A DNA stretch of 36,939 bases from positions 1 through 36,939 of the forward strand of contig MHQR01000001.1 of assembly GCA_001820725.1 (NCBI GenBank). The letters run 5' to 3'. Positions 1 to 36,939 of the stretch are shown here, piece by piece. Every line of letters starts with the position of its first letter. Position 1 is the stretch's first letter. Position numbers and translations under genes: made by a program. The notes beneath the pieces were generated by a model. It worked only from the letters and a program-made list of their open reading frames with translations. It had not been told where the DNA came from and did not search any database. The stretch is from Candidatus Sungbacteria bacterium RIFCSPLOWO2_01_FULL_54_21 (GTDB lineage: Bacteria; Patescibacteriota; Minisyncoccia; Sungbacterales; HO2-52-23).

Positions 1-3000
1 CGGAGTCGTATCATTCGCGCTGTCTTCTGCCCATAAGGTGTAGCCGCTGCCGAGGTTGGAAAGGAGGAATGCGGTGTTTGCTCCTGCGGTTGAGGTGGCT
101 ACGGCAAATGCGGCTCCGGGGGTAGTGGTGCCTATGCCAATGCCAAATCCTCCTGATATAGTGGAGGTGGCTGTTCCGGTGCCCAGATTGATGTCATTGC
201 CTCCGATAGAGAGGTCAGAGGAGATATAGGTGTTGTGGGCTACGATGTCATTGCCGATGATAGAGAGGTCAGAGGAGATATAGGTGTTGTGGGCTACGAT
301 GTCATTGCCGATGAAGTTGTGAGTGGCATCCACCTCAATGTCGTAGACCTGTTCATCGGGTGTGTGTTCTATGGAGGTGATGCGATCCCAGATTGCGTTG
401 GCGCCATCATCGCCTACGACGGCGATGTGCATACCTTCTTTCAGATACATCACCTTTGTCCATAGGCCATGCTTGACAGGCATACTCTCCGGAATTATGC
501 TTGATAGCGCAGTCGCAGGATTGCTTTTACCGCCCGTTGCAAAAGACGGGCTTTTGTGTTGATTTGACAGAGCAGTCGCCGCGGTGCTATGGTGATGCCG
601 TATGGCAAAATCATCTCTCACTATCATAGACGACAAGAACTTACGCGGCGTGCTTGCGCCCTCATCAGTGTTCTCAAAAGAAATGTTGGAAGATGTCATT
701 GATCTCGTCGAGCTATCCGCGCCCGACAGAGCAAGCGAAACCGAGAGGCGTCTCAAGGAGGCAAACCGCAAAAACTCTTGGATTCCTTTTGCGCGAGCAT
801 ATACCCGAGCAAAGAAAGCGCGCTGATCTCCTTTTGCTTTCATCTCGCTATGCTCACCGTCTCCATTCATCCGACTGCCGAGAAAGAGCTGCTCCGCATC
901 CCAAAAGATTTCCGGCTCGCGATTTTGGAGAATATCGCGGAGATTGAGGCGCTCACTCATCCGTTGCAACACCGACGGGTTATTAAATTGCGCGGGAGAA
1001 AAACCAAAGATTTTCGCTTGCGCGTAGGAGATTATCGAGTGGAACTCACCCTTGAAGAATCCTCTGCTGTTCGCATTACCCGCGTAGAACACCGGCAAGC
1101 CGGATACTGAATCAGTCCGCACCAAATACGGATGCTCCGCAGTAGTCCGTATGCTCTTGCCTGATGCAGTCGTGATCTTGTAGATGGGTTTGACTCCCAT
1201 ATCCATCAAGGCATTCACCTTTGACCAGACAATAATGCCGGTCTGCTCATCAAGAGATGCAATCTCGTCTCCTGCTGGGATATCGCGGATAGCAATTTCA
1301 TCATAGATGTAGTCGCTCTCCGCGAGAGCTTGGAGATTGGAGATTGGAGATTGGTCATCGGAATCTAAGTTCCACGTTCCGAGTTCCACGTTCCGTTTGC
1401 GCCTGCGCCTTCTGCGCAATCGCGTATCCCCGGTCACGCACTGCCCCACGACATGAAGGGCTTGAATGGGAGTGAGGGTGCCGATGCCGACGTTGCCCGT
1501 ACTGCTGGGGTTGAGCAGAATATGATTATTTCCTCCGGGCTGGATAGTGAGGTTGGTGGATGCGGTAGAGATGGCGCCTCCGGTAAGGGTGAGTCCATTT
1601 GCGGATGCAAGCCCTCCTCCTGCAACGCTCAATCCGGCAGATGCCCATGTAGAGGTTGCCGATGAGGTATTGGTGATTGATCCTCCTGACAGAGAGATGC
1701 CGTTGGAGGAGAAGAGTCCTCCTTGTCCTGCGAGTACGATGCCGTTGGACAAGGTGTTGGTTGCCGTATTGGTTTGCAGGAGAGAGCCGCCGGTGATGGT
1801 GATACCCGTGGAGGTGGCGAGGTATCCTGATGCGGAGAGTCCGGTATAGAGGGTGGAGGTTGCCGCGGAGACGAAATTGCCTACGCCGTTGATAGAGAAG
1901 AGGGAGCCGGGAGTGGTGGTGCCGATACCGATACTGCCCGTCCCGTCAATCCAGAAGTGCGGCGTTGAAGTGCCCTTGTCACTCACCACAAACACGGGCT
2001 CAATCTGCGTCTGTTCAATGGAGAAGAGTCCCCATGGCGATGATGTGGCGATGCCGACTCGTCCGGTTGCGACGGAGGTATCCAGAGAGAATAATGTATT
2101 CTGGGTGGTTGATGCGGCAAAGGCAAAGGCGTTGACTGTATTATTCAGAACCGTGGAGGTGGCGAAGTTTTCATACCGGATGGATCCGGCGTAGATATTC
2201 AAGATGTCTCCGACGGCGTCTCCTACGGTGAGCGAGTTTTCAATGCTGAAGTTGGAGGCGGTAGTGGTGGCGAGGACGCTTCCCCCCACCGTCGTAATTG
2301 AGTTTGCGAAAATATCTCCCTCTGCGTCCACGAGGAAACGGGGAGAGCTGTTGACCGCAAGACCGATGAGGTTGGTGTCGGCGGCGGCTGACGGCGGATT
2401 AATAATGAAGGGAGCATTCAGCACATTGGATCCTGCAACGCCCGTGCTCCATGCCGAGAAAGAGTGTGGGAGCGTTGGCACAAAGGAGAATTCCGTTTTG
2501 CCGAGGAAGGAGGTGGTGGCGCTGGCTCCTTGCGTGTTGAGCGTGCCGCCCACCGTTAATCCCTGACTTACGAGAATGTTGCCGCTGACGCTGAAAGTCG
2601 TTCCCGGCGTGGTGGTTCCCAATCCAATGCGATAGTTTGCCGTATCAAAGGTAAGGAACGGAATGGCGGTGGTGGACGTTGCGATGGAGAAGGCATTAAC
2701 CTTGTCCGAAAGAATGGTGGTCGTGGCAACGGTGTTGAAAACAAGATCCCCACCGCCCAGCGTAATGTCCTGCGTGGAAAGGATGGTTCGCGCAGTGAGG
2801 ATATCAGCAGAGATATTGCCCGACGTAATAGTGAGGTTGCCCGAAGTGATGTCTATGTTCCCGGATGCCACCGTCATGCCATTTCTTACGGTGATGCTGT
2901 TGAGATTATCAATGTCCTGGGAGACGGTTACCATTTGGATTGAGGAGGCGGCTGACTGGGAGGCGGAAGATGCGGTCCTTGAGATGCCCGATATTTCTTT

Positions 3001-3963
3001 TCTGACGTATTCGCGGATCTGGGCGTTGATGGTCTCGAGATACGCGAGGAGTTCGTTTTTGACGGGGGTGAGGTCGGCGGTGACGATCTCGGTGCGACGT
3101 TCAGTAATTTCGCGCATCCTGTTAGTTTCGGAAATCACCGGCGAGAGAGGAGGAGCTTTTTCTGTTTCTGCAGGCGTCGCGGACACAGAACTCTCCACCA
3201 TGTGAGATATTGATACAGGAACAATAGGCGGTGCAATTTCCTGTACCAGGACGCGCGTTTCTGTTTTTGCAAACCACGTCCATACCGCATTCGCAACTTT
3301 CTCTACCGCGCGCCGCGCCGGCGCAAAAAGTGCGATGACACGTTCCTGCCCGCCGAATCCTTCATCCGCGACAGATGCAAGCATTGCAACGTCATCAAGC
3401 ATTTTTTTCGCCGTCTCCACAGCCGCAATCTTTGCATTTCTGAAATCACTGCCACGCTCGGTAACGATGGCCGAGGTCCGCGCGGCCTGCCATTCCTGCA
3501 CACCGCGCACTCCCGCAATCCCCGCAACGGTGGATACCGCCAGCGCCAGCCCGAGAACGACGCCCTCCTGCGCGATATGCGCGAAAAAACGGCGCGTCGT
3601 AGCCATCTTCACTGAAATTTCCTTTTCTGCTCTAAGCGCAGGATATCGGATGGCATCCGATATCGTATAGGATGCCTGCGGAGCAAGAAAGTCGTTTGGG
3701 GTGCTCCCCCCATTATCGTTAACTTTCTTTATCAGTGTCTCTCTCTGCCGCGCAGCATATGCCGCAACTGCGGTCTTTGTCGTGTACCAATTGCGCCCGA
3801 ATTTCCTCGCATCCAGCTTTCCTTTTCGGACAAGCAAAGACAAATACTCTTGCGAGTACGGAGTCCCGTCCGCGGCCTGTCCAAGCGAGATATAAATTTT
3901 TCTTTCCTCTTCTGACATTTCAGCGATCCGATATGCGGAACCAATACCGTATCGGATGAGCAT
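1..3963 (-). CDS. Large surface fibre/adhesin-like protein (partial; runs off left edge): N-terminal HTH-like domain, one TM segment, repetitive GIGTTTP/TSTxx repeats, interrupted by an intein
   Basis: I translated the minus strand in the frame of ATG 3963-3961. There is no stop from 3963 to 1 (1321 codons). It starts MLIRYGIGSAYRIAEMSEEERKIYISLGQAADGTPYSQEYLSLLVRKGKLDARKFGRNWYTTKTAVAAY (HTH-like), then TM VVLGLALAVSTVAGIAGV, then repeats such as GSIGIGTTTPGSLFSINGVGNFVSAATSTLYTG. Absent from the ORF track, probably because no stop lies inside the window. Confidence 0.88.
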   Translation of the reverse strand, partial: MLIRYGIGSAYRIAEMSEEERKIYISLGQAADGTPYSQEYLSLLVRKGKLDARKFGRNWYTTKTAVAAYAARQRETLIKKVNDNGGSTPNDFLAPQASYTISDAIRYPALRAEKEISVKMATTRRFFAHIAQEGVVLGLALAVSTVAGIAGVRGVQEWQAARTSAIVTERGSDFRNAKIAAVETAKKMLDDVAMLASVADEGFGGQERVIALFAPARRAVEKVANAVWTWFAKTETRVLVQEIAPPIVPVSISHMVESSVSATPAETEKAPPLSPVISETNRMREITERRTEIVTADLTPVKNELLAYLETINAQIREYVRKEISGISRTASSASQSAASSIQMVTVSQDIDNLNSITVRNGMTVASGNIDITSGNLTITSGNISADILTARTILSTQDITLGGGDLVFNTVATTTILSDKVNAFSIATSTTAIPFLTFDTANYRIGLGTTTPGTTFSVSGNILVSQGLTVGGTLNTQGASATTSFLGKTEFSFVPTLPHSFSAWSTGVAGSNVLNAPFIINPPSAAADTNLIGLAVNSSPRFLVDAEGDIFANSITTVGGSVLATTTASNFSIENSLTVGDAVGDILNIYAGSIRYENFATSTVLNNTVNAFAFAASTTQNTLFSLDTSVATGRVGIATSSPWGLFSIEQTQIEPVFVVSDKGTSTPHFWIDGTGSIGIGTTTPGSLFSINGVGNFVSAATSTLYTGLSASGYLATSTGITITGGSLLQTNTATNTLSNGIVLAGQGGLFSSNGISLSGGSITNTSSATSTWASAGLSVAGGGLASANGLTLTGGAISTASTNLTIQPGGNNHILLNPSSTGNVGIGTLTPIQALHVVGQCVTGDTRLRRRRRRKRNVELGTWNLDSDDQSPISNLQALAESDYIYDEIAIRDIPAGDEIASLDEQTGIIVWSKVNALMDMGVKPIYKITTASGKSIRTTAEHPYLVRTDSVSGLPVFYAGNANSRGFFKGEFHSIISYAQAKIFGFSPAQFNNPSVLQRMSERLNLRDILQNREPEIFWDAEQLFLGSRMNGDGEHSEMKAKGDQRAFFARVYARAKGIQEFLRFASLRRLSVSLALSGADSSTRSMTSSNISFENTDEGASTPRKFLSSMIVRDDFAIRHHHSTAATALSNQHKSPSFATGGKSNPATALSSIIPESMPVKHGLWTKVMYLKEGMHIAVVGDDGANAIWDRITSIEHTPDEQVYDIEVDATHNFIGNDIVAHNTYISSDLSIIGNDIVAHNTYISSDLSIGGNDINLGTGTATSTISGGFGIGIGTTTPGAAFAVATSTAGANTAFLLSNLGSGYTLWAEDSANDTTP
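205..314. repeat. 54-bp tandem duplication at the intein C-terminal splice junction
   Basis: 205-260 is identical to 259-314 (offset 54). Encodes TYISSDLSIIGNDIVAHN twice. Confidence 0.93.
564..593 (+). promoter_or_regulatory. Promoter of the intein-nested TA cassette
   Basis: TTGACA (564-569), 18-nt spacer, TATGGT (588-593) with TGn extended -10; ATG at 602, so the transcript is probably leaderless or nearly so. Confidence 0.55.
602..826 (+). CDS. Putative antitoxin of a type II TA pair, encoded antisense inside the intein ORF
   Basis: 74-aa ORF MAKSSLTIIDDKNLRGVLAPSSVFSKEMLEDVIDLVELS...ARAYTRAKKAR, immediately upstream of a RelE-like ORF and preceded by a good promoter. Antitoxin role inferred from position and size. 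Confidence 0.7.
   Translation: MAKSSLTIIDDKNLRGVLAPSSVFSKEMLEDVIDLVELSAPDRASETERRLKEANRKNSWIPFARAYTRAKKAR
850..1110 (+). CDS. RelE/ParE-superfamily toxin, encoded antisense inside the intein ORF
   Basis: 86 aa: MLTVSIHPTAEKELLRIPKDFRLAILENIAEIEALTHPLQHRRVIKLRGRKTKDFRLRVGDYRVELTLEESSAVRITRVEHRQAGY, with the typical RelE pattern (VIKLRG...DFRLRVGDYRV...I.RVEHRQ..Y). Confidence 0.82.
   Translation: MLTVSIHPTAEKELLRIPKDFRLAILENIAEIEALTHPLQHRRVIKLRGRKTKDFRLRVGDYRVELTLEESSAVRITRVEHRQAGY
3642..3664. repeat. Perfect palindrome GATATCGGATG-G-CATCCGATATC
   Basis: 11-bp arms, 1-nt centre, inside the N-terminal part of the fibre gene. Related ATCCGATA/TATCGGAT arms at 3926-3933 and 3950-3957. Confidence 0.8.
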
Positions 3964-4235
3964 TACTTCAATACATCCATTATACGGGGACAGTACGTTA
4001 TTCCGCTGAAAATCTTCTGTGGATAAGTAAAGTTGCGGAGAATGTTCCGATAGATCATACTTCTTGTAGAGGAGACACTCACAGGTAAATGCTTGCTGAA
4101 ATTATATAAACATTACTAAATAGAGCGGGAACGATATCAAGATTTATAGCTTTTGCAAAGACAGGCCATCACCTATTGCATTTTTAAATATTTCGCTGGC
4201 AGAAGAGCATGCCACTTGACAGATTTTTACGAAAC

Positions 4236-4457
4236 ATGGAACGACGTTATGTGAGCATAAAAGAAGCGGCCGCCATCGTAGGAGTTACCCCTCTCACGCT
4301 CCGAAACTGGGACAAAAAAGGAGTCCTCACGTCATATCGCAATCCCGTTAATAATTACCGCGTCTATCGTCTGGATCAGATAGAATTATTTTTGCGCAAG
4401 ATCGAGAACTCAAAAAATAAACGCGGCGGGAGAAGAATTGACATCTCTATGGCGTGA
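4236..4457 (+). CDS. MerR/excisionase-like HTH DNA-binding protein
   Basis: MERRYVSIKEAAAIVGVTPLTLRNWDKKGVLTSYRNPVNNYRVYRLDQIELFLRKIENSKNKRGG. The track start at 4209 is an alternative. Confidence 0.75.
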   Translation: MERRYVSIKEAAAIVGVTPLTLRNWDKKGVLTSYRNPVNNYRVYRLDQIELFLRKIENSKNKRGGRRIDISMA

Positions 4458-4470
4458 ATATTTTTCAGAC

Positions 4471-4504
4471 AAAAAACTTCCCGGCGTACGCCGGGAAGTT
4501 TTTT
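4471..4504. terminator. Bidirectional intrinsic terminator between the HTH gene (+) and rnpB (-)
   Basis: Perfect inverted repeat AAAAAACTTCCCGGCG-TA-CGCCGGGAAGTTTTTT. Confidence 0.88.
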
Positions 4505-4508
4505 GTTA

Positions 4509-4913
4509 CCCTCTTCATCGATAAGCCGAATTCGGTTCGCGCGATTGCTCGCGTGAGATGATCATCTGTCTGGTCCCGTCATTGCTGATCGGGATCGAGC
4601 GGTTCATCGCTTGCGCGATCCCCTTGCACCGGATAGGAGTTTTTCTTCGTGCGCTGTTGCCAACGCATGATGTGAGCTCTTACCTCACTCTTTTCACCCT
4701 CGCCGCCGATGCTTTCGCACCGGGTTGGCAGTATGGTCTCTGTGACACTGTCCCGCCACGCCGGTTTAAACATGTAGATATTTAAACAAACGCTGGGCGG
4801 CCGTTAGCCGCTATCGCTGACTCAACATATCGATAGGTCGAAATATCAAGACGGTGTTCGGACTTTCCTCCCCCTGACGCAATTGTCAGAGAGCGATCAT
4901 CTGATGAAGAGGG
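4509..4913 (-). ncRNA. rnpB: RNase P RNA (bacterial class A-like)
   Basis: Minus strand has GAGGAAAGTCCGAACACC, GGGTGAAAAGAGTGAGGTAAGAGCTCAC, TTGGCAACAGC, GACAGATGATC and a 3' CGGCTTAT. P1 closes as CCCTCTTCATC/GATGAAGAGGG (4509-4519 with 4903-4913). Confidence 0.9.
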
Positions 4914-4946
4914 CCAACACAATGATACTGCTCAAGCGAGAAAAAA

Positions 4947-6125
4947 TCAAGAGGACGGAAAACGTATGTATGGCGTGCGCGTGGTGAGGACTTCGAGGCC
5001 GGGAAGTTTTGCGCCGGAAAGAAATTCTAGCATGGCGCCCCCGCCGGTAGAGACGTGGCTGAACCCCGTGAAAGCTCCATAGCGCTTGAGTGTTGCGATG
5101 GTGTCTCCTCCGCCGACGACCGTGAACGCATCAAGTTTTTGGATCGCCTCTGCCACCGCAATCGTGCCTCCTGCAAACTCCTGTACTTCGGCATATCCCA
5201 TCGGTCCGTTCCATACCACCGTGTTCGCCCCCATAAGCGCTTGCGCAAAACGCGCTCTGCTGTCCGGACCGATATCCGCAATATATTCATCATCCTGCAC
5301 TGTTCCGATCGGCCGGATACGGGATGCCGCGCCCGCAACAAGGCAAGGGGCCACCACGACATCAGAGGGCAGGGCAAGCTTGGGGTTCTGGAGAAATGAG
5401 AAATCCCCCGCATCCCCCGTATCTACGGCTGACTTGCCGACACTGCTTCCCCGCAGTGCAAGAACGGTATTAGCCAAGGCGCCGCCCACGATGACGCAAT
5501 CCGCATCAACGAGGAAACGGCGAATCGGGGGAAGTTTGGTTTCTATTTTTGCGCCTCCGAACACGGCGACCAGAGGACGGCGCGGGCGCTCACGCACCCG
5601 TTCCATGGCTTCCACTTCCTGCAGGAGATGAAATCCCGCATATGCGGGAAGTATCTGCGCGAGTCCCACGATAGACGCATGCGAGCGATGACACGCGGCA
5701 AACGCCTCATTGACATATGCGTCCCCGTGCGCGGCGAGCATGCGCGTAAACGCCGGATCATTACGTTCCTCACCGGGCCAAAAACGTAGGTTTTCAAAAA
5801 GAACAAGATCGCCGTCCGGAGGGTCTCCCTGAAAGGGGTCTGCGATGAGCGGCACCTTGCGGTCCAATATCCGAGAAAGGAGGCGGGCGACGGGCGCCAA
5901 ACTCAATACCGCGTTTTTGGTACCACCGGGCCTGCCTAGATGCGCGATCAGCCGCACATGCGCCCCATGCGCCAAGAGAAATCTGATGGTGGGAAGCGCC
6001 GTCTCAACGCGGAAATCGTCCGCCACCGTATCGCCATCCAATGCCACGTCAAAATCAGCTCGCACCAGTACGCGCATGCCGCCAGTAATCGCCATATCCC
6101 GAAGCGAATGCAGTATCATATACAT
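4947..6125 (-). CDS. pgk: Phosphoglycerate kinase
   Basis: RVLVRADFDVAL, LIAHLGRPGG, VFGGAKIETKL, VVWNGPMGYAEV, VVGGGDTIATL, HVSTGGGAMLEFLSG. Confidence 0.96.
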   Translation of the reverse strand: MYMILHSLRDMAITGGMRVLVRADFDVALDGDTVADDFRVETALPTIRFLLAHGAHVRLIAHLGRPGGTKNAVLSLAPVARLLSRILDRKVPLIADPFQGDPPDGDLVLFENLRFWPGEERNDPAFTRMLAAHGDAYVNEAFAACHRSHASIVGLAQILPAYAGFHLLQEVEAMERVRERPRRPLVAVFGGAKIETKLPPIRRFLVDADCVIVGGALANTVLALRGSSVGKSAVDTGDAGDFSFLQNPKLALPSDVVVAPCLVAGAASRIRPIGTVQDDEYIADIGPDSRARFAQALMGANTVVWNGPMGYAEVQEFAGGTIAVAEAIQKLDAFTVVGGGDTIATLKRYGAFTGFSHVSTGGGAMLEFLSGAKLPGLEVLTTRTPYIRFPSS

Positions 6126-6180
6126 AGCATATCTAAATTATGATATAATGCCAGAAGCCGAAAATATTCTCCATCATTCT

Positions 6181-7422
6181 ATGGAAGAAAAACGCATCGT
6201 CATCGCGGGCGCCGGATTCGGCGGACTCACCACAGCGCTGGCGATGTCTAAAGACCCCGCAATCGCGCGGCACGGGTATGATCTCGTCCTCATTGACCGC
6301 CATCCCCATCATCTTTATACTGCGGGACTCTACGAAGCCGCCGCCGTATCTCGCCACTTTGCCCGCGACGAATATCTTGCCTCTTCCGTGTGTATTCCCC
6401 TGGCCGATATCATCCGTGCGCTTCCCATACGCTTTGTCCAGGGGACGCTCGCGGGGGTGGATGTCCGGAATCGCCGCGTGACGCTCGACTCACAGGGAAC
6501 GCTCTCCTACGATTACCTCGTGCTGGCGCTCGGAGCCGAGACGAATTATTTTGACATCCCCGGCCTCAAGGAATACAGCGCGCCACTCAAGACCGCAAAC
6601 GACGCAGTCGCATTGAGGAATAAAATAGAGGGAATCGCCAAAAGCAAGCATTCGCTTTCCATCGTCATCGGCGGCGCAGGCGCCACGGGCGTGGAGCTTG
6701 CCGCGGAACTCGTCAATTTCCTCTGCGTCCTGGAACGGGAAAAGAATCCCCGTGCCCCCGCGTGCCGCACGACCGTGATGCTCCTGGAAGCATCGCGGGA
6801 CATACTGCCCGGCTTTGACGCGCATGCAGTACGGCGCATTACCCGACGCCTTCGGCATTTGGGCGTCATCGTAAAGACGGGCATCCCGATCATCGCCGCC
6901 AGCAAGGACGATATCACCCTCAAAAGCGGCGAGCGCGTGCCTTACGATGTACTCGTCTGGACCGGCGGCATCAAAGGACCGCACATACTCAAGACGCTCA
7001 AACTCCCGCTCTCCCCTAAAGGGACGCTCGTGGTGGATCCGGGTCTGCGCGTGATGCAGACGGACGGGCGGGTATTCGCCATCGGCGACAACGCATGGGT
7101 CGCGCATCCGCGCACCAAACGCCCCATCCCCGCAACCGCCCAGGTCGCGGAACAGGAAGCGCGTCACGTCGCAAAAGCCATTTCGCGCGCGGTGCGCGGA
7201 AAACCCATCCGCCGTTTCCGTACCATGAAAAAATATCCGTTCGTGCTTGCCGTGGGACGCAAATATGCGTATGCGGATCTCCTGGTGATGCGCTTCGCAG
7301 GACGCATCGGATGGTGCGTCAAACAACTCATACAGCTCAGGTACTTTCTCTTCATCTTGCCATGGCCGCGCGCGGCGACGCTCTGGTGGAGGAATATGAT
7401 GCTCTATCACTCAAACGACTGA
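6181..7422 (+). CDS. ndh: Type II NADH dehydrogenase-like FAD-dependent oxidoreductase
   Basis: MEEKRIVIAGAGFGGLTTALAM (Rossmann), VIGGAGATGVELAAEL, VFAIGDNAWV. Start reset from 5845 to the ATG at 6181. Confidence 0.88.
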   Translation: MEEKRIVIAGAGFGGLTTALAMSKDPAIARHGYDLVLIDRHPHHLYTAGLYEAAAVSRHFARDEYLASSVCIPLADIIRALPIRFVQGTLAGVDVRNRRVTLDSQGTLSYDYLVLALGAETNYFDIPGLKEYSAPLKTANDAVALRNKIEGIAKSKHSLSIVIGGAGATGVELAAELVNFLCVLEREKNPRAPACRTTVMLLEASRDILPGFDAHAVRRITRRLRHLGVIVKTGIPIIAASKDDITLKSGERVPYDVLVWTGGIKGPHILKTLKLPLSPKGTLVVDPGLRVMQTDGRVFAIGDNAWVAHPRTKRPIPATAQVAEQEARHVAKAISRAVRGKPIRRFRTMKKYPFVLAVGRKYAYADLLVMRFAGRIGWCVKQLIQLRYFLFILPWPRAATLWWRNMMLYHSND

Positions 7423-7533
7423 TCGTCCCGCTGCCGAAGTTGCCCGAAATTGCTTAGCACGACACATCTGGGACATGTCCCTCGAGTGCCATGCGCTCAA
7501 CGCCGCGCAACTTCGGCAGCGGATCGCACGATC
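7421..7533. repeat. Long inverted repeat between the convergent ndh and tpiA 3' ends
   Basis: CCGCTGCCGAAGTTGC 7428-7443 versus GCAACTTCGGCAGCGG 7507-7522 (16/16), plus outer GATCGT 7421-7426 / ACGATC 7528-7533. Confidence 0.85.
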
Positions 7534-8264
7534 TGGCCGAATTTTTTCGCGTCCAACGACGCACTGCCGACGAGGACTCCGTTCATCCTGCTTTCCGCAA
7601 GAAACGCCGCGATATTGACTGGCGTTACCGAGCCGCCGTAAATGATACGTACATCCCGGGCCGTGCGCGCCCCGAACAAGGACACAAGCGTTTTTTCGAT
7701 ATAGATGCGGGCGCGAAATGCGCTGTCCGGTGTCGCGGCACCCGTACTGCCCGCCGCAGTTGAGATCGCCCACACCGGCTCATACGCCACGATCAGTCGG
7801 CCGAGCCATTCTTTTTTCAATCCCTTGAGGGCAGAGGATAGCTGGACGCCCACGATGACAGGCACTTCTCCTCCCTGCCGTTCACGCTCGCCGATGCACA
7901 GCACCGGCTTGAGACCGCGTCGCAGTACCGCCGCGACTTTCCGATGTATCATCTCATCCGTTTCTCCGGCGTGGATTCTGCGCTCCGAGTGGCCTACGAT
8001 GACGTAGCCGACACCAAGGGACTTCAGTTGCCGCGCGGAGACCATGCCCGTGTACGGCCCCTCCGCGCCCCAGACATCCTGGCTCCCGAGCCGAGCCCGC
8101 GTGAGTAGAGATCCTACGACAGGGAGAAAGGGAAAGGGCGGCGCTATCACGACTTCGGCATTTTTGTATGCGGCTATGGCGACTTCGGTGTCCTGCGCAA
8201 GCGCCCGCGCCTTGGCGGCGTTTTCAGGATGTGCTTTCCAATTGGCGATCACAAGTTTTTTCAT
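7497..8264 (-). CDS. tpiA: Triosephosphate isomerase
   Basis: MKKLVIANWKAHP, VGHSERR, VAYEPVWAI, IIYGGSVTPVN. Confidence 0.96.
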   Translation of the reverse strand: MKKLVIANWKAHPENAAKARALAQDTEVAIAAYKNAEVVIAPPFPFLPVVGSLLTRARLGSQDVWGAEGPYTGMVSARQLKSLGVGYVIVGHSERRIHAGETDEMIHRKVAAVLRRGLKPVLCIGERERQGGEVPVIVGVQLSSALKGLKKEWLGRLIVAYEPVWAISTAAGSTGAATPDSAFRARIYIEKTLVSLFGARTARDVRIIYGGSVTPVNIAAFLAESRMNGVLVGSASLDAKKFGQIVRSAAEVARR

Positions 8265-8265
8265 G

Positions 8266-9303
8266 TTATACGATTACGTTTTTTAAAAACGCGGCGGCTT
8301 CCTCCGGCGATATGGTGGAAATTTCTATGCCCGTGCCTATTTCAAATCCCGCCCACACGGCGGTCTTGGGTATGATTTCAATGTGCCAGTGGTAGTGGGA
8401 AAACGACTCCGGAGGTCCGACCGGTGCCGTATGGAGAAAAAAATTGTAATCCGGATCGCCGAGTCCTTTGGCAATGCGAGCAAGGGATACGGTCAGCGCT
8501 TCGGCAACGCCCCGGCGTTCGGATGCGCCCGCCTCCTCGAAATATGCGCAGTGCGTGCGTGGCATGACGCGCAGTTCAAAAGCCGTTTTCGAAGCAAAGG
8601 GGGCCAGCACTACGGCATCGTTATTTTCATAGACCACGCGTTCGCCCGCCCGCAATTCGTGCCGGAGCACGGCGCAATGCACGCAGGCGCCTCCGTGCGT
8701 TTGGGCATATGCATGGGACCCGGCAATGCTCCGGCCAATGTCGGGCGGAATTACGGGAGTCGCAATAATCTGCGAATGCGGGTGTTCAATCGTAGCTCCA
8801 GCCAGGGGACCGTGATTATGAAAAACCGAGATATACCGCATGCATGAATCTGCTTTGATCGCGCGAAACCGGTCTTGGTACGCGCGAAGTACAAGCTCCG
8901 CTTCCGTAGACGTCTGTACGCCCAAAGGACGCGCGTGATCGCGCGTGATCACCACTTCATGAAAACCGATGCCATCGGTGACGCGATACGGCCCCACCTC
9001 GCGCAACACCGGACATGCGCCTCCGACGAACGCGGGATATTTGTTGGGCACGACTTGTACAAGCCACTCATCAGCGTTAGTACCCCCATCGCGCGCGTAT
9101 ACGCTATGCGCATTGGGAAACAGCACTTCAAAAGGACAGGGGTAAGCGGACGGTGTTGCTCTTTTTTGCGGCGCGGATGCAAAATCCTGCGGACGCTTGG
9201 CGCGCCCGGTCGCGATTACCACCCACTCGCCGGATACCGGATCCTGGCGCAATTCCGATGGCGCGTGTGAGGGATGTTTTGTCTGTTCGGCGTCTTCGTT
9301 CAT
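8266..9303 (-). CDS. galT: Galactose-1-phosphate uridylyltransferase family (HIT-like)
   Basis: LRQDPVSGEWVVIATGRAKRPQDF, CPFE, HNHGPLAGATIEHPHSQIIATPVIP, HYHWHIEIIPK. Confidence 0.9.
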   Translation of the reverse strand: MNEDAEQTKHPSHAPSELRQDPVSGEWVVIATGRAKRPQDFASAPQKRATPSAYPCPFEVLFPNAHSVYARDGGTNADEWLVQVVPNKYPAFVGGACPVLREVGPYRVTDGIGFHEVVITRDHARPLGVQTSTEAELVLRAYQDRFRAIKADSCMRYISVFHNHGPLAGATIEHPHSQIIATPVIPPDIGRSIAGSHAYAQTHGGACVHCAVLRHELRAGERVVYENNDAVVLAPFASKTAFELRVMPRTHCAYFEEAGASERRGVAEALTVSLARIAKGLGDPDYNFFLHTAPVGPPESFSHYHWHIEIIPKTAVWAGFEIGTGIEISTISPEEAAAFLKNVIV

Positions 9304-10040
9304 ACGCGGTAGCGTCCAGAGATGTTATTGCGCATCACGCGCAGAAGATCGTGCAATGTCGTCACATATGCTCCAAGACCCACCCTAGAACCCCCGGGGT
9401 TCACCCAATGCACAGGCACCTCCTTGATGCGAAAGCCAGATTTCTTAGCGATAAGCAGAACCTCAAAATCAAAGCCCCATCCGGCGATGGTCTGCAATGG
9501 GAATACGCGCCGTGCCGCCTCGGCCGTAAACAGCTTGAAGCCGCGCTGAGAGTCGCGGATATCCCACAGGCCCGTGCCCGCGCGGATAACGTATTTAGCC
9601 GCCTTCCCCAACAGGCGCCGGTACCACTGCGCTTGTTCCTCAATGAGCGCGCCGGGAACTTCAATGGACCCGATCACCACGTCATACTCGCCGCGCGTCT
9701 GCGGCGTGCGGACAAATGGCAGAAGCTTGTCGCATTGTTCGGGCGAGACCGAATTATCCGCATCGGAAAAAATACGGATGTCGCCGTTCACGGCACGCAT
9801 TGCCTCGCGCACAGCCCATCCCTTTCCGCGATTCTCCACGACTATCAAGCGCAGATGCGACATCTGCGCTTGCAGTCCTTGTACGATGTCAGTTGTGCGG
9901 TCGCGGGACGCGGAATCGCAGACCACAATTTCGTACCCGCCCGGAAATTGCTTTTTCCGGAGGTAGGCGTCCACCTCGCGAATTGAGGTTCCGATTCTTT
10001 GCTCCTCGTTGTATGCCGGTATAATCCAGGAAAGAAACAT
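9300..10040 (-). CDS. Family 2 glycosyltransferase (dolichyl-/polyprenyl-phosphate sugar transferase-like)
   Basis: MFLSWIIPAYNEEQRIGTSIREVDAYL, VVENRGKGWAVREAM, IFSDADNSVS, RDSQRGFKLF. Start reset from 10127. Confidence 0.88.
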   Translation of the reverse strand: MFLSWIIPAYNEEQRIGTSIREVDAYLRKKQFPGGYEIVVCDSASRDRTTDIVQGLQAQMSHLRLIVVENRGKGWAVREAMRAVNGDIRIFSDADNSVSPEQCDKLLPFVRTPQTRGEYDVVIGSIEVPGALIEEQAQWYRRLLGKAAKYVIRAGTGLWDIRDSQRGFKLFTAEAARRVFPLQTIAGWGFDFEVLLIAKKSGFRIKEVPVHWVNPGGSRVGLGAYVTTLHDLLRVMRNNISGRYRV

Positions 10041-10056
10041 ATCTGTCCGCCACTGG

Positions 10057-10461
10057 CTACTCGCGACGCGCCGCCAATCGCTGTTTATCCAAATATGATT
10101 GCAAAATAATCGCGGCGGATGCCGCATCTATCCGATCCTTGGCCACGCCTTGGTGGTCAGCCATCCGACTCGTAAACATCTCGTTCTCCATGTATACAGG
10201 AAGATGCAGTGCCTCCCCGACTCTTTGCGCAAAAATTCTGGCGCGGCGCGATGTTTTAGTGTCCTGGCCATCCATGGCAAGCGGCAATCCGATCACCATC
10301 GCCCCTACTCCTGTTTCCGATGCGATCGTGCGTAGTTCCTCGATTGCGGCGCGCTCGTCTTTGCCCGATAGTACCCGATCGGGAAAGGCCATATTCCCCT
10401 CCTCGTCAGACCGCGCCACCCCCATCCGCACCCTGCCGTAGTCAATACCCATATACCGCAT
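10057..10461 (-). CDS. ruvX: RuvX/YqgF-family Holliday-junction resolvase-like protein
   Basis: MRYMGIDYGRVRMGVARSDEEGNMAFP, VIGLPLAMDGQ, ENEMFTSRMA, DAASAAIILQSYL. Start reset from 10575. Confidence 0.92.
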   Translation of the reverse strand: MRYMGIDYGRVRMGVARSDEEGNMAFPDRVLSGKDERAAIEELRTIASETGVGAMVIGLPLAMDGQDTKTSRRARIFAQRVGEALHLPVYMENEMFTSRMADHQGVAKDRIDAASAAIILQSYLDKQRLAARRE

Positions 10462-10512
10462 GTGCTGCCATTGTATGCCACCTGTCCCAAAAATCAAAAT
10501 CTTGTCCTCTTT

Positions 10513-10537
10513 CTGTTTGAAGTTCCACTTCAAACAG
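10513..10537. repeat. Interspersed palindrome, copy 1 (CTGTTTGAAGT-TCC-ACTTCAAACAG)
   Basis: 11-bp perfect stem, 3-nt loop. Same element at about 25092-25110 and 26036-26060. Confidence 0.9.
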
Positions 10538-10596
10538 TGAACATCAAACATTAAGCACAAGACATAAGCAGGCACGCCAATAAGCGTATCTACCCT

Positions 10597-11370
10597 CTAT
10601 TCCGTTAAGATATCAGCGCCGTGCGCGGTGACGGCAACCGTGTGCTCAAAGTGCGCGGCGAGCGAGCCGTCTGCGGTACGAAACGTCCATTCGTCGTCAT
10701 CAAGTGTGATGCGCCAGCCGCCGAGCGTTGCCATGGGTTCAATGGCGATCACCATCCCTTCCTTGAGAACAATACCCGCCCCCTGGTTCCCTTCATTGGG
10801 GATGAGCGGTGGCTCGTGGAGTTCGCGGCCCACGCCGTGGCCTGCCAAATCGCGGATCACGCCGAAACCATTTTTCTTGAGATAGCCGCCGACCGCGTGG
10901 CCAATGTCGCCCACGGTACCGCTTGGGCGCACGACGACAATCCCGATAGTCAGGGCTTCTTGGGTGACGCGCATAAGGCGATCGGCATCATCGGCGATTT
11001 TTCCCACACCGACGGTTTTGGCTGTATCCGTTACCATGCCTTCCCAGCGCATGCCGATATCAATGCCGATGATGTCTCCGTCTTTGAGTACGCGATCGGC
11101 GCGCGGAATGCCGTGCACCACTTCGTCGTTGATGGACGTGCAGATGGAGGCCGGAAATGGAATCGCGGTTTCTTTGACTGCATACCCTTTGAAAACCGGT
11201 ATGCCGCCTTGCTCGCGGATGAGGCGCTCGGCGAGTATATCGAGGTCGCGCGTCGTCACGCCAGGGCGCGCTTCGCTGGCAACACGCCGCAAAATAGCGC
11301 TCAACTTTTTTCCGCCCGTACGCAGGAGAATGATCTCGGCAGGACTTTTTATCGTGACGCGCGAGGCCAT
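10597..11370 (-). CDS. map: Methionine aminopeptidase, type I
   Basis: SINDEVVHGIPR, DIIGIDIGMRWEGMVTDTAKT, GHGVGRELHEPPLIPN, AIEPMAT. Confidence 0.96.
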   Translation of the reverse strand: MASRVTIKSPAEIILLRTGGKKLSAILRRVASEARPGVTTRDLDILAERLIREQGGIPVFKGYAVKETAIPFPASICTSINDEVVHGIPRADRVLKDGDIIGIDIGMRWEGMVTDTAKTVGVGKIADDADRLMRVTQEALTIGIVVVRPSGTVGDIGHAVGGYLKKNGFGVIRDLAGHGVGRELHEPPLIPNEGNQGAGIVLKEGMVIAIEPMATLGGWRITLDDDEWTFRTADGSLAAHFEHTVAVTAHGADILTE

Positions 11371-11975
11371 TGTTTGCCAAGCCGTTTACCAAACGCCGCG
11401 TCAATTTCTTTCCATACCCGATCCGGCGCTTGATTGCCGTTGATGGTAATCAGACGGCCTTCTTTTTTATAGTAGCGCAGCGCCGGCACCACTTCTTTGG
11501 GGAAATAATCCAAACGGCTTTTGATGGCCGCGACCGTGTCATCGGCGCGTTTGCGCGCCAAGAGACGCCGCATGGTCTCGCCACGGCTCACATCAATATA
11601 GAGGCAGATCGGCAGAGGCCTCCCGTGCCACTTCATGACTTCGTCGAGCAATTTCACTTCCCACACGCGCCGAGGCGCGCCATCAAAAACCATGTCTTTG
11701 GCCGCGCCATTTCCCTCGATGATGATTTTGAGCCACGTGTATGCGGCAATCCATGACGGATGCAGGCGCCCGCGCTCCATGATACTGCGCGTAATGTGAC
11801 CCGTGGGTGTGGAATCATGCATGAGATCGCGCAGAAGCGCGCCCGTGCTGATGTGGATGACGCCGCGCCGTTTCAGACGATTGACCAACAAATGCGCCTG
11901 CGTGCCTTTGCCGCACCCGGAGCGACCCAGGATGGCAATCGTAAGTTTTTCCTTGACTTCTTTTTCCATGCGCAA
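11349..11975 (-). CDS. adk: Adenylate kinase
   Basis: LTIAILGRSGCGKGTQAHLLVNRL, ISTGALLRD, VFDGAPR. Overlaps map. Confidence 0.9.
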   Translation of the reverse strand: MRMEKEVKEKLTIAILGRSGCGKGTQAHLLVNRLKRRGVIHISTGALLRDLMHDSTPTGHITRSIMERGRLHPSWIAAYTWLKIIIEGNGAAKDMVFDGAPRRVWEVKLLDEVMKWHGRPLPICLYIDVSRGETMRRLLARKRADDTVAAIKSRLDYFPKEVVPALRYYKKEGRLITINGNQAPDRVWKEIDAAFGKRLGKQWPRASR

Positions 11976-11980
11976 GAGCT

Positions 11981-13252
11981 TTATATGCGCTCATATTCGC
12001 GCATGACCATCTGGGCATTTATCTGCTTGACGGTTTCGATGATGACGGATACCACGATGAGGAGCGCGGTGCCGCCGGTCGTGAGCGCGCGGATGGGGAA
12101 CACGCCCTGCACAATAAGCGGGAGCACGGCGATGACGCCGAGGAACAAGGCGCCGGCGACCGTGATGCGCGAGAGGATGTGTACCAGATAATCAACCGTC
12201 GGCTTGCCCGGGCGCAATCCGAGGATAAAGCCGCCCTGCTTTTGCAAATTGTCCGCGATTTGCTGGGGATCAAAGGTCACCGCCGTGTAGAAATAAGTGA
12301 ACGCGACGACCAGGAAGAAGTACGCACTGCCGTATATCCATTGATTATTGAACAGCTGTACTAGAAACACCGATGCCTGCTGGGCCAGGGGATGCGGGAT
12401 GCCGGAGAGGAAACTGCCGATGAGCCCGGGGAAAAGGATGATGGACACGGCGAAGATGATCGGAATGACGCCCGCCTGATTTACGCGAAGCGGCAGATAT
12501 GTGGATGTCCCGCCGAAGACGCGCGTGCCGCGGATGCGCTTGGCGTAGGAGACCGGAATGGCGCGCTCGCCTTCGGATACGACAACCACGCCCGCGATCA
12601 CGATGAGCGATACGATGGCAAACCCTATATAGGCGGGGAGCATCTCGGCGCGGAACGAGAAAAATTCCTGCTGAAGCGAGCGGGGGAATGACGACACAAT
12701 GCCCGCGAGGATGAGGAGCGAGATGCCGTTGCCGATACCCTGCTCATTGATCAGCTCTCCGAGCCACATCAGAAACAGCGTGCCTGCGGTGATGATGATA
12801 AGGTTGGAGGCATAGCCGAAAAAGTCGAGCGGCGGCAAAATTTGCTGACGAGTAAGCAGGACGAGCAGGCCGTAGCCCTGGAGGAGGGCCAGCGGCACGG
12901 CGAGCATGCGCGAGTACTGGTTGAAGCGCTCGCGTCCGGCTTCTCCTTCTTCCTGATACATTTCTTTCAGGCGCGGCACGATCATGGTGATGAGCTGCAT
13001 AATGATGGATGCCGTGATATACGGCCCCACGCCGAGCATGGCAATCGAGAGATTTTCCAAAACGCCGCCGGAAAAAATGTTCAAGAGGCCGAAGAACTGG
13101 TTGCCCGCCAGGAACGACTTGAGGCGCACCGGATCCGCGCCCGGCACGGGCAGTACCGCCGCGATGCGCGAGACCGCAAGAATGCCCAAAACAAACAGCG
13201 TCTTCCTGCGAAGATCCGGTACGGTGAATAAGAGCAGGAGTTTTCTGAACAT
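11981..13252 (-). CDS. secY: Preprotein translocase subunit SecY
   Basis: Multi-TM; LSIAMLGVGPYITASIIMQLITMIVP, NGISLLILAGIV, VNQAGVIPIIFA, DPQQIADNLQKQGGFI. Confidence 0.97.
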   Translation of the reverse strand: MFRKLLLLFTVPDLRRKTLFVLGILAVSRIAAVLPVPGADPVRLKSFLAGNQFFGLLNIFSGGVLENLSIAMLGVGPYITASIIMQLITMIVPRLKEMYQEEGEAGRERFNQYSRMLAVPLALLQGYGLLVLLTRQQILPPLDFFGYASNLIIITAGTLFLMWLGELINEQGIGNGISLLILAGIVSSFPRSLQQEFFSFRAEMLPAYIGFAIVSLIVIAGVVVVSEGERAIPVSYAKRIRGTRVFGGTSTYLPLRVNQAGVIPIIFAVSIILFPGLIGSFLSGIPHPLAQQASVFLVQLFNNQWIYGSAYFFLVVAFTYFYTAVTFDPQQIADNLQKQGGFILGLRPGKPTVDYLVHILSRITVAGALFLGVIAVLPLIVQGVFPIRALTTGGTALLIVVSVIIETVKQINAQMVMREYERI

Positions 13253-13267
13253 ACGTCGTGATGCGCT

Positions 13268-13684
13268 TTAACCCTGTTTCGCTTTCGCCGCGGCAGATGC
13301 GCTGAACGTAACGTCTTTGAAAATAAATTTCGTGGCCGCCTCTCCCCTGCCCAATATCTTTACCTGCGGGGTCTTGCCGCCAAGGCGCTGGATGATTTTC
13401 TTCTTCAAGAGCGCCACGGGATCAATGGTATCGCCCGGCTTGAAGTACCGCGCGAGCGTATCAAGATTGACCGCCGCCGGCTGGGGTCTGAACGATTTGA
13501 AGCGGTAGCCGCGCAGTTTCGGAATTTTCTTGATGATGTCGCGCTCCGCCGGACGGAACTTGGCGCCTGCCCGCGCGTTCTGCCCTTTGATGCCTCGACC
13601 CGAATAGGTGCCGCGCTTGCCGCCGCGGCCGATTCTCCTGCTCCGGCGCGCCGAAGGACTTCGTTGTATATGGTGCATCTGCAT
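13268..13684 (-). CDS. rplO: 50S ribosomal protein uL15
   Basis: RRIGRGGKRGTYSGRGIKGQNARAG. Confidence 0.94.
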   Translation of the reverse strand: MQMHHIQRSPSARRSRRIGRGGKRGTYSGRGIKGQNARAGAKFRPAERDIIKKIPKLRGYRFKSFRPQPAAVNLDTLARYFKPGDTIDPVALLKKKIIQRLGGKTPQVKILGRGEAATKFIFKDVTFSASAAAKAKQG

Positions 13685-13693
13685 AGAAGAAAA

Positions 13694-14221
13694 TTATTTC
13701 CCTTGCGGGACGGCGCGCGGCTCTTTTTTTCTTAATTGTTTCAGCGCCTCTATCGTCGCTTTGGCATTGTTCAGCTTGTTCGGGGTGCGTCCCAATATTT
13801 TTGCCGTAAGATTTCGTATGCCGCCCAGGTCAGCGATCACGCGCACCGGCCCGCCGGCAATCAGCCCTCGGCCTTCGCGCGCGGGCTTGAGCACCACGCG
13901 GGCGGCGGCAAATTTGGCTTCCGTTTCGTGCACCACGGTCCGCGCCTCGTTGAGCGGAAATGAAAACACCTCTTTCTTGGCCTGAAAGGCGCCTTTTTCC
14001 ACGGCTTCAGCAACGCTCACTCCTTTCCCAATGCCAAGCCCCACACGGCCATTGCGGTCGCCGACGACGACGGTTGCGCGGAAACTGAAACGCCGCCCGC
14101 CGGCGACTACGCGCGCGGTGCGCCGGATGTCAAGCACTTTCTGATCAAATTCCGATCGGCGCTGTCCGCGATCGCCTTGATGTTGATGGGGTCCCCGCCT
14201 TGGCTGCATAGTAAAGGTCAA
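13694..14221 (-). CDS. rpsE: 30S ribosomal protein uS5
   Basis: VLDIRRTARVVAGGRRFSFRATVVVGDRNGRVGLGIGK. Confidence 0.95.
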   Translation of the reverse strand: MTFTMQPRRGPHQHQGDRGQRRSEFDQKVLDIRRTARVVAGGRRFSFRATVVVGDRNGRVGLGIGKGVSVAEAVEKGAFQAKKEVFSFPLNEARTVVHETEAKFAAARVVLKPAREGRGLIAGGPVRVIADLGGIRNLTAKILGRTPNKLNNAKATIEALKQLRKKEPRAVPQGK

Positions 14222-14222
14222 T

Positions 14223-14582
14223 TTAAAATTTCAATCCTCCTTTGCGCGCTCCTTCGGCAACCGCCCGCACCAGGCCTTGATAGCGGTACGGCCCGCGATC
14301 AAAGACCGCGAGCGTTACGGCGCATTCCGCCGCGCGCGTTGCAATAAGCCCGCCAAGTTTTTCCGCCGTAGCTATTCTGCCGCCTTTTTTTTCTTTCCCA
14401 AGCTCCTTTTCGCTCGCCGCCGCGATCGTTCGGCCCGCCGCGTCGTCAATCAGTTGGAGCCAGAGATACCGGTTGGAGCGGAATACCGCAAGGCGGGGGC
14501 GTTCGCCGGTGCCCCGTACTTTTGCGCGCACCCGCCGGTGCCGCCGCATGCTTCGTACTCTTTTTGCCGTAGCAGTTTTCAT
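14223..14582 (-). CDS. rplR: 50S ribosomal protein uL18
   Basis: RPRLAVFRSNRYLWLQLIDDAAGRTIAAAS, FDRGPYRYQGLVRAVAEGARKGGLKF. Confidence 0.95.
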   Translation of the reverse strand: MKTATAKRVRSMRRHRRVRAKVRGTGERPRLAVFRSNRYLWLQLIDDAAGRTIAAASEKELGKEKKGGRIATAEKLGGLIATRAAECAVTLAVFDRGPYRYQGLVRAVAEGARKGGLKF

Positions 14583-14591
14583 AATGCTTCC

Positions 14592-15134
14592 TTAGCTTGA
14601 AGTGACCGCTTTTTTGCCCGCCTTTCTTCTAACAATTTCTCCTTGATACCGTATGCCTTTACCTTTGTAGGGTTCCGGCTCCTTGAGATGGCGGATGGCG
14701 GCCGCGGTCATGCCGACCGTTTCCTTATCAGCTCCTGCAATGGTAATCGTCTGTTTTTCGGTTTTTACGGTGATGCCTTCGGGCGGGGAAAACCGGACCG
14801 GATGCGAAAAGCCCAACGACATGACTAGCATATTCCCCTCGGTCGCGGCACGAAAACCGATGCCTTCAAATTCCAGTTTTTTCTCAAATCCTTGCGCCAC
14901 GCCCTGCACCATGTTGGCGACGAGCGAACGGGCAAGACCCCAGAACGCTCCGACCTTGCGAGATGTACCCGCAGGTACCATGTCTGCCTTCCCTTCCCCA
15001 ATCACTATATCAACCTCGGGCGGCAGCGTGCGCACCAGGGTTCCTTTGGGTCCCGCGACTGTAACCACGCGTCCGACAAGGGACACGCGCACGCCGGAAG
15101 GGATGATAATGGGTTTTTTGCCTATCCTACTCAT
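14592..15134 (-). CDS. rplF: 50S ribosomal protein uL6
   Basis: MSRIGKKPIIIPSGV, VAGPKGTL, LKEPEPYKGKGIRYQGEIVRRKAGK. Start reset from 15146. Confidence 0.95.
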   Translation of the reverse strand: MSRIGKKPIIIPSGVRVSLVGRVVTVAGPKGTLVRTLPPEVDIVIGEGKADMVPAGTSRKVGAFWGLARSLVANMVQGVAQGFEKKLEFEGIGFRAATEGNMLVMSLGFSHPVRFSPPEGITVKTEKQTITIAGADKETVGMTAAAIRHLKEPEPYKGKGIRYQGEIVRRKAGKKAVTSS

Positions 15135-15139
15135 AAAAA

Positions 15140-15523
15140 TTACCAAATCTCGGCGATCAATTCTCCGCCGACTTTTTGCTTACGCGCTTCACTGCCGCTC
15201 ATCACGCCTTTGGGCGTAGTCAGAATATACATCCCGCCGTGGGGGGCTCTGCGCAATTCCCGATACGGCAGATAGCGGCGCAGGCCCGGCGTGGACAAGA
15301 GCTTGACGCCGCGAATCGCGGGCGCGTCTTTGCCGCCGCGCAGGGTAACTTCCAAGATTTTGCGCACGCGCTTGCCCTTGCGGTCGGTGCCTGCGATAAA
15401 TCCCGCGCGCTCAAGTGTTTTGGCGATTTCCTGCTTCAACTGGGAATATGGCATCAGCGCCGTGTCATGACCGGCGGTTTGCGCGTTCTTGATGCGAATC
15501 AACATGTCGGAAATAGGATCCAT
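15140..15523 (-). CDS. rpsH: 30S ribosomal protein uS8
   Basis: MDPISDMLIRIKNAQ, LSTPGLRRYLPYRELRRAPHGGMYILTTPKGVMS. Confidence 0.95.
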   Translation of the reverse strand: MDPISDMLIRIKNAQTAGHDTALMPYSQLKQEIAKTLERAGFIAGTDRKGKRVRKILEVTLRGGKDAPAIRGVKLLSTPGLRRYLPYRELRRAPHGGMYILTTPKGVMSGSEARKQKVGGELIAEIW

Positions 15524-15606
15524 AAAATTAGATTGTAGGAATTAGCTTGTAGGTTGTAGGGACTAGGTATGGGGTAAGTCTATCTCTCGTTCCTACCACC
15601 TAATTC

Positions 15607-15792
15607 TTACCAGCTTGATTTTCTTATCCCCGGTATTTCCCCGCGGTTGGCGAGCTCCCGGAAACAAATGCGGCACAGATCAAAATCGCGCATGAACGCC
15701 CGCTTCCTGCCACACCGAAAACATCGCCGGACAATCCGGGAGGAGAATTTCGGCTTCTTTGCCGCGCGTGCGATAACTGATTGCTTTGCCAT
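15607..15792 (-). CDS. rpsN: 30S ribosomal protein uS14, zinc-binding type
   Basis: [61 protein letters not shown]. Start reset from 15816. Confidence 0.95.
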
Positions 15793-15796
15793 ACGT

Positions 15797-16348
15797 TTAT
15801 GCTTCCGATGCTTCAACGGGAAATCCCATCGCTTTCAGTAATGCGACACCGTGCGCGCGGCGCTTGGCATTGGTGACGACCGTCACTTCCATGCCGAAGA
15901 GCAGGCGGTAATCTTCGCCAATCATCTCTGGAAATACAATATGCTCCCTGACGCCGATCGTCAAATTACCTCTGCCGTCGAATGCGCTCTCCTTGAGCCC
16001 CCGAAAATCCCGCGTCCGCGGCAGAGCAATGTTGACAAGACGGGACAAAAAGTCATACATGCGCCGTCCGCGAAGCGTCACCTGATAGCCGATTATCATA
16101 CCCTGACGGGTCTTGAACGCGGCGATGGCTTTTTTTGCCGCGCGGGCTGCCGGCTTCTGTCCGGTGATGAGCGTCAGAAATTTCCTGATTTCCACCTGAT
16201 CCTTGTCATCCCGTATTTTTCCCACACCCGTGTGCACGATGACTTTTTCAACGCGCGGAATCGCCATCGCATTCTTCAATGCGAATTGTTTCCGCAGAGC
16301 GGGCATCACTTCTTTCCGATATTTTTCTTGTAGATTCATGACTGCCAT
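15797..16348 (-). CDS. rplE: 50S ribosomal protein uL5
   Basis: [56 protein letters not shown]. Confidence 0.96.
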
Positions 16349-16357
16349 ACGGGGCGT

Positions 16358-16663
16358 TTATAGAGTACTGCCGCACTTCTTGCATACGCGCGCTTTCCCG
16401 CCTTCCGTGCTCTGCCGTCCGACGCGCGTGGGCTTGTCGCATGTTCCGCACACCAGCGCCGCACGCGACGCCGGAAACGGCATCGGCATTCGCACCAGTT
16501 CTCCTTTTTGTCCCTGTTTGCGAGGACGCATGTGTTTTTTCTTCACGTTAATGCCTTCCGCGACAATGCGCCTTTCTTTGGGAAATGCCGCAAGCACGGC
16601 GCCCGCCTTTCCGCGATCACTGCCGGTCATCATTTTTATCCGATCTCCTTTTCTAAAATTCAT
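16358..16663 (-). CDS. rplX: 50S ribosomal protein uL24
   Basis: MNFRKGDRIKMMTGSDRGKAGAVLAAFPKERRIVAEGINVKKKHMRP, C-terminal CxxC...CxxC. Confidence 0.94.
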   Translation of the reverse strand: MNFRKGDRIKMMTGSDRGKAGAVLAAFPKERRIVAEGINVKKKHMRPRKQGQKGELVRMPMPFPASRAALVCGTCDKPTRVGRQSTEGGKARVCKKCGSTL

Positions 16664-16716
16664 AAGCTTGTAACTTGTAGCTTGTAGCGCGTAGAGTTCC
16701 TACCACCTACAAGCTA

Positions 16717-17082
16717 TCATAATACTTCCGGCGCCAGTGATACGATTTTGATATATCCCCGATCGCGCAATTCTCGCGCTATGGGACCGAAAATACGTCC
16801 CCCTTTCGGCTCTTTGCCATCCAAAATCACGGCCGCATTCTCATCAAAACGGATATACGACCCGTCTGCCCGGCGGAACGGAGCTCGTTGGCGCACGATC
16901 ACGGCCTTCACCACGTCCTTTTTTTTCACTTGCTTCCGTGGCTCCGCGATTTTGACGGATGCTACAATGACGTCGCCGAGCGCGGCATAGCGGCGCCTGC
17001 TTCCGCCCAACACTTTGAACACCTGGAGCAGTTTGGCTCCGGAATTGTCCGCGACTTTGAGCATGGATCGTGGCTGTATCAT
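16717..17082 (-). CDS. rplN: 50S ribosomal protein uL14
   Basis: [54 protein letters not shown]. Confidence 0.97.
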
Positions 17083-17087
17083 AAAAA

Positions 17088-17363
17088 TTATTCAGCAGGG
17101 GTCTCTTCGGCTTCGATGACTTCCGCGACATTACGCTTGATCAGCACGGCAACGGCCCATCGCTTTTCTTTGGACAAGGGTTTCGTCTCCTGAATCCACA
17201 CCAGGTCTCCGATCTGACATTCGTTCTTTTCGTCGTGTGCTTTGAATGTGCGCGACATGCGATAGTACTTCTCGTACTTGGGGTGCTTTTTCAGCGCATC
17301 TACCCGCACGACGGCGGTTTTCTGCATCTTATTCGACGTGACCACTCCTTTCAGTTTACGCAT
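17088..17363 (-). CDS. rpsQ: 30S ribosomal protein uS17
   Basis: [66 protein letters not shown]. Confidence 0.95.
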
Positions 17364-17378
17364 ATCACTGTGTATTCC

Positions 17379-17561
17379 TTATTTCCCCCGCAGGAGCGTC
17401 AGCGTGCGCGCAACGTCTTTGCGCACGCCCGACATCTCGCGCACATTCTTTACTTTCCGTTCGTGCGCCATGGAGCGCAATGCCAACAGATGCTGGCGTC
17501 GTTCAGCAAGCAGGGTTTCCAATTCCTCTTTTGATTTTTGACGCATTTCTGTAATTTTCAT
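17379..17561 (-). CDS. rpmC: 50S ribosomal protein uL29
   Basis: [60 protein letters not shown]. Confidence 0.92.
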
Positions 17562-17570
17562 ATTCGTGCC

Positions 17571-17975
17571 CTATTTTTCGATAAAACGAGTCTTGATCGG
17601 CAGTTTGTGCGCGGCGAGTCGCATGGCTTCCGCCGCCGATTCACGCGTCACCCCGTCCATTTCAAAAAGAATCCGTCCGGGGCGCACCGGCGCCACATAG
17701 TGGTCCACCGCGCCCTTGCCGCCGCCCAACGTCACTTCGGGCGGCTTGCGCGTCACCGGTTTGTCAGGGAAAATTCGTATCCAAACCTTGCCGCCACGCT
17801 GGATATAGCGCGTAATAGCGCGGCGCGAGGCCTCAATCTGGCGCGCAGTCACCCAAGCGCCCTCGAGCGCCTTGAGGCCGTAGGCGCCAAACGCCAATTC
17901 CGTGCCGCGCGTCTCAACACCTGTTCCGGTGCGCTTGTGCCACTTTCTGTGTTTTACTTTTTTGGGCTGCAACAT
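17571..17975 (-). CDS. rplP: 50S ribosomal protein uL16
   Basis: [63 protein letters not shown]. Confidence 0.96.
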
Positions 17976-18001
17976 AATAAAAAGTTTAAACGCTTAAATG
18001 T

Positions 18002-18718
18002 TTAAACCTTCAAACCCTCGCTTCTCGCGTCAGCGAAAACGTCACCTTTATAAATCCACACTTTCACGCCGATCGTGCCATAAGCCGTAAAGGCGGTCTT
18101 TTCGGCATAATCAATGTCCGCGCGGATGGTCTGGAGCGGGATGCGCCCTTTCTTGCCCCATTCGTAGCGCGCCATCTCCGCCCCGTCAAGCCGGCCCTTG
18201 AGAGAGATTTTAACGCCTTTTACCTCTTTTGCGGCCGCAATTTTCTCCAAGGCAGTACGCAGAGCGCGGCGAAACGGCAGGCGTTTTTCAATATCGTCGG
18301 CGATCATCTGCGCGGCGATGGCGGCGTGCGTCTCGGGGGAGCGCACTTCCTCAATCGTAAGCTTCAGTTCGCGCTTTTTGCCGCTCTCCTTCTGCCGCAT
18401 CTTGTCCCGCCATGTGCGTTTTGCAGATAAACGCGCGAGAAAGCGCTCTATGTCCTGCTTCAGCTTGGTCGCGCCCTCGCCGCCCCTACCGATCAGAATG
18501 CCGGGACGCGCCGTTTTCAGGATAACATGGAGCGTGTTGGGCGAGCGCTCAATTTCCACGCACTCGATGTGGCTTGCGCGAAGTTTGCGCTCCAACCACG
18601 CGCGCAAAAACGTGTCTTCCCGCAAATACTCGGCGAAACGGCGCGTGGTGAACCACCGCGACCTCCATGTCGTAAGCTGATTAATACGGAAAATATACGG
18701 ATGGACGCGATGGGTCAT
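18002..18718 (-). CDS. rpsC: 30S ribosomal protein uS3
   Basis: ARPGILIGRGGEGATKLKQDIE, GAEMARYEWGKKGRIPLQTIRADIDYAEKTAFTAYGTIGVKVWIYKGDVF. Confidence 0.95.
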   Translation of the reverse strand: MTHRVHPYIFRINQLTTWRSRWFTTRRFAEYLREDTFLRAWLERKLRASHIECVEIERSPNTLHVILKTARPGILIGRGGEGATKLKQDIERFLARLSAKRTWRDKMRQKESGKKRELKLTIEEVRSPETHAAIAAQMIADDIEKRLPFRRALRTALEKIAAAKEVKGVKISLKGRLDGAEMARYEWGKKGRIPLQTIRADIDYAEKTAFTAYGTIGVKVWIYKGDVFADARSEGLKV

Positions 18719-19224
18719 ATAGCTTTTCGCTGAAATATGCGTGGCATAAATCCTGACGACTTTTTCTTGGGCTGTCTTTTCTGCGCTCCGCTCCCCCTGC
18801 CGCTCAGCGAGGAACCGCGCACATCATCAGCCGTTGCTTCGCGTGCCACAGGCGCCGCCTTCCTTACACCGCGTGCTGGTGCGGCGACATCTCCCACCGT
18901 TTCAAGAATCAAAGAAACATGGCTCGTGCGCCGTCGGATGGGCGCGGCGCGGCCGAAGGCGCGCGCGCGAAAGCGCGCGGTCACCGGCCCTGCGTCAATG
19001 CGCAGATCTTTTACCTTCAAATTCTGGTTTTCAATATGGAAATTGTGCCGCGCGTTGGCTATTGCGGAACGCAGGAGCTTGAGGAGTATGGGCGCCGAGC
19101 GTTTGGTGCGACTCATAAGCTCCCGTTCCGCGCGGGCGACGGTCATACCTTTGACCACGGCAGCCATCAGCCGCACTTTGCGCGGCGCAATTCCCAGATG
19201 CCGTAATGTCGCTTTCATTTCCAT
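18715..19224 (-). CDS. rplV: 50S ribosomal protein uL22 with C-terminal basic extension
   Basis: RHLGIAPRKVRLMAAVVKGMTVARAERELM, RFRARAFGRAAPIRRRTSHVSLILE. Confidence 0.94.
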   Translation of the reverse strand: MEMKATLRHLGIAPRKVRLMAAVVKGMTVARAERELMSRTKRSAPILLKLLRSAIANARHNFHIENQNLKVKDLRIDAGPVTARFRARAFGRAAPIRRRTSHVSLILETVGDVAAPARGVRKAAPVAREATADDVRGSSLSGRGSGAQKRQPKKKSSGFMPRIFQRKAI

Positions 19225-19233
19225 ACCGTCCGG

Positions 19234-19569
19234 TTATTTCTTTTCGGGCTCTTTGGCCGCGGCCGCTTTTTCTTTTTCCGCGTCAGCGGCTTTCTGCTCC
19301 ATTTCTTTCTGCATCCTGCCGCCGTGGCGGATGAATTTGCGCGTCGGCGCAAATTCGCCCAGGTGGTGTCCTACCATATCCTCCATAATACGCACATCAA
19401 TAAATGTCTTGCCATTGTGCACGGCAAACAAAAATCCGATCATATCCGGCGTAATGGTGGATGCGCGCGCCCACGTCTTGATCGCGGATTTTGAACCCCC
19501 AGACGTGCGGGACATGTGCTTCAGGATGCTGGGGTGGACGTAGGGCCCTTTCTTGAGTGATCGTGGCAT
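19234..19569 (-). CDS. rpsS: 30S ribosomal protein uS19 with charged C-terminal extension
   Basis: [60 protein letters not shown]. Confidence 0.95.
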
Positions 19570-19577
19570 ACGAAAAA

Positions 19578-20408
19578 TTATTTCTGGCGCCGCGAAAGGA
19601 TAAAACGATTCGACTTCTTTTTGCGCTTGCGCGTTTTGACGCCGCGCGCGGGCTTACCCCATGGCGTAGCAGGACCGCGCCTGCGACCGACGAGAGAACG
19701 CCCCTCACCGCCGCCGTGCGGGTGGTCTACAGGATTCATAGCCGTGCCGCGCACCGTAGGCCTGATGCCCATGTGCCGAGCCCTGCCCGCCTTGCCGATC
19801 GTCATAAACATGAGCTCGGGATTGGAGATAGCGCCGATTGACGCCCAATTCTCCGAACGTACCATTCTTACCTCTTTTGACGGAAGTTGCAAGTGTGTGT
19901 ATCCCCCCTCCTGGGCCAAAACTGCGGCTCCGGTGCCGGCTGAACGCACCAGCACACCGCCTCGGCCGCGTTCCAATTCCACATTGTAGACCACCGCTCC
20001 CACGGGGATTTTCCCAAGAGGCAGACGGTTGCCGATTTCAACCGGCGCCTGTTCCGAGGTGATCACTTCGCGGCCCCGCGCAAGACCTTGGGGAGCCAGC
20101 ACATACCGGCGCTCGCCGTCGCGATAGAGCACCAGCGCGATAAAACCGCTCCTGTTTGGATCATATTCTATAGATTCCACACGCCCCGGAATGTCTTTCT
20201 TGTTGTAGTGAAAATCAATCTCGCGCCAGAGTCGTTTTGCGCCGCCTCCCTTGTGGCGCACTGTTATGCGGCCCGCACTGTTGCGGCCGACACTCCGATG
20301 CCGTCCGCCGATCAGTGGTTTGTGGGGAGCGACGCGGGTGAGCATACTCCGCCATTCAATGAATTCTGCCTGGCGGCGGCCCGGTGATGTGGGTGAGGAC
20401 TTTTTCAT
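19578..20408 (-). CDS. rplB: 50S ribosomal protein uL2
   Basis: [68 protein letters not shown]. Confidence 0.97.
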
Positions 20409-20409
20409 A

Positions 20410-20805
20410 TTATTGCAGTTCTATGGTCTGGCCTTTCTGAATCGTTACGATGGCCTTCTTGAATCCCGGCTTCCATCCCGTAATGCGTCCGCGCCGGCGT
20501 TCTTTGCCGGGACGCCTAAGCATGCGCACGGACATTACGGTTACGCCAAAGCGGCGCGCAACCGCGCTGGCAATGCTGGGTTTATTGACGCCATCGGATA
20601 CCGCAAAAATATACTGGCCGCGCGCGGCCGCGTTGCTCGCCTTTTCCGTCATGAGCGGCGCAAAAAACGCGTCCTGCGCATGAATCGGCGCCAAGGACTT
20701 GACGGGCGTTTGCGAGGCCTCCGTATGCTCGTGCGCGTGCTGTTTTTGGGCAGGCGCCGAAGCCCCTTCTTTTTCTTTTTGCAAAATTTTCTTCCAAAAG
20801 GCCAT
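20410..20805 (-). CDS. rplW: 50S ribosomal protein uL23 with N-terminal extension
   Basis: FFAPLMTEKASNAAARGQYIFAVSDGVNKPSIASAVARRFGVTVMSVRM. Confidence 0.9.
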   Translation of the reverse strand: MAFWKKILQKEKEGASAPAQKQHAHEHTEASQTPVKSLAPIHAQDAFFAPLMTEKASNAAARGQYIFAVSDGVNKPSIASAVARRFGVTVMSVRMLRRPGKERRRGRITGWKPGFKKAIVTIQKGQTIELQ

Positions 20806-20809
20806 AGGA

Positions 20810-21448
20810 TTATTTCAGCGTCTCAAGCGCGCTTTTCGGAAACAAAATATAGCGGTATTGCAGGGCAGTATGCATGTTCAGATTCCGAGCTTCCTCCACA
20901 CCCGCGTACGGCAGATTGCGCAGGGCACGCCGCGCCGCCGTGTCCTTGCCTGACAAGAGCACCAAGACGCCGTTTCCTTTTTCAATGTTGCTGAATTCTT
21001 CGCGCCCGGAGAATTTTCTGAACATCACGGCCGCGGCTTTGGTCTTGGCTTCCGGAAATTTCACATCGTCAATCACGAGAATCTCGCGATCCCGCGCCTT
21101 GGCCGACAGCACTGACCACAAGGCCCGGCGCGCCATTTTCTTGTTGATTTTTTTCTCGTACACCTTTTCTTTCTGGGGACCATGCGTAACGCCGCCGCCT
21201 TTCCAGATCGGCGAGCGGATAGAGCCGTGCCGCGCCCGACCCGTGCCTTTCTGACGCCAGGGCTTTTTGCCGCCGCCGCGTACGTCTCCGCGGCCGCGCG
21301 CATGCGCCGTACCGGCGCGGCGGTTTGCGGCATAGCTCACCGCCACCTGGTGCACCAAATCCGCATTCCACTTCACGCCAAAAACCGCTTCCGGCAATTC
21401 TGCAATTCCCGCTTCCTCTCCTAGCTGATTGTATACTTTTACCTGCAT
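20810..21448 (-). CDS. rplD: 50S ribosomal protein uL4
   Basis: MQVKVYNQLGEEAG, GRGDVRGGGKKPWRQKGTGRARHGSIRSPIWKGGGVTHGP. Start reset from 21541, which would overlap rplC. Confidence 0.95.
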   Translation of the reverse strand: MQVKVYNQLGEEAGIAELPEAVFGVKWNADLVHQVAVSYAANRRAGTAHARGRGDVRGGGKKPWRQKGTGRARHGSIRSPIWKGGGVTHGPQKEKVYEKKINKKMARRALWSVLSAKARDREILVIDDVKFPEAKTKAAAVMFRKFSGREEFSNIEKGNGVLVLLSGKDTAARRALRNLPYAGVEEARNLNMHTALQYRYILFPKSALETLK

Positions 21449-21452
21449 GCCT

Positions 21453-22070
21453 TTACCCGCGCACTTCCAAGAGCGTCCCGCGCCTGCCGGGCACTGCCCC
21501 GCGAATCGCGAGCATGTTATGCGCTGCGTCAATCTTGGCAATGCGCAAATTTCCCACGGTTACGCGCTCGCCGCCCATGCGGCCCGCCATCCTGATGCCT
21601 TTCGCCACGCGCCCGCCTGCCCTGCCGCCGCCGCCTCCGATGGAGCCCGGCTCGCGGTGCGCGTGCTTGGTGCCGTGCGTCGCGGGCGCGCCGTGAAAAC
21701 CGTGGCGTTTCACCACTCCTTGGAATCCCTTTGCTTTTGAAAGTCCACTTACTTTTACGGCGTCTCCCTCCTGGAATGCAGTCACGTCGATCTTGTCGCC
21801 CCGTTGGATGCCATCGGTATTCGGCACTCGGAACTCCCGCACATACCGGAAATTGCCGAGATCGCCGAATTGCCCTCGCTGGGGTTTGGCGATGAGCTTT
21901 TCGCGCCGTACGCCCGCGCCAACTTGCACCGCCGTATAGCCGTGCTTTTCTGCGGTCTTGATGCCCACGACACTATTGGGTGTCGCGCGCACCAACGTCA
22001 CCGGCACAGCCCGGCCTTCGGCGTCAAACAACTGGCTCATGCCAATTTTTTCTCCCAACACGAATTTCAT
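21453..22070 (-). CDS. rplC: 50S ribosomal protein uL3
   Basis: MKFVLGEKIGMSQLFDAEGRAVPVTLV, GFQGVVKRHGFHGAPATHGTKHAHREPGSIGGGG. Confidence 0.96.
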   Translation of the reverse strand: MKFVLGEKIGMSQLFDAEGRAVPVTLVRATPNSVVGIKTAEKHGYTAVQVGAGVRREKLIAKPQRGQFGDLGNFRYVREFRVPNTDGIQRGDKIDVTAFQEGDAVKVSGLSKAKGFQGVVKRHGFHGAPATHGTKHAHREPGSIGGGGGRAGGRVAKGIRMAGRMGGERVTVGNLRIAKIDAAHNMLAIRGAVPGRRGTLLEVRG

Positions 22071-22082
22071 AATTCTTCCAAC

Positions 22083-22103
22083 AAAAAAGCCGGTCGTCCC
22101 GGC
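22083..22103 (-). terminator. Candidate intrinsic terminator/attenuator in the rpsJ-rplC spacer
   Basis: On minus strand GCCGG-GACGA-CCGGC-TTTTTT, within the 172-nt rpsJ-rplC spacer. Confidence 0.5.
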
Positions 22104-22242
22104 ACCGCAATGCGCGTACGTCGGGATGCCCCGCTCTTATGGAAATTTCAACACGTTCTTCATCAGAAAACGAGTGCCGTGAATCACTCAGCGCTGTCCC
22201 GCATATCTGTGAGACAGGCCTGAACGATCCCCGGAAAAATAG

Positions 22243-22587
22243 TTAGAACATCTTAATTTCAATATCCACGCCTGCGGGCAAAGAGAGATTGGTCAGCGCG
22301 TCAATCAGCTTGGTATTGGGGTCCAGGATGTCAATGAGCCGTTTGTGCACCCGCATCTCGTACTGCTCCCGCGCGTTCTTGTGCACAAAGCTCGATCGGT
22401 TCACCGTGTACTTGCGAATCTCGGTCGGCAAGGGCACGGGTCCCACCACTTCCGCGCCGCTCCGGAGCGCCGTATCCACAATTTGGCGCACGGACGTGTC
22501 AATGATCTTGGAGTCATACGCACGGACGCGGATGCGCAGGCGAGGCGCTACGGCGTTTTCAATCTTTTTTGCTGTTTTGGTAGCCAT
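22243..22587 (-). CDS. rpsJ: 30S ribosomal protein uS10
   Basis: [61 protein letters not shown]. Confidence 0.96.
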
Positions 22588-22678
22588 GGAAGGAAAAGAG
22601 CGTTTCGCACGAAAAAAGCGGACGTCTCACCGGTGCATTATCTGTGCATCATCGTGGGTGAAAAGTCCGCTTTCATGC

Positions 22679-23875
22679 CTATTTTGAAATTTTTGTCACG
22701 ACTCCGGCGCCTACGGTCTTGCCGCCCTCTCGGATGGCAAAACGCTGTTTCTCTTCGAGCGCCACCGGCTGAATCAGTTTGACGATAAAAGTAATCGTAT
22801 CGCCCGGCATCACCATTTCCGTTCCCGCGGGAAGCGTTACCTCTCCCGTCACGTCGGTCGTGCGGATATAAAACTGCGGCTTGTACCCCGTGAAAAACGG
22901 CGTGTGGCGGCCTCCTTCCTCCTTGGTCAGAATGTACACTTCGGCGTCAAAATCGGTGTGCGGGGTAACACTGCCCGGCTTGGCGATTACCTGCCCGCGC
23001 TCAATGTCCTCTTTCTTGAGGCCGCGGAGCAGGATGCCCGCGTTGTCTCCGGCAATGCCCTCGTCCAGGGATTTATTGAACATCTCAATACCCGTGATCG
23101 TGGTCTTTGCCGTATCCTTGAGACCGATCACTTCAATCTCATCGTTCACTTTTACGCGTCCGCGCTCCACGCGGCCGGTTACCACCGTGCCTCGGCCTTC
23201 AATAGAGAAGACGTCTTCCACCGGCATCAGAAATGGACGATCCACGTCGCGCACCGGCTCCGGTATAAAATTATCCAGCGCATCGGTAAGTTCCACAATT
23301 TTCTTGACCCACTCGTCGTCCGCTGACGTAGCGTTGAGCGCTTTGAGGGCTGAACCGCGTATGATCGGCGTTGTGTCTCCGGGAAAATCATACTTTTTCA
23401 AAAGTTCGCGCACTTCAGCTTCCACGAGGTCTATCAGCTCCGGATCATCCACCATGTCCACTTTGTTGAGGAACACGACGATCGCGGGCACGCCTACTTG
23501 CCGCGCGAGCAAAATGTGCTCGCGCGTCTGGGGCATGGGGCCGTCTGCGGCGGATACCACGAGAATGGCGCCGTCCATCTGGGCGGCCCCCGTGATCATA
23601 TTCTTGATGTAGTCCGCGTGTCCCGGGGCGTCAATGTGCGCGTAGTGGCGCTTTTCGGTCTCGTACTCCGAGTGGTGGAGCGCGATGGTAATCCCGCGCG
23701 CCTTTTCCTCCGGCGCGTTATCAATCTGATCTACCGACTCCACGCGCGACGGCAGGCCCTTCAGAGACAGGGACTTGGTTATCGCGGCGGTAAGCGTGGT
23801 CTTGCCATGGTCAACATGACCAATGGTGCCTACGTTGATGTGCGGCTTATTGCGCTCAAATTTTCCTGCTGCCAT
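22679..23875 (-). CDS. tuf: Elongation factor Tu
   Basis: [74 protein letters not shown]. Confidence 0.98.
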
Positions 23876-23948
23876 AGTGAATAATTAGTGTGTTTATATA
23901 AAATTAGCGAGTATTATGGGTAATCTCCATAGTGCCATCGCTCGTTCG

Positions 23949-23976
23949 GAAATGAAAAGCGTATGCTTTTCATTTC
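23949..23976. repeat. Perfect hairpin upstream of tuf
   Basis: GAAATGAAAAGC-GTAT-GCTTTTCATTTC, 12-bp perfect stem with 4-nt loop. Confidence 0.85.
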
Positions 23977-24044
23977 ACTCACTCGCTCGGCAATAAAACG
24001 CGTACGTATAATGGTAACGCATTTGGGTTTTGCCGTCAATATCC

Positions 24045-24359
24045 CTAGAGGGGGAGGTCTTCCAGGCGTATTTCCTCTAGGCGGGCGCGGGCCACCATAC
24101 CAGTACCTACGGAGTGCTGTTCTTCTGCGATAAACTCGGTCTCCCCTGCGTCGGCCATCTGCCACTCGTCCTGCCGCTGGGGCATAGGCAGGGTCGTCTC
24201 GCGCGGGGATTGCTTGCCGATGTTCTTCTCGCCGGACACGCCGGAGAGTTTCTCATAGTCGTTAAAGGACATCACGACCATGGCCGGCTCGCCATCCTGG
24301 AGAATGACGAACTTCTCGCCCTGTCCTATCACAAATTTTTGTATTCTCGCAAAATCCAT
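24045..24359 (-). CDS. Phd/YefM-type antitoxin-like protein with long C-terminal tail (no adjacent toxin seen)
   Basis: MDFARIQKFVIGQGEKFVILQDGEPAMVVMSFNDYEKLSG matches the Phd/YefM N-terminal pattern. ORF ends RLEEIRLEDLPL. Start could be 24377. Confidence 0.65.
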   Translation of the reverse strand: MDFARIQKFVIGQGEKFVILQDGEPAMVVMSFNDYEKLSGVSGEKNIGKQSPRETTLPMPQRQDEWQMADAGETEFIAEEQHSVGTGMVARARLEEIRLEDLPL

Positions 24360-24394
24360 AAAATCATGAAAATCCAAATAACAAATGCGCTATC

Positions 24395-24417
24395 TGTGCA
24401 ACACCGAGTGTTGCACA
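24395..24417. promoter_or_regulatory. Palindromic candidate operator upstream of the Phd-like gene
   Basis: TGTGCAACAC-CGA-GTGTTGCACA, 10-bp perfect arms. Confidence 0.6.
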
Positions 24418-24501
24418 TTTGAAAAATCTACAGAACCTATCGGACACGAACACAAGATGTCTGATGCGTGTCCATATCCAGCGCAATAAACAAAGCAAGC
24501 G

Positions 24502-24534
24502 TATCAAACCCCCGCCGCCCCGACAATCTTGACA
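24502..24534 (+). repeat. 33-nt direct repeat, copy 1, ending in a -35 TTGACA
   Basis: TATCAAACCCCCGCCGCCCCGACAATCTTGACA, identical to 25823-25855; TACTAT follows at 17-nt spacing. Confidence 0.92.
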
Positions 24535-24605
24535 AGATAATAGGAAAGATGTACTATACAAATGGTGTCCGTCCCATCAATTCACCACGCGAGGAGAGTA
24601 TCATC

Positions 24606-25079
24606 ATGATTACGGAATTTCGGGTGGTTGTAGCAACGAGAATTTCGTTCCTTTTGTTCTTTCTCATAGTTCCAGCACGGTTTTCATCTGCTGATTGGTC
24701 TGAAGATATTGATCGAGAAATCAAGAGGTCGCAACCATTGGTTATTATTGATGCGGAGGTGCAAAGTGCTCTAAAATCGCTGACGGCCATCTCAAAAAAG
24801 TATTATGCATTCGCGCGGGAGGTCGGTCCTATCACCCCGATGAACTACATAAGTGTTTGCACGAAACTTAGGAACTTCCCTCTTGGCCAAGATATAGCTG
24901 AAATTCAAAGCCAAGCAACTCGGGTAAACAAACTTATTCAGGACGCCCGCGATCTAGAAGATCGCGGCGGGATTTCACCCAGAAGATTAAGAGAAATCTT
25001 GTCAAACGGCGAGCTTTCCCGTATCATGAACGAAATTATCCTTTATATAAAGGAGTTGCAGGTGAACTGTGGGATGTGA
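24606..25079 (+). CDS. Small secreted or membrane-anchored protein of unknown function
   Basis: Promoter, GAGGAG RBS and signal-peptide-like N-terminus MITEFRVVVATRISFLLFFLIVPARFSSA. Start reset from 24468. Confidence 0.7.
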   Translation: MITEFRVVVATRISFLLFFLIVPARFSSADWSEDIDREIKRSQPLVIIDAEVQSALKSLTAISKKYYAFAREVGPITPMNYISVCTKLRNFPLGQDIAEIQSQATRVNKLIQDARDLEDRGGISPRRLREILSNGELSRIMNEIILYIKELQVNCGM

Positions 25080-25090
25080 GTTAAGCAAGA

Positions 25091-25149
25091 TTTTGAAGTT
25101 CCACTTCAAACAAAACGCAACCGCCGCCATGACACCATGGCGGCTTTTT
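25091..25149 (+). terminator. Interspersed palindrome (copy 2) plus intrinsic terminator
   Basis: TTTGAAGT-TCC-ACTTCAAA, then GCCGCCATG-ACAC-CATGGCGGC-TTTTT (25123-25149). Confidence 0.85.
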
Positions 25150-25201
25150 CTCCCCGATCTATTGCACGGGGATTTTCTTTTGTGAGGAAGAAACGGCTTC
25201 A

Positions 25202-25600
25202 TCACAATTTTTCATACGCGGCGAGCACGGTCTTCTTCTCGCGCTCAAAAAAGCTTACGACGAACGGCATGAAGAAGTTGTCGCGACCGAGGAGGTTGAA
25301 TGATACGGTAAACTCTTTGGAGAAAACGATTTTGCATCGGAATGTTTTCTCTCCCGCCGTCACGGAAACCTTATGCATGTAGCCGAGGATGCGGCCGCCG
25401 ATGCCCGTAAGATAAACCTGCTTTCCCCGCTCAATCTGAATCCCGAGATATTCGGCAATCTCCGGCCGGAACACGGAAAACGAAGCGCCGGAATCAACCA
25501 GCGCTTGTACCGTGATCTCTTTTGATCTCGCATGGAGCGTTACCTGAATGACCGGAAACCCCTGTCCATCTTTCTGAAGATACGGAAACTCCATCCTCAT
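25202..25600 (-). CDS. Retropepsin-like aspartyl protease family protein
   Basis: VIQVTLHARSKEITVQALVDSGASFSVFRPEIAEYLGI (DSGAS active-site motif), FNLLGRDNFF. Confidence 0.78.
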   Translation of the reverse strand: MRMEFPYLQKDGQGFPVIQVTLHARSKEITVQALVDSGASFSVFRPEIAEYLGIQIERGKQVYLTGIGGRILGYMHKVSVTAGEKTFRCKIVFSKEFTVSFNLLGRDNFFMPFVVSFFEREKKTVLAAYEKL

Positions 25601-25806
25601 ACCGCAAGAATATACGGACCCTCATCCTTGCGAGGAACGAGGAGGACGGATGCTTTCTTTTCCAGACGTCTTTCCCGTAATGCATCCATCAGCAGAGGTA
25701 GTTCTTTGTGGTGTTCGATAACTCGTCCCTCGGCAAAAGCAACCCATTCGCCGGCGTAACGATCAAGTTTGAATGTTTTTTTTTGCGTTTTGAACTGCAC
25801 GGACAT
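25597..25806 (-). CDS. DUF5678-like small protein, translationally coupled to the aspartyl protease
   Basis: YAGEWVAFAEGRVIEHHKELPLLMDALRERRLEKKASVLLVPRKDEG. ATGA overlap with the downstream gene. Confidence 0.65.
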   Translation of the reverse strand: MSVQFKTQKKTFKLDRYAGEWVAFAEGRVIEHHKELPLLMDALRERRLEKKASVLLVPRKDEGPYILAV

Positions 25807-25822
25807 ATGTACCTTTTTATGT

Positions 25823-25855
25823 TATCAAACCCCCGCCGCCCCGACAATCTTGACA
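25823..25855 (+). repeat. 33-nt direct repeat, copy 2, ending in a -35 TTGACA
   Basis: Identical to 24502-24534; TACAAT follows at 17-nt spacing. Confidence 0.92.
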
Positions 25856-26035
25856 GATACCAAAAAATAATATACAATTTATACTGGTTCAACACCCCAC
25901 TCACATCACTCCAGACAAAGGATGGAGAAATATGGATTCAATGGACGCATTTGTCGAAGAACAAATCTCCCCAGATGCTTTTATCGCAAGGGTGTAGCGA
26001 GAGTTGCAGAATTACAGAGGATAATTGTTTGATAT

Positions 26036-26097
26036 CTGTTTGAAGTTCCACTTCAAACAGATCGCAGACCGCCACCATGACTCCATGGCAGCTTTTT
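26036..26097 (+). repeat. Interspersed palindrome (copy 3) plus degenerate terminator
   Basis: CTGTTTGAAGT-TCC-ACTTCAAACAG, then CCGCCACCATGACTCCATGGCAGCTTTTT; closely similar to 25091-25149. Confidence 0.85.
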
Positions 26098-26151
26098 CAA
26101 ATGATGCATCTCATATGCTCCCGCAGATTAAATTCACTGATCACTTTTTCT

Positions 26152-28263
26152 CTACTTTTTCCCTTCGATGATTTGCTGTTCAATGTTTTTTGGCACTTCT
26201 TCGTAGTGATCAAATTCCATGGTGAAACTGGCGCGTCCTTGGGTGAGCGAGCGCAGGGTTGTAACATAGCCAAACATTTCGGAGAGCGGCACTTTGGCGT
26301 CAATCACGCGGATGCCCAATCCCCGATCGTCCGTGCCCTCTATGCGTGCGCGCTTGGCATTCAGGTCGCCCATGACTTCGCCCAGGAACTGCTCGGGCGC
26401 TACCACTTCTATTTTCATAATCGGCTCAAGCAATACGAGACCCGCGCGCTTTGCCACTTCCTGCAAAGCCATGGAGCCCGCGATTTTGAATGCGGCTTCG
26501 GACGAGTCCACTTCGTGATATGACCCGTCGTAAATGGCGACGCTGATATCCACGAGAGGGAATCCGGCGAGCACGCCTTTGTCCTTGGCCTCCTTCACGC
26601 CTTTTTCCACGGCGGGTATGAATTCCTGCGGAATCACGCCTCCCTTGATCTCGCTCTCAAATTCAAATCCTTTGCCGCGCTCTAAAGGATCAATCCGCAA
26701 CCACACATGGCCGTACTGTCCGCGGCCGCCGGACTGCTTGATGTATTTTCCTTCGGCTTCTGCCGATTTTTTGATCGTCTCTTTGTAGGCGACTTGCGGG
26801 CGGCCCACGTTGGCTTCCACGCCAAACTCGCGCTTCATGCGGTCTACGATGATTTCCAAATGCAATTCGCCCATGCCGGAGATGATCATCTCTCCGGTCT
26901 CGCTATCGCCCTTGATGCGGAATGTCGGATCTTCTTCGCCCAGGCGCTTCAACGCCATGCCCATTTTCTCCTGATCGGCTTTTGTTTTCGGCTCTATTTT
27001 CAAAGACACCACTGGCTCGGGAAATACGATTTTTTCCAAAATAATCGGATGTTCGGGATCGGCAAGCGTGTCGCCGGTGTGCGTATTTTTAAGTCCCACA
27101 AGAGCGCCTATGTTGCCCGCGCTTATCTCTTTCAATTCCTCGCGGTCATTGGCGTGCATGCGCAAGATGCGGCCCACGCGCTCTTGGTCTCCTTTAATGG
27201 TATTCAAGACATATGAGCCCGCTTTCAAAGTACCCGAGTACACGCGGAAGAACGTCAGCTGTCCCACGTACGGGTCTGACTGCAATTTGAAGGCCAACGC
27301 AGAAAACGGCGTGTTATCGTTGAGCTCGCGCACTTCTTCCGCTCCGGTCTCGGGATTCGTGCCTTTCACCGGCGGCAAGTCCATGGGCGATGGCAGATAT
27401 TCAATCACGCCGTCAAGCACTAATTGCACGCCCTTGTTTTTGAGGGAGGACCCCGCAAACACCGGCACCAGGCGATACGAGAGCGTTGCCGTACGCAGTG
27501 CTTTTTGCAATTCCTCGAGCGACATTTCTTTTCCTTCCAGATATTTCTCCGTCAACTGTTCGTCCGTTTCCGCAATTTTCTCGATCATTTTGTGCCGCCA
27601 TTCCTCCGCCGTCGCTTTTAGGTGTTCAGGAATATCTACGCGCTCAATGGTCTCGCCGTGATTGCCGCGGAAATACACCGCCTTCATACGCAAGAGATCG
27701 ATCAACCCCTCGTGCTCTTGTTCAAGGCCGATAGGAATGACGAGCGGTACGGCATTGGGTGTCAGGCGTTCGTAGATTGAATTGAGTGAACGCTCAAAAG
27801 ACGCGCCCGTGCGATCCAACTTGTTGATGAAGCAGATGCGCGGCACACGGAAACGGTCTGCTTGCCGCCATACGGTTTCGGACTGCGGCTCCACGCCCGC
27901 AACGCCGTCAAACACCACCACCGCGCCGTCGAGCACGCGCAATGAGCGCTGTACTTCCACGGTAAAGTCAATGTGGCCCGGCGTGTCTATAATATTGAAG
28001 CGATGCTCATGCTCTTTGTTTTTGCCCTGATCGCCAAGGTACGAAAGGGTCCAAAAACAGGTGGTTGCGGCCGCGGTAATCGTAATCCCCCGCTCGCGCT
28101 CCTGCTCCATCCAGTCCATCACGGTCGTGCCCTCGTGCACTTCGCCGATTTTGTGCGAAACCCCCGTATAAAAAAGCACCCGCTCCGTCGTGGTGGTTTT
28201 GCCGGCATCAATGTGAGCGATAATGCCGATATTGCGGATGTGTTCTAAGGGGTATTCAGCCAT
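26152..28263 (-). CDS. fusA: Elongation factor G
   Basis: [69 protein letters not shown]. Confidence 0.98.
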
Positions 28264-28335
28264 ACGACGATGTCTACAAGGATAAATATGAACAACAGCA
28301 CATCAAGTGCAAATAAAAAGTATCTAAAAAATTTA

Positions 28336-28608
28336 TTACCTATAAATCCCATGCGTGCCAATGCTGATATACAAGACGGTATGATCGTCCACAAAATAAA
28401 AATGCACTCGGTATTGTTTGTTGACCGAGTACGCCCAATCGTCTTTCAACACGCCACCGAGTTTATGCGTCTCCAGCGATGGATGGAACGCATCGGTGCG
28501 AAACAGCGCGTCTTTCTTATGCGCCAGTTGCTGAACACGCTTTTCGAGACGACCAAACTCTTTTTCAAAACGCGCAGTGGTATCAATGCGGCGGATCGGA
28601 CGAATCAT
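28336..28608 (-). CDS. RelE/YafQ-type toxin
   Basis: MIRPIRRIDTTARFEKEFGRLEKRVQQLAHKKDALFRTDAFHPSLETHKLGGVLKDDWAYSVNKQYRVHFYFVDDHTVLYISIGTHGIYR. Start reset from 28716. Confidence 0.82.
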   Translation of the reverse strand: MIRPIRRIDTTARFEKEFGRLEKRVQQLAHKKDALFRTDAFHPSLETHKLGGVLKDDWAYSVNKQYRVHFYFVDDHTVLYISIGTHGIYR

Positions 28609-28616
28609 ACAATGGA

Positions 28617-28826
28617 CTACATCAATTCTTTCAAACTTGTGATCTGTCGTGTTTTCCCCTCTTTCCACTCGCGTCGCGCGGCCCGTGATGCTTCCAGCGC
28701 ATCCGCCGTCTCCCATTGCCGCCGTATCTCTTTTTCAAACTCTTTGGGGTCAACCACAACAAGCCGCCGCGCCGACCCGCCACGCTCCAAAATCTTTTTT
28801 GGGATTTCTATAGTGATAGTGGGCAT
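28617..28826 (-). CDS. Cognate antitoxin (69 aa)
   Basis: MPTITIEIPKKILERGGSARRLVVVDPKEFEKEIRRQWETADALEASRAARREWKEGKTRQITSLKELM, just upstream of the toxin. Start reset from 29093. Confidence 0.75.
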   Translation of the reverse strand: MPTITIEIPKKILERGGSARRLVVVDPKEFEKEIRRQWETADALEASRAARREWKEGKTRQITSLKELM

Positions 28827-28842
28827 ATTTAAATGATAGCAC

Positions 28843-28856
28843 AAAATGATCATTTT
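28843..28856 (-). promoter_or_regulatory. Palindromic operator within the TA promoter
   Basis: AAAATGATCATTTT lies inside minus-strand TTGCAA-17-TATCAT; ATG is 9 nt from the -10. Confidence 0.55.
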
Positions 28857-28863
28857 TGCAAAC

Positions 28864-29331
28864 TCAAAACGCGAAGTGGGCGAATGCCTTGTTGGCGTCT
28901 GCCATGCGGTGGACATCGGCGCGTTTTTTGATCGCGTTGCCTTCGTTTTTGGCGGCGAGCAGGAGTTCGTTCGCGAGCTTCTCGGCGATCGGCTTGCCTT
29001 TGCCCGCGCGCGCCGCGGCCAGTATCCAGTTGGATGCCAGAAAGAACTTGCGCTCGCCGCGTACCTCTCTCGGTACCTGATACGTAGCTCCACCGATGCG
29101 GCGCGATTTCACCTCCAGGAGCGGGCCCACGTTGCGGATAGCCGTATCAAAAATATTCAGCGGGTCTTGGCCGTGCTTTTTCTCGATCAAATCCATGGCT
29201 CCGTAAAATGCCCTCTGCGCCGTGGATTTTTTGCCGCGCCGCATCACATGGTTGATAAATTTGGCGATCTGCACGTTGCCGTATTTGGGGTCGGGAAGAA
29301 TATCCCGCGTAAATTTTCGTTTGCGTCGCAT
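28864..29331 (-). CDS. rpsG: 30S ribosomal protein uS7
   Basis: KYGNVQIAKFINHVMRRGKKSTAQRAFYGAMDLI, GPLLEVKSRRIGGATYQVPREVR. Confidence 0.96.
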   Translation of the reverse strand: MRRKRKFTRDILPDPKYGNVQIAKFINHVMRRGKKSTAQRAFYGAMDLIEKKHGQDPLNIFDTAIRNVGPLLEVKSRRIGGATYQVPREVRGERKFFLASNWILAAARAGKGKPIAEKLANELLLAAKNEGNAIKKRADVHRMADANKAFAHFAF

Positions 29332-29346
29332 AGAATATGGAAAATA

Positions 29347-29760
29347 CTATTTCTTCGGCGTTTTAGCGCCGTATTTTGATCGCTGTTGCTTGCGATTGGT
29401 AACGCCCGTCGTATCCAGCACGCCACGCACGATGTGATAGCGTACGCCCGGCAAGTCCTTGACGCGGCCTCCGCGGATCAGCACTACCGAGTGCTCCTGT
29501 AAATTGTGTCCTTCGCCCGGAATGTATGCCGTCACTTCCATGCCATTGGTGAGGCGAACGCGCGCTACTTTGCGCAATGCCGAGTTCGGCTTCTTCGGGG
29601 TCATGGTCGTCACCTTCACGCACACGCCGCGCTTGAAAGGAGAGGCGTAATACACCGGACGATTCTGCTTCACGTTAAAGCCGCGCTGGAGCGCGGGCGA
29701 TTTTGACTTGTAGCGGCGAGGGGTGCGTCCGCGCTTAATCAGTTGGCTTACCGTCGGCAT
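29347..29760 (-). CDS. rpsL: 30S ribosomal protein uS12
   Basis: [87 protein letters not shown]. Start reset from 29799. Confidence 0.97.
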
Positions 29761-29858
29761 GAATTCGATAGTAGCAACTTCCTTCCTTTCGGTCAACACT
29801 TCGCAAATGGTTCAAGACATTCTCCCTGAATTTGACCCTCCGTCAATTGACATAATGT

Positions 29859-29890
29859 GTGAAAAAATATGCTATCGCATATTTTTTCAC
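29859..29890. terminator. Strong bidirectional hairpin upstream of rpsL
   Basis: GTGAAAAAATATGC-TATC-GCATATTTTTTCAC (14 bp). A second hairpin GCCGCTCCG-N8-CGGAGCGGC lies at 29904-29929. Confidence 0.7.
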
Positions 29891-29953
29891 ATCTTTAAGG
29901 AAGGCCGCTCCGATTCAAACCGGAGCGGCGATACTGATGAGAATATGCTTCGG

Positions 29954-30331
29954 CTATGGGCGAAGCAGTTCCCGAAGAGAACGGGCGCGCATAAATCTTT
30001 TTGGCGGCGTCTCCCGCAAGATGGGCTCGTGCCCGTTGATGGGGCGCGTATTGATCACGCGTACGACATTCGATGAGGCATTTACCCACTTCGTCCATAT
30101 GCGTCTGACCACAAAACAGATACACATGCTCCCGCCGGAATTCGTATTCTCGGCAACAAAGACGTATCTGCTTTCGTCGAACATCTCCTTTCGTGAATTC
30201 CTGTCGTCGCGCCAGATTCTTGCATCAGGATCGTTCATAAGGGCTTGTATGATGCGCTCGCATACATCCTTTTTCAGCGTCACTGAAGCGGTATTGCCCT
30301 CATCCCATTCAAAAAAGCAACGCGAACCCAT
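29954..30331 (-). CDS. Hypothetical protein
   Basis: ORF with GGAGAG RBS ahead of MGSRCFFEWDEGNTASVTLKKDVCERIIQAL; followed by terminator-like hairpins. No family recognised. Confidence 0.5.
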   Translation of the reverse strand: MGSRCFFEWDEGNTASVTLKKDVCERIIQALMNDPDARIWRDDRNSRKEMFDESRYVFVAENTNSGGSMCICFVVRRIWTKWVNASSNVVRVINTRPINGHEPILRETPPKRFMRARSLRELLRP

Positions 30332-30522
30332 GAGCATCTCTCCTCTGCCAAAGAACAAAAAACACAGCCCATGAATCATTCAGGGGCTGGCGCAAATATC
30401 TTTCCTGCGAAACGGCTATGAGAAAAAAGCACGACTCGCACAAGCCCCCGAAGAATTGGGACATGCGCGGCAACACATTTTTGCAAAATTGTCGGTGATA
30501 ATAAGAGTCATTATCGGATTGG

Positions 30523-30813
30523 TTATACGGCAACGCCGACTTTTCCCTCCATGCGCGTCAGCCGTTCTCCGTGCTCTTTCAGTTCCTCGCGGATATCAGG
30601 CAGATCGGAGATGTCTTCACGGAGAAGATCAATACGTTTGTTCACAGCATAAAAGCCGTCACGCACTTCGGTGCGGAGTTGCGCCAAATCCTCTTTGCTT
30701 GCCATGGCTTTTAGATCCTCTTTGCTTGCCATGGCTTTTAGATCCTCTTTGCTTGCCATGGTTCGCTGGATCATCGCCGCGAGTTCCTCAAGCGTGGTTA
30801 CTTTATCTACCAT
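30523..30813 (-). CDS. Small coiled-coil protein with tandem MASKEDLKA repeats
   Basis: MVDKVTTLEELAAMIQRTMASKEDLKAMASKEDLKAMASKEDLAQLRTEVRDGFYAVNKRIDLLREDI. 27-bp DNA repeat at 30688-30761. Confidence 0.65.
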   Translation of the reverse strand: MVDKVTTLEELAAMIQRTMASKEDLKAMASKEDLKAMASKEDLAQLRTEVRDGFYAVNKRIDLLREDISDLPDIREELKEHGERLTRMEGKVGVAV

Positions 30814-30866
30814 ACGCTCAGAGTATATTCCATAGGACTCGTCTGTCAAGACCCTGCTTCCCGCCT

Positions 30867-31511
30867 TCAGAATAATGTCGGGGTCCCGGTGAGGAGGCGG
30901 AAGAGGAAGAAGATGAGGGGCGAGAGAAAGCCAGAGAAGAAAAAGATGAACATGATGAGGAGGATGAATCCGTATTGTTGAAGAGCTGTTTCAATCCAGC
31001 GCCATGGGTACGGCAACAGGGCGATGAGCACTTTTGAGCCGTCCAACGGCGGGATAGGAAGCAGGTTGAAGCACGCGAGGCCAAGGTTGAGGAGCGCTAT
31101 GGTGCTTGCAATTATTATGAAGTTGAATGCAAATCCGGCTGGTAAGACCCCCGCCATCTCGGGCAGAAAGCGAACAAGGAGCCCAAAGACAAGCGCGAGC
31201 GCCACATTGGCCGCGGGTCCTGCGGTGCCTACGATCGCAGGTCCCCATTTTTGATTGCGCAGATTATAGGGATTGTACGGCACGGGTTTTGCCCAGCCGA
31301 AAATAATGCCCCCGAGAAAAAAACCGATCGCGGGAAGCAGGATGGAGCCGAATGGGTCAATGTGCGGAATGGGGTTGAGCGTGAGACGCCCTTCGCGCTC
31401 TGCCGTATGATCGCCCAGCATGAGCGCGGCGTATCCGTGCGCGACTTCGTGGATGACGACGGAAAAAACGAGTACGGCCAGATGAAAGAAGAAAGGAATT
31501 GCATTTTCCAT
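30867..31511 (-). CDS. Site-2 protease-like M50 membrane metalloprotease
   Basis: VVIHEVAHGYAALMLGD (HExxH), GPAANVALAL, NLLPIPPLDGSKVL. Confidence 0.92.
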   Translation of the reverse strand: MENAIPFFFHLAVLVFSVVIHEVAHGYAALMLGDHTAEREGRLTLNPIPHIDPFGSILLPAIGFFLGGIIFGWAKPVPYNPYNLRNQKWGPAIVGTAGPAANVALALVFGLLVRFLPEMAGVLPAGFAFNFIIIASTIALLNLGLACFNLLPIPPLDGSKVLIALLPYPWRWIETALQQYGFILLIMFIFFFSGFLSPLIFFLFRLLTGTPTLF

Positions 31512-31559
31512 GCAAAGATAGTATCATATATTACACATTTATAATAGCCGTACCACGCT

Positions 31560-31739
31560 ATGAAGACCTGCGCCATATGCGACAAAGGATCGGTGAAAGG
31601 GGGCAAGCGCGCATTTTTGCGAAGCCATTACAACCCAACCGCAACCGTGAGAAAATATCCCAATCTCCAGTGGGCTCGCCTGGTCACGGGTAAACGCGCC
31701 AGGGTGTGCGTGCGTTGTCTCAAAAAGCTCCACGCATGA
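31560..31739 (+). CDS. rpmB: 50S ribosomal protein bL28 (below ORF-track length cutoff)
   Basis: MKTCAICDKGSVKGGKRAFLRSHYNPTATVRKYPNLQWARLVTGKRARVCVRCLKKLHA, with zinc-type CxxC pairs. Confidence 0.85.
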   Translation: MKTCAICDKGSVKGGKRAFLRSHYNPTATVRKYPNLQWARLVTGKRARVCVRCLKKLHA

Positions 31740-33226
31740 CCATCACGCCGGTCCCCTTGGCTGATCTCGCCAAGAAATCAGTACTTTTCCTTCCGCTCTT
31801 CCAGTCGCAAAGCGTCGCTGACTTCGTATTTTCTTATGCCATACCGCCAGCCGCGCGGCGGGCGCTTTTGGTATTTGAGAAAAAACATTTTAAAGGAGAG
31901 GAGGGGGAAATAAAATCCGTGTGGTTTGCGACGGGCTCTCCGGAGCGCATCATTCTCGTCGGTCTTGGCGCCAAAGACAAGTGGAACCAACGAAAAGAAC
32001 CCCTGCTCGCGCGCCGCCTGGTCCGACACGCGCACGCGGACAAAATTTCTTCTTTTGGCGTTCCCCTGCTCCCTGATTTTTCTAGCCGCACGTTTGCGCT
32101 GAATGCCCTGATGGGGCAATTCGAGTATGTGAAATACCGGACGCCGCCCAAAGAAGGATGGCCGAAAGTGAAAGAGATTTTTCTCGGTGTTGCTCCAGAA
32201 AAAAAAGCCACGGCAAGAAAAGAAATCGCAGAGGGTATCACCATCGGCGAGGAAGTGAACGCCACGCGAGACCTTGCCAACACGCCGGGAAGCGACATGA
32301 CGCCCGCGCTTCTTGCTACTGCAGCACTCGGGATCGGCAAGTCCATTGCCAGCGTAAAAGTAAAAATACTTGATGAGCCGGCGATCAAGCGCCTTAGTAT
32401 GGGCGGCGTGCTCGGCGTGGCGCGCGGGTCGCAGGAAGGTCCGCGCTTCATTATTGTGGAGTATTCCGGCGGGCCGAAACGGCAGAAACCCCTCGTGCTC
32501 GTGGGCAAAGGCGTCACGTTTGATACCGGCGGCATCAACCTCAAGCCCGAACAGTATATGTACGAGATGCATATGGACATGTCCGGCGGCGCAGCAGTCA
32601 TGCACGGCATTGCCGCCATTGCGCGGCTCAAACTGCCGATCAACGTCGTGGGGCTCGTGCCTGCCGTGGAAAACATGCCATCGGGATCCAGCTATCGCCC
32701 AGGCGATCAGCTTAAATCCATGAGCGGAAAAACCATTGAGGTGCTCAACACCGATGCCGAAGGCCGGGTGATTTTGGCAGACGCCCTTACGTACGCCCTG
32801 CGCTACAAGCCGGGATTTATTGCCGACTTTGCGACCCTGACCGGAGCCGCGCACGTGGCGCTGGGCAATTACTGCTCCGCGCTTTTTACTAATCGAGAGG
32901 ACATGACCGAAGCATTGATGGCCGTTGGCAATGTTTCCGGCGACTATGTGTGGCCATTACCCTTGTGGGATGAATATTTGCTAGAGATAAAAGGCACGTT
33001 CGGCGATATTGCCAACATGGCGAAAAACGACCGCTACGGCGGTGCCATCCACGGCGCAAAATTCCTCGAGCAATTCGTTGAAGACACACCATGGGCGCAT
33101 CTGGACATTGCGCCGCGCATGACGACCGTCGCATCCGACATCCTCGCCAAGGGTGCCTCGGGCGTTGGCGTGCGCTACATCGTACAGTTGGCGCGCGAAT
33201 ACCCTTCTCTCATCGCACAAAAATGA
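31736..33226 (+). CDS. pepA: Leucyl aminopeptidase (M17)
   Basis: LVLVGKGVTFDTGGINLKPEQYMYEMHMDMSGGAAVMH, EVLNTDAEGRVILADALTYA. ATGA overlap with rpmB. Confidence 0.93.
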   Translation: MTITPVPLADLAKKSVLFLPLFQSQSVADFVFSYAIPPAARRALLVFEKKHFKGEEGEIKSVWFATGSPERIILVGLGAKDKWNQRKEPLLARRLVRHAHADKISSFGVPLLPDFSSRTFALNALMGQFEYVKYRTPPKEGWPKVKEIFLGVAPEKKATARKEIAEGITIGEEVNATRDLANTPGSDMTPALLATAALGIGKSIASVKVKILDEPAIKRLSMGGVLGVARGSQEGPRFIIVEYSGGPKRQKPLVLVGKGVTFDTGGINLKPEQYMYEMHMDMSGGAAVMHGIAAIARLKLPINVVGLVPAVENMPSGSSYRPGDQLKSMSGKTIEVLNTDAEGRVILADALTYALRYKPGFIADFATLTGAAHVALGNYCSALFTNREDMTEALMAVGNVSGDYVWPLPLWDEYLLEIKGTFGDIANMAKNDRYGGAIHGAKFLEQFVEDTPWAHLDIAPRMTTVASDILAKGASGVGVRYIVQLAREYPSLIAQK

Positions 33227-34113
33227 TCTCCGTAGTACTTGCCCAGATCACGACGCGCGATCGTATCACGCTTGACGGCATTGTCATTGAGCCGCGCAAA
33301 AAGTCAGCCACCGCGCTCATTTGGATTCACGGGCTTGGCTCCAATTTTTCTCATGGCCAGAGCATCACCCGAGAGCTTTCGCAGACATGCCTGAAAAACG
33401 GCATTGCCTATTTCAAATTCAATACGCGCGGACATGACGTCGTAAACCGCGACGCGCCCAAAAAAAAGGCGCAAACGATTGTCAATCGCTTGCGGGGCGC
33501 CGGGTTTGAGAGATTCGAGGATTGTGTTTTGGACATTCGCGCGGTAATCCATTTCGCGCGGAAACTCGGATATAGAAAAGTTATTCTCGTAGGACATTCC
33601 ACGGGCGCCAACAAAGCGCTTTACTATCTGTACAAGACCAAAGACCCTGCGGTGAAGGGGCTTATCCTGCTGGGCGCGATCAGCGATATTGCCGCCGGAA
33701 AGAAAAAGTTTGGCGCTACAGGGCTCGCGCGCGGTATTGCGCTTGCGGAAAAACGGGCAAGGAAAAATTCTGATGCGCTCATGCCGCTGCCATACGGTAT
33801 CTTTTCCGCCAAAAGATTCTTGAGCATGTTCCGCCAAGGAGACAGCGAAGATGTTTTCCCCTATCTCAATCCCCGCGCCGCATGGAAAGAACTCAAAACC
33901 ATCCGCGCTCCCATCGCAGTCATCTTCGGCTCCCGCGATCAATATCTTGATCGCCCCGCAGAAAAGCTCGTTGAAATCTTCCGCTCCCATGCCCTCTCGA
34001 CGAAATCATTTTCCGGCGTTATCATCAAAGGTGCCGATCACGGTTTCAAAGGCAAGGAGAAGATGCTCTCCAAAGTTGTTATGGATTGGATACAACAACA
34101 GGCCGTAGTATAA
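33223..34113 (+). CDS. Alpha/beta hydrolase
   Basis: ALIWIHGLGSNFSHGQSITREL, VILVGHSTGANKALYYL (GHSTG), IKGADHGFKGKEK. Start reset to 33223. Confidence 0.85.
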   Translation: MISVVLAQITTRDRITLDGIVIEPRKKSATALIWIHGLGSNFSHGQSITRELSQTCLKNGIAYFKFNTRGHDVVNRDAPKKKAQTIVNRLRGAGFERFEDCVLDIRAVIHFARKLGYRKVILVGHSTGANKALYYLYKTKDPAVKGLILLGAISDIAAGKKKFGATGLARGIALAEKRARKNSDALMPLPYGIFSAKRFLSMFRQGDSEDVFPYLNPRAAWKELKTIRAPIAVIFGSRDQYLDRPAEKLVEIFRSHALSTKSFSGVIIKGADHGFKGKEKMLSKVVMDWIQQQAVV

Positions 34114-34169
34114 TAGTAGTACGCAAGGCTGGGGGTCTTGCAGTCCGGGTGCAATCCCCGGCGGCCTGA
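34099..34169 (+). tRNA. tRNA-Pro (anticodon GGG), CCA not encoded
   Basis: Hand fold of all 71 nt: acceptor CAGGCCG/CGGCCTG, D arm GTAT-AATAGTA-GTAC, anticodon arm CAAGG-CTGGGGG-TCTTG, variable CAGT, T arm CCGGG-TGCAATC-CCCGG, discriminator A. C1-G72 and A73 fit bacterial tRNA-Pro. Confidence 0.88.
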
Positions 34170-34174
34170 GCTAT

Positions 34175-35029
34175 ATGACACAAGTAAAGCTTCTCTGCGC
34201 GCATTGCGGGAAAGCATTCTATCGCCCCACGGGGAGAGTGAAGGAAGCGCGAAAGTTCGCGTGGAAGTTTTATTGTTCTCTCGCCTGCCAGTACAAACAG
34301 CGGAATCTTCAGAGGCAGTATACATGTAGCCGTCCAAGTTGCGGCAAGATATTTTCAAGAGCACCGGGCGATATCGCAAGCGTTGCTTTGTATTGTTCGC
34401 GCTCATGCGCTGTAGCCATAAACAATGTAAAAGTACCGAAGCGAAAAGCACACATCAGTGAGTGCATTAAATGCCACAAAATATTTAAGGGCCAGCGACC
34501 GTACTGCTCGCGTGCATGCAAGACGAAGGGGCAGGTTATCAGCGCAGAGGATGTATGCAAAAGCATCAAAGATTTCTTCACTATGCACGGGAGAATACCG
34601 CTCAAAAGGGAGCTCCTACACTACAGCGCGGCAAGAAATAGATTTGGTACATGGAATGCCGCGATCATTGCCGCAGAATTCAAGCCCAATCCGGTTCTTT
34701 TTTCGGAAAAACATATAGCGAAAGACGGTCACTCGTGCGATTCTTTCTCCGAAAAGATTATTGACGATTGGCTCGTTGCAAGAGGAGTAGTACACGAACG
34801 AAATGTAAAATACCCCGGACACCCCAAATTGACCACCGACTTCTTTGTTGGAAACTCATTCATCGAATTTTTTGGCTTGAACGGAGAGATAACGGCATAC
34901 GATAAAACGATGCGTCGAAAACGGAGGATTGCCAAAGCTAAAAATATACAACTCATCGCCCTGTATCCCAAAGATCTGTTTCCCAAAAATCGTCTTGCAA
35001 AAATATTGACCGGAGCTAACACCCTATGA
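34175..35029 (+). CDS. Zinc-ribbon, homing-endonuclease-like nuclease
   Basis: Several CxxC/CSxxC motifs; repeat IKDFFTMHGRIPLKRELLHYSAARNRFGTWNAAIIAAEFKP resembling homing-endonuclease-associated repeats; C-terminal nuclease-like TTDFFVGNSFIEFFGLNGEITAYDKTMRRKRRIAKAKNIQLIALYP. Confidence 0.7.
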   Translation: MTQVKLLCAHCGKAFYRPTGRVKEARKFAWKFYCSLACQYKQRNLQRQYTCSRPSCGKIFSRAPGDIASVALYCSRSCAVAINNVKVPKRKAHISECIKCHKIFKGQRPYCSRACKTKGQVISAEDVCKSIKDFFTMHGRIPLKRELLHYSAARNRFGTWNAAIIAAEFKPNPVLFSEKHIAKDGHSCDSFSEKIIDDWLVARGVVHERNVKYPGHPKLTTDFFVGNSFIEFFGLNGEITAYDKTMRRKRRIAKAKNIQLIALYPKDLFPKNRLAKILTGANTL

Positions 35030-35697
35030 ATACCAATAGAACCTTTAACGGAATTATCCCGTGGATTGGTATCGTCATCTCTCTGATAGCTCTATTTTTT
35101 ACATGGACAAACAATAGAGCCAGTCTTTCTCTTCAAGAAGCAAATGTTGTTATGGAGGATGTTCTTATCTCTCCCTTAAAAGACCCTAAAACATGTAAAG
35201 ACATCCGCGGTAAATCTTACTGTAATATCAGAACCCAACCAAAAATAAAGAATATAGGACATTCTTCGGCGAAGAACGTGGCCCTTGAGTTTTGGATTTG
35301 CACCATTGGAGTAAATGACGATCAAGGACGAACTTGTGAGCAACAATATCACATGCGGGATACAGAGATGATCAGCGAGCTACCTCCCGGTATATACACC
35401 CGATATGACGAGGATTTTTGGTCTACCCTTGAGTATACAGATATGCTTGAGGAAGACATTGAACAAGTCCAAGGAAAACCACGAGTACTGATATTCTTGC
35501 TACGATATAGTGATACACTTGGAGATATGCAAAAAGAGGCGTTGTATATGTATGGCAATAAAATTGGTGAACAGACATCTTGGTCAATCACACAATCAGA
35601 GTATGCTAAGTTATACCCCTATTTAAAATCCGGTGTTGAGCGATACGATCCGAAAAGTATATTTTTATCATATCTCCTAAAGAATCCGCCAAAATAA
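35026..35697 (+). CDS. Hypothetical single-TM anchored protein
   Basis: N-terminal TM IIPWIGIVISLIALFFTW, then a soluble domain. ATGA overlap with the nuclease gene. Confidence 0.6.
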   Translation: MNTNRTFNGIIPWIGIVISLIALFFTWTNNRASLSLQEANVVMEDVLISPLKDPKTCKDIRGKSYCNIRTQPKIKNIGHSSAKNVALEFWICTIGVNDDQGRTCEQQYHMRDTEMISELPPGIYTRYDEDFWSTLEYTDMLEEDIEQVQGKPRVLIFLLRYSDTLGDMQKEALYMYGNKIGEQTSWSITQSEYAKLYPYLKSGVERYDPKSIFLSYLLKNPPK

Positions 35698-35726
35698 AAA
35701 ATCGCCCCGATCTGCGGCAATTTTTT
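35696..35726. terminator. Bidirectional terminator between convergent genes
   Basis: AAAAAATCGCC-N9-GGCAATTTTTT, one mismatch in the stem. Confidence 0.7.
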
Positions 35727-35727
35727 A

Positions 35728-36327
35728 TCAAAACATGATATCCTCTTCTGCGCGTTTGTAGTCGTGAATTTCGTCTTTGCTGAACCAGTGTTCGATTTCG
35801 TGCGCCGCTTCCGCGGGGTCGCCTGATGCGTGCACGAGGTTGTGTATGGCGCGCTTGTCCAGGTTGGCCAGCACCGGCGAGTCCACGGAGTAATCGCCGC
35901 GAATGGTACCCATTTCTGCAAATGCCGGCAGGGTCTTGCCTACGATTTTCCGCACCATGTCAATCGCGTGAATGCCGGAAATGATGATGGCGACCATGGG
36001 ACCTGACGTGAGGAAATCGGTATTCCATCCGTAAATGATCTCGCCGATCTTGAGCGGATCCGCAGTGCCTAGCTCTTTCACCGGATCTTTGTCGTATTTT
36101 TGGTACGAATCCAGCGTCTTCCCGCCCATGCCGCGAAGCCATACTTCGGTGCCCGGATAATGGCCGCGCGCGTGCTCCTCGCTCGGGCGCACAATTTTCA
36201 GAGCGATGATTTTCAAGCCGCGTTGTTCAATGCGTTTGATACATTCGCCCACCAGCCCGCGCTTCACGCCGTCGGGCTTTACCATCATGAATGTTCGTTC
36301 CTCTTTTGGATGCGTTGTCTGTATCAT
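35728..36327 (-). CDS. ndk: Nucleoside diphosphate kinase, long form
   Basis: ERTFMMVKPDGVKRGLVGECIKRIEQRGLKI, GTIRGDYSVDSPVL, NLVHASGDPAEAAHEIEHWFS. Confidence 0.92.
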   Translation of the reverse strand: MIQTTHPKEERTFMMVKPDGVKRGLVGECIKRIEQRGLKIIALKIVRPSEEHARGHYPGTEVWLRGMGGKTLDSYQKYDKDPVKELGTADPLKIGEIIYGWNTDFLTSGPMVAIIISGIHAIDMVRKIVGKTLPAFAEMGTIRGDYSVDSPVLANLDKRAIHNLVHASGDPAEAAHEIEHWFSKDEIHDYKRAEEDIMF

Positions 36328-36365
36328 AGAAAAAGGGTGTTAGATACTCTTTGTGTACCACACAT

Positions 36366-36939
36366 CTACCGGCCGATCAAGCGCCATCCTGCGCCGTCGC
36401 TCTCAATGCGGATGTCGCCCTCCTGATCCGTACGAAGCACGGCAATGTCCAATTGCGCAAGTCGTTCCATCACTTCCTGATGCGGATGGCCGTATCTGTT
36501 TTTCTTTCCCGCAGAAATCACAGCAACGTCAGGCGATACCGCTTTTAAAAATGTCTCTGTTGAAGACGTCTTTGATCCATGATGTCCGACTTTGAGAATA
36601 TCCGCGTCAAGCATGTCGGGTGATTCAAAAAGCAGACGGTATTCGAGCGCGCGCTCGGCGTCACCGGTGAGGAGCATGGCGGTGTCGCCATACGAAAGGC
36701 GGGAAATGATATTAGCGCCGTGGGGATGATTCGCTCCTGCGGTAACGTCTTCGGCAGGCGAGAGAATGTCGAGCACGACACCACTGCCCGCATCAATGCG
36801 CTGACCCTTGCGTGCGAGCACCACGGGAATTGCATACTGCTTTATCAATTTTTCCCACTCCTCGTATTCGGGCGTTCCGTATCCCACACCAGATGTCATG
36901 ACCATGCCGACCTCGTATCGTTTCAGCACATCCAAAAAA
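36366..36939 (-). CDS. ComEC/Rec2-like metallo-beta-lactamase domain (partial, runs off right edge)
   Basis: NIISRLSYGDTAMLLTGDAERALEYRLL, DADILKVGHHGSKTSSTETFLKAVSPDVAVISAGKKNRYGHPHQEVMERL. Confidence 0.85.
   Translation of the reverse strand, partial: FLDVLKRYEVGMVMTSGVGYGTPEYEEWEKLIKQYAIPVVLARKGQRIDAGSGVVLDILSPAEDVTAGANHPHGANIISRLSYGDTAMLLTGDAERALEYRLLFESPDMLDADILKVGHHGSKTSSTETFLKAVSPDVAVISAGKKNRYGHPHQEVMERLAQLDIAVLRTDQEGDIRIESDGAGWRLIGR

Follow-up and report, generated by a model that had tools for sequence, protein, structure and literature searches.

The intein and its host gene

The window, that is the whole analysed stretch of 36,939 nt, begins at the edge of its contig inside a gene read on the minus strand, whose 3' end is therefore missing (Table 1). 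The product of this gene resembles a surface fibre, with repeated GIGTTTP..L.V.G motifs, and is interrupted by 385 codons without a stop (minus strand, 1440-286) that run from CVTGDTRL to GNDIVAHN, followed by T. This segment matches the Pfam family PF14890 (Intein_splicing) at 6e-18 and TIGR01443 at 1e-7, while its match to the N-terminal profile TIGR01445 (6.8e-5) is slightly under the cut-off (23.8 vs 24.5 bits). The two halves, when joined, are similar to the NpuDnaB mini-intein 4o1r (phmmer, 2.6e-18), and a Foldseek search with the predicted structure retrieved DnaB inteins (4o1r, TMt 0.89). The AlphaFold model, built with 36 homologues, has pLDDT mostly >90 in the splicing halves and mostly <50 in the linker. 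The class 1 Hint signature is complete (C1, TAEH in block B, HN, +1 Thr), and C1, T100, H103, H169 and N170 are invariant in an alignment of 14 homologous inteins. Thus, profiles and fold agree with the complete minus-strand framework of the original prediction, and 286-1440 is a canonical intein by Pfam, TIGR and PDB-fold support; judged from its anatomy, it looks competent for splicing.

The tandem repeat at the contig edge copies the C-terminus of the intein, GNDIVAHN/T, together with the first extein residues TYISSDLSI, and possibly provides a second candidate HN/T splice junction. We found no intein-free allele of the fibre site; genome G004 holds the downstream flank only, once, at the start of a contig. 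The linker peptide has no Pfam family and no LAGLIDADG, HNH or other nuclease domain, and no tRNA gene was found in the linker DNA.

Table 1. Positions of the fibre gene, the intein and the nested cassette in the window
Feature	Positions	Strand	Remarks
Host fibre gene	1..3963	-	1321-aa ORF, open at contig start
Intein	286..1440	-	385 aa; Cys1 to His-Asn; +1 residue Thr, codon 283-285
N-terminal splicing half	1120..1440	-	Block B TAEH at 1132-1143; pLDDT >90 except in a charged loop
Linker	469..1119	-	217 codons, no stop; modelled as low-confidence/disordered; holds the antisense cassette
C-terminal splicing half	286..468	-	WTKV...VYDIEV..THNFIGNDIVAHN; profile matches, alignment, model
54-nt tandem repeat	190..314	-	2.3 copies; near contig edge
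Second promoter-like site	473..501	+	TTGACA-17-TATGCT; where the linker borders the C-half; many inteins of the family have a site at this position
Terminator-like hairpin	532..551	+	Between the two promoter-like sites; weak (1 found vs 0.7 expected by chance)
Sigma-70-like cassette promoter	564..593	+	TTGACA-18-TATGGT, TG before -10; ends 8 nt 5' of the antitoxin ATG
Antitoxin-like gene	602..826	+	74 aa; homologues lie 5' of homologous toxins
Toxin, RelE/ParE superfamily	850..1110	+	86 aa; antisense, in codon register with the intein frame

A toxin-antitoxin cassette on the opposite strand of the linker

The plus strand of the linker carries two small genes. The protein encoded by the distal one matches PF05016 (ParE_toxin) at 3e-6, with 28.2 bits vs a curated cut-off of 23, and its AlphaFold model (pLDDT 88.5) has the RelE toxins 9g12, 1wmi and 3bpq as top Foldseek matches, which upholds its assignment to RelE/ParE toxins from sequence alone. 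The proximal gene has no family in Pfam, NCBIfam or PADLOC; its reading as an antitoxin nevertheless stood, as its homologues immediately precede homologous toxins at four further loci (L042, L073, L188 and L189), with 41-42% identity to the antitoxins of L042 and L073, which are themselves nested in inteins. PADLOC assigned no defence family to the pair, and no relatives of the toxin were found in viral contigs. The predicted promoter of the cassette is present, and L042 has its equivalent at the matching place (TTGACA-18-TATTAT). The codons of the toxin, unlike those of the antitoxin, are in register with the intein frame, which, as originally noticed, stays open through the whole cassette. 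Between the toxin stop codon and the His codon of block B (1132-1134) the distance is 21 nt, and not about 24 nt as first estimated. Taken together, the pair looks like a functional type II toxin-antitoxin (TA) operon, in which the larger product would be toxic and the smaller one would rescue the cell from it.

The same antitoxin and toxin families recur antisense in homologous inteins of L042 (genome G192, from a different family of the same class) and of L073 (Candidatus Kaiserbacteria). The distance from the toxin stop to the HPY motif is 15 nt in both L042 and the window, in identical register. In genomes G217 and G092 the pair is a conventional operon of two genes that lies outside all inteins found in our survey, and the matching antisense frame of the free-standing relatives is broken by 7 stops in L188 and by 2 in L189. 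Since the pair occurs both with and without an intein, we regard the cassette as a genuine pair of genes.

Cargo of homologous inteins

We surveyed genomes, including species-genome and viral collections, with the intein framework rather than the cargo as the query. The survey yielded 114 pairs of N- and C-terminal intein halves, 103 of them with an open frame, and 100 distinct open linkers, from Patescibacteria, Omnitrophota and Elusimicrobia, were scanned for cargo. A type II TA module (ParE/RelE, DUF433-DUF5615 or PemK) is present in 26 of these 100. Linkers that overlap opposite-strand TA genes are thus frequent; the original prediction had proposed a search for such overlaps with RelE/ParE ORFs. 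The TA HMMs built for this analysis matched 25 of 111 linkers, every one antisense (25 antisense, 0 sense) and every one with an open intein frame; the linker with PemK (L101) brings the count to 26. No sense-strand TA module was detected among the linkers scanned with these HMMs. The Pfam matches of the 130 antisense linker ORFs comprise DUF433 (17), DUF5615 (16), ParE (5) and PemK (1, in L101), and those of the 100 sense linker peptides comprise NYN (23), LAGLIDADG_3 (4), HNH_3 (2), LPD3 (2) and Hom_end (1). Sense nuclease cargo and TA cargo are mutually exclusive across linkers. As sister inteins carry LAGLIDADG_3, HNH_3 or NYN in the very same slot, the cassette of the window indeed sits where a homing endonuclease may be found. 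The commonest TA cargo of the sister inteins is the DUF433-DUF5615 (PIN-like) pair, which has the same antisense placement and is not of the family found in the window. The pair is complete in 24 of the 25 HMM-matched linkers; L106 has the antitoxin only, and toxin-only linkers number zero. The 1500-nt linker of L060 contains two tandem TA modules. Entry of TA modules into the linkers of these related inteins has therefore happened repeatedly, with at least three TA families involved and always in antisense orientation.

The open linkers make up 12.7 kb of the ~22.6 Mb (rounded sizes) of 29 intein-bearing genomes, i.e. ~0.06%, and hold 4 of the 11 DUF5615 genes (for one of the four, G031 C18, the match to the intein C-half is only weak) and 2 of the 32 ParE genes of these genomes. 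The density of TA genes in the linkers is thus >100x the genome average.

Other kinds of cargo were also observed. Proteins of 65-80 aa with two transmembrane segments are encoded antisense in 15 linkers (including L042:2879-3076(+), L065, L079, L092, L103, L109, L115, L117, L119, L123, L177 and L180), and one of them matches DUF6722. A tRNA-like element of 67 nt, with a 7-bp acceptor stem, a perfect T arm and no D arm, lies antisense in 6 linkers and sense in none (L035:2039-2109(+), L043:1709-1779(+), and the linkers of L071, L087, L130 and L180); these elements resemble the tRNA-like domain of tmRNA, under the Rfam cut-off. Among the linkers of relatives ARAGORN made one tRNA call, in L039, a linker with stops, and Rfam gave several sub-threshold tmRNA-like matches. 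Thirteen linkers (including L036, L061, L072, L075, L076, L078, L081, L088, L091, L123 and L125) encode an in-frame domain that begins with FEVDQS..IED, has conserved acidic residues and no Pfam match, and by eye is possibly RNase-H-like.

In ten loci (L039, L046, L058, L068, L089, L102, L104, L108, L178 and L182) a gap of 1.8-3.3 kb that includes stops separates the two intein halves. It contains a sense gene of ~430-570 aa that starts with a zinc-ribbon/HTH region and ends, by eye, in a PD-(D/E)XK-like region, usually followed by an S23/Avd-like gene and sometimes by an NYN gene; neither protein of the L108 gap matches Pfam. These loci may represent split inteins with homing-like cargo. In L033, L091 and L125 a single fibre gene or locus accommodates 3-4 inteins of the family, at repeated GIGTTSP..L.V.G motifs, all with different cargo. 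The same fibre inteins are found in L065 and L077, filed under Nitrospinota and Deltaproteobacteria, on contigs of 3-4 kb that are probably misbinned and of patescibacterial origin.

Selection on the overlapping frames

The lack of codons in the toxin that would place stops in the intein had been pointed out in the original prediction. The observation itself stands, with neither TTA nor CTA among the toxin's 11 leucine codons and no TCA among its 3 serine codons, but under a synonymous-codon null the probability of an open intein frame opposite the window toxin is 0.40, and the avoidance carries no weight alone because the genome uses TTA and CTA for only 4% of its Leu codons. The argument holds for the class: synonymous randomisation of the 25 nested cassettes gave a summed log10 P(open) of about -42, with a median P of 0.029 each. 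The antisense frame is open in 24 of 24 nested cassettes vs 0 of 21 free-standing TA homologues of the same families, taken from the same or related genomes (Fisher p = 2e-11, a conservative value because L210 and L220, nested in G031, were counted among the free-standing copies).

A test for purifying selection in both frames had also been proposed. Such selection is evident for the TA frame, whose third codon position is the most divergent (0.41, 0.31 and 0.64 for positions 1, 2 and 3 of DUF433), in the window pair as across the class; these tests, like the randomisation and the Fisher test, pool related sequences, so that P values are indicative. The proteins of the TA frame are also more alike than those of the codon-aligned opposite frame, both for DUF433 (48% vs 26% identity) and for the ParE type (32% vs 19%), and linkers with NYN have the same codon-position pattern, but on the sense strand. 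From these patterns and identities we conclude that it is the plus-strand TA proteins that are selected, while the linker peptide mainly must stay open.

Promoters and exchange of cassettes

For 16 of the 25 TA cassettes, the top-scoring sigma-70-like site directly 5' of the antitoxin outscores at least 98% of shuffled sequences (p<=0.02); such promoters often have 11-12 of 12 matches, with about 5-35 nt between them and the start codon. Moreover, many linkers (e.g. those of L033, L034, L040, L041, L063 and L084) carry, in antisense orientation at their C-edge, a perfect TTGACA together with a -10-like hexamer. At this edge TTGACA is found antisense in 53 of 100 linkers and on the sense strand in 6 of 100; for the N-edge the figure is 1 in 100. 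The motif appears to be conserved as DNA, because unrelated peptides encode it in two registers (FVK/PVK vs LSS/LSR). That the C-edge promoter marks only inteins with antisense cargo was considered and rejected, given that it also occurs in 19 of 23 inteins whose sense cargo is NYN and in 11 of 13 whose sense cargo is RNase-H-like.

Cassettes swap between inteins, as those of similar framework hold different cargo. On a tree of intein frameworks, 22 of whose 85 inner branches are starred, the ParE label requires 9 changes for 9 rows and the DUF433 label 14 for 15, and the starred branches force at least 6 changes for each of the two labels. L083 and L085, from one Peregrinibacteria genome, have frameworks with ~91-92% DNA identity, which ends abruptly at unrelated linkers. 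In L042 and L065 the promoter stretch is identical, yet the TA families that follow it differ, which places a cassette exchange just 3' of the promoter.

How the intein may persist

We propose, with a probability of about 0.6, that the homing-endonuclease slot of this intein has been taken by an antisense RelBE-like TA operon and that the intein persists by addiction. The fibre gene would be translated through the linker, a single Hint domain would form from both halves, and splicing, to judge from the anatomy of the intein, would remove it from the protein, while the plus-strand operon would be transcribed from its own promoter to give the antitoxin and the RelE-type toxin, as the promoter, the homology and the selection pattern suggest. 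If the intein allele were deleted or replaced by an empty one, the antitoxin gene would be lost, the more stable toxin would stay and the cell would be poisoned; addiction would thus keep the intein instead of homing, or after it. The overlap would also shield the linker from indels, since an indel that breaks the antitoxin would be costly. This proposal fits the data because pairs are intact, one linker has the antitoxin only and none the toxin only, open antisense frames occur only in nested copies, and the enrichment is more than 100-fold. Many relatives persist without a TA module, with in-frame nucleases or short linkers; the addiction module is one class of cargo among several in the linker slot, and antisense cargo other than TA is common.

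The last point bears on a neutral account, according to which the disordered linker, among the few sites of a long fibre gene at which DNA can be inserted harmlessly, merely tolerates insertions, only frame-preserving antisense ones survive, and the TA modules persist through their own selfishness without special gain for the intein. Such an account would accommodate the non-TA antisense cargo (the two-transmembrane proteins of 15 linkers and the tRNA-like elements of 6), the sense in-frame nucleases in the same slot, the rapid exchange of cargo and the modelled disorder of the linker. It agrees poorly with a TA density in linkers >100x the genome average, and it predicts frequent broken toxins, whereas toxins are intact in 24 of 25 linkers and under selection as proteins; an intein-bound TA would in any case act as an addiction module whatever the reason for its arrival. 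We regard neutrality as the chief alternative, though as less likely than addiction. We give much less credence to a regulatory or defensive role, in which fibre expression would be controlled, or phage resisted, through antisense transcription of the linker or through the TA itself, with the persistence of the intein as a by-product. Type II TAs can act in defence, and many inteins of the family, those with sense cargo among them, have the sigma-70-like antisense promoter at the C-edge, but near-identical inteins differ in cargo, which is not expected of a fixed regulatory function, and the pair falls in none of the PADLOC defence families.

An artefact, i.e. chance ORFs or a chimeric join in the assembly at about 470-1120, might be suspected from the contig edge at position 1 and from the 54-nt repeat at 190-314. 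The curated profile matches, the confident RelE fold, the conserved codon-position pattern and the antisense orientation of 25 out of 25 cassettes are all at odds with it, and the chimera was rejected because the unrelated, independent assemblies of L042 and L073 nest the same TA family antisense in homologous inteins; for practical purposes this explanation is refuted. Retention by addiction, the reading we favour, may be part of a broader design, which we put forward tentatively and at somewhat less than even odds: the intein family would serve as a modular platform for antisense cassettes, composed of a splicing frame, a conserved antisense promoter at one linker edge and exchangeable, independent opposite-strand genes for TA modules, two-transmembrane proteins or tRNA-like RNAs, among which TA cassettes would make the element self-retaining without homing.

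Relation to known systems and implications

The intein of the window shares with homing-endonuclease inteins the Hint framework and a linker between block B and the C-terminal half, and differs from them in having no endonuclease and carrying instead an opposite-strand TA operon with its own promoter. The operon in turn resembles RelBE/ParE type II operons (1wmi, 3bpq, 9g12) in having two small genes, the antitoxin first, and a toxin of the RelE fold; unlike them, it lies antisense inside a gene that needs to be translated, and its antitoxin belongs to no catalogued family. Addiction modules are known on plasmids, ICEs and superintegrons, and restriction-modification systems act likewise. To our knowledge, no intein has been described that uses an addiction module. 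As with those modules and restriction-modification systems (the latter noted in PMC9957025), loss of the carrier would be punished, with the antitoxin going with the carrier, except that the carrier in the window is a protein-coding insert.

Two other systems invite comparison. STALEMATE (PMC12455656) is a synthetic sequence entanglement with an engineered +2-frame overlap, which involves an intein-bearing meganuclease; in both cases a protective gene that overlaps another reading frame stabilises both, or would do so, but the overlap in the window is natural and antisense. The Rpn systems (PMC10327210) have intragenic antitoxins, made as same-frame internal products, and are likewise genes within genes that make a TA, whereas the overlap reported here is antisense. 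In the full text of the open-access PMC literature we found neither a TA operon nor any antisense gene inside an intein, so that the original claim of a cargo without earlier description is not contradicted. The intein and the TA-type pair are each of a known kind; their combination and arrangement are, as far as we know, new.

For genome annotation the locus is a warning, as one of two overlapping genes is usually missed or called spurious. For the evolution of overlapping genes it offers a clean system, with free-standing homologues as built-in controls. It is a natural entanglement of two unrelated opposite-strand genes that recurs in many lineages of bacteria and many TA families, and engineered sequence entanglement has in it a natural counterpart. 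If the platform of exchangeable antisense cassettes is real, it is a mobile-element architecture not described before. To the question of how inteins persist after the loss of their homing endonuclease, an intein-borne TA offers a direct and testable answer: if addiction is true, a host that drops the intein also loses the antitoxin. That related inteins repeat the arrangement points to a new means by which selfish elements may resist loss.

Follow-up and report, generated by a model that had tools for sequence, protein, structure and literature searches.

A gene for a fibre-like surface protein at the start of the window (the whole 36,939-nt stretch of DNA that was analysed) contains an intein whose C-terminal splice junction is present twice. 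The questions are which junction would be used, how the second copy arose and what the intein carries in its interior. Inteins are normally maintained by a homing endonuclease, and they are regarded as spreading in this way or decaying to mini-inteins. A preliminary description of this locus had recognised the junction duplication, which stands, but had overlooked both the antisense toxin-antitoxin (TA) cargo and the absence of a homing endonuclease. Our joint reading, which we consider likely, is that of a class-1-type intein with a junction duplicated by slippage, in which the first Asn is used and an antisense TA operon occupies the place of the endonuclease. The features are collected in Table 1.

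Table 1. Features of the intein locus, their positions in the window and the basis of each assignment (a slash marks the splice point).
Feature	Position	Strand	Basis
Fibre-like surface protein gene (host/extein), 1321 aa	1..3963	-	ORF and translation
Intein, 385 aa, Cys1 to Asn385; N-extein ...LHVVGQ; +1 Thr	286..1440	-	PF14890, TIGR01443, alignment with 49 relatives, Hint model
Block B, TTAEH	1132..1146	-	T99, T100, H103, P104 invariant in 50 inteins
Block F, VYDIEVDATHNF	313..348	-	D367, E369, T373, H374, N375, F376 invariant in 50 inteins
First (canonical) C-terminal junction GNDIVAHN/T, Asn codon 286-288	286..309	-	N379, I381, A383, H384, N385 invariant; model strand 391-394
Second copy GNDIVAHN/T, Asn codon 232-234, without its own block F	232..255	-	Sequence; model residues 402-449 with pLDDT <50
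54-bp tandem duplication (56 nt exact, offset 54)	205..314		Repeat finding and sequence comparison
12-nt copy GATGTCATTGCC in extein (GGNDINLG), slippage partner of 298-309	190..201		Repeat family D6
Cargo region between block B and C-terminal Hint half (approximate bounds)	475..1107		Alignments; low-pLDDT middle of model
Terminator-like hairpin upstream of TA promoter	532..551	+	One found against 0.7 expected in shuffles; weak alone
Sigma70-like promoter TTGACA-18-TATGGT, TG before -10	564..593	+	8 nt before antitoxin ATG
Antitoxin-like gene, 74 aa	602..826	+	39-53% identity to four genes, each adjoining a toxin homologue
RelE/ParE-fold toxin gene, 86 aa	850..1110	+	PF05016 profile and RelE-like model

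The 3' end of the fibre gene is missing, since the contig starts at base 1 and the minus-strand ORF runs off it. The encoded protein has an HTH_17-like N-terminus (a weak HTH_17 match), followed by long GIGTTTPG-type repeat stretches and the intein. It is a DNA-binding-type domain that opens this surface fibre (window 3740-3963), ahead of a likely transmembrane segment, and the ORF of locus L010 starts in the same way, with an HTH_17-like domain and then a likely transmembrane segment. L010 (3-5306, on G006:C11) also has three related inteins in one fibre protein, with three different inserts (one of them NYN), at equivalent LSIAGH/C...HN/TYLTGGLG sites. Two contigs of another family member both break at the extein sequence GNDINLGTGTATS (the end of G004:C3 and the start of G004:C5; L011, L012), which suggests a multi-copy region that assemblers cannot resolve.

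The intein has the layout C-VTGDTRLRRRRRR ... THNFIGNDIVAHN/T. It was matched by the PF14890 profile at 3e-19 and by the C-terminal profile TIGR01443 at 9.5e-8. A Foldseek search with an AlphaFold model of the intein and its flanks found the NpuDnaB intein (PDB 4o1r), with a target-normalised TM of 0.90 over the Hint halves; pLDDT was above 90 in these halves and low in the middle. These three matches bear out the preliminary assignment as an intein. For comparison, 50 distinct intact inteins, that of the window included, were gathered from 74 named loci and from same-class genomes, and Cys1 was invariant when all 50 were aligned. The window intein combines Cys1, a block B T-x-x-H, blocks F and G, a terminal His-Asn, a +1 Thr and a Hint fold, as class 1 inteins do, and on these motifs the insert appears to be a class-1-type intein that would splice in cis. 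In its linker (1326-1395), the short repeats GAGATTGGAGATTG and AGTTCCACGTTCCG are translated as SPISNLQ / NVELGTWN and resemble dispersed repeats that the intein frame passes through.

The duplication reported in the preliminary description was found as an exact 56-nt match of 205-260 with 259-314 at an offset of 54. A repeat finder delimited the copies as 190-243 and 244-297 (94%) and placed a third copy, of 12 nt, at 298-309. Translated on the minus strand, the region gives THNFIGNDIVAHN/TYISSDLSIIGNDIVAHN/TYISSDLSIGGNDIN, so that two VAHN/T junctions are encoded, 18 aa apart. We found no other exact repeat of comparable size at short offset within the first 3 kb. In 458 kb from 84 related loci there were only four comparable tandem repeats, none of them at a splice junction, and a duplication so rare is not due to chance. 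One further short tandem repeat, with an offset of 27, was noted at 30688-30734 of the window.

The 12-mer GATGTCATTGCC (plus strand; GGCAATGACATC in the gene) is present at 190, 244 and 298. Outside the repeat, it encodes the GNDI at the intein end and the GNDI of the extein GGNDINLG. Copy 2 is a hybrid, GATGTCATTGCC-GAT-GATAGAG, with its left part like 298 and its right part like 190; this hybrid junction excepted, the 54-bp copies have no later change. If the ancestor had one copy, ...FIGNDIVAHN/TYISSDLSIGGNDINLG, an in-frame 54-bp copy of its C-terminal junction would be the outcome of slippage, or of unequal recombination, between the outer pair of 12-mers. Slippage at the 12-nt repeats is the likely origin, and the direct repeat and hybrid junction agree with the original proposal of slippage at GNDI-like sequence. 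A comparison with relatives, also proposed there, gave a single junction in all 49 other intact inteins, and no second genome with the duplication was found among the genomes searched, all of which lie outside the window's genus.

All 50 intact family inteins end in HNF-x(3-8)-HN followed by Thr, and only in the window is this junction duplicated. The spacing fits the window's first site, and the second site lies 18 residues beyond. In the AlphaFold model, the first His-Asn (residues 394-395) ends strand 391-394, inside the Hint fold, and the second site is in a predicted disordered tail, with everything from residue 402 on below pLDDT 50; because the alignment favours this outcome, the model is supporting rather than independent evidence. 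Judged by alignment and model, splicing most likely uses the first Asn with Thr+1. The upstream copy had been proposed as the active one, and block F spacing, the 49 relatives and the model all point to it as canonical. The accompanying suggestion that the second copy might serve as an alternative site found no support: this copy has no separate block F, is without counterpart in the other 49 inteins and falls in the predicted disordered tail. Splicing at the first site would leave the 18-aa repeat TYISSDLSIIGNDIVAHN in the fibre, which probably tolerates it, and the second junction copy is probably inert.

Two other accounts of the duplicated junction were weighed. Both Asn residues could be used in alternative protein splicing to give two fibre isoforms, and use of the second site, possible but unlikely, would restore the fibre protein as it was before the duplication. 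No difference separates the copies, either in the last 8 residues of the intein or in the TYISSDLSI that comes next, and for this reason the sequence itself cannot tell the two junctions apart. However, the second site needs 18 residues to be looped out between blocks F and G, a spacing seen in no relative, and the model puts the first copy alone in the fold, so we regard the production of two isoforms as highly improbable. The other account attributes the duplication to misassembly, or to a mixture of strains collapsed into one, in the MAG. The repeat comes from a single genome, about 190 nt from the contig end, and when the missing downstream part of the fibre gene was sought in the same genome, no other contig was found to continue it; the two G004 contigs likewise end at the same extein. 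Against this, a typical read is longer than the unit, which keeps the reading frame, and the hybrid junction is what slippage predicts, which makes an artefact unlikely. The duplication offers a natural experiment on the choice that an intein makes when its C-terminal junction is present in two identical copies. It is nevertheless a minor, single-genome event, and the TA-bearing intein family is the more unusual finding.

The cargo of the window intein occupies, by alignment, the position of a homing endonuclease. In PMC6801210, endonuclease domains within inteins are all placed at one conserved insertion site, and the loop that holds the window cargo corresponds to this site in the alignment. 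The product of the downstream antisense gene was matched by PF05016 (ParE) at 3e-6 (28.2 bits, gathering score 23), and structure comparison of its model returned RelE structures with TM 0.73-0.82. The antitoxin-like product had no match to a Pfam family. The order of antitoxin then toxin is common to five genomes, those of the window and of L138, L139, L140 and L048; the homologous pair is free-standing in L138 and L139 and antisense inside inteins in L140 and L048. Nothing useful came from NCBIfam searches of the antisense ORFs or from PADLOC, which was run on the TA pair of the window along with five related ORFs. From homology and gene order, we infer that the intein interior is an antisense two-gene module of RelBE/ParDE type, with a promoter of its own and a putative TA function.

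We then looked at the cargo of the whole family. None of the 50 inteins was matched by a homing-endonuclease Pfam family, while the same method detected LAGLIDADG at 1.9e-24 in the FtsH intein of family member G012, which served as positive control. A homing endonuclease in the window insert was rejected as it had no such Pfam hit. Scanning the antisense ORFs of the 50 inteins with Pfam gave DUF433 (four, 1e-23), DUF5615 (four, 1e-14), ParE (three) and DUF6722 (two). Pairs of DUF433 and DUF5615, which may act as VapBC-like TA systems, were inside the inteins of L056, L067, L090 and L091, and another antisense ParE pair was inside that of L100. Ten TA or TA-like modules were weighed, eight of them supported by profile or homology (window, L048, L140, L056, L067, L090, L091, L100) and two by appearance alone. 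The latter, L062 and L064, are RelE-like pairs by eye and were not counted as supported, since their toxins had no Pfam hit.

Other cargo was also found. An in-frame NYN domain is present in 18 of the 50 inteins, and a small antisense ORF, apparently membrane-spanning and alike by eye, in L029, L030, L076, L091 (1996-2901), L098 and L106. These small membrane ORFs have strong promoters, and two of those scanned were DUF6722-like. A promoter score of at least 10 out of 12 within 60 nt of the start was found for 13 of the 16 embedded antisense genes or operons considered; random windows in the same loci reached this score in 1.35% of cases. No P value is attached to this enrichment, since the set was picked after inspection and some of its genes are related by descent. 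Split inteins of the same family, with N- and C-halves in separate ORFs, were seen in L092, L094, L107, L141, L142 and L145. Between their halves are sense-strand genes, including one for a PD-(D/E)XK nuclease-like protein in L141 and L142, and ORFs resembling this protein occur in the remaining four. Also encoded between such halves is a protein that resembles, by eye, the four-helix-bundle proteins of rRNA intervening sequences.

The TA genes and the intein share the same DNA on opposite strands. No stop interrupts the intein frame along the full TA region of the window, L140, L048 or L056. In the free-standing pairs, every opposite frame has stops, with at least 2 in the best opposite frame of L138 and at least 7 in that of L139. 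When codons were redrawn synonymously, the window frame stayed open with a probability of about 0.04 (toxin) times 0.42 (antitoxin). Since an open frame was a condition for including an intein, this statistic is biased and speaks for compatibility and probable selection rather than as proof. Three frame-broken inteins (L050, L077, L078) have the break in the N-terminal linker, and no TA genes were seen in them.

Several inteins have closely similar ends and different interiors. The two inteins L054 and L056, from one genome, have halves 90% and 95% identical but their interiors differ. In L140, whose two inteins have ends 96% and 93% identical, only one intein has the RelBE-type pair; L140 and L091 share an N-half at about 91% and nearly the same promoter sequence but have different TA families. 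These near-identical halves with different interiors are the best evidence that the splicing halves may form a frame into which different cargo can be exchanged. When insertion sites free of an intein were sought by regular expression, one doubtful case was found.

The fibre precursor would splice and restore the fibre, the intein removing itself, while the TA pair would be made from the opposite strand off its own promoter. The intein would then give the TA pair a safe harbour that removes itself. Loss of the intein would remove the source of antitoxin, and the TA pair may, by making this loss costly, help to keep the intein in the population. We suggest tentatively, from the sequences compared, that this intein family of Patescibacteria surface fibres gave up homing and persists by addiction through exchangeable antisense TA operons. 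In its cassette form, with the halves as frame and TA pairs, NYN nucleases or membrane proteins swapped, this addiction reading is likewise possible, short of probable.

Two alternatives bear on these steps. Open antisense frames are common opposite coding strands, and many of the antisense ORFs listed are such chance openings; the TA genes could be too. But they have Pfam matches, a RelE fold and promoters at the expected place, the gene pairs are conserved, free-standing homologues included, and same-strand shifted frames, used as control, gave 0 Pfam hits. Spurious ORFs were rejected for the TA pairs on these grounds, and we give this explanation almost no credence. A stronger contender is that the TA pair is ordinary chromosomal cargo (e.g. 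for phage defence) in an insertion-tolerant intein, to which it is of no use. Free-standing TA homologues exist, the cargo is varied, with small membrane proteins and NYN among it, and the usual reasons for which TA genes persist could apply here. The recurrence of TA or nuclease-like cargo at one position in many inteins, replacing the endonuclease, speaks against cargo of no use to the intein, which we nevertheless hold to be quite possible, if somewhat short of an even chance. A TA operon at the endonuclease position suggests another route of persistence for a protein-level parasite. The intein interior may also be a new chromosomal niche for TA modules, and where annotation disallows gene overlap, TA genes may go unnoticed, as may Hint domains that contain unusual inserts.

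A search of the open-access literature found no paper linking inteins with an NYN domain, describing TA genes inside inteins or combining intein, antitoxin and opposite strand; being limited to open-access papers, it does not prove novelty. The sole Parcubacteria paper found there to mention inteins appears to concern rRNA insertions. Among known systems, the window intein is closest in fold and motifs to class 1 inteins such as the NpuDnaB mini-intein (4o1r), sharing the Hint fold, Cys1, block B TxxH, block F, His-Asn and a nucleophilic +1 residue, but its host is a repetitive surface fibre, it has an antisense TA pair at the endonuclease position and its junction is duplicated. With full-length LAGLIDADG inteins (the G012 FtsH intein), it has in common that the loop from block B to the C-terminal Hint half carries an insertion, though it has no endonuclease and its cargo, under a separate promoter, is encoded on the opposite strand. 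Like type II TA systems of the RelBE / ParDE kind, the window pair has an antitoxin followed by a toxin, a RelE fold and the RLRxGxYR motif; unlike them, it is antisense in an intein and its antitoxin is of no known family. The DUF433/DUF5615 pairs are also two-gene pairs in the same position and orientation but differ in toxin fold and are absent from the window. Dassa et al. reportedly described, in 2009, fractured genes with split inteins, which the six split loci resemble, whereas the window intein is contiguous in one frame. Finally, BIL domains are likewise Hint domains in surface or secreted proteins, but their +1 residue is non-conserved and often non-nucleophilic. A BIL domain was rejected on this account, as every relative of the window intein has a +1 Thr, as in true inteins.
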